Source: Actinomyces bowdenii
GTDB lineage: Bacteria > Actinomycetota > Actinomycetes > Actinomycetales > Actinomycetaceae
NCBI RefSeq assembly: GCF_017592395.1
Contig: NZ_JAGFOU010000002.1
Location: 62,001-126,000, forward strand
Direction of reading: 5' to 3'
Length of the DNA: 64,000 bases
Shown: positions 1-64,000 of the stretch, piece by piece
Layout of the letters: each line of letters starts with the position of its first letter
How positions within the stretch are numbered: position 1 is the first letter of the stretch
Translations under genes and position numbers: made by a program
Notes under the pieces: model-generated
Databases searched by the model: none
The model's input: the letters and a program-made list of their open reading frames with translations, nothing else
What the model was told of the DNA's origin: nothing

Positions 1-603
1 CCGCGCGTGCGCATCGACCCCGGCCCCATGTCCACGGTCCTGGAGGGCCGCACCCGGCCCACCCACTTCGCCGGCGTGTGCCAGGTGGTCCTGGCCCTGC
101 TGCACCTGACCTCGCCCCGCTGGGCGCTGTTCGGCCGCAAGGACGCCCAGCAGCTGGCGATCGTCACCGCCATGGTGGAGGACCTGGCCGTCCCCGTCGA
201 GATCGTCCCGGTCGATATCCGGCGTGAGCCCGACGGGCTGGCCATGAGCTCGCGCAATGCCTATCTCACCGCCGAGGAGCGCCGTCGGGCACTGGCCCTG
301 TCCGAGGCGCTGGGGGCCGGGCGCCGGGCGTCCGCAGGCGGTGCGGGACCAGCCCAGGTGCGCAGTGCCGCCCAGGCCGTCCTGGATGCGGCCCCCGGCG
401 TGATCACCGACTACGTGGCTGTGGTGGACCCGGCGACCTTCACCGACCTCACCGGCCAGGGCCCGGGGCTCCCCCCGTCGTCGGGCATCAGCGGCGAGCG
501 GCCGGGGGGCTCGGGGCGGGCGCTGCTGGCCGTGGCCGCACGGGTGGGATCGACCCGCCTCATCGACAACTGCCTGGTGGACCTCCCCGCGGACCGGGGC
601 TGA
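1..603 (+). CDS. panC: Pantothenate synthetase PanC, 5' end missing
   Basis: ATP-dependent pantothenate synthetase (pantoate-beta-alanine ligase), the last step of cytosolic pantothenate synthesis. The reading frame is open from base 1, so the gene starts outside the window; about 200 C-terminal residues remain. Visible family motifs are MSTVLEGRTRPTHFAGV, FGRKDAQQLAIV and MSSRNAYL, which line the pantoate and ATP sites in this HIGH-type nucleotidyltransferase family. A Pro/Gly-rich insertion sits near the C-terminus. It is followed by a GC-rich hairpin and then by panD, which makes the beta-alanine PanC consumes, so the two are a functional pair although roughly 400 bp and a repeat element separate them. 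Confidence 0.93.
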   Translation, partial: PRVRIDPGPMSTVLEGRTRPTHFAGVCQVVLALLHLTSPRWALFGRKDAQQLAIVTAMVEDLAVPVEIVPVDIRREPDGLAMSSRNAYLTAEERRRALALSEALGAGRRASAGGAGPAQVRSAAQAVLDAAPGVITDYVAVVDPATFTDLTGQGPGLPPSSGISGERPGGSGRALLAVAARVGSTRLIDNCLVDLPADRG

Positions 604-628
604 GGGCCCCGGAGCCTGCCGGCGGCGG

Positions 629-653
629 CCGGGCGCGTGAGCTGCGCGCCCGG
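629..653 (+). terminator. Hairpin after panC, probable terminator
   Basis: A perfect 9-bp G/C stem (CCGGGCGCG with CGCGCCCGG) closes a 7-nt loop 26 bp after the panC stop. There is no clear T-tract, which is common for actinobacterial terminators. Confidence 0.5.
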
Positions 654-687
654 GGCAGGCCGCTGAGGCGCCTCTGGGCCCTCAAAG

Positions 688-807
688 GGCGTCGCTTCGC
701 GGATTCGACGTCGTTTCGCGACTTGGACGCACCTTGCAGGCACCGTCCAAGTCGCGAAGTGACGCCCAAGTCGTGAAGTGACGCCCAGGTCGTGAAGTGA
801 CGCCCAA
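688..807. repeat. Dispersed repeat element B, copy 1
   Basis: This fills most of the panC-panD gap. A hairpin with 15-bp perfect arms (TTCGCGACTTGGACG at 715-729, its complement at 744-758) encloses a loop containing ACCTTGCAGG. It is followed by three head-to-tail 19-bp units (751-769, 770-788, 789-807) of the form GTCGYGAAGTGACGCCCAR. Related copies with the same GCGTCACTTCGCG / GAAGTGACGCCC flanks lie at 27491-27590 and 42727-42795. Function unknown; no protein is convincingly encoded. Confidence 0.7.
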
Positions 808-988
808 CTGCTCCGGCCCTGCCCGCCCGTGCTCGTCGAGGTGCCCGGCTCTGCCCGCCCGCGCCCCAGTGGACATCCTCACCCCCGCATGCGGAATGCG
901 GCCTGTGCACTGGCGGAAGGCACTGGACCGCTGGGGCCGGTGCCTGTCGTCCCCCTCACCACCGTGATGGCACCGGGCGCGGGGGCGC

Positions 989-994
989 TACGCT
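989..994 (+). promoter_or_regulatory. -10 hexamer for leaderless panD
   Basis: TACGCT lies 8 nt before the panD ATG with no Shine-Dalgarno sequence, the arrangement of a leaderless actinobacterial promoter. No clear -35 box is seen. Confidence 0.45.
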
Positions 995-1002
995 GAGCGG
1001 CG

Positions 1003-1461
1003 ATGAGCACCCGCACCCGGACGATGATGACGTCCAAGATCCACCGCGCCACCGTGACCCAGGCCGACCTGGACTACGTCGGCTCCATCACCGTGGACCT
1101 CGATCTCCTGGAGGCCGCCGATCTGCTGCCCGGGGAGCGCGTGGATGTCCTGGACTGCACCAACGGCGCCCGCCTGTCCACCTACGTCATCCCCGGACCG
1201 CGCGGTGCGGGGGAGATCTGCATCAATGGGGCGGCCGCCCACCTGGTCCACCCCGGCGACATCGTCATCCTCATCGCCTACTCCCAGCTCGATGAGGACC
1301 AGGCCCGCAGCTACCTGCCCGCCGTCGTCCTCGTCGATGAGCGCAACCGGGTGATCGACCGCGGCACCGAGCCCGGCCAGGTCCCCCAGGACGAGGCCGC
1401 CAGCGGCCTGCGCTCCTCGGGCCTGCCCCTGTCCGAGGCGCGGTCCGCCCGGGCGCGATAG
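1003..1461 (+). CDS. panD: Aspartate 1-decarboxylase PanD
   Basis: Pyruvoyl-dependent decarboxylase that turns L-aspartate into beta-alanine for pantothenate. The self-cleavage site is visible as YVGSITVD (about residues 27-34): Gly-Ser is cut and the Ser becomes the pyruvoyl cofactor. The barrel core follows, with RLSTYVIPG and [19 protein letters not shown]. The protein is 152 residues; the last 30 or so, after IDRGTEPGQ, are a poorly conserved tail. The start at 1003 is chosen because a -10-like TACGCT lies 8 nt upstream (leaderless). ATG codons at 1024 and 1027 would give a start closer to the usual family length and cannot be excluded. It works with the upstream panC. Confidence 0.93.
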
Positions 1462-1518
1462 GCCGGCCTGGTCTCCCCGGACCTGCGCGTCTCGGGCCGT
1501 GACGGGGATGGGACCCAC

Positions 1519-1974
1519 GTGAGCATCACGGTGGAGACGGGCAGGAGAGTCCTGGTCCTCAAGGAGGCCTCCGTCGACATGGACCAGGAGCTCGCGGACT
1601 ACCTGGTCGCCGTCACCGGGAGCCGGCAGCGCCCGCCCTACCGCCATGAGCCGGATGTGGGGGAGTGCAACGACACGATCTGGTCTGACCACCTGGCCCG
1701 GGACCTGCTGATCCGACTGGCGCGGGTCACGGTCGGTGTGGTGGCTGATGACCCCGTGCGCATGCTGTGGCCGCAGAACGACCCCCCCCGATGCGGCACG
1801 ACGACGAGGAAGAGCCGTGGCCGCCGGTGCGCGCGCTGGCGTGGCGCTGGTAGGTGCGCTGCTCGGCGCGTCCGCGCGCCCGACCCGCGCTCGCGCCCCG
1901 CGCCTGGCTCGCGCTCGCGGCTCGCGATGCGCGACGTCGTCGGGCCGGGCCATGGGGCCGCAGGGGGCATATAG
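1519..1974 (+). CDS. Doubtful small protein, probably frameshifted at a C8 run
   Basis: No family recognised. From a GTG start the first 88 or so residues look coding (MSITVETGRRVLVLKEA..., with a DHLARDLLIRLARV segment). After the C8 run at 1782-1789 the frame becomes Arg/Thr-rich and looks random. If one C were added to the run, translation would continue as NDPPPMRHDDEEEPWPPV and stop at 1851-1853, giving a more natural acidic tail and a protein of about 111 residues. So this is a small uncharacterised gene that either is truncated, carries a slippage site, or has a sequence error. It lies between panD and the lysS promoter. It may also not be a gene. Confidence 0.35.
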   Translation: MSITVETGRRVLVLKEASVDMDQELADYLVAVTGSRQRPPYRHEPDVGECNDTIWSDHLARDLLIRLARVTVGVVADDPVRMLWPQNDPPRCGTTTRKSRGRRCARWRGAGRCAARRVRAPDPRSRPAPGSRSRLAMRDVVGPGHGAAGGI

Positions 1975-1977
1975 ACT
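1972..1977 (+). promoter_or_regulatory. -10 hexamer for leaderless lysS
   Basis: TAGACT (within TATAGACT) lies exactly 7 nt before the GTG start of lysS with no ribosome binding site, indicating a leaderless mRNA. Confidence 0.6.
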
Positions 1978-1984
1978 CCCAGTC

Positions 1985-3655
1985 GTGACTGACGAGAACC
2001 CCACCGCGAGCCCCGCTGCGGCCCCCGCCGCTCCCGCCCCCGCCCAGGCCGACGACGACACCCGCCAGCCCAAGGCGGACCCGGGCCCCGGGGAGCAGTT
2101 CGAGGTGCGCTCGGGCAAGCGCGAGCGGCTGCGCGCCGAGGGCTGGGACCCCTACCCGGTGAGCCTGCCGGTGAGCACCACCATCGCGGCCGTCCGCCGT
2201 GATTTCGGGCACCTGGAGGCCGGCCAGGAGACCGGGGACCTGGTGGGCGTGGCCGGGCGCGTGGTCTTCCTGCGCAACACCGGCAAGCTGTGCTTCGTCA
2301 CCCTCCAGGACGGCGCGGGCGCCACCCTCCAGGCGATGCTCTCGGCCAAGCTGCTGCCGGGCCAGGGCCACTCCAGCCTGGCGGCCTTCAAGACCGACGT
2401 CGACCTGGGCGATCACCTCTTCGTCCACGGGCACGTGGGCTGCTCGCGCCGCGGCGAGCTCTCCGTCTTCGCCGAGCCTGTGCTGCGCGAGGGGGTCGAG
2501 CCGGCGCAGGCAGGTGATGAGGACGTCGAGGTCCCGGCCTGGCGCCTGGCCTCCAAGGCCCTGCGCCCCCTGCCCAAGACCTGGACCAATGAGGCCGGGG
2601 AGGCGGTGACCCTCTCGGAGGAGCAGCGCGTGCGCCGTCGCGAGCTCGACCTCATCACCCGCCCGGCCGCGCGCGACATGGTGCGCACGCGGGCCGCCGT
2701 CGTGCGCTCCATCCGCGAGAACTTCCACCGCCGCGACTACCTGGAGCTGGAGACCCCCATGCTCCAGGTCATCCACGGCGGGGCCTCGGCGCGCCCCTTC
2801 GTCACCCGCATGAACGCCTTCGACACCGACCTCTACCTGCGCATCGCCACGGAGATCTACCTCAAGCGCGCCGTGGTGGGCGGGGTGGACCGGGTCTTCG
2901 AGATCAACCGCAACTTCCGCAACGAGGGCGTGGACTCCTCCCACTCCCCGGAGTTCACCGCCCTGGAGGCCTACGAGGCCTACTCCGACTACCACGGCAT
3001 GGCCGAGCTGACCCGTGACCTCATCCAGGTCGCCGCCCGGGAGGCCTTCGACCTGCCCGAGGGCCAGGAGGTCGTCACGCTGGCCGATGGCACCGAGTAC
3101 GACCTGTCGGGCCAGTGGCGGATCATCGACCTCTACACCTCCCTGTCCGAGGCCGTGGGGGAGGAGATCACGGTGGAGACCCCGCGCGAGCAGCTGGTGC
3201 GCCTGGCTGAGGCCCGGGGGATCGAGGTCGATGACTACGCGGTGCCCGGCAAGATCGCCGAGGACCTCTTCGAGGAGCTCGTGGGCAACAGCCTGTGGGA
3301 GCCGACCTTCGTCTTCGACTTCCCCGAGGACACCTCGCCCCTGACCCGCTACCACCGCAGCCGTCCGGGCCTGACGGAGAAGTGGGACCTCTACATCCGC
3401 GGCATGGAGACCGCCACCGCCTACTCCGAGCTGGCCGACCCGGTGGTCCAGCGCGAGCGCTTCGAGGCCCAGGCGCTGGCCGCGGCCAAGGGCGACCCTG
3501 AGGCGATGGTCCTGGACGAGGACTTCCTGGTGGCCATGGAGCAGGGCTTCCCGCCCTGCGGCGGCATGGGGATGGGCATCGACCGGGTGCTCATGGCCCT
3601 GACCGGCCAGGGCATCCGCGAGACGATCACCTTCCCCATCGTCAAGCGCGCCTAA
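1985..3655 (+). CDS. lysS: Lysine-tRNA ligase LysS, class II
   Basis: Charges tRNA-Lys with lysine in the cytosol. The N-terminal 170 or so residues form the OB-fold anticodon-binding domain (GKLCFVTLQDGAGATLQ). The catalytic domain carries motif 1 near ETPMLQVIHGGASARPFVT, motif 2 as FEINRNFRNEGVD (about residues 304-316) and motif 3 as GGMGMGIDRVLM (about 526-537). At 556 residues it is slightly longer than typical LysS because of an Ala/Pro-rich N-terminal extension. The GTG start is preferred because TAGACT sits 7 nt upstream; the frame stays open further upstream, but the residues there are low-complexity. The gene ends 2 nt before a 68-bp palindromic repeat. Confidence 0.96.
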   Translation: MTDENPTASPAAAPAAPAPAQADDDTRQPKADPGPGEQFEVRSGKRERLRAEGWDPYPVSLPVSTTIAAVRRDFGHLEAGQETGDLVGVAGRVVFLRNTGKLCFVTLQDGAGATLQAMLSAKLLPGQGHSSLAAFKTDVDLGDHLFVHGHVGCSRRGELSVFAEPVLREGVEPAQAGDEDVEVPAWRLASKALRPLPKTWTNEAGEAVTLSEEQRVRRRELDLITRPAARDMVRTRAAVVRSIRENFHRRDYLELETPMLQVIHGGASARPFVTRMNAFDTDLYLRIATEIYLKRAVVGGVDRVFEINRNFRNEGVDSSHSPEFTALEAYEAYSDYHGMAELTRDLIQVAAREAFDLPEGQEVVTLADGTEYDLSGQWRIIDLYTSLSEAVGEEITVETPREQLVRLAEARGIEVDDYAVPGKIAEDLFEELVGNSLWEPTFVFDFPEDTSPLTRYHRSRPGLTEKWDLYIRGMETATAYSELADPVVQRERFEAQALAAAKGDPEAMVLDEDFLVAMEQGFPPCGGMGMGIDRVLMALTGQGIRETITFPIVKRA

Positions 3656-3657
3656 CT

Positions 3658-3725
3658 TTCGACAATTTGCATGAGATCGGCTTTCTCCAGCGCTGGAAAA
3701 GCACGATCTCATGCAAATTGTCGAA
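3658..3725. repeat. Dispersed palindrome element A, copy 1
   Basis: A 68-bp near-perfect palindrome. Outer arms TTCGACAATTTGCATGAGAT and their complement enclose an inner, slightly imperfect stem around TCCAGCGCTGGAA. It lies between the convergent ends of lysS and the DivIVA-like gene, so it could act as a bidirectional terminator. Copies of identical length lie at 35343-35410 and 46833-46900. Its AT-rich outer arms stand out from the surrounding GC-rich DNA. Confidence 0.85.
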
Positions 3726-3734
3726 AAGAGGGGG

Positions 3735-3893
3735 TTACAGGGGCGCTGGGCCCCGGGTGCGCTCCTCGTATGCCTGGAGCGTGTCGGCGATGCGCTCCAT
3801 GAGGGCATCGACCTCCTCCTTGAGGTAGCCCGGGCGGAATCGTACGAGGGGCAGGCGCGTGGCGAGCGCCTCCTGGGAGGTCAGGACAGTCAC
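3735..3893 (-). CDS. DivIVA-domain mini-protein (52 aa)
   Basis: Short protein whose core, PLVRFRPGYLKEEVDALMER followed by IADTLQAYEE, matches the N-terminal FRxGYdxxEVD motif of DivIVA/Wag31-type proteins, which recognise curved membrane in polar growth and septum placement. It lacks the long C-terminal coiled coil of true DivIVA, so it resembles the stand-alone DivIVA-domain proteins of actinobacteria. The GTG start at 3893 is chosen because AGGAGG lies 4-5 nt upstream; an ATG at 3953 would add 20 residues without a ribosome binding site. It converges with lysS, with element A between them. Role unknown; assignment rests on the motif. Confidence 0.7.
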   Translation of the reverse strand: MTVLTSQEALATRLPLVRFRPGYLKEEVDALMERIADTLQAYEERTRGPAPL

Positions 3894-3981
3894 GGGGCCT
3901 CCTGTTCTCATCCGGGCGATTACGCTGCTCAGCGCCGTGCCCCATCCTCGCACCCCGGCCGCTGTCGCGCAGCGTTATCGG

Positions 3982-4620
3982 CTATCGGCGGTCCTGGCCC
4001 CGCATGAGGGCGCGGATGCGGGCCTCGCACTGGGCCGCCCCCACGGGCCGGCAGCCCTTGGCCGCCCACTGGGCGATGCGCCGGGGCTCCTCCAGGGACA
4101 GCCGCAGGCCCCGGGTGAGCAGGATGTGCGGGGGCTTGCGGTGCTGGGACAGATCCCGGCGCAGGCGGAACCACCAGGTCTGCAGGCGCGGGCGCCGCAG
4201 GCACAGGGCGTCGGCCAGCACCCCCGCGTCCCGGCAGGGCGCCACGAGCTCGGCGGCGAAGACCCCCTCGGCCACCAGGACCGGGGAGGCGGGATCGAGG
4301 CGCATCTCCCGCTGGCCGACGGCGGCGTTGTCGGGGATGGAGTAGATGGGCACCCGCGCGGCCCCCCGCCGGCACAGAGCCAGGACCGCCTCCATGGCGG
4401 CCTGGCGGTCCCAGGAGGCCGGGTGGTCCCAGTCGATCTGCCCGGACGGGTCCTGGACGGGCTCGGGGCCCGACGACCCGCCGCCCACCAGTGGCATCCC
4501 CGGCTCGTGCCCACCGCGGTAGAAGTCGTCCAGGGGGAGCCTGGCCACCCCCAGGCGGCGCAGCAGCGAGGACTTCCCCGACCCCGAGGGGCCGGTCAGC
4601 AGGATGACGCGGGCGCTCAC
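3982..4620 (-). CDS. Uridine kinase-like P-loop protein
   Basis: A P-loop NTPase of the uridine/phosphoribulokinase-like group. The Walker A motif GPSGSGKSS is near residues 9-17, LPLDDFYRGG (about 30-39) is the aspartate-containing segment typical of nucleoside kinases, DWDHPASWD fits the substrate loop, and PVLVAEGVFAAEL is a Walker-B-like strand. It probably phosphorylates uridine or a related nucleoside, but the substrate is not proven. The GTG start at 4620 puts the P-loop at the usual N-terminal distance and lies 8 nt after TAGACT on the minus strand (leaderless). An in-frame ATG at 4683 would add 21 Pro/Gly-rich residues. About 212 aa. Confidence 0.75.
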   Translation of the reverse strand: MSARVILLTGPSGSGKSSLLRRLGVARLPLDDFYRGGHEPGMPLVGGGSSGPEPVQDPSGQIDWDHPASWDRQAAMEAVLALCRRGAARVPIYSIPDNAAVGQREMRLDPASPVLVAEGVFAAELVAPCRDAGVLADALCLRRPRLQTWWFRLRRDLSQHRKPPHILLTRGLRLSLEEPRRIAQWAAKGCRPVGAAQCEARIRALMRGQDRR

Positions 4621-4628
4621 GGAATCCC

Positions 4629-4634
4629 AGTCTA
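4629..4634 (-). promoter_or_regulatory. -10 hexamer for the uridine kinase-like gene
   Basis: On the minus strand TAGACT lies 8 nt before the GTG at 4620, the same leaderless pattern as lysS. Confidence 0.5.
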
Positions 4635-4760
4635 TGGGCCCGACGCCCCCGCCCGGACCGGGCGGGGGCGTCGGGAGCCGCATCAGTGCGGGCACGGGCC
4701 TGCGCCGGACCGGCGCCAGGCCGGTGGAAGAGCACTGGGGCAGCGCGGGCGGCCCCGGCC

Positions 4761-6380
4761 TCAGGATCCCTGGGCCGTGACCCCCAGGTCGCTCATCCGG
4801 CGCTCGGTCCAGGGGCTCACCGCGTACAAGGCCATGGCCACCACCAGGGTGACGGCCCCCAGCCAGTAGTAGAAGGTCGCGTCCGAGACCCCGCCGGTGC
4901 GCTCGATGACGACGGCGGCGATGCCCTGCCCCGTCGCCGAGGTCAGCAGCCACAGCGCCATGGCCTGGGAGGCGAAGGACTTGGGCGCCAGCGCCGTGGT
5001 CACCGACAGCCCCACTGGGGACAGGAAGAGCTCGCCGACGGTCTGGAAGGCGAAGACGGCGGCCAGGAACCACCACGGCGCCAGGCGGCCGGTATCGGCA
5101 CCGGGCCACCACTGGAACCCGGCCCCCATGATGAGGGCCGAGACGCCGATGATGAGCACGGCGGTGGCGAACTTGACCGCCGTGGAGGGGAACCTGCCGG
5201 CGCGGCGGGTGAAGAGGAGCCCCAGCACCGGGGCGAGGAGGACGACGACGGCCGGGTTGACCGACTGGTAGGCCTCGGGGGAGATCACCCAGCCCAGGGA
5301 GGGGATGAGCCCGTCGGTGTTGGACTCGGCGAAGGTCGCCATCTTGCCGGAGGCCTGCTCGAAGATCATCCAGAACAGGACCGCGCCCACCCACAGGGGG
5401 ATGTAGGCGCGCAGGTGCCCGCGCTCATGCGCGGTGACCTTCCTGGAGCGGAACATGACCACGAAGTAGGCGAGTGAGGAGCCCGAGGCCACCAGGAACA
5501 GGGTGTAGGCGATCGCGGAGGACATCTCGCCGGTGATGGCGGTCAGGAGGGCCAGGAGCGCGGCGAAGCCCGCGACGGCCGCCAGGGATCCCAGCAGCAG
5601 CCTCTGCCTCTCCTTGCCCCGCAGCGGGTTGGGGATGTCGAAGGCGAAGGCCGACAGGCGGCTGCGCCCGTAGAAGAAGGCCACCAGGGCCAGGGCCATC
5701 CCCACCGCCGCGGCGGCGAAGCCGGCGTGGTAGCCGTAGTGGGCCTTGAGCCAGCCGGTGACCAGCGGGGAGAAGAAGGAGCCCACATTGACCGACATGT
5801 AGAACAGCTGGAAGCCGGCATCCCGGCGGGGGTCGTCGTCATCGTAGAGCCCGCCCACGATGGTGGACAGGTTGGGCTTGATGAAGCCGGTTCCCACCGC
5901 CACGCACACGATCCCCGCCCAGGCCAGGGGGCCCAGGGGGACCGCCAGGAGCAGGTGGCCCGTCATGATGATGACGCCGCCGTAGAGGGTGGAGGGCCAG
6001 GGGCCGATGATGCGGTCGGCGAAGATCGCCCCGGGGATCGCCAGGAGGTAGACCGCTGCGCCGTAGGCGGCCAGGATCACCTGCCCGGTGTTCTGGTCGG
6101 TGCCCAGCCCGCCGTTGGCCACCGTGTCGGTGATGAAGTACAGCAGGATGGCCCGCATCCCGTAGTAGGAGAAGCGCTCCCACATCTCGACGTTGAGCAT
6201 CCAGGGCAGGCCCTTGGGGTGGCCGAAGAGGCCGCGGTCCTCCCGCGAGGGCGAGGTGCGCAGGGTTGCGGGCCGCCAGCGCGAGGCGACGGCGCCCTGA
6301 GGGTCTCCCGAGGGCCTCAGGGGCGCGGAGGGCTCAGGCGGATCTCCGTGCTCTGCGGGCGCTGAGGTGCGATGGGACAT
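4761..6380 (-). CDS. POT-family di/tripeptide:proton symporter
   Basis: Proton-driven oligopeptide importer of the POT/PTR2 family (DtpT-like), 539 residues. The family signature is present: MWERFSYYGMRAILLYFI in TM1 (the ExxERFxYYG proton-coupling motif) and the PTR2 segment FQLFYMSVNVGSFFSPLVTG. About 14 hydrophobic segments are visible, including TGFIKPNLSTIVG. The ATG at 6380 is chosen for the GGAGGAG ribosome binding site about 7 nt upstream; a cytoplasmic Pro/Ser-rich N-terminus of about 60 residues precedes TM1. It stands alone between the kinase-like gene and lldD. Confidence 0.92.
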   Translation of the reverse strand: MSHRTSAPAEHGDPPEPSAPLRPSGDPQGAVASRWRPATLRTSPSREDRGLFGHPKGLPWMLNVEMWERFSYYGMRAILLYFITDTVANGGLGTDQNTGQVILAAYGAAVYLLAIPGAIFADRIIGPWPSTLYGGVIIMTGHLLLAVPLGPLAWAGIVCVAVGTGFIKPNLSTIVGGLYDDDDPRRDAGFQLFYMSVNVGSFFSPLVTGWLKAHYGYHAGFAAAAVGMALALVAFFYGRSRLSAFAFDIPNPLRGKERQRLLLGSLAAVAGFAALLALLTAITGEMSSAIAYTLFLVASGSSLAYFVVMFRSRKVTAHERGHLRAYIPLWVGAVLFWMIFEQASGKMATFAESNTDGLIPSLGWVISPEAYQSVNPAVVVLLAPVLGLLFTRRAGRFPSTAVKFATAVLIIGVSALIMGAGFQWWPGADTGRLAPWWFLAAVFAFQTVGELFLSPVGLSVTTALAPKSFASQAMALWLLTSATGQGIAAVVIERTGGVSDATFYYWLGAVTLVVAMALYAVSPWTERRMSDLGVTAQGS

Positions 6381-6501
6381 GAAGGCTCTCCTCCAGCCGG
6401 TGGTTGCGCCGTGGAGTGCCACGGGCGTCGGGGCCGGCCGCGGTTGCGGCGGCAGGGATAAAGATACGAGGTCAGGGCAGGGCCCGGTGAGGGCCGGGAA
6501 T

Positions 6502-6550
6502 GGGACGGCAGGTGCCCCGGGCCTCATCAGTCCTGGGCACCCGCCGTCCC
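6502..6550 (-). terminator. Terminator hairpin after lldD
   Basis: GGGACGGCAGGTGCCC and GGGCACCCGCCGTCCC form a 16-bp stem with one mismatch, centred about 55 bp beyond the lldD stop on the minus strand. Confidence 0.6.
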
Positions 6551-6579
6551 TGCCTCCTCGCGGCGGCTGTCGGAGTGCT

Positions 6580-7845
6580 TCAGCCGACCTGGGCGGCGGC
6601 CTCGCGCACCTGGGGGCGCACCGGCACCAGGCGGGTGAGCTGGGTGACGTGGCGCGGCTCGAGCTCCTCGATGCTGGCCACTCCCAGGAGCTTCATGGTG
6701 CGCACGACCTCCTCGGAGAGGATCTCGATGGTGCGGTCCACCCCGCGTCGCCCGCCGGCCATGAGGCCGTAGAGGTAGGCCCGGCCGATGAGGGAGAACT
6801 TCGCCCCCAGGGCGGTGGCGGCCACGATATCGGCGCCGTTCATGATGCCGGTGTCCACCATGATCGTGGCGTCCTTGCCGACCTCGCGCACCACCTGGGG
6901 CAGGAGGTGGAAGGGGATGGGGGCGCGGTCGAGCTGGCGCCCGCCGTGGTTGGACAGCAGGATGCCGTCCACGCCCAGGTCGATGAGCCGCACGGCGTCG
7001 GGGACGTTCTGAACCCCCTTGATGACGATCCTGCCCGGCCACATCTCCCGGATGACCCGCAGGTCCTCATCACTGATGGTCGGATCCATGGCCGAGTCGA
7101 GCAGCTCGCCCACCGTGCCGCCGGTGGACTGCAGGGAGGCGAACTCCAGCTTGGGGGTGGTCAGGAAGTCGAACCACCACCAGGGCCGCGGGATGGCGTT
7201 GAGCACGGTGCCCGGGGTGATCTGCGGCGGGATGGAGAAGCCGTTGCGCTTGTCGCGCAGGCGGGCCCCGGCCACCGGGGTGTCCACGGTGAACATGAGG
7301 GTGTCGAAGCCGGCGGCCGCAGCGCGCTCGACCAGCCCGTAGGAGATCTCGCGCTTGCGCATGACGTAGAGCTGGAACCAGTTGCGGCCGTGGGGGTTGG
7401 CGGCCTTGACGTCCTCGATGGAGGTGGTCCCCAGGGTGGATAGGGTGAAGGGGATCCCCGCGGCGCCCGCGGCCCCCGCACCGGCGACCTCCCCCTCGGT
7501 CTGCATGAGGCGGGTGAAGCCGGTGGGGGCGATGCCGAAGGGCATGGCCGAGGGCCCGCCCAGGATCTCGCAGGAGGTGTCGACGTCGATGGCCGGGCGC
7601 AGGACATCGGGGTGGAACTCCACGTCGCGGAAGGCCTGGCGGGCCCGGCGCAGGGAGATCTCCCCCTCGGCGGCGCCGTCGGTGTAGTCGAATGCGGCGG
7701 CGGGAGTGCGGCGCTTGGCGATCCGGCGCAGGTCCCATATCGTCAGCGCGGAGTCCAAGCGGCGGCGCACGGGGTCGAGCTGGGGCTTCTTGAACTGGAG
7801 CAGCTCGAAGATCTCGCTGGGGTTGGGCATCTGACGCTTGACCAT
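6580..7845 (-). CDS. lldD: FMN-dependent L-lactate dehydrogenase LldD
   Basis: Membrane-associated flavoenzyme that oxidises L-lactate to pyruvate and passes electrons to quinones. At 421 residues it matches the alpha-hydroxy-acid oxidase family. It has the FMN-site motif [11 protein letters not shown], the lactate-binding [11 protein letters not shown], and the catalytic [10 protein letters not shown] with its base histidine near residue 300, followed by the phosphate-binding [15 protein letters not shown] and LIGRAYLYG. The [10 protein letters not shown] form is typical of corynebacterial LldD. It lies upstream-facing to lutCBA and the permease, so two lactate-oxidising systems share one locus. 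A separate promoter is likely at about 7955. Confidence 0.93.
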
Positions 7846-7954
7846 GAAAACCTCGACGGTGAGATGACGGTATGAACCCGCGGAGCGGGGCCCGTGCCAG
7901 GCATCTGCGCCGAACTCGGCGGAGCAGATCTATTGCCCGGCCAGGACGCTCATC

Positions 7955-7983
7955 ATCCTATGGGACATAAGTCATGGGAGGCA
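7955..7983 (-). promoter_or_regulatory. Candidate lldD promoter
   Basis: On the minus strand TTGCCT and TAGGAT are spaced 18 bp apart about 110 bp upstream of lldD. The 235-bp gap between lldD and lutC holds nothing else I recognise. Confidence 0.35.
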
Positions 7984-8080
7984 AGGTGACCCTAATGGCC
8001 GAGGCCGGAGGGTATCTGAGCATGTCAGGGGTGCTTCAGGAGGGTCCTGCCCGCCCGTCACCCTCCGGCCCGGCGCCGGG

Positions 8081-8731
8081 TCAATGGGCGACGACCACGC
8101 GCAGGTCGCGCGGTCCGTGCACCCCGTTGACGCGCACCAGCTCGATGTCACTGGTGGCCGAGGGGCCGGCGATCCAGGTCATCGGCCGCGCGGGGTGCTC
8201 GCCCAGGATGTCGACCGCCTGCGGCACCGTCGGCACGATCGACTCGCGCTCCAGGACCACGACGTGCTTGTCCGGCACCAGGGAGATGGCCCGGCGGCCC
8301 TGGTCGGGCTCGCCGTCGAGGACGATCGTGCCCGAGATCGAGATCCCCAGGCGGGAGCAGGTGAGCACCGCGTCGGCCTCATCGAGCCGCAGCGTGGCGA
8401 TGGGCTCCTCCCGGGAGTCCTCCCACAGCTCGCGCCCGGAGCGGGCCGCCGCCTCCTTGTAGTGCGAGGGCAGGCCGGCGGGCACGACGACGGCGCGCGC
8501 CGGACCGAGCAGCTCGTCGATGGCCTCCAGGATCGCCGCGTCCTGGGGGGCCACGACGACACTGGCCGAGTAGTCCTCGAGCTTCTCGATCATCTCGTCG
8601 ACCACGGGCGGGGAGCCGGGCGGGTTCTCCCCGGAGCGGATGTAGTCGCGGGGGACCGCACCCACCGGCCGGGTCTGGGACCGCGAGATCGCGTCGCGGG
8701 CGCGGGCCAGGATCGCGGATCTCGCATCCAT
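8081..8731 (-). CDS. lutC: Lactate utilization protein LutC
   Basis: LUD-domain subunit (LutC/YkgG type) of the LutABC iron-sulfur oxidase that converts L-lactate to pyruvate. The recognisable core runs from VVVPAGLPSHY through DAVLTCSRLGISISGTIVLD (the conserved ISxSGTI segment) to PARPMTWIAGPSATSDIE near the C-terminus. About 216 residues, in the family range. The ATG at 8731 overlaps the lutB stop as TGATG, indicating translational coupling; a GTG one codon earlier is the only near alternative. Last gene of lutA-lutB-lutC. Confidence 0.93.
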   Translation of the reverse strand: MDARSAILARARDAISRSQTRPVGAVPRDYIRSGENPPGSPPVVDEMIEKLEDYSASVVVAPQDAAILEAIDELLGPARAVVVPAGLPSHYKEAAARSGRELWEDSREEPIATLRLDEADAVLTCSRLGISISGTIVLDGEPDQGRRAISLVPDKHVVVLERESIVPTVPQAVDILGEHPARPMTWIAGPSATSDIELVRVNGVHGPRDLRVVVAH

Positions 8732-10452
8732 CACAGCTCCTCCTCACGGGTCGGGACGGCCGGGGCCCCGCTGGCCCCCGGGGCGATCGGCTCGGGGCCG
8801 ACGATGGCCGAGCGCGCGTCCAGCGGGGCCGGGGACGGCTCGCCGTCGGCGCTCGCGCTGCCGGGGACCGGCCCGCCGGGAGGCGGGGGCGGATCGGCGG
8901 GTAAGCCGTCGCCGGCGCCCACGGCGCGGCCGGCCGCACCCCCCATCGGGGTCCTGCCGTCGGGGTGCGTGCGCCGCCACCACTGGCGGAAGGTCTCCGG
9001 GGGCGCCACCGGCAGGTCCCGCGCCCCGGTCCACAGGGATGCGGGGAAGGGCAGGGCCCCGATCCTGCCCTCCTCGCCGCCCAGCAGCGCCGATGCCTTG
9101 ACCGTGAGCGAAGCGGCCTCCCACAGCGGGCTCTTGGACATCACCGGTGCCGAGACGCTCATCGCCACGTCCCACACGTCCGGCACCACGCGGCGCTTGA
9201 CGTCCACGGAGCGGGCCCGCAGGTGGACGAGGATCGTGGGGATGTCGATCTTGACCGGGCACACCTCCCCGCAGGCACCGCACAGGGAGGAGGCGAAGGG
9301 CAGGGTGTGCACCGGGTCGTCCTCGGCCAGCCCCTGGGTGAGCTGGGGGGTGATGATCGAGCCGATCGGACCGGGGTAGACCGAGCCGTAGGCGTGCCCG
9401 CCGGTGTGCTGGTAGACGGGGCAGATGTTCATGCACGATCCGCAGCGGATGCAGGCCAGCGCCTGACGGCCCACCGGGTCGGCCAGGGTCTTGGTGCGCC
9501 CGTTGTCCATGAGCACCAGGTGGAACTCCTGGGGCCCGTCGCCCTCGGTGACGCCGGTCCACATGGAGGTGTAGGGGTTCATGCGCTCCCCGGTGGCCGA
9601 GCGCGGCAGGAGCTGGGAGAAGATCTCCACGTCCTGGAAGCGGGGCACCAGCTTCTCGATCCCCATGAGGGTGATGAGGGTGTCGGGCAGGGTCAGGCAC
9701 ATGCGCCCGTTGCCCTCGGACTCGAAGACCGAGACCGTGCCGGTCTCGGCCACGCCCATATTGGTGCCCGAGACGGCCACGGAGGCGCGCAGGAACTTGT
9801 GGCGCAGGTGGGAGCGGGCCGCGGCCGTGAGCTCCTGGGGGTCGTCGGACAGATCCCCGGGGGCGCCCTCCATCCGGTCCAGGAAGATGCCGCGCACCTC
9901 CGAGCGGTTGCGGTGGATGGCGGGCACCACGATGTGGGAGGGCATGTCGTCGGCGAGCTGGACGATCATCTCGGCCAGGTCCGTCTCGTGGGCCGTGATG
10001 CCCCGGTCGGCCAGGTACTCGTTGAGGTTGGTCTCCTGAGTGGCCATCGACTTGACCTTGACGACGTCGTCGACTCCCTTGGAGGCGATGATGCCGGCGA
10101 TGATCCGGTTGGCCTCGGCGGCGTCGCGGGCCCAGTGGACGATCCCGCCGCGGGCGGTGACATTGGCCTCGAACTGCTCCAGCAGCTCGGGCAGGCGCGA
10201 GGCCACCTCGAACTTCACCGCCTCGGCGGCGTCGCGCAGCGCCTCCCAGTCGGGCATCTCGGCCACCCGCATGGCGCGCTTGGATCGGATGGTGCGCGTG
10301 GCGTGGCCCAGGTTGCGGCGCATCTGGGTGTTGGCCAGGGTCCGGTGCGCCCCCTGGGGGAAGGTGGGGCCCCAGCGCAGCGTGTCCTCGGGCTGCTCGA
10401 CGTCGGTGCGCCAGCCGCCCGTGCGGGGCATGCCCAGGAATACCTGTGTCAT
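8731..10452 (-). CDS. lutB: Lactate utilization iron-sulfur protein LutB
   Basis: LUD-domain plus ferredoxin-type subunit of LutABC. The N-terminal two thirds contain the LUD core (VSGTNMGVAETGTVSVFESE, MGIEKLVPR). Two 4Fe-4S clusters follow: CIRCGSCMNICPVYQ near residue 335 and CGACGEVCPVKIDIP near 391. At 573 residues it is roughly 100 longer than Bacillus subtilis LutB; the extra part is a Pro/Gly/Ala-rich C-terminal tail from about residue 490. The start at 10452 gives an ATGA overlap with the lutA stop. Confidence 0.94.
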   Translation of the reverse strand: MTQVFLGMPRTGGWRTDVEQPEDTLRWGPTFPQGAHRTLANTQMRRNLGHATRTIRSKRAMRVAEMPDWEALRDAAEAVKFEVASRLPELLEQFEANVTARGGIVHWARDAAEANRIIAGIIASKGVDDVVKVKSMATQETNLNEYLADRGITAHETDLAEMIVQLADDMPSHIVVPAIHRNRSEVRGIFLDRMEGAPGDLSDDPQELTAAARSHLRHKFLRASVAVSGTNMGVAETGTVSVFESEGNGRMCLTLPDTLITLMGIEKLVPRFQDVEIFSQLLPRSATGERMNPYTSMWTGVTEGDGPQEFHLVLMDNGRTKTLADPVGRQALACIRCGSCMNICPVYQHTGGHAYGSVYPGPIGSIITPQLTQGLAEDDPVHTLPFASSLCGACGEVCPVKIDIPTILVHLRARSVDVKRRVVPDVWDVAMSVSAPVMSKSPLWEAASLTVKASALLGGEEGRIGALPFPASLWTGARDLPVAPPETFRQWWRRTHPDGRTPMGGAAGRAVGAGDGLPADPPPPPGGPVPGSASADGEPSPAPLDARSAIVGPEPIAPGASGAPAVPTREEEL

Positions 10453-11279
10453 CGTGCCACCGCCTGTGCGTGCCGGGGGCTCTCGGCGTGCTGGACGTGC
10501 CTGGGGGCGAAGGAGATGTTGCCCTCGAAGGGGGCGTCCTTGGTGGAGGCCAGGATCTCGGCCAGGTGCATGATGCGCACCCCGGAGTTGACGCGCGACA
10601 GGCCGCCGCCGATGTGCATGAGGCAGGAGTAGTCGCCGGCGCACAGGACCTCGGCGCGCGTCGAGATCACGTTGCTCATCTTGTCGGCGAGCATGGCGGT
10701 GGAGGTCTCGGAGTTCTTCATCGAGAAGGTGCCGCCGAAGCCGCAGCAGACCTCGGCGTCGGGCAGGTCGATGAGGGTGAGGGCCTCGACCGCCCTGAGG
10801 AGGCGGTACGGGCGGTCGCCCACCTTGGCGATCCGCAGCGAGTGGCAGGTGGGATGGTAGGCGACGGTGTGCGGGAAGTAGGCGCCCACGTCCTCGGTGC
10901 CCAGGACGTCGATGAGCAGCTCGGTGAGGTCGTAGGTGCGGGCGGCGATCTGCTCGACCCGTGCGGCCAGGGCGGTATCGCCCACATGCTCGGCCACCAG
11001 GCGCTGCTCATGGCGCGCGGCCCCCGTGCAGGAGCCCGAGGGGATGACGATGGCGTCCCACTGGCCGTCCAGCACGGGGGAGAAGGTCTCCACGTGGTTG
11101 CGGATGATGCGGGCCGCCTGCGTGAAGTAGCCGGTGTTGGCGTGCATCTGGCCGCAGCAGACCTGGCCGGGAGGGAAGTGGACCTCATGGCCCAGTCTCT
11201 CCAGGAGGGAGACGGTGGCCTGGGCCGCCTGCGGGAACATGGTGTCGGCGAGGCAGGTCGCGAAGAGTGCGATGCGCAC
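10449..11279 (-). CDS. lutA: Lactate utilization protein LutA
   Basis: Cysteine-rich-domain (CCG) subunit of the LutABC lactate oxidase. Two CCG motifs are visible: VCCGQMHANTGY (about residues 40-51) and VCCGFGGTFSMKN (about 180-192), with partner cysteines in ATCLADTM and YHPTCHSLR; they are expected to bind an iron-sulfur cluster. 276 residues, slightly longer than usual because of a C-terminal extension. The GTG start at 11279 has GGAGGAC upstream. First gene of the operon; its leader carries a small hairpin and a 10-bp tandem repeat. Confidence 0.94.
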   Translation of the reverse strand: MRIALFATCLADTMFPQAAQATVSLLERLGHEVHFPPGQVCCGQMHANTGYFTQAARIIRNHVETFSPVLDGQWDAIVIPSGSCTGAARHEQRLVAEHVGDTALAARVEQIAARTYDLTELLIDVLGTEDVGAYFPHTVAYHPTCHSLRIAKVGDRPYRLLRAVEALTLIDLPDAEVCCGFGGTFSMKNSETSTAMLADKMSNVISTRAEVLCAGDYSCLMHIGGGLSRVNSGVRIMHLAEILASTKDAPFEGNISFAPRHVQHAESPRHAQAVAR

Positions 11280-11298
11280 GGTAGTCCTCCAGGATTGC

Positions 11299-11318
11299 TC
11301 CGGAGGGCTCCCTCCGGA
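11299..11318 (-). promoter_or_regulatory. Leader hairpin upstream of lutA
   Basis: TCCGGAGGG and CCCTCCGGA are perfect 9-bp arms separated by 2 nt, ending just before the lutA ribosome binding site. The CCCTCC segment is complementary to a Shine-Dalgarno sequence, so a role in translation control is possible but unproven. Confidence 0.35.
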
Positions 11319-11334
11319 TGGCGTCCACGGCGTT

Positions 11335-11354
11335 GTGGATTGACGTGGATTGAT
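11335..11354. promoter_or_regulatory. Tandem 10-bp repeat upstream of lutA
   Basis: GTGGATTGAC is followed directly by GTGGATTGAT. Two sites one helical turn apart in front of the lactate operon suggest a regulator site. The rest of 11355-11599 shows nothing I recognise. Confidence 0.3.
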
Positions 11355-11599
11355 CTGTCGATATCTCAGGCAACTCGATCAACTCGGGGCCGTGCTCCGC
11401 AGCCTATGCCCGCCGTCGGGCGCCCTGCCCGCCGCGGTGCGCGCGAGGGCCCCTCCCGCCCGCTGCGGCGCTGGCGGTGACCCGTCATCGCACCGATCCG
11501 CCGACGCCGCCGCCGGCGATCCCGCCGGGCCCGCGGCGGGCCCGGCGGGCGCGTCAAGTGCCTGAATTGAGGCAGGCGGGAGTGCGTTTATGCCGATGC

Positions 11600-11650
11600 G
11601 GCCCGTGGGTACCCGCCGCGGGCGGTGCGCGGGGCGGGCACCCACGGGCC
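11600..11650 (-). terminator. Terminator hairpin after the lactate permease
   Basis: GGCCCGTGGGTACCCGCC and GGCGGGCACCCACGGGCC pair with one mismatch over 18 bp, starting about 9 bp beyond the permease stop. Confidence 0.65.
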
Positions 11651-11658
11651 GGAGCGGC

Positions 11659-13353
11659 TCAGGCGGGCAGGTAGCCGCCGAGCCAGCCCTGGGAGGCGAT
11701 GAGCACCAGAGTGCACAGCACCAGCAGCAGCCCCAGGGAGTAGGGGGCGACCTTGCGCAGGATGTCGGCCTCGGTCCCCGGGGCGTCCACCGCCGTGGAG
11801 GCGATGGCCAGGTTCTGGGGCGAGACGATCTTGCCCAGGCCCCCGCCGATGGTGTTGGCGGCCAGCAGGATCCGCGGGTCCAGCCCCGCGCCCTGGGCCG
11901 CGGTGGCCTGGAGGTTGGCGAACAGCGCTCCCGCGCTGGTGGCCGAGCCGGCCACCGCCGTGCCCAGCCAGCCCAGGACGGGGGACAGGAAGGCATAGGC
12001 CGCCCCCGTGGTGGCCAGGGCCGCGCCGATGGCCGTGGTCTGGCCGGAGAAGTTCATGACATAGGCCAGGGCCATGACGCTGGCGATGGTCACCACCGCC
12101 AGGCGCAGGGTGCGGAAGGTGCGCAGCAGGGTCGCCGCGCTCAGCCGCGGGCTCATCTCGAAGCGCCCCGGCACGGAGCGCAGCGAGTAGACGGCGGTGA
12201 CGATGAGGGCGGTCACCAGGATCCAGGTGCCCGGGTTGGACAGGGTCTGGAGGGTGTAGACGGCGCTGGAGGAGGGCTCTCCCTGGGCGGTGAGCAGCTG
12301 CCCGTGGACGCCGGGCCACTTGATGGGGACATCGGTGGCCTTCAGGGCCGAGCTCAGGTCGAGGCCCAGGCTCCACAGCTTGGTCACGGCGATGATGATG
12401 ACCACCAGGACGTAGGGCAGCAGGGCCAGCACCACGCGCTCGCGGTCAGGGGCGTCGTCAGTGGCCACCCGGGAGCGGTGCTCCTGGGGGGTGGTGGGGG
12501 TCCACACCAGCAGGAAGAGGTAGGAGGCGGCCAGGCCCAGCAGGGAGGCCAGGACCGCGGTGAGCTCGTAGGAGATCGACGGCGTCAGGTAGTGCCCGGC
12601 GCCGGTGGCCAGGCCCGCCACGATGGCCAGGGGCCACAGCTGGCGCACGCCCCGCACACCGTCGAGGATGAACAGGAGCACCAGGGGGATGAAGGCGCAC
12701 AGGACCCAGGTCAGGTGGCCCATGAAGGAGGCCACGACCACCGGCTCCTGGCCGCCGAGCCTGCCCGCGGTGGTCACCGGGATGGCGATGGCCCCGAAGC
12801 CCACGTTGATGGCGTTGCCGACCATGACCACGGCGGCGGACCTGAGCTTGGGCAGGCCCAGGGCGGCGACCATGGCCGCGGCGATGGCCACGGGCGCGCC
12901 GAAGCCCGCCAGGCCCTCCAGCAGCCCGCAGAAGGAGAAGGCGACGATGAGCGCCTGGGCCCTCATGTCGCCCTTGCCGATGGTGTTGAACACGGCCCGC
13001 AGGTCGTCCGAGCGGCCCGAGGCCTCGGTGAGGTTGTAGAGCCAGACCGCCGCGATGATGATGTAGACGATCGGCACCAGGCCCATGGCCACGCCCTGGG
13101 CGGCGCTCATCGCGGTCATGGGGACGGGCATGCCGAAGAAGGCGACGGCGATGATGCAGGCCAGGGCCAGGGAGATGAGCGAGCACCAGTGCGTGGCCAC
13201 CTTGAGCACACCCATGAGCGCGAAGAAGGCTATGAGTGGCACCAGCCCCACTGCGGCGGTGAGGAACACGCTGCCGCCCACGGCCGTCGTCGAGGGCGTG
13301 AAGGAGGCGAGGGGTGCGATGCTCATGGCTGGTAAGAGGAGGACAGGCTCCAT
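11659..13353 (-). CDS. lldP: L-lactate permease (LctP/LldP family)
   Basis: Lactate:proton symporter of the LctP family, about 564 residues with some 13-14 hydrophobic helices. Recognisable segments are GLLEGLAGFGAPVAIAAAM (the conserved gaGFGaPVAI motif), SAAVVMVGNAINVGFGAIA, GWLGTAVAGSATSAGALFAN and ANTIGGGLGKIVSPQNLAIA. The start at 13353 is chosen for AGGAGAG about 7 nt upstream; the frame is open further but those residues look non-coding. Upstream of lutA on the same strand, with a terminator between, so it is probably a separate transcript in the lactate module. Confidence 0.93.
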   Translation of the reverse strand: MEPVLLLPAMSIAPLASFTPSTTAVGGSVFLTAAVGLVPLIAFFALMGVLKVATHWCSLISLALACIIAVAFFGMPVPMTAMSAAQGVAMGLVPIVYIIIAAVWLYNLTEASGRSDDLRAVFNTIGKGDMRAQALIVAFSFCGLLEGLAGFGAPVAIAAAMVAALGLPKLRSAAVVMVGNAINVGFGAIAIPVTTAGRLGGQEPVVVASFMGHLTWVLCAFIPLVLLFILDGVRGVRQLWPLAIVAGLATGAGHYLTPSISYELTAVLASLLGLAASYLFLLVWTPTTPQEHRSRVATDDAPDRERVVLALLPYVLVVIIIAVTKLWSLGLDLSSALKATDVPIKWPGVHGQLLTAQGEPSSSAVYTLQTLSNPGTWILVTALIVTAVYSLRSVPGRFEMSPRLSAATLLRTFRTLRLAVVTIASVMALAYVMNFSGQTTAIGAALATTGAAYAFLSPVLGWLGTAVAGSATSAGALFANLQATAAQGAGLDPRILLAANTIGGGLGKIVSPQNLAIASTAVDAPGTEADILRKVAPYSLGLLLVLCTLVLIASQGWLGGYLPA

Positions 13354-13631
13354 TGGATGCTCTCCTGGTCGGTGACATGTCAGGCGTGCGGGGCACGGGA
13401 CCATGCGGTGGCGGGACTTTGGGCCCTTGAGCACGGCGCCACGCACGCGCATGAGATCCTGCCACAATCGCCGCTGCCGTGCTCCGTGAGTATGCCTGCG
13501 GGGCATGCAGCCCGTTTCTATATTGTGACCATATTTATGGGCAGATTACTTCCGGTGGCGCTCGTGGTGAGGCACACTACGGGACGCATCCGTGACCCCG
13601 CGGTGCAATCCCGCCATTGAAGGAGATCCCA
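13354..13631. promoter_or_regulatory. Divergent intergenic region, lactate permease / secreted-protein operon
   Basis: The 278 bp between the two divergent starts contain an unusually AT-rich block at about 13512-13555 (TATATTGTGACCATATTTAT), the probable site of one or both promoters; I cannot assign -35/-10 boxes with certainty. GACATGTC, a perfect 8-bp palindrome, lies close to the permease start. Confidence 0.35.
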
Positions 13632-14075
13632 ATGAAGCGAGCACTTCACGTGCTGGTCGGCGCAGTGCTGGCCGCCACACTCATCGCCCCCAGCGTCTCG
13701 GCCGCCCAGCAAGGGGTGGAGGGGGGCGGGTGGTCCGAGACCACCGGCAGCTACTCGACGAGCTCCGGCGGGATCAGCGCCAAGCGCTCCTTCCGCGAGG
13801 GCGTGCCCCACCACTCCGGCGAGGCCCAGCGCAAGTCCATCAACGGCACCACCCACAAGCGCGCCCACGGCTGGACGCGGTGGAACGGCGTGTGCCACCA
13901 CACCACGGCCCAGCTGGAGCACCACTGGCCCAGGGGGCAGGTCATCTCCTCCTCCGGGCGGGTCAAGCGGTGGCACTACTCCGAGGCCTGGAGCTCGTGG
14001 GTGGCCTACAACCCCAACGCCCGGTCCAACGGCTACGGCCTGGCACGCACCTACTACGGGCGCAGCTGCAGCTGA
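13632..14075 (+). CDS. Small secreted cationic Trp/His-rich protein, candidate bacteriocin
   Basis: 147-residue precursor with a clear Sec signal peptide: KRALHVLVGAVLAATLIAPS and an SVSA-AQQ cleavage site after residue 24. The mature 123 residues are rich in Trp (7), His, Arg, Lys, Ser and Gly and contain two cysteines (88 and 146) that could form a disulfide. Gly-Gly-Trp at the mature N-terminus and the aromatic, cationic make-up recall lactococcin 972-type bacteriocins, but the sequence is longer and I see no confident match. The ATG at 13632 follows AAGGAGATCCC. The stop overlaps the next start (TGATG), tying it to two membrane proteins and an ABC ATPase, the usual partners of lactococcin 972-like genes. 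Confidence 0.7.
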   Translation: MKRALHVLVGAVLAATLIAPSVSAAQQGVEGGGWSETTGSYSTSSGGISAKRSFREGVPHHSGEAQRKSINGTTHKRAHGWTRWNGVCHHTTAQLEHHWPRGQVISSSGRVKRWHYSEAWSSWVAYNPNARSNGYGLARTYYGRSCS

Positions 14076-15064
14076 TGCCCCTGCTCCTGCGTCGAGCGGT
14101 GGCCCCGGCCCTGATCCCCACGGCGATCATCGCCGTGGGGATCGGCCTGCTGCTCCTGCTGTGCGTCTTCCAGGGCGAGATGGCCCTGGCCAGGCAAGAG
14201 GGCAGCCGCGGCTACACCCCCCGGGCGCTCAGCGTCCAGGCGGCGCCCGATGAGGTCATGCGGGCCCTGAGCGCCTCGGGACTGGACGCCCACGCCTATG
14301 TGGAGGACGGGCCGGGCCGCAGGATCCTCGCCCTGGCCCCCGGGGCGGACCTGTCGCTCCCGCTCCACGGCGGGCAGGTCCGGGAGGGCGCCGGCCCCCA
14401 GGCGCTCATCGGCAGTCAGGTGGGCGCTGCCGAGCCACTCGAAGGCGTCGGGGCCGCTCAGGGCGCCGCCTCCGCGCAGGTGGTCGATGACGGCCGGGCC
14501 GTCATCGTCGAGGGGCGCCGCTACCCGGTCACCGCAGTGCTGGGGAGCCGCGAGCGCAGCCTGCTCCAGTACGAGACGCTCATCATCGACAACCAGCGCT
14601 TCGCCGCCTCCCATGCCGCGGTCGTCGTCGTCGACGGCCCGCAGGCCCGTGAGCTGGTCGAGGAGCACCTGGCCGGCGCCCGCTGGCAGCCCCAGGACCA
14701 GGGCGTGGCGCGCCGGCTCTCCCTCGACACCTTCTCCCCGGTCCTGCTGCCCCTGGGCGGTCTGGCCGGCGCGCTGAGCCTGTGGGCGGCTCTCGGCCTG
14801 GTGGTCGCCTGGCGGCGCCAGGAGGCGCGGGTCAGCATCATCCTGGGGCGCACGGCTCTGGCCGCGCACCTGGCCACGGGCGCCCGCCTCGCGGGGGCGG
14901 GCCTGCTGGGAGCCGCCCTGGCGGTGGCCGGGGTGCATGCGGCGGTGGGGCTGCCGGGCGGCGGGCGCACCCTGGGCGTCCTGGGGGCCGCCCTGGGCGG
15001 CCTGGCGGTTCTGGGGGCCGGGCGCCTGGTCATGGAGAGCCGGCTGGAGGGCGCGGCGCCATGA
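14075..15064 (+). CDS. Bacteriocin-associated membrane protein 1
   Basis: 329-residue integral membrane protein, not recognised by family with certainty. A single N-terminal helix (about residues 9-30, LIPTAIIAVGIGLLLLLCVF) is followed by an extracytoplasmic domain of about 200 residues and three C-terminal helices (from about 228, 269 and 295). This layout matches MacB/FtsX-like permease halves. The start overlaps the secreted-protein stop as TGATG and its stop overlaps the next start as ATGA. By position it should act with the ATPase, in export of or immunity to the small secreted protein; this is inference. Confidence 0.72.
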   Translation: MPLLLRRAVAPALIPTAIIAVGIGLLLLLCVFQGEMALARQEGSRGYTPRALSVQAAPDEVMRALSASGLDAHAYVEDGPGRRILALAPGADLSLPLHGGQVREGAGPQALIGSQVGAAEPLEGVGAAQGAASAQVVDDGRAVIVEGRRYPVTAVLGSRERSLLQYETLIIDNQRFAASHAAVVVVDGPQARELVEEHLAGARWQPQDQGVARRLSLDTFSPVLLPLGGLAGALSLWAALGLVVAWRRQEARVSIILGRTALAAHLATGARLAGAGLLGAALAVAGVHAAVGLPGGGRTLGVLGAALGGLAVLGAGRLVMESRLEGAAP

Positions 15065-16359
15065 TCCATGAGATGGTCCTGGACCTGCGGGCCCGCCCCG
15101 CCGCCCTGGGGGTCAAGATCGCCTTGACCGCCCTGGTGAGCCTGGCGGTCTTCGCCGTGGGGGCTGTGGGGGCCCGCACGGAGGCGGAGGTGGGGCGCGT
15201 GGCGGACTCCCGCTCCGGGCGGGTCCTGTACGGGCTGGTCGACACCCTGGCCGATCCCGAGCGCTACGAGGAGTTCCGCGCCGAGGAGGGCGGCACCCGG
15301 TCGGTGGCGGCCTTCTACGACGCCCTGAGCAGCTCGACGAGCTTCGAGTTCCCCTCCCTGTTCAACCACATGGTCCCGGTGGTCGACTTCCCCGGCGGAG
15401 AGCAGTACCGGCATGTCTACGAGGGCCTGGGAGGCCCTCTGGAGCCCTACCCCGATCCGCTGGGGCGCACGGTCACCGACATCAAGTCCTTCCAGCTCAA
15501 CCAGGACGCCTACGAGTTCTACGGGATCGAGCTCAGCCAGGGGCCGGGCCTGGACTGGCAGGCCGTCGACTACTCCAGCGGCGAGCCGGTGCCGGTGCTG
15601 GTGGGCTCCTCCCTGGCCTCGGTCTACAGCGTCGGGACGAGTCTCCAGGGGTGGCTGGGCGGCCACCCGCTGGAGTTCCGGGTGGCCGGGGTGGTGGACT
15701 CGCGCTCGGCGGTCTACCTGCCCGGGCAGCCCAGCACCTTCCTGGATGAGGCGCTCATCATCCCCTACCCCCACAGCCTGGGGCAGTGCGAGGGCTACGA
15801 CATGGGCCTGTGCAACTCATTGGCCTTCGCCATGGTCAACGGCACCATCGCCGCGCCCGCCTCCATGCGGCCCTCCGAGCTGCTCGACATCCTCAATGCC
15901 ATGGGCGCGGCCTGCGGCTTCGAGGACTACACGCTGCTGGGCACCCCGATCTACACCGTCCAGCTGGGGCTCATGCGCGACTTCGTCGAGCGCCAGGGCG
16001 CGCTGGTCCGCGCGATCGCGGTGGCGGTGGCCCTCTGCTCCCTGACGGCCCTGGCGGGAGTGGGGCTGCACCTGTGGCGCGGGCGCCGCCCGGTGGTGCG
16101 CGCCTGGCTCCTCCTGGGGTGGGCGCCCGGTCGCATCGCCCGCACCCTGACGGCCCTGTGGGTGCGCGACGCCGTCATCCTGGCCGCCATCGTCATCCCC
16201 CTGGTGGCGGCCTCGGCGAGCTTCGACGGCAACTGGGGTCTGGTGGGCCTGGGTGCGGGGCTGGGGCTCATCGCGCTGGAGGGCGCGGGGCACCTGGCGG
16301 CGGTCCGGCGGCTTGCGCGCGGGGGCGCGGTGCGCGGCGGAGGAGATGAGGAGCCATGA
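15061..16359 (+). CDS. Bacteriocin-associated membrane protein 2
   Basis: 432-residue membrane protein with the same layout as its upstream neighbour. One N-terminal helix (VKIALTALVSLAVFAVGAVG, about residues 18-37) precedes an external domain of about 270 residues with two cysteines in GQCEGYDMGLCNS and one in AACGFED. Three C-terminal helices follow (about 320, 365 and 390). This is typical of the integral membrane proteins found beside lactococcin 972-like bacteriocins. Translationally coupled on both sides (ATGA at 15061 and 16356). Probably pairs with the preceding protein as a heterodimeric ABC permease. Confidence 0.72.
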   Translation: MIHEMVLDLRARPAALGVKIALTALVSLAVFAVGAVGARTEAEVGRVADSRSGRVLYGLVDTLADPERYEEFRAEEGGTRSVAAFYDALSSSTSFEFPSLFNHMVPVVDFPGGEQYRHVYEGLGGPLEPYPDPLGRTVTDIKSFQLNQDAYEFYGIELSQGPGLDWQAVDYSSGEPVPVLVGSSLASVYSVGTSLQGWLGGHPLEFRVAGVVDSRSAVYLPGQPSTFLDEALIIPYPHSLGQCEGYDMGLCNSLAFAMVNGTIAAPASMRPSELLDILNAMGAACGFEDYTLLGTPIYTVQLGLMRDFVERQGALVRAIAVAVALCSLTALAGVGLHLWRGRRPVVRAWLLLGWAPGRIARTLTALWVRDAVILAAIVIPLVAASASFDGNWGLVGLGAGLGLIALEGAGHLAAVRRLARGGAVRGGGDEEP

Positions 16360-17015
16360 TCGAGCTGGATGTCAGGCGCAAGGAGTTCCGTGAGCCCAAC
16401 GGGCAGGTGCGCACGCTCTTCGAGGGCCTGCGCCTGTCGCTGGGGCAGGAGGACCACTCGGTGGCGGTGTGCGGGCGCTCGGGCTCGGGCAAGACGACGC
16501 TGCTGCGGATCCTGGCGGGCCTGGACACCGCCTTCGAGGGCCGCTACGTCTTCCGGGGCCAGGAGCTGGGCCTGAGGGCCGCACCCATGGCCCGCCACCG
16601 TGCGGCGCATATCGGGTACATCACCCAGCGCTTCGATCTGCTGACCGACCGGCACGTGCTGGACAACGTGGCCATGGCGGCGCAGGACCGCGGGCGCTCC
16701 CGGCGCCGCCAGCGGGCCCTGTCCGCCCTGGCGGCGGTGGGCCTGGAGGGGTACGGCGGCAAGGATGTGCGGCGCCTGTCCGGGGGAGAGGCCCAGCGGG
16801 TGGCCATCGCCCGCGCCGTGGTGGGGCGGCCCGACCTGGTGCTGGCCGATGAGCCGACCGGCTCCCTGGACGAGGGCACCGAGACCGAGATCCTGGAGCT
16901 CTTCGCGGACCTGCGCGAGCGCGGGACGCGCTTCGTCATCGCCACCCACTCCGAGACGGTCTCCTCCTGGTGCGCCCGCAGCCTGCGCATCGAGGGCCGC
17001 GCCCTGCGGGACTGA
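16356..17015 (+). CDS. ABC transporter ATP-binding protein of the secreted-protein operon
   Basis: 219-residue ATPase of the LolD/MacB-like class. Walker A GRSGSGKTT (about 38-46), Q-loop in YITQRFDLLTD, signature LSGGEAQRVAIARA (about 141-154), Walker B and D-loop LVLADEPTGSLDEGT (about 163-177) and switch histidine in IATHSE are all intact. Such short ATPases pair with permeases that have large external domains, as encoded just upstream. It overlaps that gene by ATGA and ends the operon. Expected to energise export, or removal of the peptide from the membrane (immunity). Confidence 0.9.
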   Translation: MIELDVRRKEFREPNGQVRTLFEGLRLSLGQEDHSVAVCGRSGSGKTTLLRILAGLDTAFEGRYVFRGQELGLRAAPMARHRAAHIGYITQRFDLLTDRHVLDNVAMAAQDRGRSRRRQRALSALAAVGLEGYGGKDVRRLSGGEAQRVAIARAVVGRPDLVLADEPTGSLDEGTETEILELFADLRERGTRFVIATHSETVSSWCARSLRIEGRALRD

Positions 17016-17058
17016 GGGCTCCTGGGGCCTGCCGGGGGGCCGGGCGGGTGCGCCCGAC

Positions 17059-18003
17059 TCAGGCCGGGCCCCCTCCCAGCACAGCGGAGACGCTGAGATC
17101 GGGGCCGGTGGTCACCCTCAGGGCGGTGACGCCCACCTCCCCCTCGGGGCTGCGCAGCGGCACCCGCCTGCCCTGGAGGCCCTGGAGGTCCTTGGCAGCG
17201 ACGGCCAGCATCGCCGCCACCACCGGGTGGCGCGAGGCGACCCTCACCTGTGCCAGCGTGGCGACCAGCGCTGGGCGCCCGCCGGTCGGCGCCCCGCCTG
17301 AGCCGATGGGCCCGCTGCCCGGGCCACTGCCGGCGCCGGGCTGGTGGGGATCGGCCTCCTGCACGTCCACCTGGGCGCCGACCCGCACGCGGGCCCGCAG
17401 CGGGCCCCGGCGGATCCGGCCGCTGCCGCTGATCCGCAGGGCCCCCGGTGCCGCCCCGCTGATCTCCAGCTCCACGTCGTCGAGCGCGCCCCTGCCCTCC
17501 AGCAGGTGGGTGCCGAGCCGCTCGATGGCGGTGGCCAGGCCCGCCTGGGAGATGCGGATCTCCACCTGGCCGTGCAGCGGGGACTGGGCGCTGGGCTCGG
17601 CGAGGACCAGGCGCCCGCTGCCGTCCTCCTCCCGCCAGGCGATCGCCAGATCGCGGAGGCGGGCATCGAGATGCACCGGCGCTCCCAGGACCTCCATGGG
17701 CCGGGCCCTCACCTGGAGGCGGCGCAGCCGGCCCGGTGCCGGGACGGGCGCGCCCCCTGGCTCCTCCTGCGGTTGCCGCTCGGGCTCGTGAGCACCGGGC
17801 GGGCCCAGCGGGGAGGTGATGGCCGTGCCACTGGCGTCGACATCGATGAGGTCGATGTCCGGGGCGTCGGGGCGGACCAGGATGCGCATGGCAGTGGGGT
17901 TGCTCAGCACGGGCGCGACCGCCTCCGCGATGCCCTGGCGCAGGCGCAGGGACAGCCCGTCACTGGTCCTGGGGAGGGGGAGCCGGCCGAGGGGGATGGT
18001 CAC
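17059..18003 (-). CDS. LmeA/DUF2993-like protein, tentative
   Basis: About 314 residues. Alternating beta-type segments (VEIRISQAGLATAIERLGTH, DDVELEISGAAPGALRISG, TALRVTTGPDLSVSAVLGG) resemble the DUF2993/LmeA fold of actinobacterial lipid-binding proteins of the cell envelope, but no signal peptide or diagnostic motif is visible, so this is only a suggestion. Two disordered Pro/Gly-rich insertions lie near residues 72-90 and 220-240. The GTG at 18003 is preferred because TAGGGT lies 6 nt upstream; a GTG one codon earlier is also possible. It converges with the bacteriocin-like operon. Confidence 0.55.
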   Translation of the reverse strand: MTIPLGRLPLPRTSDGLSLRLRQGIAEAVAPVLSNPTAMRILVRPDAPDIDLIDVDASGTAITSPLGPPGAHEPERQPQEEPGGAPVPAPGRLRRLQVRARPMEVLGAPVHLDARLRDLAIAWREEDGSGRLVLAEPSAQSPLHGQVEIRISQAGLATAIERLGTHLLEGRGALDDVELEISGAAPGALRISGSGRIRRGPLRARVRVGAQVDVQEADPHQPGAGSGPGSGPIGSGGAPTGGRPALVATLAQVRVASRHPVVAAMLAVAAKDLQGLQGRRVPLRSPEGEVGVTALRVTTGPDLSVSAVLGGGPA

Positions 18004-18009
18004 CACCGC

Positions 18010-18015
18010 ACCCTA
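18010..18015 (-). promoter_or_regulatory. -10 hexamer, LmeA/DUF2993-like gene
   Basis: TAGGGT on the minus strand lies 6 nt before the GTG at 18003: leaderless pattern. Confidence 0.4.
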
Positions 18016-18021
18016 CCCGGT

Positions 18022-18063
18022 GGTGGGGCCCGGCAGGAGCGGATCGTCCCGCCGGGCCCCACC
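18022..18063 (-). terminator. Terminator hairpin after glpK
   Basis: GGTGGGGCCCGGC and its exact complement form a 13-bp stem with a 16-nt loop, about 60 bp beyond the glpK stop. Confidence 0.6.
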
Positions 18064-18121
18064 GCCGCGCTCGGCGGCTCAGCGGCTCAGCGCGCGGGCC
18101 GCCCGAGGCGCTGCGCCGGGA

Positions 18122-19645
18122 TCACTCCACGACGTCGTCGTCCACCCAGTCCAGGGTGCGGGTGACCGCCTTGTTCCAGTTGCGGAAGAGGCGGTCGCGC
18201 TCGGCCTCGTCCATCTGCGGGGTCCAGCGCTTGCCCTCGGCCCAGTTGTCGATGACGTCCTGGGTGCCCGACCAGAAGCCCACGGCGATACCGGCGGCGT
18301 AGGCCGCGCCCAGGGCGGTGGTCTCGGTGACCTCGGGCCGCACGACGGGCACGCCCACCTGGTCGGCCTGGAACTGCATGAGCAGCTCATCGCGGGTCAT
18401 GCCGCCGTCGACCTTGAGCTCGGTCAGGGCCTGGCCGGAGTCGGCGTTCATGGCCTCCAGGACCTCGCGGGTCTGGAAGGCGGTGGACTCCTCCACGGCG
18501 CGGGCGATGTGCCCCTTGTTGACGTAGCGGGTCAGGCCCACCAGGGCGCCGCGGGCATCGGGGCGCCAGTGCGGGGCGAACAGGCCGGAGAAGGCGGGCA
18601 CGAAGTAGGCCCCGCCGTTGTCCTCCACGCTCCTGGCCAGCTCCTCGACATCCTTGGAGTCCTTGATGATCCCCAGGTTGTCGCGCAGCCACTGCACCAG
18701 GGAGCCGGCCACCGCGATGGAGCCCTCCAGGGCGTAGACCGCGGGCTCGCCCTCGATCTGGTAGCACACGGTGGTCAGCAGGCCGTTGGTGGAGTGCACC
18801 GGCTCGGTGCCGGTGTTCATGAGCATGAAGCAGCCGGTGCCGTAGGTGTTCTTGGCCTGGCCCCTGGTGAAGCAGGCCTGGCCGAAGGTCGCCGCCTGCT
18901 GATCCCCCAGGATGCCGCTGATGGGGGTGTCCACCAGCAGCCCGTTCTTGCGGCCGTGGCCGAAGATGCCCGAGGAGGGCTTGATCTCGGGCAGCATGGA
19001 GACCGGGATGCCCATGTCGGCGCAGATCCCCGGGTTCCAGTCCAGGGTGTCGATGTTCATGAGCATCGTGCGCGAGGCGTTGGTGACATCCGTGGCGTGA
19101 ACGCCGCCGTTGACGCCCCCGGTGAGGTTCCACAGCACCCAGGTGTCCATGGTCCCCATGAGCAGGTCGCCGGCCTCGGCCCGCTCGCGCGCGCCCTCGA
19201 CGTTCTCCAGGATCCAGGTGACCTTGGGGCCCGAGAAGTAGGTGGCCAGGCCCAGGCCCACGCGCTCCTTGTACTTGTCGGGGCCCTCATCGCCGGCCAG
19301 GCGCTCGCAGATCCTCTGGGTGCGGGTGTCCTGCCAGACGATGACGTTGTAGACCGGCTCGCCGGTGGTCTTGTCCCACACCACGGCGCTCTCGCGCTGG
19401 TTGGTGATGCCCACCGAGGCGATCTGGTGGCGGTTGACCTCGGCGGCGGAGAGCACCCCGGCGACGACGTCGCGCACATTGCGCCAGATCTCCAGCGGGT
19501 CGTGCTCGACCCAGCCGGCGCGCGGGAAGATCTGCTCGTGCTCCTTCTGGTCCACCGCCACGATCCGCCCGGAGTGGTCGAAGAGGATGGCGCGCGAGGA
19601 GGTGGTGCCCTGGTCGATCGCCAGGACGTACTTCTTCTCAGTCAT
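18122..19645 (-). CDS. glpK: Glycerol kinase GlpK
   Basis: FGGY-family kinase that phosphorylates glycerol to sn-glycerol 3-phosphate, 507 residues. The N-terminal phosphate-binding motif is [15 protein letters not shown] (about 8-22). The glycerol site is QDTRTQRI and the later [13 protein letters not shown], and the C-terminal ATP motif is [18 protein letters not shown]. The ATG at 19645 follows GGAAAGGA. It shares the region with glpD at 24185 and a DeoR and a SorC regulator; no glycerol facilitator is seen in the window. Confidence 0.96.
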
Positions 19646-20165
19646 GGGGGTCCTTTCCATGGTGTGACAGGTGGGGTGCTCCGGCAGCAGTCATCGCGGC
19701 CCGGGGCGCGCTCGTGCGCGGCCCGGATGGTCGGGGAGGCGCGGCCCACCGGGGCCCGCATCCGGGCCCGGCCCGGGCGGGGGCGCCTATGGCGGGGCTG
19801 GTCTCATGCTCGACTCGCTTTCCGACACGTCCTTGTGCACTGCCGATCCCGTGGCGCCCTCGGGGATGGCTCCCGACGCGGCTGCCCGCGTGCCGCCCTG
19901 GGCAGGGCGCCGTCTCGAGTGGTCCCCGTGGTGCAGCACCGGGCTGCGGCGGGGCTCTATGGGATGGGAGGCTACCCAGTCGCCGTCATGCGTGGGAAGG
20001 CGGTGAGGGCGAGGGACCCGCCCGCTGGCAGAAGGTGCGCCGCTGACCGCGGGGCTGTGCACGGATGTGCGGAGCCCCGGTGCAGATGCCCACGAGGGGC
20101 GGGGCATGGGGTAGGAATGCCTCTCAAGCGATGGTGCGCCTCACATGAGGTGTCACGTCGGGCAT

Positions 20166-20193
20166 GTTAGAAACACCACTGCATCTGTAATAT
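20166..20193 (+). promoter_or_regulatory. Candidate promoter of the decayed sugar locus
   Basis: GTTAGA and TAATAT are spaced 16 bp apart, 60 bp before the broken rpiB-like gene, in a locally AT-rich patch. The remaining 500 or so bp between glpK and this point contain no gene I can support. Confidence 0.4.
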
Positions 20194-20251
20194 CTGTTGG
20201 GCGCGGTCCGGGTGAGGAGGCTGGGGCCGCACCGACGAGGACGGAGCTGTC

Positions 20252-20742
20252 ATGGGATTGAGGATCGTCGTCGCGGCCGACCCGGCCGGAGTGGACTACG
20301 GAGTGGACTACAAGGAGGCCGTCGAGGCCGACCTCGAGGCCGACCCCCGCGTGGATGAAGCCATCGATGCCGGCTGCGCTCCCGGCGAGGCCGCTGTCCC
20401 CCAGCATCGCCCTCCCCGCCGCCACCATGATCACCTCGGGCCGGGCCGACCGCGGCATCTGCTTCCGCGGCACCGGCATGGGCATGGCCATCAGCGCCAA
20501 CAAGATGCCCGGCGTGCGGGCCTCCACCGCCCACGACTCCTTCTGCGTCGAGCGCCTCATCATGTCCAATGACGCCCACCTCCTGTGCCCGGCAGCGCGT
20601 CGTCGGCCGCGAGCTGGCGCGCCGCCCGGCCAGCGAGCTCCTGGGCCGCACCTTCGATCCGGCCTCGCACTCCAAGGCCACTATCGACCTCATCATCGAG
20701 CACGAGGGCCGGGCCGGCTCCCGGGCCGGCCACCGATCGTGA
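20252..20742 (+). pseudogene. Broken RpiB-family sugar-phosphate isomerase
   Basis: The intact family would be a ribose-5-phosphate isomerase B / LacAB-type isomerase of about 150 residues. The N-terminus reads MGLRIVVAADPAG...YKEAVEADL in one frame. The core PSIALPAATMITSG...GICFRGTGMGMAISANKMPG and HDSFCVERLIMSNDAH is in a second frame, and QRVVGRELARRPASELLGRTF, cut by a stop at 20740, in a third. Each switch is repaired by removing one C, from the run at 20398-20402 and from 20588-20590. In the active-site loop Arg (FRGTG) replaces the catalytic Cys of classical RpiB (CGTG), as expected for a relative with another substrate. Two lesions plus a neighbouring kinase remnant argue for real decay; sequence error remains possible. 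Confidence 0.75.
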
Positions 20743-20785
20743 CCGAGCAGCACCGTCCCCCATCCGCACGACTCAAGGAACAACG

Positions 20786-21853
20786 ATGTTCATCGCTTCT
20801 CTTGGGATCTTCCTGTTCGGAGTGATCCTCGCAATGGCCGGGGGCGCCGTCGGCGCCTCCATCGGTGGCAACTACGCCTTCGTCCTCACCGGACTCAGCG
20901 TCATCACCTCATGGGGGGTCTTCGCCTTCACCGGCTCCACCTTCGCCTTCGACTACATCGCCTTCGGCCCCTTCATGGGCCCGCATATCGCCTTCGCCGG
21001 CGGTGCGGCCGCGGCGGTCTACGCCGCCTACCGGGGCTACATGGAGGACGGCAAGGACGTCAACAGCCCCCTGGCGGGGCTGGGCCGCCCCGACGTGCTG
21101 CTCGTGGGCGCCGCCTTCGGCGTCCTGGGCTACCTGCTGCAGATCGGCATCTCCATGATCCCGTGGTTCGGCGGCCACACCGACTCCGTGGCCCTGACCG
21201 TGCTGCTGTCCGGCATGACCGCGCGCGTCGCCTTCGGCGGGGCCCGATTGTTCTCCGGCTCCCTGCACAACGCCGACAAGTTCGCGCAGGGCAAGCGCGG
21301 CCTGGCCAGGATCGCTCCCGGAACCAACGGGCGCTGGCTGGAGTGGCAGGAGAGGCCCGGCCAGGTCATCACCATCGGCAGCTTCTTCGGGGCCGCAGCA
21401 GGCGGGGTCAGCCTGTTCCTGGCCGGCAATGTCGGGGCCCGCCTCACCGAGCTGGGCATGGACGGCAGCCTGGCCGCATCCCTGGCCAACACCTTCCCCT
21501 TCGCCATCTCCGCGGTGATCATCCTCTTCCTCATCACCAACCGGAGCATGCCGGTCCAGCACCACGTGACCAACATCGGAGGGCTGGCCACGATCCAGTT
21601 CTTCCCCATCCTCATGGGCTCGACCTTCGCCACCTTCCAGTGGACCGAGACCTCCACCTGGGACTCCCGCACCTGGCTGATCGCCGCGGCCGCCGTCCTC
21701 ATCGGCGGGGTCTTCGGCGTCGTGGCTGCCTCCTTCGGCGAGCTGGCCGCGCGCCTGTGGTACAACCGCGGCACCAGCCACATCGACCCGCCGGCCGGGG
21801 CCATCTGGATCTGCAACACGATCGTCGTCAGCCTCGCCGCGCTCCTGTCCTGA
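20786..21853 (+). CDS. Orphan polytopic membrane protein
   Basis: 355 residues with about 9-10 hydrophobic helices, beginning FIASLGIFLFGVILAMAGGA; family not recognised. Gly/Ala-rich helices and short loops suggest a transporter or channel. One longer hydrophilic loop (FSGSLHNADKFAQGKRG...WLEWQERPG) lies near the middle, and a second contains NRSMPVQHHVTNIGG. The ATG at 20786 follows CAAGGAACAACG. It sits between a broken isomerase and a sugar-phosphatase-like HAD protein and 44 bp after the former, so it may have been the permease of that locus. Unlike its neighbours it is intact. Confidence 0.65.
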   Translation: MFIASLGIFLFGVILAMAGGAVGASIGGNYAFVLTGLSVITSWGVFAFTGSTFAFDYIAFGPFMGPHIAFAGGAAAAVYAAYRGYMEDGKDVNSPLAGLGRPDVLLVGAAFGVLGYLLQIGISMIPWFGGHTDSVALTVLLSGMTARVAFGGARLFSGSLHNADKFAQGKRGLARIAPGTNGRWLEWQERPGQVITIGSFFGAAAGGVSLFLAGNVGARLTELGMDGSLAASLANTFPFAISAVIILFLITNRSMPVQHHVTNIGGLATIQFFPILMGSTFATFQWTETSTWDSRTWLIAAAAVLIGGVFGVVAASFGELAARLWYNRGTSHIDPPAGAIWICNTIVVSLAALLS

Positions 21854-21920
21854 AGGCCCCGGAGCACCGGAGCCGCCACGGACCCGTCACCATCGGCTGC
21901 ACAGGAACGGAGCCCCTTCC

Positions 21921-22793
21921 ATGAGCGACTCGCCGCTGCTATTCCCCGAGGACCTGGCCAAGGCCTACGTCTTCGACCTGGACGGGACGATCTACCTGGG
22001 CGACGGCCTGCTGCCGGGGGCGCGGCGGCTCCTGGCCGAGCTCCAGCGCCGGGAGATCACCGTGCGCTACCTGTCCAACAACCCCACCAAGGATCCGCGC
22101 CAGTACCTCGACAAGCTCACCGGGCTCGGCCTGCCGGCCAGGATCGAGGACATCTGCAACACGGTGGTGACCACCACCCGCTGGCTCAAGGAGAACCATC
22201 CGGGGGCCGCGGTCTTCGCCATCGCCGAGCAGCCGCTCCAGAGGGCGCTGGTCGAGGCGGGCCTGCGCCTGAGCGAGGACCCGCGGGAGATCGACGTCGT
22301 CGTGGCCTCCTACGACCGGGCCTTCGACTACCGCAAGCTCCAGATCGCCTTCGACGCGCTCTGGTTCCACAAGCGGGCCATCCTCATCCAGACCAACCCC
22401 GACCGCTACTGCCCCTTCCCGGGCGGCCGCGGCGAGCCCGACTGCGCGGCCATCACCGCGGCGATCGAGGCCTGCACCGGGGTGGCCTGCCAGGCCAGCC
22501 TGGGCAAGCCCTCGCCGATCATGCTCCACGAGGCCCTGGCGGGCCTGGACCTCGAGCCCCGGGACTGCATGATGGTGGGGGACCGGCTCCAGACCGATAT
22601 CCAGATGGCCATCGACACCGGGATGAGGTCCGCCTGCGTCCTGACCGGGGAGGCCACGCCCGACGACGTCGCGGCGCGCCCCGAGGGCCAGCGGCCCGAC
22701 TACGTCCTGGACCGGGTGGACCGGCTCATCCCCGCTGCCATCTGGGAGGAGCTGGGCTGGTCCCAGATGGCAGCGGGCCCCGGCGGCGCCTGA
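21921..22793 (+). CDS. HAD-family sugar phosphatase (NagD-like)
   Basis: 290-residue HAD hydrolase of subclass IIA. Motif I is VFDLDGTIYLGD (about 17-28) with the nucleophile Asp, motif II RYLSNNPTKDP (Ser/Asn), a C2-type cap in the middle, motif III around LGKPSP, and motif IV MVGDRLQTDIQMA. This matches NagD / p-nitrophenylphosphatase-like enzymes that dephosphorylate sugar phosphates or nucleotides; substrate unknown. It follows the orphan membrane gene by 67 bp and is probably cotranscribed with it. The downstream kinase is a remnant, so this may be a survivor of a larger sugar operon. Confidence 0.88.
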   Translation: MSDSPLLFPEDLAKAYVFDLDGTIYLGDGLLPGARRLLAELQRREITVRYLSNNPTKDPRQYLDKLTGLGLPARIEDICNTVVTTTRWLKENHPGAAVFAIAEQPLQRALVEAGLRLSEDPREIDVVVASYDRAFDYRKLQIAFDALWFHKRAILIQTNPDRYCPFPGGRGEPDCAAITAAIEACTGVACQASLGKPSPIMLHEALAGLDLEPRDCMMVGDRLQTDIQMAIDTGMRSACVLTGEATPDDVAARPEGQRPDYVLDRVDRLIPAAIWEELGWSQMAAGPGGA

Positions 22794-22802
22794 CCCCGGC
22801 GG

Positions 22803-23060
22803 CCGTCGGGGGCCGGGCGGCCCGAGCGGGTCGCGCCGCCCGCCCGGGTCCTGACCGGCCAGTCCGCCGCCGAGGTCCACGGCAAGGGCTTCTTCGGGGC
22901 CCACACCGACGGCGTCCTGCCGGACCAGTGCACGGTCGAGGGCGGCTTCGAGGTCACCCGCATGGCGGCCTGCGGCGGGGCCACCAAGAGCCGCGACTGG
23001 ATGCAGATGCACGCCGACGTCACGGGCGTGCCCATCGCCGTGACGGAGGGCGCCGCGCCG
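22803..23060 (+). pseudogene. FGGY carbohydrate kinase C-terminal remnant
   Basis: No start codon and no full domain. In one frame, LTGQSAAEVHGKGFFGAHTD and RMAACGGATKSRDWMQMHAD followed by VTGVPIAVTE clearly match the C-terminal domain of FGGY sugar/polyol kinases (conserved GGaxkS...Q..ADvtG.pv). The N-terminal three quarters are missing, and the frame loses similarity after about 23050, where the convergent DeoR gene ends. This is a deletion remnant of a pentulose/polyol kinase belonging to the same decayed locus as the broken isomerase. Confidence 0.78.
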
Positions 23061-23083
23061 CCGGTCCCTGCGCTCCTGCCCGT

Positions 23084-23893
23084 CTACTGCTGTTCGAGGG
23101 CGGTGCGGGCCGGGGCGGGCGGCGCGATGAGCGGCTCGACGCCGCGCTCCCTGAGGGACTCGGCGTCCTCGGCCGGGATCCGCGAGTCGACGATGACGTG
23201 GTCGAAATCCGTGAGGTCGGCGAAGCGCACCAGGGCGTGGCGGTGCAGCTTGGAGCGGTCGATGAGCAGGATGCGCACCTGGGAGCTGGCCAGCATCGCC
23301 CGCTTGACCTCGGCGATGTCCTGGTGGGGGTGGTAGCAGCTCGGGCCGGAGACCCCGGAGGCCGACAGCACGCAGAAGCCCGCCCGCAGGTCGCGGATCT
23401 GCTCCAGGGCCGCCCGGCCCGCGGTGGCGCGGGCCCAGGGCTGGTACTGCCCGCCGATGAGGATGAGCCGGGTGCCGTGGACGCTGATGGCCTCCTCGGC
23501 GGCGATCTGGGAGTTGGTGACCACCGTCATGGAGGACAGCCGGGGCAGGGCCCGCAGCAGCCAGATGCTGGAGGTGGAGTCATCGAGCATGAGGGAGGCC
23601 CCCGGGGGGATGAGCCCGGCGGCGCAGGCCGCCATGTCCTGCTTGTCCTGCCGGTGCTGCTCCAGGCGGAAGACGGCGTCGGCCTCGTGCAGGCCGGAGG
23701 CCTGGGCGATGACCCGGCCGCGGTCACGCTGGACCAGGCCGGCCTCCTCCAGGGCCACCAGGTCCCTGTAGACGGTCATGGTGGACACCCCGACCAGCTC
23801 TGCCAGCTCCCCGACCCGCATGGAGCCGCGGTGCATGACGGCCTCGGCCATGACCATCTGGCGCCGGTGCGCGCTCTGGGAGGGCTCGGTCAT
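23084..23893 (-). CDS. DeoR-family transcriptional regulator
   Basis: 269 residues. The N-terminal winged helix reads MRVGELAELVGVSTMTVYRD (about 25-44), the DeoR-family HTH. The C-terminal effector domain has LMLDDSTSSIWLLRAL and the sugar-phosphate-isomerase-like DFDHVIVDS. Such proteins repress sugar or polyol operons and respond to phosphorylated sugars. It faces the decayed sugar locus and lies upstream of nothing but glpD's 3' end, so its target could be the lost sugar operon or the glp genes. A likely -10 (TACAGT) lies about 95 bp upstream. Confidence 0.9.
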   Translation of the reverse strand: MTEPSQSAHRRQMVMAEAVMHRGSMRVGELAELVGVSTMTVYRDLVALEEAGLVQRDRGRVIAQASGLHEADAVFRLEQHRQDKQDMAACAAGLIPPGASLMLDDSTSSIWLLRALPRLSSMTVVTNSQIAAEEAISVHGTRLILIGGQYQPWARATAGRAALEQIRDLRAGFCVLSASGVSGPSCYHPHQDIAEVKRAMLASSQVRILLIDRSKLHRHALVRFADLTDFDHVIVDSRIPAEDAESLRERGVEPLIAPPAPARTALEQQ

Positions 23894-24184
23894 GGCGGCG
23901 GGTTCTCCGATAGGACTGCAGTGGGGAGGCGGCAGGCCCCGGCCTGAGCGGCGCGGGCCTGTGACTCACACTGTAGTCCTCGGCGAGCGGCCCCAGGCGG
24001 AGGCCCGGAGGCCATCCCAGAGATCACGGGCAGTGCCCGCACGGCGGGAGGCGCGCCGCCCTGCCCGCAGGCGGGGCGCCAGGGGCAGGGCGGCGCGGCA
24101 GCCATGAGAGGCCCTCGCCCTTCTCCGGCACGGCAGGCCGATCGGGCCCGGCGAGGCCGAGGAGCCGCCGGGCCCGGCCGGCGA

Positions 24185-25948
24185 TCAGATCGGCTTGCTC
24201 AGGTGCGCCACCGCGGCGGCGTCGGTGGCCTCGGCCTCGGCGGCGGCGATCTCCTCGACACGCTGGGCGTAGGCCTTCTTCTGGGCGGCGACCTCGGCCT
24301 CGTCCCAGCCCAGGAGCGGGGCCATGATGGCGCAGACCTCATCGGCGCTGGACAGGCCCCGGTCGCGCCGGCACAGGTCCAGTCGGACCCGGCGGGTGAG
24401 CACATCCTCCAGTGACAGTGCCCCCTCATGGGTCACGGCCCAGGCCACCTCCACGCGCAGGTACTCGGGAGCGCCCTCCAGGGGCTGGTCCAGGTCGCCG
24501 GGCCCGGTGCCCTGCTCCTTCGCGGCGTCGATGGCGGCCAGCAGGTCGAGGGTCTCCGAGCCGTAGCGGTCGAGCAGGTGGGTGACGCGCGCCAGGGTCC
24601 AGCCGCGCTCGCGGGCGATCCGCCCGGCCTCATCGACCAGCTCGTGGTACCCCTCGGCGCCCACCAGGGGCAGGTCCGCGGTGACCGAGGGGTGGGCGTG
24701 GGCGAGGGCCTCGCCCAGGGCGTGGTCGACGGCGTCCTCGGCCATGACCCGGTAGGTGGTGAGCTTGCCGCCGGCGATGGCGGTCAGCCCCGGTGCCACG
24801 CGTGTGACCGTGTGCTCGCGCGAGACCTTGGTCGAGGCGGCCTTGGCGCCGGGCTTGAGCTTCGGCTGGAGCAGGGGGCGCAGGCCCGCGTAGACGCCGA
24901 TGATGTCCTGGCGTCTGATGGGGCGGTTGAGCACGGAGTTGGCGTGCTCCAGGATGTAGTCCACGTCGGCCGAGGTGGCCACGGGCTTGGCCACGTCCTG
25001 GTCCCAGGGGGTGTCGGTGGTGCCGATGACCCAGTACTCGGGCCAGGGGATGATGAACAGGACGGACTTCTCGGTGCGCAGGAAGATGCCGGTCTCGGCG
25101 TCGATGGCCTCGCGCGGCACCACGATGTGGATGCCCTTGGAGGCCAGCACCTTCAGCCCGCCGTCCTTGGTGGCCAGGTCCTGGACGTCCTCGGTCCACA
25201 CCCCCGCGGCGTTGATGGTGCGCTTGGCATGGATCTCCAGCTCCTCGCCGGTGGTCAGGTCGGTCACGGCAGCGCCGAGGACCTGCCCGCGCCCGTCCTT
25301 GAGGAAGCCGGTGACCCGGGTGCGCGAGGCGGCGTGGGCGCCCAGCCCCACGGCGGTGCGCACGAGGTCCAGGACCAGGCGCGAGTCGTCGACGCGGGCG
25401 TCGTAGAAGCGGATGGCGCCGGCCAGGCCGCTGACGTCCAGGGCCGGGGCCAGGGCGGCGGTGCCCTTCCTGCCCAGGTGCTGCTGGATGGGCACGGTCT
25501 TGTGGCCGCGGGCGCCGGCCAGGGCCAGGGCGTCGTACATGCCCACGCCCACGGCGGAGTAGGAGCGCTCGTAGTGGTGCTTGAGCGGCCACAGGAAGGG
25601 CTGGGCCTTGACCAGGTGGGGGGCCGTGGTGGTCAGGAGGCGCCCCCGCTCGGTGAGCGCCTCGTGCACCAGGGCGAAGTTGAGCTGGTAGAGGTAGCGC
25701 AGGCCGCCGTGGACCAGCTTGGAGGAGTAGGAGGAGGTGCCCTGGGCCCAGTCGCCCATCTCCACGATCCCGGTGCGAAGACCCCGGGCCGCGGCGTCCA
25801 GGGCGATGCCGGCGCCGGTGACCCCGCCGCCGACGACGAGGATGTCCAGGCCCTCCGCATTGCTCATCGCCTCCAGCGCGGCGCTGCGCTGGGCGCCGTT
25901 GAGCGCGGTGGCGGGGGTGGGCTGGAGTCCGTTGGGGGAAGTCTGCAT
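24185..25948 (-). CDS. glpD: Aerobic glycerol-3-phosphate dehydrogenase GlpD
   Basis: FAD-dependent, membrane-associated enzyme oxidising sn-glycerol 3-phosphate to dihydroxyacetone phosphate and feeding quinones. 587 residues. The Rossmann FAD motif is DILVVGGGVTGAGIALDAA (about 35-53), followed by TSSYSSKLVHGGLRYL, the FAD-binding INAAGVWTEDV, and the conserved IGVYAGLRPLL and TAIAGGKLTTYRVMAEDAVD. The start at 25948 has AGGAG about 14 nt upstream; a later Met (residue 28) is also possible. Divergent from a SorC regulator, which is its likely controller. Works with glpK at 18122. Confidence 0.95.
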   Translation of the reverse strand: MQTSPNGLQPTPATALNGAQRSAALEAMSNAEGLDILVVGGGVTGAGIALDAAARGLRTGIVEMGDWAQGTSSYSSKLVHGGLRYLYQLNFALVHEALTERGRLLTTTAPHLVKAQPFLWPLKHHYERSYSAVGVGMYDALALAGARGHKTVPIQQHLGRKGTAALAPALDVSGLAGAIRFYDARVDDSRLVLDLVRTAVGLGAHAASRTRVTGFLKDGRGQVLGAAVTDLTTGEELEIHAKRTINAAGVWTEDVQDLATKDGGLKVLASKGIHIVVPREAIDAETGIFLRTEKSVLFIIPWPEYWVIGTTDTPWDQDVAKPVATSADVDYILEHANSVLNRPIRRQDIIGVYAGLRPLLQPKLKPGAKAASTKVSREHTVTRVAPGLTAIAGGKLTTYRVMAEDAVDHALGEALAHAHPSVTADLPLVGAEGYHELVDEAGRIARERGWTLARVTHLLDRYGSETLDLLAAIDAAKEQGTGPGDLDQPLEGAPEYLRVEVAWAVTHEGALSLEDVLTRRVRLDLCRRDRGLSSADEVCAIMAPLLGWDEAEVAAQKKAYAQRVEEIAAAEAEATDAAAVAHLSKPI

Positions 25949-26016
25949 GGTCGCTGCCGCTCCTGTGAGACATGTGCTGACGCCCTCTACTCTGGTCCCC
26001 TATGGGAGGATGATCA

Positions 26017-26038
26017 AATATGATGCACGAACGTGCAT
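26017..26038. promoter_or_regulatory. SorC-type operator between glpD and sorC
   Basis: A perfect 16-bp palindrome ATGCACGAACGTGCAT (26023-26038), core GCAC-N4-GTGC, overlaps a plus-strand -10 candidate TATGAT and lies between divergent glpD and the SorC gene. The same GCAC-N4-GTGC core occurs at the other SorC gene (37307-37318), which supports an operator role. Confidence 0.55.
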
Positions 26039-26095
26039 GACCCGCGTGTGGGGAGAGGAACATGACCACGACGGCCACCATGACCACTGATCGCC

Positions 26096-27322
26096 ATGAC
26101 CGCTGAGCCCGCCGGCCGGGGGCGCGGCCGGGCCCCGCGCTCGAGACCTCGGCGCACGGTGGTGCCGGCGGCCCCGGAGGGCCCGGCCGCGTCGTCGGCG
26201 CCGCCTGCATCGGCGCCCCCCGCGCTCACCGACGACCCCAGTGGCCTGCTGCGCGCCTATGAGGCCGCCTCCATGTACTACATCCAGGGCGAGACCATGG
26301 AGGTCATCGCCCGCCACCTGGGGGTCTCGCGCTCCACCGTCTCACGGCTGCTCCTGCGGGCCAAGCAGGTGGGAATCGTGCGCATCGAGCTGATCCAGCC
26401 CGGGGGAGCGGGCAGTCTGGAGGGGCGCCTGCTGTCCCAGTTCGGGGTGCGGGCCCAGATCGTCCCCGTGCGCGAGGGGGCCACCGAGATCCTGCGCCTC
26501 CAGCAGGTCGCGGGCGTGGCGGCCGGGCGCATGGTCGACCTCATCGGTGAGCTGACCGCCGGCCCTCGCAGTGCGGGCGCGGAGCCGGGGGCGGACCCGG
26601 CGGGCGGCGGGGCGGGAGGCGCCGGATCGCCCGGTCCGGGCCGCGCGGAGCCGGCGGTGCAGGAGGCGGCCCGGGGCCTGGTGGTGGGGGTGGCCTGGGG
26701 AACCACCATGTCCGAGGTCAGCGCGGCCCTGCCCAGCCGCACGGTCCCCGGCCTGACCGTGGTCCAGCTCAACGGCGCCACCGATCCCATGGAGGAGGGC
26801 ACCAGTGCCGGGGAGATGCTCTCGCGCATCGCCGGGGCCCTGCGGGCCCGCAGTGTGGCCTTCCCCGTGCCCGCCTTCTTCGACCACGTGGAGACCCGTG
26901 AGGCCATGTGGTCCGAGCGCTCGGTGCGCCGGGTGCTGGCCCTGGTGGGCCGGGCGCGCCTGGCGGTCTTCGGCGTGGGGTCCCTGGAGGGGTCCCTGCC
27001 CTCCCAGGTCTACGAGGGCGGGCATCTGTCCAGCGCGGACAGGGCCGTGGTGCGCCGCGAGAAGGTGGTGGGCGATGTGTGCACCGTGATGCTGCGCGCG
27101 GACGGCTCCTGGCGGGACATCGACCTCAACGCCCGGGCCACCGGCCCGACCCCCGCCCAGCTCTCCCGCATCCCGCGGCGCCTGTGCGTGGTGGCGGGGG
27201 TCGCCAAGGCCCCCGCCCTCCTGGCGGCGCTGCGGGCCAGGGTGGCCACCGACCTGGTGGTCGACGATGCCACGGCCAGGGCCGTGCTCGACCTGGCCGC
27301 TCGCACCGAGCACCGCCCCTAG
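26096..27322 (+). CDS. SorC-family sugar-binding transcriptional regulator 1
   Basis: 408 residues. After a disordered Arg/Pro/Ala N-terminus of about 50 residues comes the DNA-binding part: YEAASMYYIQGETMEVIARH followed by LGVSRSTVSRLLLRAKQVGI, the SorC/CggR HTH. The C-terminal effector domain has VVGVAWGTTMSEVS, VVQLNGATDP, GVGSLEGS and DIDLNARATG, matching the phospho-sugar-binding fold. An unusual Gly/Ala/Pro-rich insertion lies at about residues 155-185. Divergent from glpD, so control of glycerol-3-phosphate use plus autoregulation is the simplest reading. Confidence 0.88.
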   Translation: MTAEPAGRGRGRAPRSRPRRTVVPAAPEGPAASSAPPASAPPALTDDPSGLLRAYEAASMYYIQGETMEVIARHLGVSRSTVSRLLLRAKQVGIVRIELIQPGGAGSLEGRLLSQFGVRAQIVPVREGATEILRLQQVAGVAAGRMVDLIGELTAGPRSAGAEPGADPAGGGAGGAGSPGPGRAEPAVQEAARGLVVGVAWGTTMSEVSAALPSRTVPGLTVVQLNGATDPMEEGTSAGEMLSRIAGALRARSVAFPVPAFFDHVETREAMWSERSVRRVLALVGRARLAVFGVGSLEGSLPSQVYEGGHLSSADRAVVRREKVVGDVCTVMLRADGSWRDIDLNARATGPTPAQLSRIPRRLCVVAGVAKAPALLAALRARVATDLVVDDATARAVLDLAARTEHRP

Positions 27323-27490
27323 GGGGCCTTCCCTGAAAGGCGGGGCTTGTCCAGGAGTGGGGGTGTGGGCGTGGCCGGCAGGGTGCAGGCTGCGGGACCG
27401 GGGCGGTTCTCCAGGAGGGTCAGGTTCTCCGGGAGGGGCATGCCTTCCAGGACGCGCAGGTGCTCGGCGACGGGTGCGGGCCGCACGTTG

Positions 27491-27590
27491 GACGTCACTT
27501 CGCGACAAGGGCGTCACGTCGCGGAATGGACGTACCTTGTAGGTGTCGTCCATTCCGCGAAGTGACGCCCATTGCGCCAAACGACGCCCA
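27491..27590. repeat. Dispersed repeat element B, copy 2
   Basis: The hairpin arms CGCGGAATGGACG (27520-27532) and its exact complement (27547-27559) enclose a loop with ACCTTGTAGGT. It is flanked by CGTCACTTCGCGACAAGGGC on the left and GCGAAGTGACGCCC on the right, shared with copies 1 and 3. It lies between the convergent ends of the SorC gene and the MFS-like gene. The rest of that 400-bp gap shows nothing else. Confidence 0.7.
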
Positions 27591-27724
27591 ATTCTATCCC
27601 TGCACCCCTCCCGAGAACCTGCCTGCCCGGCAACGCCCGACCCTCCTGGAGGCCCCTCCCGCAGCGCCCCCCGGGGCAGGACCCCACCGTCGTCGCAGCT
27701 TCCTCACCTCCTGGGCACGTCGGC

Positions 27725-29068
27725 CTAGGATCGCCGGCCCCACCACAGGTAGGCGCTCAGGACCGCGTAGACCAGGGCTGCGCCGATGAGTGCGGGGCGC
27801 GGGTCCGCTGTCGTGCTCAGGGCGATGGCGCTCCAGCCCCCGGCGATGCCGCCCAGAGCCCCGGCGCCCTGGGACCAGGCGGTGGCATCGAGGAAGCGCT
27901 GGCCCACCAGCGTGACCTGGCGCTGGCCGATGAGCAGCGTGGCCAGTGCCCAGGAGGCCATCTGCGCGATGGCGAGCATCACCGCCGCCGCCCAGAAGGA
28001 CGTCGTCGGCGCCGAGGGCGCCAGGGTGAGGCAGGCACCGGTGAGCAGGGCTGCGGCGGTGATCGCCATCGCCACCCCGAGCCCTGCCGCGCTTGTCGCC
28101 TGTGCCGTGGCGCCGGCGTCCGCGATTGCAGCATCTCCATCGGCCCGGGCGCTCAAGACCTGCCCTGCCAGCCGCGTGACCTGGGGGCCGGCGGTGGCCC
28201 CCAGGCCCACCGTGATCAGCACGGCGAGGTAGGGGCCCTGGCCCCGGGCCTGCCCGATGTGGATGAGCACGTAGGACCCGGCCAGGGCGGTGGCGAAGGA
28301 CCGGGCCAGGACGCTGGCCGGGGAGATGAGCGGGTGGCCCAGCAGGTGCCTGAGGGCCGCCGGGGTGGAGGCGAAGAGGGGCTCGTCCGTCTCCTGGGCC
28401 TCGGTCCGGGTACGAGCCAGGCGCACCGCCTCCTCCTCGGCGTGCATGCCGTGGAGGCGGGCGCCGATGGCCGCCGCGGACAGGACGAGGTTGGCCAGGA
28501 CGATGAGGCTGGGGGAGACGAAGGTGAGGTAGGCGCCCAGGGGGATGGACACGACGCCGGAGAAGAAGGCGGACAGGGACTGCAGGTGGGAGGTGAAGCG
28601 CAGGGAGGTCTGGGGGTCGATCGCGGCCATCTCCGCGCCGTAGATCTCCTCGACGACGTCGAGCACCAGGGGGATGGGGGAGGCCAGAACCATGTAGGCG
28701 GCGATGACCGCCCCGGCGGGCGCGCCCAGGGCCAGTGCCACGAGGGTGAGCACGAGGAGGGCGACGTCGTAGCCCTCGCAGGCCAGGAGCACCCGGCCCG
28801 GCCGGGCCCGCCCGAGCAGCCTGACGGCCAGGGGCGAGAGCACGTCCTCGATACTGGTCAGCGTGGCATACCCGGCGATCCAGGCAGCCGGCAGGGCCGA
28901 GGCCACCACGAGGGCCGGTGAGGCGCCGGCGAAGACCTCGCTGCCGGCCATCGACAGGGTCCAGCCGATGAGCATGCCGATGCGCGAGCGCCTCACCAGG
29001 CGCGCGGCGCGGGCCCGCTGGGTGCTGGTGGCGCCAGCGCCATCGGCGCCGTCGGGGGTGTCAGCCAT
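27725..29068 (-). CDS. MFS-like multi-pass membrane protein
   Basis: 447 residues with about 12 hydrophobic helices, resembling the major facilitator fold, but no sugar- or drug-transporter signature is clear. Notable segments: IGMLIGWTLSMAGSEVFAGA in the first helix, LDVVEEIYGAEMAAIDPQTS in the second quarter (conserved-looking acidic loop) and IGQRQVTLVGQRFLDATAWS near the C-terminus. A long central cytoplasmic loop (about residues 205-250) is rich in Glu/Arg. ATG at 29068 with AGGACTC upstream. Substrate unknown. Confidence 0.65.
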   Translation of the reverse strand: MADTPDGADGAGATSTQRARAARLVRRSRIGMLIGWTLSMAGSEVFAGASPALVVASALPAAWIAGYATLTSIEDVLSPLAVRLLGRARPGRVLLACEGYDVALLVLTLVALALGAPAGAVIAAYMVLASPIPLVLDVVEEIYGAEMAAIDPQTSLRFTSHLQSLSAFFSGVVSIPLGAYLTFVSPSLIVLANLVLSAAAIGARLHGMHAEEEAVRLARTRTEAQETDEPLFASTPAALRHLLGHPLISPASVLARSFATALAGSYVLIHIGQARGQGPYLAVLITVGLGATAGPQVTRLAGQVLSARADGDAAIADAGATAQATSAAGLGVAMAITAAALLTGACLTLAPSAPTTSFWAAAVMLAIAQMASWALATLLIGQRQVTLVGQRFLDATAWSQGAGALGGIAGGWSAIALSTTADPRPALIGAALVYAVLSAYLWWGRRS

Positions 29069-29213
29069 GGTTGAGTCCTGGTTGAGTCATGACCATCCGC
29101 GCCATTCCTCGGGCTCGCGCTGCCCTGCCGGCCTCGGGGCGGCGATCTGGGATGGCAGGACCGGGCGCGCAGTACTGTGAGCCCACCCTACCGCCAGCGG
29201 CGCAGATCCCCCT

Positions 29214-29300
29214 CGTTGCACATCTTCGGGTGGGGTGCGGACGGGATGATGCGGAAGGATCGGGGTTGATGGCCGCTGGGGGTGGTGAAGATGTGCAACG
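29214..29300. repeat. Long-spaced inverted repeat
   Basis: Perfect 14-bp arms CGTTGCACATCTTC (29214-29227) and GAAGATGTGCAACG (29287-29300) are separated by 59 bp, in the 350-bp gap between divergent MFS-like and argA genes. The arms are AT-richer than the surroundings. It could be a regulator site pair or an eroded mobile-element end; no transposase is nearby. Confidence 0.45.
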
Positions 29301-29411
29301 GGCGCCGGGGGCGCGGGGTGTGGGCGCTGGAGGGCGCCGGGGCCGGCCGCGCTGGCCGCGGTGCCGGCAGATGCGGGTGCGTATCCGCTGGTGACGGTCT
29401 GGGGCTCATGG

Positions 29412-29417
29412 CAGGAT
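29412..29417 (+). promoter_or_regulatory. -10 hexamer for leaderless argA
   Basis: CAGGAT lies 7 nt before the GTG at 29425; an identical CAGGAT-N6-ATG arrangement precedes the gene at 49736. Confidence 0.35.
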
Positions 29418-29424
29418 GGGCGGA

Positions 29425-30132
29425 GTGACCTCACAGCGAGATGAAGCGCGGGGAGCGGCCCAGGCCCCCCGGGAGTCCGGGGCGGCCGGCGGCCTGCGGG
29501 ATCCGGACGGCCCTGAGCCGCAGGCGCCGGTGGGACGGGGCGGAGCCCCCGCGAGGGCCGCCGGGCCCACCCCCGGGACCCGGATCGCGCTGCGCCCGGC
29601 GCGCCCGGCCGACGTGCGGGCCATCGCCGACCTGGTGCGCCCCTACTCCGACCGGCGCATCCTCATCGCCAAGGACCTCATCTCCTACTTCGAGGACGTC
29701 CAGGAGTTCATCGTGGCCGAGGATGCGGCCGCCGTCGGCTCCTCCCGGGCCGCCGGGCACGCCGATCCCCCAGGGGCTGGCGAGTCGGCCATCGTGGGCT
29801 GCGGCGCCCTGCATGTCATGTGGGACGACATCGCCGAGGTGCGCACCCTGGCCGTCCACCGCGACCACCTGGGCGCGGGCGTGGGCTCGGCGATCCTGCG
29901 CGAGCTCATTGGGAGGGCCAGGGCCCTGGGCCTCCAGCGCCTGTTCTGCCTGACCTTCGAGGTCGACTTCTTCGCCCGCCACGGCTTCGCCCCGATCTCG
30001 GGCACCCCGGTGGGCACCGACGTCTTCTCCGAGATGGTGCGCTCCCACGACGACGGCGTGGCCGAGTTCCTCAACCTGGCACGGGTCAAGCCCAACACCC
30101 TGGGCAACACCCGCATGCTCCTGCAGCTGTGA
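29425..30132 (+). CDS. argA: Amino-acid N-acetyltransferase ArgA (short GNAT type)
   Basis: Makes N-acetylglutamate from glutamate and acetyl-CoA, the entry to arginine synthesis. 235 residues. After a Pro/Gly-rich N-terminus of about 55 residues comes a GNAT domain with LRPARPADVRAIADLV, ILIAKDLISYFEDVQEFIVA, VGCGALHVMWDDIAEVRTLA and the acetyl-CoA loop HLGAGVGSAILREL. It ends with the diagnostic FFARHGF and VAEFLNLARVKPNTLGNTRM of the actinobacterial ArgA. The start is uncertain: GTG 29425 fits a leaderless transcript, ATG 29416 would add three residues. The stop overlaps the mutY start (GTGA). Confidence 0.88.
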   Translation: MTSQRDEARGAAQAPRESGAAGGLRDPDGPEPQAPVGRGGAPARAAGPTPGTRIALRPARPADVRAIADLVRPYSDRRILIAKDLISYFEDVQEFIVAEDAAAVGSSRAAGHADPPGAGESAIVGCGALHVMWDDIAEVRTLAVHRDHLGAGVGSAILRELIGRARALGLQRLFCLTFEVDFFARHGFAPISGTPVGTDVFSEMVRSHDDGVAEFLNLARVKPNTLGNTRMLLQL

Positions 30133-31073
30133 GTGCGCGCATCGGGGACCAGGAGGCCGCCGGCGGCGGTGCCCAGGGCCCCTCGGCCGGCGCCGTCGTC
30201 TCCTGGTACGCCCGCCACGCCCGCGACCTGCCCTGGCGCAGGCCCGGCACCACTCCCTGGGAGGTGCTGCTCAGCGAGGTGATGAGCCAGCAGACCCCGG
30301 TGGCGCGCGTCATCCCCGCCTGGAGGCAGTGGCTGGAGCGCTGGCCGGGCCCGGCCGAGCTCGCCGCGGCCCCCACCGCCGAGGTGCTGCGCGTGTGGGG
30401 GCGCCTGGGCTACCCCCGGCGGGCCCTGCGGCTCATCGAATGCGCCCGGGCCCTCGTCCAGGATCATGGTGGTCGGCTGCCCAGTGACCGCGAGGCCCTC
30501 CTGGCCCTGCCCGGGGTGGGGGAGTACACCGCCGGTGCCGTCATGGTCTTCGCCTATGGCAGGCGCGCCCTGGTGCTGGACACGAATGTGCGCCGCGTCC
30601 TGGCCCGGGCCGTGGGCGGCCAGGCCCTGCCCCCGCCCCACCTGGGCCGCGCCGAGCGGGAGCGGGCCCTGGCACTGCTGCCCCCGGACGAGGCCACCGC
30701 CGCGCGCTGGTCGGTGGCTGTCATGGAGCTGGGGGCCCTGGTGTGCACGGCGCGCGACCCCCGGTGCGAGCAGTGCCCGTGGCGCTCCCAGTGCGCCTGG
30801 CTGGCGGCCGGGCGCCCCGCCGATGCGCATGCGGGCCGGCGCCGCACCCAGGCCTGGCACGGCACCGACCGCCAGGCCCGGGGCATGATCATGGCCGCCC
30901 TGCGGGAGAGCCCGCGGGGCCTGGCGCGCACCGACCTGCTGGTGGCGGCCGCAGCCGCGGGGGGCCGGGCGGGGCGCGCCGATCCCGACCAGCCCGCCCG
31001 GGCCCTGGCAAGCCTCCTGGCCGATGGGCTCATCGCCACCGACGACGACGGCGCCACCTATCGGCTGCCCTGA
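30129..31073 (+). CDS. mutY: A/G-specific adenine glycosylase MutY
   Basis: Base-excision repair glycosylase removing adenine opposite 8-oxoguanine. 314 residues. The HhH-GPD domain has the catalytic Glu in LLSEVMSQQTPVARV (about 47-61), the helix-hairpin-helix LPGVGEYTAGAVMVFAYG and the catalytic Asp in LVLDTNVRRVLAR. A C-x6-C-x2-C-x5-C cluster for 4Fe-4S follows (CTARDPRCEQCPWRSQC, about 207-223). The C-terminal 8-oxoG recognition domain is short, as in other actinobacteria. The GTG at 30129 overlaps the argA stop, so the two are coupled although functionally unrelated. Confidence 0.93.
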   Translation: MSARIGDQEAAGGGAQGPSAGAVVSWYARHARDLPWRRPGTTPWEVLLSEVMSQQTPVARVIPAWRQWLERWPGPAELAAAPTAEVLRVWGRLGYPRRALRLIECARALVQDHGGRLPSDREALLALPGVGEYTAGAVMVFAYGRRALVLDTNVRRVLARAVGGQALPPPHLGRAERERALALLPPDEATAARWSVAVMELGALVCTARDPRCEQCPWRSQCAWLAAGRPADAHAGRRRTQAWHGTDRQARGMIMAALRESPRGLARTDLLVAAAAAGGRAGRADPDQPARALASLLADGLIATDDDGATYRLP

Positions 31074-31104
31074 GGCCGGCCGGCGGCCGCGCCGATGCGG
31101 TCCT

Positions 31105-31245
31105 GCCCCGGAGGGCGGCGCTGGCGCGCCAACCGAGCACCGGCACAACGATCCCAGGACGTCCGCCCCGGAGGGCGGCGCTGGCGCGCCAACCGAGCAC
31201 CGGCACAACGATCCCAGGACGTCCGCCCCGGAGGGCGGCGCTGGC
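31105..31245. repeat. 60-bp tandem repeat, 2.35 copies
   Basis: Two identical 60-bp units (31105-31164, 31165-31224) and the first 21 bp of a third, immediately after mutY. Each unit contains GCCCCGGAGGGCGGCGCTGG, which can fold CCGCCC-CGGA-GGGCGG, and a GGCGCGCC palindrome. Identical units imply recent duplication. It may act as a tandem terminator for mutY; no gene is credible across it. Confidence 0.8.
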
Positions 31246-31302
31246 TCCATGTCGGCTCACGGCCACACGGTGGGGCTGACCTGGGCCCGGCGCTGACGCC
31301 GG

Positions 31303-31308
31303 TAGAGT
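31303..31308 (+). promoter_or_regulatory. -10 hexamer for the basic-tailed membrane protein
   Basis: TAGAGT lies 7 nt before the ATG at 31316, without a ribosome binding site: leaderless pattern. Confidence 0.5.
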
Positions 31309-31315
31309 CGGGGGC

Positions 31316-32632
31316 ATGGCGAAGGGACGGGGACGAGGCGGGCGCGGATCGGCCCGGCGGGCCAAGGGCGCGGTGCCGCGGGGCTCGGCGGGCGCCCCGC
31401 GGGGCGCCCAGTCACGGCCCCGGCCCCAGGGCGGCTCGGGCGCGCGCCGAGGCGCGCCGGGCGGTGCTCAGGCGGCCCGGGGCGGGGCAGCGGCCCGGGC
31501 CGCGTCTCGCGGGGATTCCGGCGCCCATGGCGGCGCTCACGACACTGGCCGCATGAGCGGTGGCGCCCGGCAGGCCGCCACCCGCGATGGCGCCCGTGGC
31601 GAGGAGCGCCGGGGCGCGCGCTCATCAACGGGCCGCCCCTCGGCAGCCCGCGGTGCGGCGTCGACTCGGGGCGCCGGCCGGGGCGGGCGCGCCGCGCAGG
31701 CCTCCGGCGGGCGCCAGCGCAGGGCTGCACAGCCCGGTGGGCGCGCTCCGCGCCGCACCACGGCCGGAGCGCGCACGGGGCAGGCGGCGCAGGGCGCGCC
31801 GCGCCCCCGGCAGGCCGTCCCGGGGACCGCCCGCTCCCACCGCGCCACCTCCACCCAGGCGGGGCGCCCCTCGCGCTCGACGCGCGCAGGCGGGGCGCAT
31901 CCCCACAGCCGCAGGCTGCGGGCCCTGGGGGCACGGGGCCGTGGCAGGCTCCGCCCCCGCTACGGCCTGCGCCGCACCGTGGTGGCGGGCCTGGCGATCC
32001 TGCTGGTCGTCGGCCTCGGCGCGGGCGCAGTGGCCTCCGCCCTGTGGGTGCGCCAGACCATCCGGACCCAGGATGCGGACCGCGCCGCCGCCCAGGCCCG
32101 CACCGTCTACCCCCAGCCGCAGTCCTGCGCCGTCGGGGATCTGGAGGTGGCCTCCAGCGGCCCGCAGATCCTCAGCGCGGGCGAGGGCGGGTCCTTCACC
32201 GTGAGCCTGACCAACGCTGGGAGCGAGCCCTGCCTGCTCGACGTCGGCCAGGCCTCCCTCGGCGTCCTGCTCACCTCTGGTGAGGAGCAGGTGTGGAGCT
32301 CGGCGGCCTGCCCGGCCGGGAGCCAGGAGCGGCTCCTGCTCCTGGGGCAGGGCGATGCCACCGAGGTGGGCCTGGAGTGGAACGGCTACGCGGCGGGCTC
32401 GGACTGCGACCTGGCCCATGCCCCGGCAGCCGGGGCCGCCGCCTCCGCTGAGCCGTCGGCCTCCCCCGATCCGTCGGCCTCCCAGGCCCCGCAGGAGGGT
32501 GAGAGCGCTCCGCCCAGTGCCGACCCCGCCCCGGCGGCCGATGAGAGGATCGCGGGCCCGGGCTCCTACCACTACCGCTTCACCCTGGGGGGCCAGGACC
32601 TCACCGAGGACGCCCTGCTGCTCATCCAGTGA
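31316..32632 (+). CDS. Single-pass membrane protein with Arg/Gly-rich cytoplasmic tail
   Basis: 438 residues, family not recognised. Residues 1-215 are low-complexity and strongly basic (Arg, Gly, Ala, Pro; begins MAKGRGRGGRGSARRAKGAV), followed by a single helix at about 222-246 (VVAGLAILLVVGLGAGAVAS). The outer part of about 190 residues has an immunoglobulin-like beta pattern (DLEVASSGPQILSAGEGGSF, with NAGSEPCLLDVGQASLGVLL) and four cysteines in likely disulfide pairs, interrupted by a Pro/Ser/Ala-rich disordered stretch. The C-terminal strand reads YHYRFTLGGQDLTEDALLLI. Topology would be N-in, C-out. The basic tail could bind nucleic acid or acidic lipids; that is speculation. Confidence 0.7.
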   Translation: MAKGRGRGGRGSARRAKGAVPRGSAGAPRGAQSRPRPQGGSGARRGAPGGAQAARGGAAARAASRGDSGAHGGAHDTGRMSGGARQAATRDGARGEERRGARSSTGRPSAARGAASTRGAGRGGRAAQASGGRQRRAAQPGGRAPRRTTAGARTGQAAQGAPRPRQAVPGTARSHRATSTQAGRPSRSTRAGGAHPHSRRLRALGARGRGRLRPRYGLRRTVVAGLAILLVVGLGAGAVASALWVRQTIRTQDADRAAAQARTVYPQPQSCAVGDLEVASSGPQILSAGEGGSFTVSLTNAGSEPCLLDVGQASLGVLLTSGEEQVWSSAACPAGSQERLLLLGQGDATEVGLEWNGYAAGSDCDLAHAPAAGAAASAEPSASPDPSASQAPQEGESAPPSADPAPAADERIAGPGSYHYRFTLGGQDLTEDALLLIQ

Positions 32633-32654
32633 GCCTCCGGGGCCAGTGCCGGAC

Positions 32655-33722
32655 TCAGGCGTAGCGGTCCACGATGGAGATCTCAGCCAGACGGGACAGG
32701 CCGTCGCGCAGGGTGCGGGCGCGCTGGGCGTTGACTCCCTCGATGGCCTCGAGCTCCTCGGTGGTGGCCCCCAGGACTCCCTGGAGGGAGCCCCAGTGCT
32801 CCACCACGGCGCGCGCGGTGACCACGGGCAGACGGGGGATCTTGGACAGGATGCGCAGGCCCCGGGGGGAGACCTGGGCATCCAGGTCCTGCCCGTCGAT
32901 GCCGCCCAGGCCCATGGAGCGCGCCACCATGGCCAGGTCGAGCAGGGCGGGGGAGCCCACCCATTTCAGGCGGGCCTCGACGGTGGTGGTCTCCAGGCCG
33001 ACGGGCAGGTAGTCCTCCAGCAGGAAGCCGTGCTCGGCACTCAGGCCGCGGGTGAGCTCCTCGACCTGGAGGGCCAGGAGACGCCCGTCGGTGCCCAGCT
33101 CCAGGACGTAGGAGTCGATGTCGGCGGAGATGCGCCGGACCATCTCCATGAGCTGGAGGACGGAGGTGACGTCGCGCACGGTCACCAGGTCCTCGATCTC
33201 CAGGGAGTCCAGACCGGCCGAGGTCTGGTCGAGTCGGGCCTTGTAGCGCTCCAGGGCCGCCAGGGCCTGGTTGGCGCTGGCCAGGATCGACTCGCTGGGC
33301 TCCAGGACGTGGCGCTTGCCGTCGACGTACAGGGAGATGATCCGCATGGACTGGCTCACCGAGATGACCGGGTAGCCGGTCTGGCGGGCGACGCGCTCGG
33401 CGGTGCGGTGGCGCATGCCGGTCTCGGAGGTCTGGATGGAGGCGTTGGGCAGGAGCTGGACGTTGGCGCGCCGGATCCGGGAGGTGTCCATGTCGACCAC
33501 GACGCCGCCATCCATCTTGGCGAGCTCGCGCAGGCGGGCCGCGGAGAGCTCGACGTCGAGGTGGAAGCCGCCCGACGAGATCGCCTCGACCACGGGATCG
33601 AAGCCCAGGACGATGATGGCGCCGGTGCGTCCGCGCAGGATGCGCTCCAGGCCGTCGCGCAGGACGGTGCCCGGGGCGACGAGAGCGAGCGTCTCGCGCA
33701 ACTGGCCGGCGGCCTCAATCAT
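32655..33722 (-). CDS. disA: Diadenylate cyclase / DNA integrity scanning protein DisA
   Basis: Makes c-di-AMP from two ATP and scans DNA for branched structures. 355 residues. The N-terminal DAC domain has LAKMDGGVVVDMD (DGA-type motif, with Gly for Ala) and ETGMRHRTAERVARQTG (RHR motif, about 102-112). A helical linker follows, and a C-terminal helix-hairpin-helix domain (VEHWGSLQGVLGATTEELEA) binds DNA. The ATG at 33722 has AGGAGAC upstream. It lies next to radA, the usual partner whose product modulates DisA. KtrA/TrkA-type proteins, encoded at 60572, are known c-di-AMP receptors. Confidence 0.95.
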   Translation of the reverse strand: MIEAAGQLRETLALVAPGTVLRDGLERILRGRTGAIIVLGFDPVVEAISSGGFHLDVELSAARLRELAKMDGGVVVDMDTSRIRRANVQLLPNASIQTSETGMRHRTAERVARQTGYPVISVSQSMRIISLYVDGKRHVLEPSESILASANQALAALERYKARLDQTSAGLDSLEIEDLVTVRDVTSVLQLMEMVRRISADIDSYVLELGTDGRLLALQVEELTRGLSAEHGFLLEDYLPVGLETTTVEARLKWVGSPALLDLAMVARSMGLGGIDGQDLDAQVSPRGLRILSKIPRLPVVTARAVVEHWGSLQGVLGATTEELEAIEGVNAQRARTLRDGLSRLAEISIVDRYA

Positions 33723-33860
33723 CGGTGTCTCCTGGGTTCATGGGCCCCGGGGCGGAGTGCTGCCCCGGGGCGCGGCTGGTCGCAGCCAGGTGCGCGGCCG
33801 CACTCATCGTATCGGTAGCCATGGTGCTCTTCGCACTGCGCGCCCCAACAGGGGCCCTTC

Positions 33861-35279
33861 TCACCCCTGGGGCAGGGCGGCGCCCACGGCCTCACCCACA
33901 TGCGCCACGGGGAGGACCCTCATGCCGGGAACCTCGCGCAGCTCCTCCGAGCCGGGCAGGGGGACGATGGCCCGGTCGAAGCCCAGGCGCGCGGCCTCGG
34001 CCAGGCGGCGCTGGATGCCGACCGTGGCGCGCACCTCGCCGGTGAGGCCCACCTCCCCGAAGGCCACCAGGCCCGGTGGGGTAGGCAGGCTCCTGGCGGC
34101 CGAGACCACCGCGACGGCCACGGCCAGGTCCGTGGCGGGCTCCACGGCCCTGGCCCCGCCGACGGTGGAGACGTAGACGTCGCTGGAGGAGGTGTCCACG
34201 CGCATGCGCGCCGCGAGCACGGCCAGGGCCATGGCGGCCCGGGAGTGGTCCACCCCCGAGGTGGCGCGCCGCGGGGAGCCCGCGTTGGTGGCCGCGACGA
34301 GGGCCTGGATCTCCACGGGCATGGGGCGGCGCCCCTCCAGGGTGACGGTGGCGCAGGTGCCGGGGACCTCGGAGCGGGCGGCGGACAGGAACAGCCCGGA
34401 GGGGTCGGCCAGGCCCACGATCCCGCGCTCGCCCAGATCGAAGCAGCCGACCTCATCGGTGGGCCCGTACCGGTTCTTCACCGCTCGCAGCAGCCGCAGC
34501 CGGCCGTGGCGCTCGCCCTCGAACTGGGTGACGACGTCCACCAGGTGCTCCAGGACCCGGGGGCCGGCGATCCCGCCGTCCTTGGTCACATGGCCCACCA
34601 GGAGGACGGGGATGCCGCGCTCCTTGGCCACGGCGATGAGCGCCCCGGCCACGGCCCGCACCTGGGACACGCCCCCGGCGCTGCCCTCGACGCGGGCCGA
34701 GGCGATGGTCTGGACCGAGTCGACGACCAGGAGGGAGGGGCGGGCCTGCGCCACATGGCCCAGGAGCGCGCCGAGCTCGGTCTCGGCGGCGAGCAGCAGG
34801 GCCGGGTCGATGGCCTCGATGCGCTCGGCGCGCAGGCGCACCTGCGAGGCCGACTCCTCGCCGGTGACGTAGAGGACCGGGCCCTGGTCCCGCTCACGGC
34901 TGGCGGCCGCGCAGGAGGCCGCCACGGTGAGCAGGAGCGTGGACTTGCCGACGCCGGGCTCCCCGGCAAGCAGGATGACGGCGCCGGGCACGATCCCGCC
35001 GCCCAGGACCCGGTCCAGCTCTCCGATGCCGGTGGAGCGGGCGCGCGCCTGCTCGGCGCTGATCTCGGCGATGGGCTGGGCGGCGGTGGCGGGGCGGGTG
35101 GCGGTGGCCAGGAGCGCGCCGCTGCCCGAGGCCTCCGCGGCGGCGGGCTGGACCTCCTCCAGGGTTCCCCAGGCGCGGCACTCGCGGCACTGCCCCAGCC
35201 ACTTGGGGCTGGACCAGCCGCACTCGGTGCAGGTGTAGGTGGGCCGGGGGGCCTTGGGCGTCCTGGTGGTGCTCGGCAT
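33861..35279 (-). CDS. radA: DNA repair protein RadA
   Basis: DnaB-like helicase/ATPase that promotes branch migration in recombination. 472 residues. It has an N-terminal C4 zinc finger (CTECGWSSPKWLGQCREC, about 15-32), Walker A GEPGVGKST (about 108-116), Walker B LLVVDSVQT, the RadA-specific KNRYGPTDE motif (about 266-274) and a C-terminal Lon-like P domain (ATDLAVAVAVVSAARSLPTP, LTGEVR). The ATG at 35279 is preceded by TACCCT at 6 nt (leaderless). Cotranscription with disA downstream is plausible (138-bp gap). Confidence 0.95.
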   Translation of the reverse strand: MPSTTRTPKAPRPTYTCTECGWSSPKWLGQCRECRAWGTLEEVQPAAAEASGSGALLATATRPATAAQPIAEISAEQARARSTGIGELDRVLGGGIVPGAVILLAGEPGVGKSTLLLTVAASCAAASRERDQGPVLYVTGEESASQVRLRAERIEAIDPALLLAAETELGALLGHVAQARPSLLVVDSVQTIASARVEGSAGGVSQVRAVAGALIAVAKERGIPVLLVGHVTKDGGIAGPRVLEHLVDVVTQFEGERHGRLRLLRAVKNRYGPTDEVGCFDLGERGIVGLADPSGLFLSAARSEVPGTCATVTLEGRRPMPVEIQALVAATNAGSPRRATSGVDHSRAAMALAVLAARMRVDTSSSDVYVSTVGGARAVEPATDLAVAVAVVSAARSLPTPPGLVAFGEVGLTGEVRATVGIQRRLAEAARLGFDRAIVPLPGSEELREVPGMRVLPVAHVGEAVGAALPQG

Positions 35280-35285
35280 GCCAGG

Positions 35286-35291
35286 AGGGTA
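35286..35291 (-). promoter_or_regulatory. -10 hexamer for leaderless radA
   Basis: TACCCT on the minus strand lies 6 nt before the radA ATG. Confidence 0.4.
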
Positions 35292-35342
35292 GCGGGGGCC
35301 TGGGACATGTGCGGCGCCGCCTGCCGCCCCCCCGCACCAACC

Positions 35343-35410
35343 TTCGACAATTTGCATGAGATCGGCCTTCTCCAGCGCCGGAGAAGGCCGATCTCATGCA
35401 AATTGTCGAA
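35343..35410. repeat. Dispersed palindrome element A, copy 2
   Basis: 68-bp palindrome with 31-bp perfect arms: TTCGACAATTTGCATGAGAT then CGGCCTTCTCC, and the exact complement, around AGCGCC. It lies 61 bp past the stop of the minus-strand gene at 35472 and 64 bp before radA, so it could terminate the former. Confidence 0.88.
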
Positions 35411-35471
35411 AAGAGGGGAGGGCATGCCGGGGGGCGCGATCGGGCCGGTGGGGGCCGGGCGGCCTCGGGCC

Positions 35472-36044
35472 TCAGAGCTGCTGGCCGGGCCGGCCGTAGC
35501 CAGTGGGAGGATTCGGCACGGAGCCGTAGGGGGCCTGGCCCGGCTGGTCGGACCGGCCCTGCGGCGCCGCCTGCCCGTAGGGGGCCTGGGGGGCGTGGGC
35601 GACGTTCCGGCCATAGGGGTGCTGCGGTGGGGTGGAGCCCTGGCCGCCGGCCGGTCCGGCCCCGGAGCCGGCCACTGCTGCTCTCTTGGAGGCCGGCACC
35701 AGGTTGGGGTACTTCCGGGCCACATGGGAGTCGCCCAGGCGCACGGCGCCCACCAGGATGAGTGCGGGGGCGGCGAGCAGGATGACGGGGATGCGCGTGC
35801 TGCCGGTGGTGCTGTTGCCGATCCAGACGTACAGGACGAGGGCGAGGATGCCGCCCAGCACGATCGCGACGGCGAAGGCCGGGTAGTACAAGTAGGTGTG
35901 GACAGCCTCATCCTTGCCCGAGCCCTTGCGGTCGCCGGCCCTCGGCGCGCCGGGCTCCTGCGGGGCGGCTCCATAGGAGCCGCTGGAGTGCGGGATCGGG
36001 CCGGGCTGCGGGGAGGAGCTGCTCCAGTCGTGCTGCGCGGTCAT
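35472..36044 (-). CDS. Two-helix membrane protein with Tyr/Gly/Pro-rich tail 1
   Basis: 190 residues, unrecognised. A disordered Ser/Pro/Gly N-terminus of about 45 residues precedes two hydrophobic helices (YPAFAVAIVLGGILALVLYV, about 54-73, and IPVILLAAPALILVGAVRLG, about 84-103). The tail has repeated Tyr-Gly with Pro/Gln (HPYGRNVA, APYGQAAP, APYGSVPN, TGYGRPGQ). ATG at 36044 with AAGGGTG upstream. The same design appears at 44027-44470, suggesting a paralogous group. Envelope role unknown. Confidence 0.6.
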   Translation of the reverse strand: MTAQHDWSSSSPQPGPIPHSSGSYGAAPQEPGAPRAGDRKGSGKDEAVHTYLYYPAFAVAIVLGGILALVLYVWIGNSTTGSTRIPVILLAAPALILVGAVRLGDSHVARKYPNLVPASKRAAVAGSGAGPAGGQGSTPPQHPYGRNVAHAPQAPYGQAAPQGRSDQPGQAPYGSVPNPPTGYGRPGQQL

Positions 36045-36175
36045 GGGGAGTCACCCTTCTGCATCGTGGTGTTGAGGGACGGGGCCCAGCATGCCCGCCA
36101 GGAGCGGCGTCATGCACCCATCGGGCATGGGGCGGGCAACCCATGCCCGGACCCCGCCGGCGCTCTCCCGCCGGG

Positions 36176-37312
36176 CTACCCCCGCTCGGTGCGGCGGGCG
36201 GGAGGGCGCCGTCGTCGATCGCCGTCCCCGGCGCCGCCACGACGGCGGCGCCGGGGCCCCGGGGGCTCGTCCTGCGCCCGGCTCCCGCCCTGAGGCCGAT
36301 CCCGCTGGGCGGCCGCGATGAGCCCCCTGGCGGTGGGCTCGTCGGTGACCAGCCCGGAGAGGTAGCCGCCGGCCAGCGCCGCCCTGATGGCGCCGAGCTT
36401 GCCCCGGCCCGCCGCCACCCCGATGACCATGGGGATGCCCAGAAGCCGCTCGGGGTCCAGGCACACCGTGCGGTCGCACAGGGAGGTCCCCACGTGCTGG
36501 CCCGAGGCATTGAGGTGATGACCGCACAGGTGCGCCACCACGCCCTTGTCCCGGCACTCCTGGCTGACCCCCAGGGTCATCCAGCGACGCAGCAGCGGGC
36601 TGGTCGACTCCCCCACGCTGCCGATCCCGGTCAGGGCCACGTCGCTGCGCCCGGCCAGCTCCAGGGTGGTGAGCACCTGATCCTCCTCCCGCACCGCCTG
36701 GGCGCTGCGCAGGGAGCCGAAGACCAGGGGCACCGGCAGGGACCGGTAGTGCCCGCCCAGGCGCAGGGCCAGGCCGCGGCAGATATCTGGCCCATCCTCC
36801 AGCTGGAGGGAGTCGCCCGCGGCCCCCAGCATCGCCACGGTGGTCGAGTGCGGCCAGGTCCGCTCGGGCAGGTGATGGACGACGGCGCCCACCGCCCGGC
36901 CGTTGGACACCGCGATCACCGAGCGCGGCCCGCAGTACTCCAGCAGCAGCTCGCCCGCACTGCGGGCCACCGCCGGGCTGATCCCCCCGGGCGCCCCGCC
37001 CTCCTGTGCCCCGTGCTCCCATGCCCGCGCCTCCTCGTCGGATCCCTGGGGCGGCGCCTCGGCCACGCGCGCCTCGGTGAGCCCGTAGGCCTGCGCCAGG
37101 GCCCTCTCCAGCGCCATGAGGCGCTGGATGGGGTGGGAGACGGTGACGGTGACGATCCCCGTCCTGCGGGCCTGGGCCAGCATCCGCGAGACCGTGGGGC
37201 GCGAGTAGCCCAGGCGCGAGGCGATCGCCTCCTGGGCCAGGCCCTCCTCCCAGTACAACTGGGCCACCTCCAGCAGGAGCACCGCTCGCGAGCGGGAGAG
37301 TTGAGCGCACAT
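36176..37312 (-). CDS. SorC-family sugar-binding transcriptional regulator 2
   Basis: 378 residues. The N-terminal HTH runs LYWEEGLAQEAIASRLGYSR followed by PTVSRMLAQARRTGIV. The effector domain includes RSVIAVSNGRAVGAVVHHLP, VAMLGAAGDSLQLEDG, LTGIGSVGES and GIPMVIGVAAGRGKLGAIRA with GGYLSGLVTDEPTARGL, all typical of SorC/DeoR-type regulators that bind phosphorylated sugars. The C-terminal 50 residues are Arg-rich and unusual. Divergent from the phosphotriesterase-UlaD-UlaE-kinase-MFS operon, its likely target. The start codon at 37312 falls inside a GCAC-N4-GTGC palindrome, so occupancy could block its own expression. Confidence 0.9.
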   Translation of the reverse strand: MCAQLSRSRAVLLLEVAQLYWEEGLAQEAIASRLGYSRPTVSRMLAQARRTGIVTVTVSHPIQRLMALERALAQAYGLTEARVAEAPPQGSDEEARAWEHGAQEGGAPGGISPAVARSAGELLLEYCGPRSVIAVSNGRAVGAVVHHLPERTWPHSTTVAMLGAAGDSLQLEDGPDICRGLALRLGGHYRSLPVPLVFGSLRSAQAVREEDQVLTTLELAGRSDVALTGIGSVGESTSPLLRRWMTLGVSQECRDKGVVAHLCGHHLNASGQHVGTSLCDRTVCLDPERLLGIPMVIGVAAGRGKLGAIRAALAGGYLSGLVTDEPTARGLIAAAQRDRPQGGSRAQDEPPGPRRRRRGGAGDGDRRRRPPARRTERG

Positions 37313-37318
37313 ACGTGC
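37307..37318. promoter_or_regulatory. Operator candidate at sorC 2 start
   Basis: GCACATACGTGC, the GCAC-N4-GTGC core also seen in the glpD/SorC 1 intergenic region, overlaps the start codon of SorC 2. In minus-strand orientation a GTTATCAT -10-like sequence lies just upstream. Confidence 0.5.
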
Positions 37319-37323
37319 ATGAT

Positions 37324-37414
37324 AACAATCTGATCACTAGCGAGTAACTCCATTCCCAGGCGAATCAGCCTTCCTGCTCCCTGCCCGCTGCATCAGGAAT
37401 GTGAACATCTGATC
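37324..37414. promoter_or_regulatory. Directly repeated ATCTGATCA motif
   Basis: AACAATCTGATCA (37324-37336) and GAACATCTGATCA (37402-37414) are near-identical sites 78 bp apart in the divergent promoter region. TGATCA also occurs next to the operator at 26023. They may be SorC effector-dependent sites. The remainder of 37313-37580 carries the divergent promoters, which I cannot pin down. Confidence 0.4.
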
Positions 37415-37580
37415 AAGGCTGGTCTTGGGGGCCGGTGGCCCGGCTCCTAGCGTGGCAGCAGGCGGAGGGCAGACCCGAACCAGCACCGGGAGCCGCGCAG
37501 ACGCGCCAGAGGCGATCACGGCCCACCGTGCGCCCCGCCCACCGCCCCGCATACGAGCCAGCGACTCGAAGGAGAACCCG

Positions 37581-38573
37581 ATGGGCATCGTCCGCACGAT
37601 CCATGGTGATGTGGACCCCTCCAGCCTGGGCGTGGTCAACGCCCACGACCATCTCATCCGCGTCGGCGCGGGAGAGGTCTACATCGACCCCGACCACCTC
37701 CTCAACGACCCGGACAAGGCCGTCCAGGAGGCCGCCTCCTTCGTCGAGGCCTCCAAGCGCTTCGCCCCCAGCGCCACCATCGTGGACATGTGCCCGGCCT
37801 CTTGCGGGCGCGGCGTGCTCCTGCTGCGCGACGTCGTCGACCGCGTCCCGGGGCTCCAGGTCATCCAGGCCACCGGCTTCCACCAGCAGAAGGTCTACCT
37901 GGAGTGGCGCCAGTCCTGGGTCAACCAGTACACGGTCACCGAGATCGCCGACCTGCTCATCGCCGACATCGTCGAGGGAGTCGACGCCAACGACTACATG
38001 GGCCCACTGGTCAAGCGCACCGATATCCGCGCCGGCTGCATCAAATGGGCCACCGCCTACGGGCGCATCACCGACTGGGAGGTCAAGACCGGTCAGGCCG
38101 TGGCCATCGCCGCCAAGGAGACCGGGGCCCCCATCAACACCCACGTCACCGCGGGCACCTGCGGCCCCGAGCAGGCCCGCTTCCTCATCGACCACGGTGT
38201 GGCCCCCGAGAGGATCGCCATCGGCCACATCCAGCGCAACTGGGACCCCTGGGTCCACGAGCAGATCGTCAAGCTCGGCGCCTACGTCGAGCTCGACGGC
38301 ACCAACCGCATCAAGTACGTCCCCGACCACGCCCGCGTCGAGCTCATCAAGACCCTGGGCGCCAAGGGCTACGGCAAGCAGATCCTCCTGGGCACCGACT
38401 CGGGCAAGGCCTCCTACCAGAAGGCCTACGGCTCGGTCTCGGGCATCGACTACGACCCGGCCGTGTTCTGCCCGCGCCTCATCGAGGACGAGGGCGTGGA
38501 CCCCGGCTACGTCCAGGACCTCCTGGTGGGCAACGCGGCGGCCTTCTTCGCCTTCGAGCCCGCCCAGGGCTGA
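37581..38573 (+). CDS. Phosphotriesterase-family (phospho)lactonase
   Basis: 330-residue amidohydrolase-fold protein of the phosphotriesterase homology group. Metal ligands visible: H22/H24 in VVNAHDHL, then INTHVTAGTCG (His), IGHIQRN (His) and LLGTDSGK (Asp). Members of this group hydrolyse lactones, including phosphorylated furanose lactones. First gene of a SorC-divergent operon with UlaD-, UlaE- and PfkB-like genes. Here it could fill the place of UlaG, which opens L-ascorbate 6-phosphate to 3-keto-L-gulonate 6-phosphate. ATG at 37581 after GAAGGAGA. The exact substrate is inference from context. Confidence 0.85.
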   Translation: MGIVRTIHGDVDPSSLGVVNAHDHLIRVGAGEVYIDPDHLLNDPDKAVQEAASFVEASKRFAPSATIVDMCPASCGRGVLLLRDVVDRVPGLQVIQATGFHQQKVYLEWRQSWVNQYTVTEIADLLIADIVEGVDANDYMGPLVKRTDIRAGCIKWATAYGRITDWEVKTGQAVAIAAKETGAPINTHVTAGTCGPEQARFLIDHGVAPERIAIGHIQRNWDPWVHEQIVKLGAYVELDGTNRIKYVPDHARVELIKTLGAKGYGKQILLGTDSGKASYQKAYGSVSGIDYDPAVFCPRLIEDEGVDPGYVQDLLVGNAAAFFAFEPAQG

Positions 38574-38579
38574 GCGGCG

Positions 38580-39269
38580 GTGAGCGCAGTGAGCACCACG
38601 AGCACGAGCCCCGTGGCCACCCCCCGGCTCCAGATAGCCCTGGACACCACCGACCTGCCCAGCGCGCTCGCCCCGCTGCAACGGGCGGCGCCCCACATCG
38701 ACATCATCGAGTGCGGGACCGTCCTCATCCTGAGCGAGGGGCTCCACGCCGTGCGCGCCATCCGGGCGCTGTTCCCGGGCAAGCCCATCCTCGCCGACAT
38801 CCGCATCGCCGAGGCCGGCTCCAAGCTCGCAGCCCTGGCCTTCGAGGCGGGGGCCTCCATGGTCTCCTGCGTCGCCGGGGCCTCCATGGCCACCATCGGC
38901 CAGGTCTGCGAGGTCGCCTCCGCCCACGGCGGCGAGGTCCAGGTCGAGCTGGCCGACGAGTGGTACGACCCCCAGCGGGCCCGCGCCTGGCGCCAGGCCG
39001 GTGTCGAGCACGTCATCGTCAAGCGCTCGCGGGACCGTGAGGCCGGCGGCGACCTGTCCTGGGGCCCCGGGGACATGGAGCGGGTCGATGAGCTGGCGGG
39101 CATGGGCCTGACGGTGACGATCACCGGCGGGGTGGGGCCCGCGGACCTGCCCGCCTTCGCCGGGCGCCGGGTCGGCATCGTCATCTCGGGGCGGGCCATC
39201 GTCGGGGCCGAGGATCCCGGGGCGGCGGCCCGCGACCTGAGCCGGGCCCTGGCGCAGGTGTGGCCATGA
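38580..39269 (+). CDS. UlaD-like 3-keto-L-gulonate-6-phosphate decarboxylase, altered active site
   Basis: 229 residues, orotidine-5'-phosphate decarboxylase superfamily, closest in pattern to UlaD/SgbH. Compared with E. coli UlaD recalled from memory, Glu33, Asp62, Glu112 and Arg139 are kept (E44, D73, E123, R151 here). But Lys64, Asp67 and His136 are replaced by Arg75, Glu78 and Lys148 (ILADIRIAEAG, VIVKRSRDRE). UlaD turns 3-keto-L-gulonate 6-phosphate into L-xylulose 5-phosphate. The substitutions may mean a different substrate or chemistry. GTG start 6 nt after the lactonase stop; stop overlaps the next start by ATGA. Confidence 0.85.
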   Translation: MSAVSTTSTSPVATPRLQIALDTTDLPSALAPLQRAAPHIDIIECGTVLILSEGLHAVRAIRALFPGKPILADIRIAEAGSKLAALAFEAGASMVSCVAGASMATIGQVCEVASAHGGEVQVELADEWYDPQRARAWRQAGVEHVIVKRSRDREAGGDLSWGPGDMERVDELAGMGLTVTITGGVGPADLPAFAGRRVGIVISGRAIVGAEDPGAAARDLSRALAQVWP

Positions 39270-40153
39270 GTGCCGCCGGCCTGCGGGAGGGCATCAGCCT
39301 GGGCATCTACGAGAAGGCCCTCATCTCCAACCCCCTGGCCTCGGGGCGGGACTGGAGGCGCTTCCTGGAGCAGGTGCCCCGCGCGGGCTTCTCCTTCCTG
39401 GACCTGTCCATCGATGAGAGCCCCCAGCGCCAGGAGCGCCTGGACTGGGGCCCGGCCCAGTGCCGGCGCGTGCGCGATGCCGCCGACGACGTCGGGACGG
39501 CCATCGGTGGGGTGTGCCTGTCCCTGCACCGCAGGATCGGGCCGGGCTCGGCCGACCCCGAGGTGCGCCGTCGGGCGCGCGAGGTGATGACCCGTGGCCT
39601 GGAGGTCTGCCACGACCTGGGGGCGCCGGTGATCCAGATCGCCGGGTACTACGCCTACTACGAGCAGTCCGGCCCTGAGGCCGAGCACTGGTACCGCCAG
39701 ATGCTGGCCGACGCGGCGCCGATGGCGGCCCGCCTGGGCGTGGTCATGGGCATCGAGAACGTCGATGGCCATGATGTGACCTCCATCCGCAAGGCCGTCG
39801 AGCTCGTCCGCGAGGTCGACTCCCCCTACCTCCAGGTCTACCCGGACCTGGGCAACATCGCCGAGCAGGGCCTGGACCCCCGCGTCGAGCTGGCCGCGGG
39901 ACGGGGGCGCATGGTGGCGATGCACGCCAAGGATGTGCGCCGCGGGCAGCCCCGGCGCGTGGAGATGGGGCGGGGCATCGTCGACTGGGACCTCAGCTTC
40001 CGCCTGCTCAAGGACCAGCGCTGGGCGGGCAGGCTGATGATCGAGATGTGGAACGACGACGCCCCGGACTCCCTGGAGCGGTGCCGTGCGGCGCGCGCCT
40101 TCATCGAGGGCCGTGCCCGCGGCGCCGGCATCGAGGTCCGCCCCGCGGCCTGA
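39266..40153 (+). CDS. L-ribulose-5-phosphate 3-epimerase (UlaE/SgbU-like)
   Basis: 295-residue TIM-barrel epimerase that converts L-xylulose 5-phosphate to L-ribulose 5-phosphate. The metal-binding and acid-base residues of UlaE are visible in order: Glu in MGIENVDG, Asp in VYPDLGNIAEQG, His in AMHAKDVRRGQ and Glu in MIEMWND. N-terminus GISLGIYEKAL is typical. The ATG at 39266 overlaps the UlaD-like stop (ATGA); a GTG two codons earlier is an alternative. Third gene of the lactone operon; its product is the substrate of the 4-epimerase encoded at 42830. Confidence 0.92.
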   Translation: MSAAGLREGISLGIYEKALISNPLASGRDWRRFLEQVPRAGFSFLDLSIDESPQRQERLDWGPAQCRRVRDAADDVGTAIGGVCLSLHRRIGPGSADPEVRRRAREVMTRGLEVCHDLGAPVIQIAGYYAYYEQSGPEAEHWYRQMLADAAPMAARLGVVMGIENVDGHDVTSIRKAVELVREVDSPYLQVYPDLGNIAEQGLDPRVELAAGRGRMVAMHAKDVRRGQPRRVEMGRGIVDWDLSFRLLKDQRWAGRLMIEMWNDDAPDSLERCRAARAFIEGRARGAGIEVRPAA

Positions 40154-40241
40154 CCGGCGCCCAGCCCGCCATCCGACAGCCACACACGCACTACGACTAT
40201 TCACCGGTCCGGCCATGGGCCGCACGGAGAGGACAACGACA

Positions 40242-41189
40242 ATGACGTACGACCTTTCGACCATCGGGGAGGGGCAGATCCGGCTCACCTGCGAGCACGG
40301 GGAGCGCCTGTCCACCGCACGATCCCTGCGCATGACCGCCGCGGGCTCGGAGGCCAATGTCTCGGGCCTGCTGGCCCAGCTCGGGCGCAGCACCGCCTGG
40401 GCCACCAAGCTGCCCCGCGGCGGGCTGTCCGAGCGCATCGCCATCGAGTACAGCGCCGTGGGGGTGGACATGTCCCACATGGTGCTGGCCGACGAGGGCA
40501 GGGTGGCCCTGTACTTCCTGGAGCCGGGAGAGTTCCCCCTGCCGGGCAAGGTCACCTACGACCGCCTGCACACCCCCTTCCGGGACATCACCCCCGAGGA
40601 GCTGGACTGGGACAGCCTGCTGGATACGCGGGTCGTCTTCCTCACCGGCATCACCGCGGCCCTGACGCCCGCCACGGCGCGGGTGGTGCGCTACTTCGCC
40701 GACGCCGCCCATGAGCGGGGCGTCCCGGTGGCCCTGGACGTCAACTTCCGCTCCCTGCTGTGGAGCGGGGAGCAGGCCCGTGAGGTGCTGGAGCCCATCG
40801 CCAGGATGTCCTCCATCCTGTTCTGCTCGCGCACGGACGCGGGCATCGTCTTCGGCATCCACGAGGAGGGGGAGGCGGCCTGCCGCGCCCTGCGCGAGCA
40901 GCTGGAGGCGCCCGTGGTCGTCTCCACCGACGGGCGCGCCGGCACCTACCTATCCACCCCCGAGGGCGAGCGGGTCTACGAGATCCGCTCGGTCCCCGTC
41001 CTGGACCGCCCCGGAGCCGGGGACGCCTTCGTGGCCGGTACCCTGCACGGCTGGCTCGACGACGACGTCGAGCGGGGCATCGAGATGGGCACCCGCGTGG
41101 CCTGCCTGGCCCTGACCCACCACGGCGACCTCACCCACATCTACCCGGGCGAGCTCATGGCCGGCCAGGGCACGGACATCGTGCGCTGA
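40242..41189 (+). CDS. PfkB-family sugar kinase
   Basis: 315-residue ribokinase-family kinase. Signature 1 region is AAGSEANVSGLLAQLG (about 35-50) and signature 2 is DRPGAGDAFVAGTLHGWL (about 254-271) with the catalytic Asp. The substrate lid includes VALYFLEPGEFPLPGKV, resembling 2-keto-3-deoxygluconate kinases. In this operon it is the only kinase, so it should phosphorylate the sugar acid or lactone imported by the MFS protein; that replaces the PTS of classical ascorbate use. ATG at 40242 with GGAGAGGAC upstream, 88 bp after UlaE. Substrate unproven. Confidence 0.9.
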   Translation: MTYDLSTIGEGQIRLTCEHGERLSTARSLRMTAAGSEANVSGLLAQLGRSTAWATKLPRGGLSERIAIEYSAVGVDMSHMVLADEGRVALYFLEPGEFPLPGKVTYDRLHTPFRDITPEELDWDSLLDTRVVFLTGITAALTPATARVVRYFADAAHERGVPVALDVNFRSLLWSGEQAREVLEPIARMSSILFCSRTDAGIVFGIHEEGEAACRALREQLEAPVVVSTDGRAGTYLSTPEGERVYEIRSVPVLDRPGAGDAFVAGTLHGWLDDDVERGIEMGTRVACLALTHHGDLTHIYPGELMAGQGTDIVR

Positions 41190-41313
41190 GCGCGCCACTG
41201 ACCATCGCCACTGATCACCGGCACCGATCGCCGGCGCCGATCCCACCGGCGGGGGCCCGAGGACATGAGCCCCCGCTCCCACCCGACCCCCACCCACTCA
41301 GAGAGGTCCGCAG

Positions 41314-42711
41314 ATGAGTACAGCACGCGCATCAGCCCTCACCAGTGCGCCCCAGGGCCGCACCGCCCCCGAGCAGATCGACAACCACCGTCTCACCGGT
41401 CACCAGAGATCACTCATCGGCATGGCCATCGTCGGCAATGTCTCGGAGTTCTTCGACCTGTTCCTCATCGGCTTCATCGTCAACATCCTCATGGAGACCC
41501 CCGGGTGGAGCCTGACCGGCTTCCACTCCGGCGTCATCCTGGCCGGGGCCGGCCTGGGCACCGTTATCGGCGCCATCGCCTGGGGCCGCCTGGCCGATAT
41601 CTTCGGCCGCAGGCACGCCTTCGTGGCCTGCATCATCGTCCTGGTCGCCTTCACCGCGATCTCCGCCCTGACCCCGGTCAACGGCTGGATCCTCCTGGCC
41701 GTCATGCGCACCGGGGTGGGCATCGGCGTGGGCGGCCTGAACATCACCTCGGTGCCCTTCGTCCAGGAGTTCGTCCCCGCCCGGCAGCGGGGCCTCCTGG
41801 CGGGGCTGACCAGCGTCTTCATCCCCGCGGGCATCTTCCTGGGCGGGGTGGTCACCAAGTACTTCGGGGACGCCCTGGGCTGGCGCGGCCTCATCGCCGT
41901 GGGCTGCATCCCCATCGTCCTGCTCGCCTGGGCGCGCATCATCCCCGAGTCCCCGCGCTTCCTCCAGGCCCAGGGGCGCGAGCAGGAGGCCAAGGAGGCC
42001 TACGCCTGGGCCATGGAGATCCCCGTGGAGCAGGTGGCCGATCTGCCCGAGATCAAGGAGACCGGCTCGGCCTCCTACCGGGTCATCTTCAGCCGCTACC
42101 CCCGTCAGCTCCTGGTGGTGGCACTGGGCTCCTTCTGCTTCATCATGGGCTCCTTCACCGTCCAGTCCTGGGGGCAGACCCTGCTGGGGCAATCCTTCGG
42201 CTTCCACGTGGGCACGGTTGCCACGCTGTTCATGCTCGTGTCCCTGGGAGACCTGCTCGGGCGCCTGGGATCGGCCTGGATCTCCGACCGGATCGGGCGG
42301 CGCTGGACGATGTTCGGCTGCGGGATGATCGGCGGCGTGGGGGCGCTCATCGCCGCCCTGTCCACCCGGATGGTCCACGGCGAGGACGTGGGCATGGCCG
42401 GCTACGTCTTCTTCGCCGGCATCCTCATCATCATGACCTTCGGGGACGGGGCCTTCGGCATCCTCAACGCCTTCGGGGGCGAGCAGTTCCCCACCGAGGC
42501 GCGCTCGACCGGCCTGGGACTGGGCTATGGGATCGGGGCGATGGCCAAGGTGGTGGGCCCCTACTTCGTGGGGGCGCTCATCGGCTCGGCCGAGCTCAGC
42601 GCCCAGGTGGTCTTCCTGCCCTTCCTCATCTTCGCGCTCCTGCTGTTCCTGGGCGGATTCATCTACCTCTTCGCCAAGGAGACCAAGGGGGCCTCACTGG
42701 AGGACATCTAG
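41314..42711 (+). CDS. MFS sugar/organic-acid transporter
   Basis: 465-residue, 12-helix major facilitator of the sugar-porter-like group. Loop 2-3 motif GRLADIFGRR, PESPRFLQAQGRE after TM6 and SDRIGRRW in the second half are typical; PTEARSTGLGLGYGIGAMAK is near the C-terminus. Last gene of the lactone operon, 124 bp after the kinase, with AGAGAGG upstream of the ATG at 41314. It probably imports the operon's substrate unphosphorylated. The gene ends just before element B copy 3. Confidence 0.92.
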   Translation: MSTARASALTSAPQGRTAPEQIDNHRLTGHQRSLIGMAIVGNVSEFFDLFLIGFIVNILMETPGWSLTGFHSGVILAGAGLGTVIGAIAWGRLADIFGRRHAFVACIIVLVAFTAISALTPVNGWILLAVMRTGVGIGVGGLNITSVPFVQEFVPARQRGLLAGLTSVFIPAGIFLGGVVTKYFGDALGWRGLIAVGCIPIVLLAWARIIPESPRFLQAQGREQEAKEAYAWAMEIPVEQVADLPEIKETGSASYRVIFSRYPRQLLVVALGSFCFIMGSFTVQSWGQTLLGQSFGFHVGTVATLFMLVSLGDLLGRLGSAWISDRIGRRWTMFGCGMIGGVGALIAALSTRMVHGEDVGMAGYVFFAGILIIMTFGDGAFGILNAFGGEQFPTEARSTGLGLGYGIGAMAKVVGPYFVGALIGSAELSAQVVFLPFLIFALLLFLGGFIYLFAKETKGASLEDI

Positions 42712-42726
42712 GGCCGAGGCACGGCT

Positions 42727-42795
42727 GCGTCACTTCGCGGCAAGGGCGTCACGCAGCGAATGGGCGGCACCTGCAGGTGCCGCCCATTCGCTGCG
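42727..42795. repeat. Dispersed repeat element B, copy 3
   Basis: Left flank GCGTCACTTCGCGGCAAGGG is shared with copy 2. It is followed by a 44-bp perfect palindrome (42752-42795) whose half reads CGCAGCGAATGGGCGGCACC and then TG at the centre. It lies between the convergent ends of the MFS gene and the 4-epimerase gene and probably terminates both. Confidence 0.75.
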
Positions 42796-42829
42796 CCGGC
42801 GCGCCCCGGCCGAGGGCCCACGGCCCCGC

Positions 42830-43606
42830 CTACTGGCCCCTCTGGCCGTAGACGTGCTGGTAGCGCTCGTTGAGGCTGTCGATCTGCGCCTGGTCGATGG
42901 GCACCGGCTCCCCGCCCTGCCGGGCGATGTGCACGGTGCGGGCCACCTCCTCGCACATGGCCGCGGCCTTGACCGCTGCCCGGGCGTCGCGGCCGATGGT
43001 GAAGGGGCCGTGGTTGGCCATGAGCACGGCGGGGGAGCGCGAGCCCGACAGGGTCTCGACGATGCCCCGGCCGATGGAGTCGTCACCGATGAGGGCGAAG
43101 GGTCCCACGGGGATATCCCCGCCGAACTCGTCGGCCATCATGGTCAGCACGCAGGGGATGGGCTCACGGCGGGCGGCCCAGGCGGTGGCGTAGGTCGAGT
43201 GCGTGTGGACCACGCCGCCGACCTCCTCCATATGCCGGTAGACGTAGGCGTGGGCGGCGGTGTCCGAGGAGGGGGCCAGGGAGGCAGGCGTGCCGTCCTC
43301 GATCTTGTCGCCCTGGAGGGTGCACACCACCATGGTGCTGGGGCTCAACTCGTCGTAGGAGACCCCGGAGGGCTTGATGACGAACAGCCCCGGGCCCTGG
43401 CCCCGGCCCAGGGGCACGCGCTCGGAGACATTGCCCGCCGTCCAGACCACCAGGCCCCAGCGCGGCAGCTCGGCGTGCAGCGCCGCAACGCGCTCGCGGG
43501 TGGCGGCCACCGCGGCCTGGACCTCCTCATCGAGCTCGGACAGGACGATCCTGCGGTCCTCCTCGTGGTCATTGCCGTTCTCGTTCTCGGGATGACTGCC
43601 TCCCAC
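42830..43606 (-). CDS. L-ribulose-5-phosphate 4-epimerase (UlaF/AraD-like)
   Basis: Class II aldolase-fold epimerase that turns L-ribulose 5-phosphate into D-xylulose 5-phosphate. Zinc ligands lie in VVHTHSTYATAWA (His-x-His) and MANHGPFTIG (His); the phosphate loop is TAGNVSER and the substrate segment is KPSGVSYDEL. 258 residues. The GTG at 43606 is chosen for GAAGGAG about 7 nt upstream; an earlier GTG at 43612 is possible. Convergent with the lactone operon and completing its pathway; transketolase downstream uses the product. Confidence 0.92.
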   Translation of the reverse strand: MGGSHPENENGNDHEEDRRIVLSELDEEVQAAVAATRERVAALHAELPRWGLVVWTAGNVSERVPLGRGQGPGLFVIKPSGVSYDELSPSTMVVCTLQGDKIEDGTPASLAPSSDTAAHAYVYRHMEEVGGVVHTHSTYATAWAARREPIPCVLTMMADEFGGDIPVGPFALIGDDSIGRGIVETLSGSRSPAVLMANHGPFTIGRDARAAVKAAAMCEEVARTVHIARQGGEPVPIDQAQIDSLNERYQHVYGQRGQ

Positions 43607-43937
43607 TGGCACTCCTTCGTCGTGGGTCCGCCTCGCGTCAATCACGCAAGGCCCGTCGAGGCCCTACCAGGGCCCTGCTCCGGGCCGCAGAGGGCAGTCG
43701 TGCCGCCCGCCGCCCTGGTGGGGATTCTATGAGGCGGGCGGCGGCCCGCGGCAGTCGCCGTTGAACGGGTGTGCGGGCAGGGTCATGAGGAGCAGCGGTG
43801 CTCAGGTCACGAGGGGCTGAGGGGCGGCAGAGATGCGGTGGAGGGCTCGGTGGGGAGCAGGAAGGTGCGACGAATGCGCACATCTGTGCGTTGGGAGTGC
43901 TCCCTGGAGGCGCTGGTGCCGAGTGCCCGCATCTGGA

Positions 43938-44000
43938 ATGCGAGTTCGGGGTGCAGAATGCGAGTGCAGGGTCATCGCATTCTGCACCCCGAACTCGCAT
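43938..44000. terminator. Perfect 26-bp hairpin after the Tyr/Gly-rich gene
   Basis: Arms begin ATGCGAGTTCGGGGTGCAGA and pair perfectly over 26 bp (43938-43963 with 43975-44000) around an 11-nt loop. It lies 27 bp beyond the stop of the minus-strand gene at 44027. Partial direct repeats (GAATGCGAGT twice) are embedded. Terminator or regulatory hairpin. The rest of 43607-43937 shows no gene I can support. Confidence 0.6.
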
Positions 44001-44026
44001 CGTGCGCGGGGGGCGACGCCCGCGGC

Positions 44027-44470
44027 CTATGGCTGCTGGCCGTAGCCCGGTCCGCCCTGGCCGTAGCCCGGTCCGCCCTGGCCGTAGCTCGTTGGCGGCT
44101 GGCCGTGGGTCTGGGCCGGCTGTCCGTAGCCGGTCCCGGCGCTGCTCTGGCCGTAAGCGGCTGCCGGGCCATAGCCGGCTTGAGGCGAGGGTCCGCCCTG
44201 GGGCAGGGGCGAGCCCATCTGGGAGGCGGACCGGGCCTCCTTCTGGCGCTGCATGCCCTCCGTATAGCGCACGCCGAAGACCAGCAGAGCACCGAGGCCC
44301 ACAAGGAGGAGGCGGGTGAGGCCCCGGCCGGCTCCACCGTCGTACACAGTGGAGAAGACGAGCACGGCGACGACGGTCCACAGGACCACGGCACCGGCCA
44401 CCATGGGCCAGAAGATTCTCGACTTGGGCGTCTTCCACGGGGACTGCTTGGCGTGGGGCTGCTCGGACAA
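44027..44470 (-). CDS. Two-helix membrane protein with Tyr/Gly/Pro-rich tail 2
   Basis: 147 residues, unrecognised. Two helices (IFWPMVAGAVVLWTVVAVLV, about 18-37, and LTRLLLVGLGALLVFGVRY, about 51-69) are followed by a disordered tail with many Tyr-Gly-Gln repeats (AGYGPAAAYGQ, GTGYGQPAQ, GPGYGQGGPGYGQ). The TTG start at 44470 is preferred because GGGAG lies upstream and TAAACT at about 44508 could be its -10; GTG 44518 is the alternative. Same design as the protein at 35472-36044. Envelope-associated role is a guess. Confidence 0.55.
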   Translation of the reverse strand: MSEQPHAKQSPWKTPKSRIFWPMVAGAVVLWTVVAVLVFSTVYDGGAGRGLTRLLLVGLGALLVFGVRYTEGMQRQKEARSASQMGSPLPQGGPSPQAGYGPAAAYGQSSAGTGYGQPAQTHGQPPTSYGQGGPGYGQGGPGYGQQP

Positions 44471-44518
44471 CGGACATCTCCCATCGGGCGGCGGGGCGGT
44501 CCCCACGAGTTTAAACAC

Positions 44519-44556
44519 GGCTGTGGGGCCCGCGTCCAGTAGCGGGCCCCACAGCC
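44519..44556 (-). terminator. Terminator hairpin after transketolase
   Basis: GGCTGTGGGGCCCGC and GCGGGCCCCACAGCC form a perfect 15-bp stem with an 8-nt loop, 32 bp beyond the transketolase stop. Confidence 0.7.
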
Positions 44557-44587
44557 GTAGGAGCGGGCGCCGGGGCCCGCGCCAGGA

Positions 44588-46678
44588 TCAGGAGCGGCGG
44601 CGCTCCAGGGCGCGGCCCGCCACCGCCGCGACATTCTCCCCGGTGAAGCCGTACTCCTCGAAGAGCCGCGCAGCGGGGGCCGAGGCGCCGAAGTGGTCGA
44701 TGGAGACCACGGCGCCGGCCTCGCCCACGATCTCGCGCCACCCCATGGCGATGCCCGCCTCCACTGAGACCCGCACGGCGTCGGCGGGCAGGACGGCGGC
44801 GCGGTAGTCCTCATCCTGCTCGGCGAACCACTCCAGGCAGGGGGCCGAGACCACGCGGGTGGGCGTGCCCTGGGCCTGGAGGATCTCCCGCGCCGCCACG
44901 GCCACGGAGACCTCCGAGCCGGTGGCGATGAGCACGAGCTCGGGGGCGGCCGGGGCGCCGGCGGCGTCAGCCGCCTCCACGAGGATGTAGGCCCCCCGGC
45001 GCACGCCCTCGGCGGCGGCCTGCGGCGAGGCGTGCACCGTCAGGTTCTGGCGCGAGAGGACCAGGCCCGCCGGCTCGCGATGGCGGCGCAGGACCTCCGC
45101 CCAGGCGGCGGCCGTCTCGTTGGCGTCCCCGGGGCGGACCACCGCCAGGCCCGGGATGGCCCGCAGCGCGGCCAGGTGCTCGATGGGCTGGTGGGTGGGG
45201 CCGTCCTCACCCACACCGATGGAGTCGTGGGTCCACACGAAGATGGAGCCCACCCTCATGAGGGCGGCCAGGCGCACCGCCGGGCGCATGTAGTCGGAGA
45301 AGACCATGAAGGTCCCCCCGTAGGCGCGGGTCAATCCATCCAGGGCGATCCCGTTGAGGATGGAGCCCATGGCGTGCTCGCGCACCCCGAAGTGGATGGT
45401 GCGCCCGTAGGGGCCGCCGCCATGGCTCGCGGCGAGCGAGGAGGGCAGGAAGGAGGACTCACCGGCCATGGTCGTGTTGTTGGATCCGGCCAGATCGGCC
45501 GAGCCGCCCCACAGCTCGGGCATCACGGGGGCCAGGGCGCTCAGCGTCTTGCCGGAGGCCGAGCGCGTGGCCAGGGACTCCCCGGGCTCCCAGCTCGGCA
45601 GCGCCTCCTCCAGGCCCGCGGGCAGCTCCCCGGCCCGCAGCCGCTCCAGCAGGGCCGCGCCCTGGGGGCTGGCCTGCCGCCAGGCCTCGAAACGGGCATC
45701 CCAGTCGCGGCGGGCCTCGGCGGCCCGCGCCGCCGCCTGCCCGCGGGTGTGGGCCAGGACCTCCTCGGGCAGCTGGAAGGCCTGCTCCTCGTCCAGGCCG
45801 AGCGCGCGCTTGAGCCCGGCGACCTCCTGGGCGCCGAGCTTGGCGCCGTGGGAGGACTCCTGGCCCTGCTTGGTGGGGGAGGGCCAGGCGATGATCGTGC
45901 GCAGGCGGATGAGGCTGGGGCGCGCGGTCTCGGCACGGGCCGCCTCCAGGGCGGCGTGCAGCGCCTCGTAGTCCTCGTGGTACTCGCCCCCGGCGCGCCA
46001 GTCGACGTCGAGCACCTGCCAGCCGTAGGCCTCGAAGCGGGCCGAGGGGTCCTCGGTGAAGGCGATGTCGGTGTCGCCCTCGATGGAGATGTCGTTGTCG
46101 TCGTAGATGGCGATGAGGTTGCCCAGCTCCTGGGTCCCGGCCAGGGAGGCGGCCTCGGCGGCCACGCCCTCCTGCATGCAGCCGTCGCCGACGATGGCGT
46201 AGACGTGGTGGTCGAAGACCGACTCCCCCGCGGGCGCCCCGGCGTCGAGCATCCCGTGCTCGCGGCGGGAGGCCATGGCCATGCCCACGGCGGTGGCCAG
46301 GCCCGCTCCCAGCGGCCCGGTGGTGGTCTCCACCCCGGCGGTGTGGCCGAACTCGGGGTGCCCGGGGGTCAGCGAGCCCCACTGGCGCAGCTGGCGCAGG
46401 TCCTCGACCTCCAGGCCGTAGCCGGCCAGTGCCAGCTGGATGTACTGCAGGAGGGAGGCGTGCCCGATGGACAGCACGAAGCGGTCGCGGCCCAGCCAGG
46501 CGGGGTCGGAGGGGTCCACGCGCATCTCGCGCTGGTAGAGAAGGTAGGCCACTCCCGCCAGGGAGATCGGGGTGCCGGGATGCCCGGAGCCGGCCTTCTC
46601 GACGGCGTCGGCGGCCAGTGCCTTGGAGATGGCGATGGCGCGGTGGTCGAGATCGGTCAGTAGCGGCTCAGCGGTCAT
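44588..46678 (-). CDS. tkt: Transketolase
   Basis: Thiamine-diphosphate enzyme of the non-oxidative pentose phosphate pathway, 696 residues. ADAVEKAGSGHPGTPISLA opens the N-terminal domain, GDGCMQEGVAAEA (about 162-174) is the TPP/Mg motif, and THDSIGVGEDGPTHQPIEHL (about 480-499) is the pyrimidine-domain substrate loop with catalytic His. ATG at 46678 follows AAGGAGCC. In the context of the adjacent lactone/ulaF cluster it would consume the D-xylulose 5-phosphate made there, though it is also a housekeeping gene. Confidence 0.95.
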   Translation of the reverse strand: MTAEPLLTDLDHRAIAISKALAADAVEKAGSGHPGTPISLAGVAYLLYQREMRVDPSDPAWLGRDRFVLSIGHASLLQYIQLALAGYGLEVEDLRQLRQWGSLTPGHPEFGHTAGVETTTGPLGAGLATAVGMAMASRREHGMLDAGAPAGESVFDHHVYAIVGDGCMQEGVAAEAASLAGTQELGNLIAIYDDNDISIEGDTDIAFTEDPSARFEAYGWQVLDVDWRAGGEYHEDYEALHAALEAARAETARPSLIRLRTIIAWPSPTKQGQESSHGAKLGAQEVAGLKRALGLDEEQAFQLPEEVLAHTRGQAAARAAEARRDWDARFEAWRQASPQGAALLERLRAGELPAGLEEALPSWEPGESLATRSASGKTLSALAPVMPELWGGSADLAGSNNTTMAGESSFLPSSLAASHGGGPYGRTIHFGVREHAMGSILNGIALDGLTRAYGGTFMVFSDYMRPAVRLAALMRVGSIFVWTHDSIGVGEDGPTHQPIEHLAALRAIPGLAVVRPGDANETAAAWAEVLRRHREPAGLVLSRQNLTVHASPQAAAEGVRRGAYILVEAADAAGAPAAPELVLIATGSEVSVAVAAREILQAQGTPTRVVSAPCLEWFAEQDEDYRAAVLPADAVRVSVEAGIAMGWREIVGEAGAVVSIDHFGASAPAARLFEEYGFTGENVAAVAGRALERRRS

Positions 46679-46832
46679 ACGGGCTCCTTGAAGCGGTGTC
46701 GGGGCCCGCGGCGGCAGGCCTGGATGATTCATCCTGCCCCGCGTCGCCGGCCGGGGCAACCATGCGCGCTCGTGGCGGAACGGCCCGTCGCGGGGAATAG
46801 GGAGCAGGCTCCGGCCCGCCGATCCCCGAACA

Positions 46833-46900
46833 TTCGACAATTTGCATGAGATCGGCCTTCTCCAGCGCCGGAAAAGGCCGATCTCATGCAAATTGTCGAA
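46833..46900. repeat. Dispersed palindrome element A, copy 3
   Basis: 68-bp palindrome with the same outer arms as copies 1 and 2 (TTCGACAATTTGCATGAGAT). The inner stem differs by one base from copy 2. It lies 12 bp past the stop of the flotillin gene and about 155 bp before transketolase. Confidence 0.88.
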
Positions 46901-46912
46901 GAGTGGGGAGGG

Positions 46913-48340
46913 TCAGGGCGCTGAGGGCCGGTCCCCGCCCTCTCCGCCGTCGCCGCCGTCCTGGGGCAGGAGGTGGCCCACCATGTCGGTCAGGCCCGTG
47001 CCCACCAGGCTGCGCAGCACGGCGTCGAGCTGGTCGACATTGCCGGCCACGGCCCTGGGCAGGGCGGAGGCGCCCTCGGTGGAGATGATCGACATGTCGC
47101 GGACGTTGCCCAGGGGCTCGCTCAGGGCCCGGGCGATCTCGGGCGCCTTGTCCAGCAGCATCTGGCGCGTGGCCGCCTCGCCGTACTTGGCCAGGGCATC
47201 GGCCTTGTCGCTCATCGCCTTGGCCTCGGCCTCACCGGCGGCGCGGATGGTCTCGGCCTCGGCCTGGCCCCGGGCGGCGATCGCCTCGGCCTCGGCGCGG
47301 GCGCGCGCGGCGGTCGCCCTGGCCTCGGCCTCGGCGCGGGCCACGGTGGCCTGCGCCTGGGCCTCGGCATCCAGCCGGGTGCGCTCGGCCTCGGCCTCGG
47401 CGCGCAGGAGGGCCTCGGTCTTGGAGGCCTGGGCCTCCTGCTCGCGCTGGTAGCGCGCGGCGTCGGCCGGCTTGCGCACCGAGGAGTCCAGTTCGCGCTC
47501 GGTCAGGGCGGCCTTGGCCTCGGCGGCCTCCTGCTCGATGACGGCGATCTCCCGCTCCTTGGCGGCGCGGGCCAGGGGGCCGGCGGAGTCGGCATCGGCC
47601 TGGGCCTTATCGGTCTCGGCCTTGAGCTGGGCGGCGCGCAGGGCCAGGTCCCTCTCGCGCTCGGCGATGAGCTGGCGGGAGGTGACCTCGGCGTCGCGGG
47701 CCTCGCGCTCGGCCTGGGCCCGGGCGATGCGGGCGTCCTTCTCCACGCGCTGCTGCTCGGGCACGCCCAGGGACTCGATGTACCCGCCGGCGTCGGTGAT
47801 CTCGGAGACCTGGAGCATGTCGATCTCCAGGCCCATGTTGGCCAGGACCGACTTGGCGTCGTCGAAGACGTTCTTCTGCAGGGCATCGCGGTCGGAGATG
47901 AGGTCGGTGACCGTCATGTGGCCGATGATGGAGCGCAGCGAGCCGATGAGGGCCTCACGGGCCGAGTCGGCGATGGCCTGATCGGTGTTGGGCTTGCCCA
48001 GGAAGCGCTTGGCGGCGGCCCGCACCTGCTCGTCGGAGTCACCGACCTTGACGGCCGCCACGGCCGAGACATTGACGTTGATCTTGTTCTCGTCCTCGGC
48101 GGTGACCTTGAATCCGATGGTGGTCTGGGTGAAGGGCAGGTACTGGATGGACTGGATGATGGGCAGGACGAAATCGCGCCCGCCGGGGTGGATGATCTTG
48201 ACCGCGCCCCGGTTGGATCCGGAGATGAGCCCGGTGAGGTTGGAGGGAACGACGACGACCCGCGTGAGCATGTAGGCGCCCAGGAGCAGGACGATGATGA
48301 TGAGGGCTGCGATCGGCAGCACCACGGAGGAGTCGAGCAC
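46913..48340 (-). CDS. Flotillin-like SPFH protein
   Basis: 475 residues. An N-terminal membrane helix (VLPIAALIIIVLLLGAYMLT, about 7-26) is followed by an SPFH/band-7 domain to about residue 190 (VLANMGLEIDMLQVSEITD). A long Glu/Ala/Arg coiled coil comes next (about 200-395, many AEAEA repeats), then a C-terminal segment (AVLRSLVGTGLTDMVGHLL). This matches FloT/YuaG, the scaffold of functional membrane microdomains. An NfeD-like gene precedes it by about 100 bp, the standard YuaF-YuaG pairing. Element A follows. Confidence 0.92.
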   Translation of the reverse strand: MLDSSVVLPIAALIIIVLLLGAYMLTRVVVVPSNLTGLISGSNRGAVKIIHPGGRDFVLPIIQSIQYLPFTQTTIGFKVTAEDENKINVNVSAVAAVKVGDSDEQVRAAAKRFLGKPNTDQAIADSAREALIGSLRSIIGHMTVTDLISDRDALQKNVFDDAKSVLANMGLEIDMLQVSEITDAGGYIESLGVPEQQRVEKDARIARAQAEREARDAEVTSRQLIAERERDLALRAAQLKAETDKAQADADSAGPLARAAKEREIAVIEQEAAEAKAALTERELDSSVRKPADAARYQREQEAQASKTEALLRAEAEAERTRLDAEAQAQATVARAEAEARATAARARAEAEAIAARGQAEAETIRAAGEAEAKAMSDKADALAKYGEAATRQMLLDKAPEIARALSEPLGNVRDMSIISTEGASALPRAVAGNVDQLDAVLRSLVGTGLTDMVGHLLPQDGGDGGEGGDRPSAP

Positions 48341-48442
48341 GGCTGGCTGTTCCTTTCGATGAGGGGATGGGGACTGAAAGTGGGAACGGTGCGGGGAGAC
48401 TGCGGGGGCGCGGGGCTGGGACGGTGGGAGGTGCTGGGCGGC

Positions 48443-48940
48443 TCAGTCCTGCGACCAGGGGGTGATGAGGAGGGCGTCGTCCTGGTAGATGTCCAGGACC
48501 CAGGCGCTCTGGCCGGCGCTCAGCGGCTCGGGGGAGCGCGCCGCCAGCGTCAACTGGTGGCCGCGCGCCAGGGCCCGGACCTCGCCGGTGCCCTCCTTCC
48601 ACCACAGGACGCTGACCTCCTGACCGACCAGCTCGGCGGCCGACGGCGGTGCGGCGTCCAGGGGCATGGAGCGCCGGAGCCGGGACCAGGCCCAGCGCGC
48701 GGCCCCGCCGGCGGCCAGGGCCAGGGCTGCGGGGGCGCCCCATAGCACGACGGCGGGGGCCCCGGGGCCCCCGCCCGCGGCGGCCTCCACGCCCATGCCC
48801 ACGGCCCCGAAGACCGCCAGGGCGACGGCCAGGACCGGCAGCGCGCCGTCGGGCAGGAGCTCGTCCAGGGGTCCGTCCAGGAGGATCCCCAGCAGCAGGA
48901 CGGCGCAGCCGATGAGGGTGCACCAGGCGAAGATGCTCAC
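48443..48940 (-). CDS. NfeD-like membrane protein
   Basis: 165 residues with two or three N-terminal hydrophobic segments (WCTLIGCAVLLLGILLDG, ALPVLAVALAVFGAVGMGVE, APAALALAAGG) and a C-terminal OB-type domain (LVGQEVSVLWWKEGTGEVRA, LDIYQDDALLITPW). That is the layout of short NfeD proteins (YuaF-like) that accompany flotillins. The GTG at 48940 follows AAGGACG. Same strand and directly upstream of the flotillin gene, so an operon is likely. Confidence 0.8.
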   Translation of the reverse strand: MSIFAWCTLIGCAVLLLGILLDGPLDELLPDGALPVLAVALAVFGAVGMGVEAAAGGGPGAPAVVLWGAPAALALAAGGAARWAWSRLRRSMPLDAAPPSAAELVGQEVSVLWWKEGTGEVRALARGHQLTLAARSPEPLSAGQSAWVLDIYQDDALLITPWSQD

Positions 48941-49064
48941 GGGTCCGTCCTTCTGCGGTGGCCCGGGCGGCCCCGCAGACGGGATTGTGCCACGCCCGGC
49001 CCGGGGCGGGGCGCCGGGCCTGCGGGGAGGACTCCCCGGTTCGGCGGTCCCGGCCCGGGCCGTG

Positions 49065-49736
49065 TCAGCCCAGGTCGAAGTGGGCGGGGTCCTGGCCCGC
49101 GTTGCGCAGGACGTCGGACAGGGGGCTGATGAGGGCCAGGCGGAAAGCGGGATCCATGCTCCCGGCACTGATGGAGCCCCAGATCTGCTCGGCGCTCAGG
49201 GGCGCGCTGGTGGGGTCCAGGTCCCGGCGCATGGCGGCCACCAGATCGGACTCCAGGCGGGCGTAGGCCATGGTGTAGGAGTCGGGCCATACGGCCTGGG
49301 GCCGCCGCGAGCGCAGGATGGTGAAGTTGCGCAGGGCGCGCTGGACCTCGTGGGAGGCCCACAGCATCGACTCCACCCGCAGGTGGTTGAGCGCCTCGTC
49401 GGCCGAGCCGATGACCGGCACGTGCCCGGGGCGCATGAGGTGGCGGTTCTCCTGGGCCGCCTGGTGGAGGAAGGCCCGGTAGAGCCGGGTCTTGTCAGCC
49501 ATGACCCGCTCCTCCGAGGCGGTCCGCAACTGCTTGAGGGCGCGCTGCTCGCCGGCCTGGGCGCTGTGCGCCGCCGACTGCACCCGGCGCAGGCGCTCGA
49601 TGCTCGCCCGGGAGATCCTGGAGGCCTCCCTGGCGGCGATCTCGGCCCGTGCCGCACTGCGGCCGGCCACGATGATGGCCACCAGGGCGATCGCCAGGCT
49701 CAGTCCGATCGCCGGTGCCACGACAAGCAGGTCCAT
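49065..49736 (-). CDS. Membrane-anchored protein of unknown function
   Basis: 223 residues, not recognised. One N-terminal helix (LLVVAPAIGLSLAIALVAII, about 3-22) is followed by an Arg/Ala/Glu-rich helical stretch (about 25-75) likely to form a coiled coil, and a soluble C-terminal half with HLRVESMLWASHEVQRALRN. Resembles small N-anchored cytoplasmic proteins. The ATG at 49736 has CAGGAT 6 nt upstream and no ribosome binding site. It lies upstream of the NfeD-flotillin pair on the same strand and may belong to it. Confidence 0.6.
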   Translation of the reverse strand: MDLLVVAPAIGLSLAIALVAIIVAGRSAARAEIAAREASRISRASIERLRRVQSAAHSAQAGEQRALKQLRTASEERVMADKTRLYRAFLHQAAQENRHLMRPGHVPVIGSADEALNHLRVESMLWASHEVQRALRNFTILRSRRPQAVWPDSYTMAYARLESDLVAAMRRDLDPTSAPLSAEQIWGSISAGSMDPAFRLALISPLSDVLRNAGQDPAHFDLG

Positions 49737-49742
49737 GGGCCC

Positions 49743-49748
49743 ATCCTG
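49743..49748 (-). promoter_or_regulatory. -10 hexamer for the gene at 49736
   Basis: CAGGAT on the minus strand lies 6 nt before the ATG, as in front of argA. Confidence 0.35.
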
Positions 49749-49968
49749 CCTGGCTCGGGGCCCCGGGGCATACCATCTCAGGCGCGAATGGGCCCCGATT
49801 CAGACACGGATTCCGAAAGCAGAAGAATCTGAGGGAATCCTGAAGCAGTCCTGAATCATCTCGGGGCCGGGGCAGGGCCGTGCTGCCCGCGGATTCTCGG
49901 GGCCTTTGCGCCTGCCGTGGCTCGCGGATCGCCGTCACGCCCCTGTGGCGGGCGCCGCCCCGGGCCGG

Positions 49969-49974
49969 TAGCGT
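49969..49974 (+). promoter_or_regulatory. -10 hexamer for leaderless dhaK
   Basis: TAGCGT lies exactly 7 nt before the dhaK ATG and no ribosome binding site is present. Confidence 0.55.
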
Positions 49975-49981
49975 CGTCCCC

Positions 49982-50985
<1,004 letters not shown>

Positions 50986-50989
<4 letters not shown>

Positions 50990-52224
50990 GCCGGGCGCCG
51001 GGCGTCGAGGAGCTGGGGCCCGCCGAGCTGCGGGCCTGGCTGCACGAGTGCTCCGCCCTGGTGAGCGCCCATGCCGAGGAGCTGACCGCCCTGGACGCCG
51101 CCATCGGGGACGCCGACCACGGCGCCAATATGAAGCGGGGGCTCAGCGCGGTCGAGGCGGTCCTGGAGGCGGGCAGCTTCGAGACCATCGGAGCGCTGCT
51201 GAAGAAGGCGGGCATGACCCTGGTCTCCACGGTCGGGGGAGCCTCGGGCCCCCTGTACGGCACCTTCTTCATGCGCATGGGGGCGGCCGCGGGGACGGCC
51301 AGCGCCTTGGACGCCCGGGGACTGGTGCGGGCGGTGTCCGCGGGCGTGGAGGGTATTGCCGCGCGCGGGCGGGCCACCACGGGGGAGAAGACCATGCTCG
51401 ATGCGTGGAGCCCCGCCCTGGAGGCCCTCGGCGCCCATCCCGAGGACCTGGCGGCCGGCACCGCTGCGGCCGCCCGGGCGGCCGAGCAGGGCCGCCGGGC
51501 CACCGAGGCGATGATCGCCACCAAGGGGCGGGCCTCCTACCTGGCCGAGCGCTCCGTGGGCCACATCGACCCCGGGGCGGCCTCCACGGCCCTCATCCTC
51601 CAGGCCCTGGCCCGGGTCGTCGCGGGCGGTGGCGCCGCCGACGGCGATGCCGGCCCCGCCGCCCAGGGCGCGCCCGCCCCTGTCCCCGGCCCCGAGGAGG
51701 GCGGCGCCTGCCCGCAGGGCTCCGCAGGCCGGGAGGCGGCCGCCCCCGCCGCGGCACCGGCGGAGCCCGCGACGCGGGCACAGGCCTCCGGCACGACGGC
51801 GGCGCCTGCCGAGGTGGGCATCGTCCTGGTCTCGCACTCACGGGCCCTGGCGCAGGCGGCTGCCGATCTGGCCACCGGCCTGGTCGCCGGCCTCGACGTC
51901 GTCGTCGAGATCGCCGCGGGACTTCCCGACGGCGGCCTGGGCACTGACGGATCCGCCGTCGCGGCTGCCATCACCCGGGTGGCCCGGGGCGGCACCGCAG
52001 TACTGGTCCTGGCCGACCTGGGCAGCGCCATCATGAGCGCCGAGGCGGCGCTGGAGCAGCTGGATGCGCCGGTGGCGGCGCGCACGCGGATCAGCGCGGC
52101 GCCCTTCATCGAGGGGCTCGTGGGCGCCTACGCGGCGGCGGGCATCGGCCGCGGCCTGGAGGCCGTGGCCGCCGAGGCACTGACGGCGTCAGCGGCCAAG
52201 GAGGCCCAGATCGGGGCGTCGTGA
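50986..52224 (+). CDS. DhaL-DhaM fusion of dihydroxyacetone kinase
   Basis: 412 residues in two modules. Residues 1-212 are DhaL, the ADP-binding subunit: [15 protein letters not shown] (Mg-binding Asp at 42 and 44), [28 protein letters not shown] and [14 protein letters not shown] Pro/Ala/Gly-rich linker (about 213-280) joins the EIIA-Man-like DhaM module (about 283-412: [20 protein letters not shown] with the phosphorylated His, then [20 protein letters not shown]). DhaM passes phosphate from PEP via EI/HPr to ADP on DhaL. The HPr- and EI-like extensions of E. coli DhaM are absent, so general PTS proteins must be encoded elsewhere. Confidence 0.93.
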
Positions 52225-52301
52225 ACCCGGTGCCCGTCAATGGGCCCGGCGGCGGGCGGGGCGGAGGGGCCGGCGGGGGTCGAGCGGGTCGGGGATGGCT
52301 G

Positions 52302-52355
52302 TAGGATGAGGTGGCTCGGCCGGGCCCGTGCAGCGCATCGGAGGGCTGCACGGGC
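52302..52355 (+). promoter_or_regulatory. galM promoter and leader hairpin
   Basis: TAGGAT at 52302-52307 is a -10 candidate. The transcript would contain a hairpin (GCCCGTGCAG at 52324-52333 with CTGCACGGGC at 52346-52355) and a leader of about 140 nt before galM. The hairpin could instead terminate the dha operon. Confidence 0.4.
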
Positions 52356-52454
52356 GCCCGGGCCGGCACGCGACCGTCCGCCGCGCCTTGCGGACCCCCG
52401 ATCAACGGCAGACCGAGGGCCCGCAGGCGGGCCCCTGAGAAGGACCCTACCTAC

Positions 52455-53504
52455 ATGTCCCACATGCGCACCTGGCCATCGTCCCAGCCCGTCGCGAGCG
52501 GCGGCGGTACCGCGATCACTGCGGATACCGCAGGCGCCGTGGAGGCCGCTGATGAGCCGCAGGCCGGCATCAACGGCCGGCTCATCGACCTGGAGGCGGG
52601 GCCGTACCGGGCCCGCATCGCCACCTGCGGGGCCACCCTGGTCCACCTGCGGCGCTCGGGGCGCGATCTCGTCCTGCCCTTCGACGCGCAGGCCGCCCTG
52701 CCCGGCGGCTGGCAGGGCAAGGCCCTGGTCCCCTGGCCCAACCGCGTGGCCGGGGCCCGCTACACCTACGGCGGCACCCGGTACCTGCTGGCCTGCAATG
52801 AGCCCGAGACCGGCGCGGCCCTCCACGGCCTGGTGGGATGGAGCGACTTCCAGGTGGCCCGGCGCACCGGCGATGAGCTCATCCTGGTCCTGACCCTGCC
52901 CGCCTCCTACGGCTACCCGTGGACCCTGGGGATCCGGGTGCGCTTCACCCTGGATGCCCGCGAGGGCCTGCGCCTGAGCATCACCACGACGAGCCTGGGC
53001 GCCGCCCGCCCCGCCCCGGCCACCCCGGGAGCCCCTCAGGGGCGGGATGGCGCGCTGCCCGCCCCCTACGGCGTCTCCTACCATCCCTACCTCACCCGCT
53101 CGGTCCCCATCGACCAGTGCCACCTGAGCGCTCCGGGCCGGCGCGTCCTGGAGACCGATCCCGTGACCCTGGCCCCCGCAGGGGAGCGCGGCGTGGAGGG
53201 AACCGACTGGGACTGGCGCGAGGGCCGGCTGGTGGGCCCGACCTCCACCGACAATGCCTACCTGGGTCTGCCCGAGGGGACCTGGCAGGTGCGGCTGCGC
53301 GGGGGCGACGGCGAGGGCGCCGTTGTCCTGGAGGCCCAGTCGCCCTGGCTCCAGCTCTACACCGCCGAGCACCTGGGCCGCGCCGGGGTGGCGGTGGAGC
53401 CCATGACCTGCCCGCCGGACGCCTTCAACTCCGGGCGCGACCTCATCCTGCTGGAGGCCGGCCAGTCCCACGAGTTCCGGCTGCGCCTGTACGAGGAGGA
53501 CTGA
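52455..53504 (+). CDS. Aldose 1-epimerase (GalM-like)
   Basis: 349 residues. Interconverts alpha and beta anomers of galactose or another aldose. Substrate-site residues are visible as LVPWPNRVAGARY, catalytic His in TGAALHGLVGW (about 119), second His in GVSYHPYLTR and the catalytic Glu in AVEPMTCPPDAFNSG near the C-terminus. The N-terminal 35 residues and a loop near 200 are low-complexity. ATG at 52455 follows GAAGGACC. It precedes an ABC importer and lacZ, in line with use of a galactoside; a mutarotase is the usual partner of LacZ. Confidence 0.9.
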   Translation: MSHMRTWPSSQPVASGGGTAITADTAGAVEAADEPQAGINGRLIDLEAGPYRARIATCGATLVHLRRSGRDLVLPFDAQAALPGGWQGKALVPWPNRVAGARYTYGGTRYLLACNEPETGAALHGLVGWSDFQVARRTGDELILVLTLPASYGYPWTLGIRVRFTLDAREGLRLSITTTSLGAARPAPATPGAPQGRDGALPAPYGVSYHPYLTRSVPIDQCHLSAPGRRVLETDPVTLAPAGERGVEGTDWDWREGRLVGPTSTDNAYLGLPEGTWQVRLRGGDGEGAVVLEAQSPWLQLYTAEHLGRAGVAVEPMTCPPDAFNSGRDLILLEAGQSHEFRLRLYEED

Positions 53505-53530
53505 GCCGGCCCGGAGCCACGATCCCGAGT

Positions 53531-53558
53531 TTGCTGCAGTCTCCTTGGTGTGTTAGCG
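53531..53558 (+). promoter_or_regulatory. Candidate promoter of the galactoside operon
   Basis: TTGCTG and TAGCGT are spaced 16 bp apart, about 265 bp before the binding-protein gene. A GGCGATCGCC palindrome follows at 53584-53593 and might be an operator. The rest of the 319-bp gap is an untranslated leader without recognisable elements. Confidence 0.4.
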
Positions 53559-53823
53559 TGAACATCACCACGAAACTTCAGCCGGCGATCGCCAGGCGAT
53601 GAAGCGGGTGGTACTTTATGCAGATAAGAAGCTCCCTTCGAGCAGGATGACGCACCCCACGTCAGCATCCCGATGGCGCCGTCAGGGCAGGGCTGCCCTG
53701 AGGCCCCTCAGGCCCACGATGCGCGTCCCCGGCTCCGGGGTCTTCACCAACCCACCATGAAGGAGCGCGGGTACATCGGCGTACGCGCGCACTCCTCGGC
53801 ATCACCTCAAGGAGGAGACCACC

Positions 53824-55131
53824 ATGTCGATGCTGCTCTCACGCCGTTCCATCCTCGCCGGCTCCCTGGCGGCCGCCGCCGCGGCCGGCCTCGCCGCCTG
53901 CGGCGGCTCCGGGGGGTCCCAGGGCTCGTCGGGCAAGGACGGCAACACCCTGACCGTGTGGACCTGGGACCCCAACTTCAACATCTACGCGATGAAGGAG
54001 GCGGAGAAGATCTACAAGAAGGACCACCCGGACTTCAGCCTCAACATCGTGGAGATGTCCTGGGATGACATCCAGCAGAAGATCACCACCCTGGCCCAGA
54101 GCCAGAAGATCGACCAGCTGCCCGACATCTTCCTCATGCAGAACATGGCGGCGCAGAAGAACATCACCAACTACCCGGATGTGTTCTCCGACCTGGAGGG
54201 CTCGGGGATCGACTTCTCCCAGTTCCCCGAGTCGGTGGTCAACTTCTCCGTCGAGGACAAGGTCCACTACGCCCTGCCCTTCGACTCCGGCACCGCCGTG
54301 CTGGCGCTGCGCACCGACCTGCTGGAGCAGGCCGGGCTGAGCATCAAGGACTTCACCGGCATCACCTGGAGCAAGTTCATCGAGCTGGGCAAGACGGTGC
54401 TGGACAAGACCGGCAAGTCGATGCTCTCGGGGCGGGCCGGGGCCTCCGATCTCATCATGATGATGGTGCAGTCGGCGGGTGCCAGCATGTTCAACGAGGA
54501 CGGCACCGTCAACATCAAGGACAACAAGGCCCTGCTCAAGGGCGCCGAGATCTACAAGGAGATGGTCGACTCCAAGGTCTTCCTCGAGGTCAATGCCGAC
54601 GAGGAGTACATCAAGAGCTTCACCAGCGGACAGGTCGCCGGGGTCCTCAACGGCATCTGGATCTCCGGCTCCATCCAGGAGGCCAAGGATCAGTCCGGGA
54701 ACTGGATGGTCACCAACATCCCCTCCCTGGACGGGGTCGACGGCGCCACCAACTACACCGCCAACGGCGGCTCGTCCTGGGTCATCTCCGCCAACGCCGA
54801 CTACGAGCTGGCGGCCGATTTCCTGAAGTCCACCTTCGCGGGCTCCACCGAGTTCTATGACACGATCCTGCCCTCCTCCGGTGCCATCGCCAACTGGATC
54901 CCCGCCGGGGAGTCCAAGGTCTACCAGGAGCCGCTGGAGTTCTACGGCGGCCAGGCCGTCTACGCCGACGTCGTCGAGTACGGCACCAAGGTGCCCGCGG
55001 TGCACGTGGGGGTCTACCACTACGAGGCGCGCGACGCCGTCTCAGCGGCCCTGACCGAGATCGTCGGCGGCAAGGACCCGGCCACGGCGATGGCCGAGGC
55101 CCAGGAGACCGTCGAGTTCGCGATGGGCTGA
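53824..55131 (+). CDS. ABC sugar importer, substrate-binding lipoprotein
   Basis: 435-residue family 1 extracellular solute-binding protein. Signal peptide with twin Arg (LLSRRSILAG) and lipobox LAAC, lipidated Cys26, followed by a Gly/Ser linker. The mature part has LTVWTWDPNFNIYAMKEAEK, a WDDIQQKI segment and YTANGGSSWVISANA, typical of carbohydrate-binding members. Next to two permeases and LacZ, so a galactoside is the likely ligand. ATG at 53824 after AAGGAGGAGACCACC, the strongest ribosome binding site in the region. Confidence 0.94.
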   Translation: MSMLLSRRSILAGSLAAAAAAGLAACGGSGGSQGSSGKDGNTLTVWTWDPNFNIYAMKEAEKIYKKDHPDFSLNIVEMSWDDIQQKITTLAQSQKIDQLPDIFLMQNMAAQKNITNYPDVFSDLEGSGIDFSQFPESVVNFSVEDKVHYALPFDSGTAVLALRTDLLEQAGLSIKDFTGITWSKFIELGKTVLDKTGKSMLSGRAGASDLIMMMVQSAGASMFNEDGTVNIKDNKALLKGAEIYKEMVDSKVFLEVNADEEYIKSFTSGQVAGVLNGIWISGSIQEAKDQSGNWMVTNIPSLDGVDGATNYTANGGSSWVISANADYELAADFLKSTFAGSTEFYDTILPSSGAIANWIPAGESKVYQEPLEFYGGQAVYADVVEYGTKVPAVHVGVYHYEARDAVSAALTEIVGGKDPATAMAEAQETVEFAMG

Positions 55132-55172
55132 GGCCGCGGGACGAGCTGATGTGACTCGGCCCTCCGCGCGCA

Positions 55173-55220
55173 GGGCTGGTGTCCGCGGCGGCCGGCGCCG
55201 GCCGCCACGGACACCAGCCC
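55173..55220 (+). promoter_or_regulatory. Intercistronic stem-loop
   Basis: A 48-bp hairpin (outer arm GGGCTGGTGTCCG, inner GGCGGCCGGC, one mismatch) lies 41 bp after the binding-protein stop and before the permease gene. This position is typical of mRNA-stabilising or attenuating hairpins that keep the binding protein more abundant than the permeases. Confidence 0.6.
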
Positions 55221-55276
55221 CGCCCCGGGGGCGAGGGCTCCCAGGTCCGCAGTGGTGAGAAGAAAGTAGGTTGCTC

Positions 55277-56243
55277 GTGTTGTCAGGATCCTCAGGATCG
55301 TTGAAGCTGTCGAAGGGGGTGCAGCGCCCAGGCGTGAAGGCGCCCGCTGCCGCATCCGCCTCCCGCGCGATGACATCGGAGAGGCGCCGCAGCCTGACCG
55401 GCTGGGCCTTCCTCCTGCCCGCCGCCCTGCTCATCGTGCTGATGAGCTTCTACCCCATGCTCCAGGCCTTCCTGCTGTCCTTGCAGACAGGCAAGGGCAC
55501 GCGCCTGCGGTATGCCGAGCCCCTGTGGTCCAATTACTCGCGCCTCCTGTCCGACGAGCGCTTCCTGGAGACCGTCAGGAGCACCTTCCTCTACCTGCTG
55601 ATCCAGGTGCCCATCATGCTGGCCCTGGCCCTGGTGCTGGCGGTCATCCTCAACGACCCCCACCTGCGCTTCAAGGGCCTGTGGCGCACAGCGATCTTCC
55701 TGCCCTGCGCGGTCTCCCTGGTCTCCTACTCCCTGGTGTTCCGCACCATCTTCGCCACGGACGGCTTCGTCAACGACATGCTGCTGGGCCTGCATCTCAT
55801 CGACAGCCCCATCAACTGGCTGGGCCAGGCCGGCACGGCCCGCATCGTCATCATCCTGGGACTGCTGTGGCGGTGGACCGGCTACAACATGGTGTTCTTC
55901 CTGGCAGGCCTGCAGAACATCGACTACGCCACCATCGAGGCGGCCCGCATCGACGGCGCGGGCGCGTGGAAGACCTTCTGGTACGTCATCGTCCCCCAGC
56001 TCAAGCCCATGATCCTGCTGACAGCCATCATGTCGACCAACGGCACCCTCCAGCTCTTCGACGAGTCATGGAACCTCACCCTGGGAGGTCCGGGGAATGC
56101 CACGAAGACCATGTCCCACTACCTCTACGAGCTCTCCTTCCTCAAGAGCCCCAACATCGGCTACGCCTCGGCCATCTCCTATGTGATCCTCATCCTCGTC
56201 GCGGTCCTCGCGCTCATCCAGATGAAGGTCGGTGACAAGCGCG

Positions 56244-56251
<8 letters not shown>
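55277..56251 (+). CDS. ABC sugar importer permease 1
   Basis: About 324 residues, six helices, MalF/UgpA-like. WAFLLPAALLIVLMSFYPML is the first helix and the EAA coupling loop reads EAARIDGAGAWKTFWYVIVP (about 223-242). LTLGGPGNATKTMSHYLYEL near the end is typical. Start uncertain: GTG 55277 is used; TTG 55271 and internal Met (residue 32, MTSERRR) are alternatives. Overlaps the next gene by 8 bp. No ATPase gene is in the operon, so a shared MsiK-type ATPase encoded elsewhere is expected. Confidence 0.92.
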
Positions 56252-60445
<4,194 letters not shown>

Positions 60446-60477
60446 GCGGCATTCGCCCCGGCATCCTCCGTCCCGGC

Positions 60478-60523
60478 CCTCGCCGTCGAGCCCGCGCCTC
60501 TGGGCCCCGGATCGACGGCGAGG
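60478..60523. terminator. Convergent terminator, lacZ / ktrA
   Basis: CCTCGCCGTCGA and its exact complement form a 12-bp stem with a 22-nt loop between the convergent lacZ and potassium-channel regulatory gene ends. Confidence 0.55.
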
Positions 60524-60571
60524 CCGCGGGAGGGCGGCACGAGCGGAGGCTGCCGGGCTCGGCGGCCCGGG

Positions 60572-61240
60572 TCAGGCCCGGTTGGCGAAGCGCTCCAGCA
60601 GGGCGGCGTCGCCCCCGACCACCAGGATGTCATCGGGGGCGATGAGCGTGTCCGGGGTGGCGTACTCGAAGGGCTCGCCGGGGCTCATGAGGCCCACCAC
60701 CGTCACCCCGTAGCGCGAGCGGATCTTGGACTGGCCGATGGTGAAGCCGTGCAGCTCCGAGCGCGGGCGCATCTTGACGATGGTGAAGCCGCCCTTCTCC
60801 ATCTCGATGTAGTCCAGCATCCGCCCCGAGACCAGGTGGGCGGCGCGCTGGCCGGCGTCGAACTCCGGGTAGACGACGTGCTGGGCGCCGATGCGCCGCA
60901 GGATGCGCCCGTGGGCCCGGGAGATGGCCTTGGCCCAGATCTGCGGGGTCCCCAGGTCCACGAGGTTGCCGGTGATGAGCACGGAGGCCTCCAGCGAGGT
61001 GGCCACGCCGACCACGGCGGTGCCGAAGTCGGTGGCGCCCAGCTGCTCCAGGGCCTCGGCGTCGGTGGCGTCGGCCTCGACCAGGGGGATGCGCCCGGTC
61101 CACTGGCGCACGGTGGCGGGATTGGTCTCCACGGCCAGGACCTCGCGGCCCAGGCGGTCCAGGGTGGCGGCCACGGCCGAGCCGAAGCGGCCCAGGCCGA
61201 TGACGAGGGTGGAGTCGTTGTGGGCGGAGCGGTCTGGCAT
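60572..61240 (-). CDS. Potassium uptake regulatory subunit (KtrA/TrkA type)
   Basis: 222-residue cytosolic RCK protein. N-terminal Rossmann motif VIGLGRFGSAVAATLDRLGR (about 13-32) binds NAD(H)/ATP. Mid-domain segments are VETNP, EADATDAEALEQLG and QIWAKAISRAHGRIL, and the C-terminal RCK_C domain ends PDDILVVGGDAALLERF. It gates the channel subunit encoded just upstream on the same strand (137-bp gap). RCK_C domains of this family bind c-di-AMP, and disA is in this window. ATG at 61240 with GAGGACG upstream. Confidence 0.92.
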   Translation of the reverse strand: MPDRSAHNDSTLVIGLGRFGSAVAATLDRLGREVLAVETNPATVRQWTGRIPLVEADATDAEALEQLGATDFGTAVVGVATSLEASVLITGNLVDLGTPQIWAKAISRAHGRILRRIGAQHVVYPEFDAGQRAAHLVSGRMLDYIEMEKGGFTIVKMRPRSELHGFTIGQSKIRSRYGVTVVGLMSPGEPFEYATPDTLIAPDDILVVGGDAALLERFANRA

Positions 61241-61376
61241 GGGTTCGCGGCGTCCTCGCGGTGGCGGTGGTGGCAGCCATGCATGGATCCGGCCGGGGCG
61301 TCCGCGCCCGGCCGGGCCCGGCTGGGCCCGGTCGGGTACACGGTAGCCCTCTGCGCCGTCCGGGTGCCAGTGGGCC

Positions 61377-62855
61377 TCAGCCGATGAGCGGGCTCTCCTC
61401 GGGCATGCGGATGACTCGCCGGCGGTCGCGCAGGGCCAGTGCCGAGGCGGCGGTCATGGTGCCCACGCGCCCGACGAACATGAGCGCCACCATGACGTAC
61501 TTCGCGCTCTCGGGCAGGATCGGGGTGATGCCCGTGGACAGCCCCACGGTGGCGAAGGCGGAGATCACCTCGAACAGGACCCGGTCCAGGGTCAGGTGGG
61601 TGATCTGGAGCAGCACCAGGGTGGCGATGCCGATGATGGACACGCCGATGAAGGCGACCGCCACGCTCACCCTCACGGTCGAGGGCGGGATCCGGCGGCC
61701 GAAGGCCTCGATGTCCTCATCGCCCCGGGCCTCGGCCAGGATCGCCAGGACCAGCACGGCGAAGGTGGTGACCTTGATGCCCCCGGCGGTCGAGGCGGTG
61801 CCCCCGCCCACGAACATGAGGACGTCCTGGAGCAGCCAGGTGGTCTCGTGCATGTGCTCGGGGGCGATGAGGGACAGCCCTGAGGAGCGGGCATTGACCC
61901 CGTTGACCAGGGCCGTCAGCAGCTTGCCGCTGGTGGGCAGGGACCCGTAGGTGCGCGCATTGCCCCACTCCAGGGCCGCGATGGCGACCGCTGAGACGAG
62001 GCTGAGGCTGAGGTAGGTGGTCAGGGTGATCTTGGTGTGCAGGCTCCAGGCCCGGGGCCTGCGCCGGTGGCCGGCCACGTCGAGGATGACGGGGAAGCCC
62101 ACCGCGCCCACGATGGTGCCCAGGACGATGGGCAGGCCCATCCACCAGTCCGAGGCGTAGGGGGCCAGTCCCTCGGGCATGACCACGAATCCCGCATTGT
62201 TGAAGATGGACAGGGCCATGAACAGCGAGTACCACAGCGCATGGCCCGGATCCAGGCCGCTGATGAGGAAGCGCGGCAGCAGCGCGACCATGAGCACCAG
62301 CTGGCACCCCACCGAGGTGTAGATGACCGCGCGCAGCAGGGAGGCCACATCCCCCAGGCGCGACTGGTTCTCCTGGGCCGCCAGCATCCGCTGGGTCAGG
62401 CCCACGTGGCGGGAGACCACCAGGGAGAGCAGGGAGGCGATGGTCATGATCCCCAGGCCGCCCACCGCGGCCCCCAGGATGATGACGGCCTGGCCGAAGG
62501 GCGACCAGTAGGTCGCGGTGTCCACCGTGGTCAGTCCGGTGACGCAGACGGCGGAGGTCGCTGTGAACAGGGCGTCGACGAGCTCGGCCCTCTGCCCGGA
62601 GGCGGTGGCCACCGGCAGGCTCAGCAGGCCCGTGACCACGGCGATGATCCCGGCGAAGACGGCGACGGCCAGGCGCGAGGGGGTGAAGCGGGCGGCCTGG
62701 GCGACTCGCTTGAGCGAGACGAGCCGGCGCAGCCGGCTCAGCAGCTCGCGCAGCACGGAGGGCTGCTGAGAGCTCCGTCCCGCCCTGGTGCTGCGGGGCG
62801 CGTCGGGTTCCTGGGGCACACCGGCCATTGTTGCCGACTGGCCGCCCCCGGTCAT
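61377..62855 (-). CDS. Potassium channel subunit (KtrB/TrkH type)
   Basis: About 492 residues, eight main helices in four M1-P-M2 repeats. Selectivity-filter regions are readable: TSAVCVTGLTTVDTA, SIFNNAGFVVMPEG, NARSSGLS and SAFATVGLSTGITPILP. The conserved GTASTAGGIKVTTFAVLVLA precedes the last repeat. Moves potassium (or sodium) inward under control of the KtrA-like subunit. The start is unclear: ATG 62855 is used, ATG 62828 would remove nine residues; neither has a strong ribosome binding site. Confidence 0.93.
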   Translation of the reverse strand: MTGGGQSATMAGVPQEPDAPRSTRAGRSSQQPSVLRELLSRLRRLVSLKRVAQAARFTPSRLAVAVFAGIIAVVTGLLSLPVATASGQRAELVDALFTATSAVCVTGLTTVDTATYWSPFGQAVIILGAAVGGLGIMTIASLLSLVVSRHVGLTQRMLAAQENQSRLGDVASLLRAVIYTSVGCQLVLMVALLPRFLISGLDPGHALWYSLFMALSIFNNAGFVVMPEGLAPYASDWWMGLPIVLGTIVGAVGFPVILDVAGHRRRPRAWSLHTKITLTTYLSLSLVSAVAIAALEWGNARTYGSLPTSGKLLTALVNGVNARSSGLSLIAPEHMHETTWLLQDVLMFVGGGTASTAGGIKVTTFAVLVLAILAEARGDEDIEAFGRRIPPSTVRVSVAVAFIGVSIIGIATLVLLQITHLTLDRVLFEVISAFATVGLSTGITPILPESAKYVMVALMFVGRVGTMTAASALALRDRRRVIRMPEESPLIG

Positions 62856-63085
62856 CTCAGCGCGCCGGTGGGGGCGGTGCCGCCCCGAGCGCGCCACCGC
62901 GATGAGGCCGGGGCTCCTGGTGCTCCAGTGCCGCTCGTGGCTGTGGTTGCCTTGGTTGCCCCAGTGTGAGATGCGACGCGCGTGATTGATGTGAGTGCGA
63001 AACCCTGTGCCGCGCTGCCGGCTCGGGATATATTGGCTGTGTTCCTGCCCCCAGTGGGCGCCCTCGACGATGGGACTCAAGAGTC

Positions 63086-63328
63086 ATGGCACCGGGTCTG
63101 CCCTCATCCTCCAGCGCCTCCGGCGCCCCCTCCTTCCTCACCGTTGCCGAGGTGGCCGGGATGCTGCGCGTCTCGAAGATGACCGTCTACCGCATGGTGC
63201 ACTCCGGCGACCTGCCCGCGATGCAGGTCGGGCGCTCCTTCCGGGTCCCGGAGAGGGCCGTCCAGGAGTACCTGGCCGCCGGGCTTGGTGATTGGGGCCA
63301 CGAGAAGTCGGAGGCATCGGGGTCCTAG
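63086..63328 (+). CDS. Excisionase-like helix-turn-helix protein
   Basis: 80 residues. The MerR/excisionase-type HTH reads FLTVAEVAGMLRVSKMTVYR followed by MVHSGDLPAMQVGRSFRVPE, typical of the small BldC/AlpA-like DNA-binding proteins conserved in actinobacteria. These proteins are frequently followed by the tiny ribosomal protein bS22 gene, as here. Upstream, TATATT at about 63029 is a possible -10. Target genes unknown. Confidence 0.88.
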   Translation: MAPGLPSSSSASGAPSFLTVAEVAGMLRVSKMTVYRMVHSGDLPAMQVGRSFRVPERAVQEYLAAGLGDWGHEKSEASGS

Positions 63329-63335
63329 GACCCGC

Positions 63336-63341
63336 TAGACT
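63336..63341 (+). promoter_or_regulatory. -10 hexamer for the bS22 transcript
   Basis: TAGACT, identical to the lysS -10, lies right after the HTH gene and would give a leader of about 120 nt for bS22. Confidence 0.4.
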
Positions 63342-63468
63342 CGCCCGGTCACCCGTGTGGTCGGCTGTGAGTCGTCACGCGCCGACCAATCGCCCCAAGG
63401 CGCCCGCCGGTCGATCCCCGGCCCCGGCGGACCCGGTGGGCACGACCAGCGAACTGCAAGGAGATCTC

Positions 63469-63567
63469 ATGGGATCCGTGATCAAGAAGCGCCGCAAGCG
63501 CATGGCCAAGAAGAAGCACCGCAAGCTGCTTCGCAAGACCCGCCACCAGCGTCGCAACAAGAAGTGA
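63469..63567 (+). CDS. Small basic ribosomal protein bS22 (AURKAIP1/COX24 domain)
   Basis: 32 residues, almost entirely basic: MGSVIKKRRKRMAKKKHRKL followed by LRKTRHQRRNKK. This is the actinobacterial bS22 protein of the 30S subunit, carrying the mitochondrial AURKAIP1/COX24-like motif. ATG at 63469 follows AAGGAGATCTC at ideal distance. Its position after an excisionase-like HTH gene is conserved in actinobacteria. Confidence 0.93.
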   Translation: MGSVIKKRRKRMAKKKHRKLLRKTRHQRRNKK

Positions 63568-63757
63568 CGATCACGCGCCCGTGATCGGCGAGGGCCTCGT
63601 CCGCGCAGGACGGGGCCCTGTGCGTCTGCGTGCCCGCGGTGCGCCAGCAGCGCCGGGCCCCGGGCGCCCTCGTCCCGCGGGGCGCGGCCGAGTCGCCGGC
63701 GCCCCCATCCCCGTGACCGTCACCATTCAGCAGCGCCCGATGCCCGAGGAGAGCCCT

Positions 63758-64000
63758 ATGACACAGCCCAGCCGCGCAGCCCGCGACGAGTCCGCCGGCC
63801 CGGTGCCCGACAGCGCGGATGCGTGCCTGATGCCGTTGAGCGCCGCGGATGGCGGTGAGCAGGAGGCCTGGCCCGCCCCGGTCAGCGCCCTGGCCCGGCC
63901 GCTGGGGGGCCCGGCGCCCACCACCCTGGCCGAGATGACGACCCTGCGCGTGGGCGGGCCCATCGGCGAGTACGTGGAGGCCGCCACCGAGGCTGAGCTC
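63758..64000 (+). CDS. murB: UDP-N-acetylenolpyruvoylglucosamine reductase MurB, 3' end missing
   Basis: The first 81 residues run off the window. After a 55-residue Ala/Pro-rich extension the sequence TTLAEMTTLRVGGPIGEYVE begins the FAD-binding domain of MurB (conserved TTLRVGG). MurB reduces UDP-GlcNAc-enolpyruvate to UDP-MurNAc in peptidoglycan synthesis. ATG at 63758 follows GAGGAGAGCCCT. The assignment rests on this one segment plus the typical N-terminal position. Confidence 0.8.
   Translation, partial: MTQPSRAARDESAGPVPDSADACLMPLSAADGGEQEAWPAPVSALARPLGGPAPTTLAEMTTLRVGGPIGEYVEAATEAEL

What the first reader, a model, noticed from the sequence alone, without database searches (positions are those of the whole stretch)
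13632..17015. Four-gene coupled operon: secreted cationic protein, two FtsX/MacB-like membrane proteins, ABC ATPase
All four genes overlap by TGATG or ATGA, so they are made in fixed ratio. The first product is a 123-residue mature secreted protein with seven Trp, many His/Arg/Lys and two Cys; it is not an obvious known bacteriocin. Lactococcin 972-type loci have the same partners, but their peptide is much shorter. This may be a new bacteriocin or a cell-wall-targeting toxin with its own export/immunity pump. It lies beside the lactate module and so may be linked to lactate-rich oral niches.
Basis: partly seen in the sequence, partly recalled or inferred. Interest (0 to 1): 0.8.

Follow-up and report, generated by a model that had tools for sequence, protein, structure and literature searches.

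The report
Bacteriocin-like operon with two-permease pump
A bacterium of the Actinomycetaceae carries a four-gene cassette, also found on plasmids of unrelated bacteria, that looks like a secreted antibacterial protein plus a dedicated membrane pump protecting its producer; the protein matches no family model searched, and its activity is untested.

Summary
The four coupled genes at 13632-17015 are real: a Sec-secreted 147-aa protein (about 123 aa mature), two MacB/LolC-like permeases and an ATPase. The secreted protein has no credible match in Pfam, NCBIfam, PADLOC, PHROGs or PDB sequences. It does have relatives with the same partners in the same order: in another Actinomycetaceae genus and on plasmids of Paenibacillus, Priestia and Sarcina (27-48% identity). 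In the window's genus it is in 1 of 49 genomes, and the relative with the most similar flanks has a clean empty site (3.48 kb versus 62 bp). Of eight distinct loci found with both permeases and the ATPase, five have an intact secreted gene, two a broken one and one none; transporter genes of the intact/broken pairs show dN/dS 0.08-0.25. No intact secreted gene found lacks the transporter. This fits a toxin with a separately useful immunity pump. Best reading: a bacteriocin-type toxin plus an ABC machine that works outside the membrane and protects the producer. It resembles lactococcin 972 loci in plan but is not a member by sequence, length or permease number. The lactate link is not supported; positive charge and cysteines are not family traits. 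Activity, immunity and target are inferred, not shown.

The parts
13573..17054 (.). stretch present here and absent from congener G003, where 62 bp stand in its place (cassette gained or lost as a unit)
   Evidence: flank matches end at query 1914 and resume at 5397 of window:11659-19660; G003:C1:1959578 and 1959641; no shared 7-mer between the two edges, direct or inverted
13620..13625 (+). ribosome-binding site AAGGAG of the first gene
   Evidence: read from sequence
13632..14075 (+). secreted 147-aa protein, putative bacteriocin of a family without a Pfam or NCBIfam model (GGW[ST]E ... W..vyHyT.A..E ... SGR ... A.TY[YW]G)
   Evidence: relatives in L029, L039, L041, L043
13632..13703 (+). 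Sec signal peptide (24 aa, ends VSA)
   Evidence: read by eye; comparable signals in the four intact relatives
13704..14072 (+). mature secreted protein, 123 aa, pI 10.2
14075..15064 (+). permease A (329 aa): one N-terminal and three C-terminal hydrophobic segments around a ~180-aa outer domain
   Evidence: relative L041:3943-4983 has below-cut-off MacB_PCD and FtsX matches
15061..16359 (+). permease B (432 aa): MacB/LolC-like, TM1, a ~270-aa outer domain, then C-terminal TM segments
16356..17015 (+). ABC ATPase (219 aa) of the LolD / lactococcin 972 exporter / FtsE clade
   Evidence: TIGR03608 157.2 bits, TIGR02211 156.6 bits, both below cut-off

Best explanation
It is a mobile bacteriocin cassette. 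Gene 1 encodes a toxin exported by the general Sec pathway. Genes 2-4 form a LolCDE-like ABC machine: a pair of MacB-type permeases plus an ATPase dimer. It does not carry the toxin across the membrane but uses ATP-driven movement of its outer domains to pull the toxin, or toxin-target complexes, off the producer's membrane surface, giving self-immunity. Cells that lose the toxin can gain from keeping the pump. The likely target is a surface-exposed envelope component, possibly lipid II as for lactococcin 972. Shown here: gene set, secretion signal (by sequence), conservation of the set, presence or absence as a unit, and broken or missing toxin genes beside open, constrained transporter genes. 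Inferred: antibacterial activity, immunity function, subunit arrangement, target.
For: Same four genes in the same order in four other backgrounds across two phyla, three of them plasmids. Patchy distribution: 1 of 49 genus genomes for genes 1, 2 and 3; permease B in 4 of 213 and the secreted family in 3 of 213 family genomes (one a remnant); secreted family in 1 of 396 phylum genomes, the window's own. Clean empty site in G003. Toxin gene broken with three open transporter genes in G078 and Sarcina p1, absent in G179; dN/dS of transporter genes 0.084-0.245 in the two intact/broken pairs. Permease B model has YbbAP, LolE and LolC as its six best Foldseek matches (E 0.05-0.5, none at 0.001 or better, low-confidence model); MacB_PCD/FtsX hints in relatives; a MacB outer domain is the best PDB sequence match of the permease B profile at E 0.12. 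Best ATPase model is that of putative lactococcin 972 exporters, level with LolD. Type VII ABC proteins work in the extracytoplasmic space (PMC5985334, abstract and passages). A Bce-like ABC transporter raised the Lcn972 IC50 fivefold in Lactococcus (PMC7438565, passages).
Against: No activity data. The secreted protein has no credible profile match to a bacteriocin family. It is not faster-evolving than its transporter, as toxins often are (recalled): 48% identical to G079 against 30 and 32% for the permeases, and 34% to P. polymyxa against 21 and 17%. dN/dS includes time before the toxin was lost. G179 could be another use of the transporter. In the analogous pneumococcal scb locus, 157 of 571 genomes have scbBC alone, the B and C products had not been verified as immunity in any lactococcin 972 locus, and D39, which has scbBC without scbA, is inhibited by streptococcin B (PMC11796350, passages and section 12); its scbBC promoter lacks the competence control, so lack of expression may explain this. 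The authors of PMC7438565 suspect that protection from Lcn972 is indirect (passages). Only eight distinct full loci were found.
Confidence: 0.6

Rival explanations
1. Genes 2-4 are mainly a dedicated exporter or release pump that frees the secreted protein from the outer membrane face or cell wall, with no immunity role.
For: Some MacB-type pumps export peptides and proteins from the extracytoplasmic side (PMC5985334); the four genes are tightly coupled here; the secreted protein is more conserved than the permeases.
Against: Open, constrained transporter genes where the toxin gene is broken or absent; a pure exporter would have no use there. No MacA-like adaptor gene among the four.
Confidence: 0.17
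2. The secreted protein is a sensor or accessory subunit of a resistance pump (as suggested for YsaD with YsaCB), not a toxin.
For: A small secreted peptide in an operon with a Bce-like ABC transporter modulates signalling in Lactococcus and is dispensable for resistance (PMC7438565, passages); transporter without the secreted gene exists here too; the secreted protein is not fast-evolving.
Against: No two-component genes were noticed by eye beside the four genes, though no search for them was made; plasmid carriage and very patchy presence fit a toxin better.
Confidence: 0.15
3. A true but highly diverged lactococcin 972 bacteriocin, enlarged at the N-terminus (a version of the best explanation, not exclusive of it).
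For: Same plan by eye (Sec signal, GGxW start, W..YH, terminal aromatic YY). With sets of 7 and 8 lactococcin sequences hhalign scores were 20.3 and 17.9 against shuffled-column means of 11.0 and 10.6, 0 of 60 shuffles as high in either; global E 0.07-0.075 against 0.68-0.86 reversed.
Against: Probability 7.1 and 3.2%, alignments short and in different registers; with all 15 lactococcin sequences it falls to 1.6%, score 16.0, and the global score 6.3 barely exceeds the reversed 4.5. No PF09683 match in the genome; two permeases instead of one.
Confidence: 0.2
4. Cell-envelope housekeeping protein (adhesin, hydrolase or inhibitor) with its own transporter.
For: Secreted, aromatic-rich.
Against: No family match; not found in the other 48 genus genomes searched; on plasmids of unrelated bacteria.
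Confidence: 0.06

Closest known systems
Lactococcin 972 (class IId) loci: bacteriocin, ~650-aa permease, ATPase
   Same: Sec-secreted protein with a GGxW-like start; dedicated permease and LolD-clade ATPase; often on plasmids; toxin-less loci known (157 of 571 pneumococcal genomes have scbBC only, PMC11796350 passages)
   Different: mature protein 108-126 aa rather than ~66; no PF09683 or TIGR01653 match; two half-size permeases instead of one large one
LolCDE / MacB / YbbAP type VII ABC machines
   Same: permease layout with N-terminal TM, large outer domain and C-terminal TMs; separate LolD-like ATPase; two different permeases, as in LolCE (recalled)
   Different: no adaptor or outer-membrane partner gene in the operon; in 7 of 8 loci found, next to a secreted-protein gene or its remnant
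BceAB / YsaDCB peptide detoxification modules
   Same: ABC transporter protecting against cell-wall-acting peptides; BceAB is proposed to free a cell-wall precursor from bacitracin (PMC7438565 passages)
   Different: one large BceB permease (size recalled) and a two-component system; none noticed here
AS-48EFGH and YknXYZ (from the table and passages of PMC5985334)
   Same: MacB-like transporters linked to export of or protection from antimicrobial peptides in Gram-positives
   Different: other gene make-up, with an adaptor protein in YknXYZ; sequences not compared here

Membership tests
Lactococcin 972 family bacteriocin | match to PF09683 or TIGR01653 | tested here: not met
   P0001 and L029, L039, L041: 0 families in Pfam and NCBIfam up to E 10 (L043 not run); PF09683 in 7 of 49 genus genomes but not in G000
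Lactococcin 972 family bacteriocin | profile-profile similarity to family members | tested here: not met
   hhalign probability 7.1, 3.2 and 1.6% with 7, 8 and 15 members; positive control within the new family 98.6%
Lactococcin 972 family bacteriocin | Sec signal and mature length of about 66 aa | tested here: not met
   signal present by eye, but mature length 123 (108-126 in relatives at assumed cleavage sites)
Lactococcin 972 family bacteriocin | three genes: bacteriocin, one ~650-aa permease, ATPase | tested here: not met
   two permeases of 329 and 432 aa versus single permeases of 648-709 aa
Lactococcin 972 family bacteriocin | binds lipid II, inhibits septum formation | not testable with these tools
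   experiment needed
Type VII (MacB-like) ABC transporter | ATPase of the LolD/FtsE/MacB clade | tested here: met
   five best NCBIfam models are L_ocin_972_ABC, LolD, FtsE, LolD (PRK11629) and YbbA, each below its curated cut-off
Type VII (MacB-like) ABC transporter | one N-terminal TM, large outer domain, three C-terminal TMs | tested here: inconclusive
   hydropathy: P0002 7-39, 222-246, 272-295, 300-320 (fits); P0003 13-40, 312-339, 362-391, the last C-terminal helix only in a low-confidence model
Type VII (MacB-like) ABC transporter | MacB_PCD / FtsX profile or fold match | tested here: inconclusive
   window permeases 0 Pfam families; relatives L039 and L041 below cut-off; Foldseek top six YbbAP/LolE/LolC at E 0.05-0.5

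The most novel reading that the evidence does not exclude
A new class of large (108-126 aa) secreted antibacterial proteins, the GGWSE family, moving between Actinomycetota and Bacillota as a four-gene cassette, with immunity from a LolCDE-like machine of two permeases that strips the toxin from its envelope target. Boldest form: the C-terminal part is a lactococcin 972-like domain diverged beyond sequence recognition.
Probability: 0.38. Interest if true: 0.65.

Novelty: new variant of a known kind. Interest (0 to 1): 0.5.

Why it matters
If true, it adds a family of secreted antibacterial proteins, without a Pfam or NCBIfam model, found in both Actinomycetota and Bacillota. It also gives natural toxin-intact and toxin-broken pairs for asking whether the ABC genes beside such bacteriocins are immunity or export; [quoted passage not shown] A LolCDE-like pair of permeases protecting Gram-positive cells from a protein toxin would widen the known uses of type VII ABC machines.

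Tried and rejected
Membership in lactococcin 972: tested by hmmscan, whole-genome PF09683 search and profile-profile comparison with 7, then 8, then 15 sequences, with shuffled and reversed controls. Four fetched sequences (L052, two of L053, L056) were first dropped because my cutting pattern did not find their start; adding them and three more congeners weakened the signal. Lactate-module link: rejected. PADLOC anti-phage filing: genes 1-3 no match at E 0.01, gene 4 only generic ATPase hits. PHROGs: best for P0001 E 0.12; the Sarcina relative had E 0.0081 to a family over its signal-peptide residues 2-33, taken as chance. PDB sequences: best match of the secreted-family profile E 0.12, to a pre-mRNA-processing factor, taken as chance. 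Viral spread: 4 completed scans of viral contigs and 2 tblastn searches of phage records found no relative. Structure of the mature protein: mean pLDDT 36.5 from two sequences, all-beta, unusable, so no fold search was made. Permease B: mean pLDDT 45.5, best blocks 64-76, used only as a hint. The class search (4 of 394 genomes) also gave two weak matches, G455 and G567 at E 6.5e-4 and 5.1e-4, which I did not follow. P0001 itself was not run against the plasmid collection; relatives there came through P0003 and then the plasmid secreted proteins. Bacillota chromosomes were not surveyed beyond the capped genome contigs pattern scans, so abundance there is unknown. Some papers were seen in search listings only; of PMC11796350 I read passages and section 12, of PMC5985334 and PMC7438565 passages. 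No paper in those nine listings was recognisably about this family; they cover only the open-access library and I did not read the other listed papers.
Full report
What is there. The first gene encodes a 147-aa protein with a typical Sec signal peptide by eye (24 aa, ending VSA). Genes 2 and 3 encode membrane proteins with an N-terminal hydrophobic segment, a large outer domain and C-terminal hydrophobic segments. Gene 4 is an ABC ATPase whose two best NCBIfam models are the ATPase of putative lactococcin 972-type bacteriocin exporters (157.2 bits) and LolD (156.6 bits), both below cut-off.

Families. Genes 1-3 have no match in Pfam or NCBIfam up to E 10 and none in PADLOC at E 0.01. PHROGs gives P0001 a best E of 0.12, and a four-sequence profile of the secreted family has a best PDB sequence match of E 0.12, to a pre-mRNA-processing factor.

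Relatives. In the window's genus the secreted protein and both permeases were found only in the window's own genome (1 of 49). G079 (L029) has all four genes, the secreted protein being 48% identical. G078 (L031, same genus as G079) has the transporter, but its secreted-protein gene has lost an internal stretch and the frame changes across the junction. G179 (L030) has the transporter only. A profile search for the secreted family in the same 213 genomes hit only the window, G079 and the G078 remnant, and in 396 genomes drawn from the phylum only the window.

Plasmids. tblastn of permease B against 72,556 plasmid records gave five. Sarcina p6 (L039) and two Paenibacillus polymyxa plasmids with identical secreted proteins (L041, L049) hold the whole four-gene set. 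Sarcina p1 (L040) keeps the transporter and a truncated start of the secreted gene. Searching with the Paenibacillus secreted protein added Priestia megaterium, where the first permease crosses the start of the circular record and all four genes are present. The five distinct intact secreted proteins share GGW[ST]E, a W..vyHyT.A..E block, SGR and a terminal A.TY[YW]G; identity of the other four to the window protein is 48, 35, 34 and 27%. As a positive control, the two Actinomycetaceae sequences match the three Bacillota ones at hhalign probability 98.6%, E 7.9e-16.

More distant loci. Terrisporobacter (L048) has a 111-aa secreted protein that resembles the family by eye (YHYTSA, terminal FYGK) but not by profile (probability 16%), next to one permease B relative (E 7e-8 to the Paenibacillus one). 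Macrococcoides canis (L042) and G475 (L038, found at E 3.8e-9 in a class search that hit 4 of 394 genomes) have permeases related to permease B (probability 97.3%) and an ATPase next to a different small secreted protein, intact in L042 and split by a frame change in L038. So related permeases seem to serve more than one kind of secreted protein.

Mobility. G003, the congener with the most similar flanks (93 and 90%), has 62 bp where the window has 13573-17054. The cassette was gained or lost as a unit; presence in 1 of 49 favours gain. No 7-mer is shared, direct or inverted, between the two edges. G+C and GC3 resemble the neighbours, so a donor was probably high in G+C or the gain is not recent. 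The neighbours, including the lactate permease, are in G003 without the operon, so the lactate link is not supported.

Why toxin and immunity. Of eight distinct loci with both permeases and the ATPase, five have an intact secreted gene, two a broken one and one none; no intact secreted gene was found without the transporter. In the two pairs that differ in toxin state, transporter genes show dN/dS of 0.245, 0.124 and 0.111 (Sarcina) and 0.197, 0.084 and 0.136 (G079/G078). A transporter kept in use after the toxin is gone fits immunity better than mere export; these ratios also include time before the loss. The protein carries its own Sec signal. The permease B model, low in confidence but best in the outer domain, has YbbAP, LolE and LolC as its top six Foldseek matches, none at E 0.001 or better; MacB-type machines act in the extracytoplasmic space (PMC5985334, abstract and passages). 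I infer that the pump removes the toxin from the producer's envelope.

Against. The secreted protein is more conserved than the permeases (48 against 30 and 32% to G079; 34 against 21 and 17% to P. polymyxa), so it does not look like a fast-evolving toxin. In pneumococcus, D39, which keeps scbBC without the bacteriocin gene, is inhibited by streptococcin B producers (PMC11796350, section 12); its scbBC is not induced by the competence peptide (passages), so poor expression may be the cause, but the case shows that a kept transporter need not mean resistance. Protection of Lactococcus from Lcn972 by YsaDCB (fivefold IC50) is thought by its authors to be indirect (PMC7438565, passages).

Relation to lactococcin 972. 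Seven of 49 genus genomes carry PF09683 loci, the window's genome none. These seven and five of seven fetched from plasmids have one permease of 648-709 aa and an ATPase; the S. salivarius permease is annotated as two ORFs, and the S. cadmiisoli stretch names neither in an incomplete gene table. Profile comparison gives probability 7.1, 3.2 and 1.6% with 7, 8 and 15 members. The first two exceeded shuffled and reversed controls, but the alignments are short, in different registers, and the signal weakens as members are added. It works like such a locus in plan; membership is not met.

Limits. No activity, target or immunity experiment exists here. The mature-protein structure could not be predicted. 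Bacillota chromosomes were not properly surveyed, so the count of loci is a lower bound.

Noticed in passing
L019-L025 (congeners G033, G021, G025, G040, G024, G038, G026): Seven of 49 genus genomes carry lactococcin 972-type loci; in six the peptide has a long extra N-terminal stretch (...P[DE]DA...) between signal and the GGxW core, which may be a propeptide.
   Followed up: partly
L038:5700-8611 and L042:523-3267: Another small secreted protein type (GAAWNYSGSGY...), the L042 copy without a credible Pfam or NCBIfam match, sits beside a permease B relative and ATPase in Macrococcoides canis; in G475 the secreted gene is split by a frame change while the transporter is open.
   Followed up: partly
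L048:3102-4776: A 5.6-kb Terrisporobacter plasmid carries a 111-aa secreted protein (YHYTSA ... FYGK, no Pfam match) and a single permease B-like gene, no ATPase annotated, next to a VanZ-family gene.
   Followed up: partly
window 11659-19660 versus congeners: The stretch between lactate permease and glpK varies among genus genomes: about 0.3 to 3 kb where the two are close, tens of kb or more in others. It holds an E1-E2 ATPase in G020 and a pyridine nucleotide-disulphide oxidoreductase with rhodanese domain in G047 and G026, so it may be a gene-exchange site.
   Followed up: partly
L053:2817-4201: A Streptomyces plasmid carries two divergently placed, very similar lactococcin 972 family genes beside one permease-ATPase pair.
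   Followed up: no
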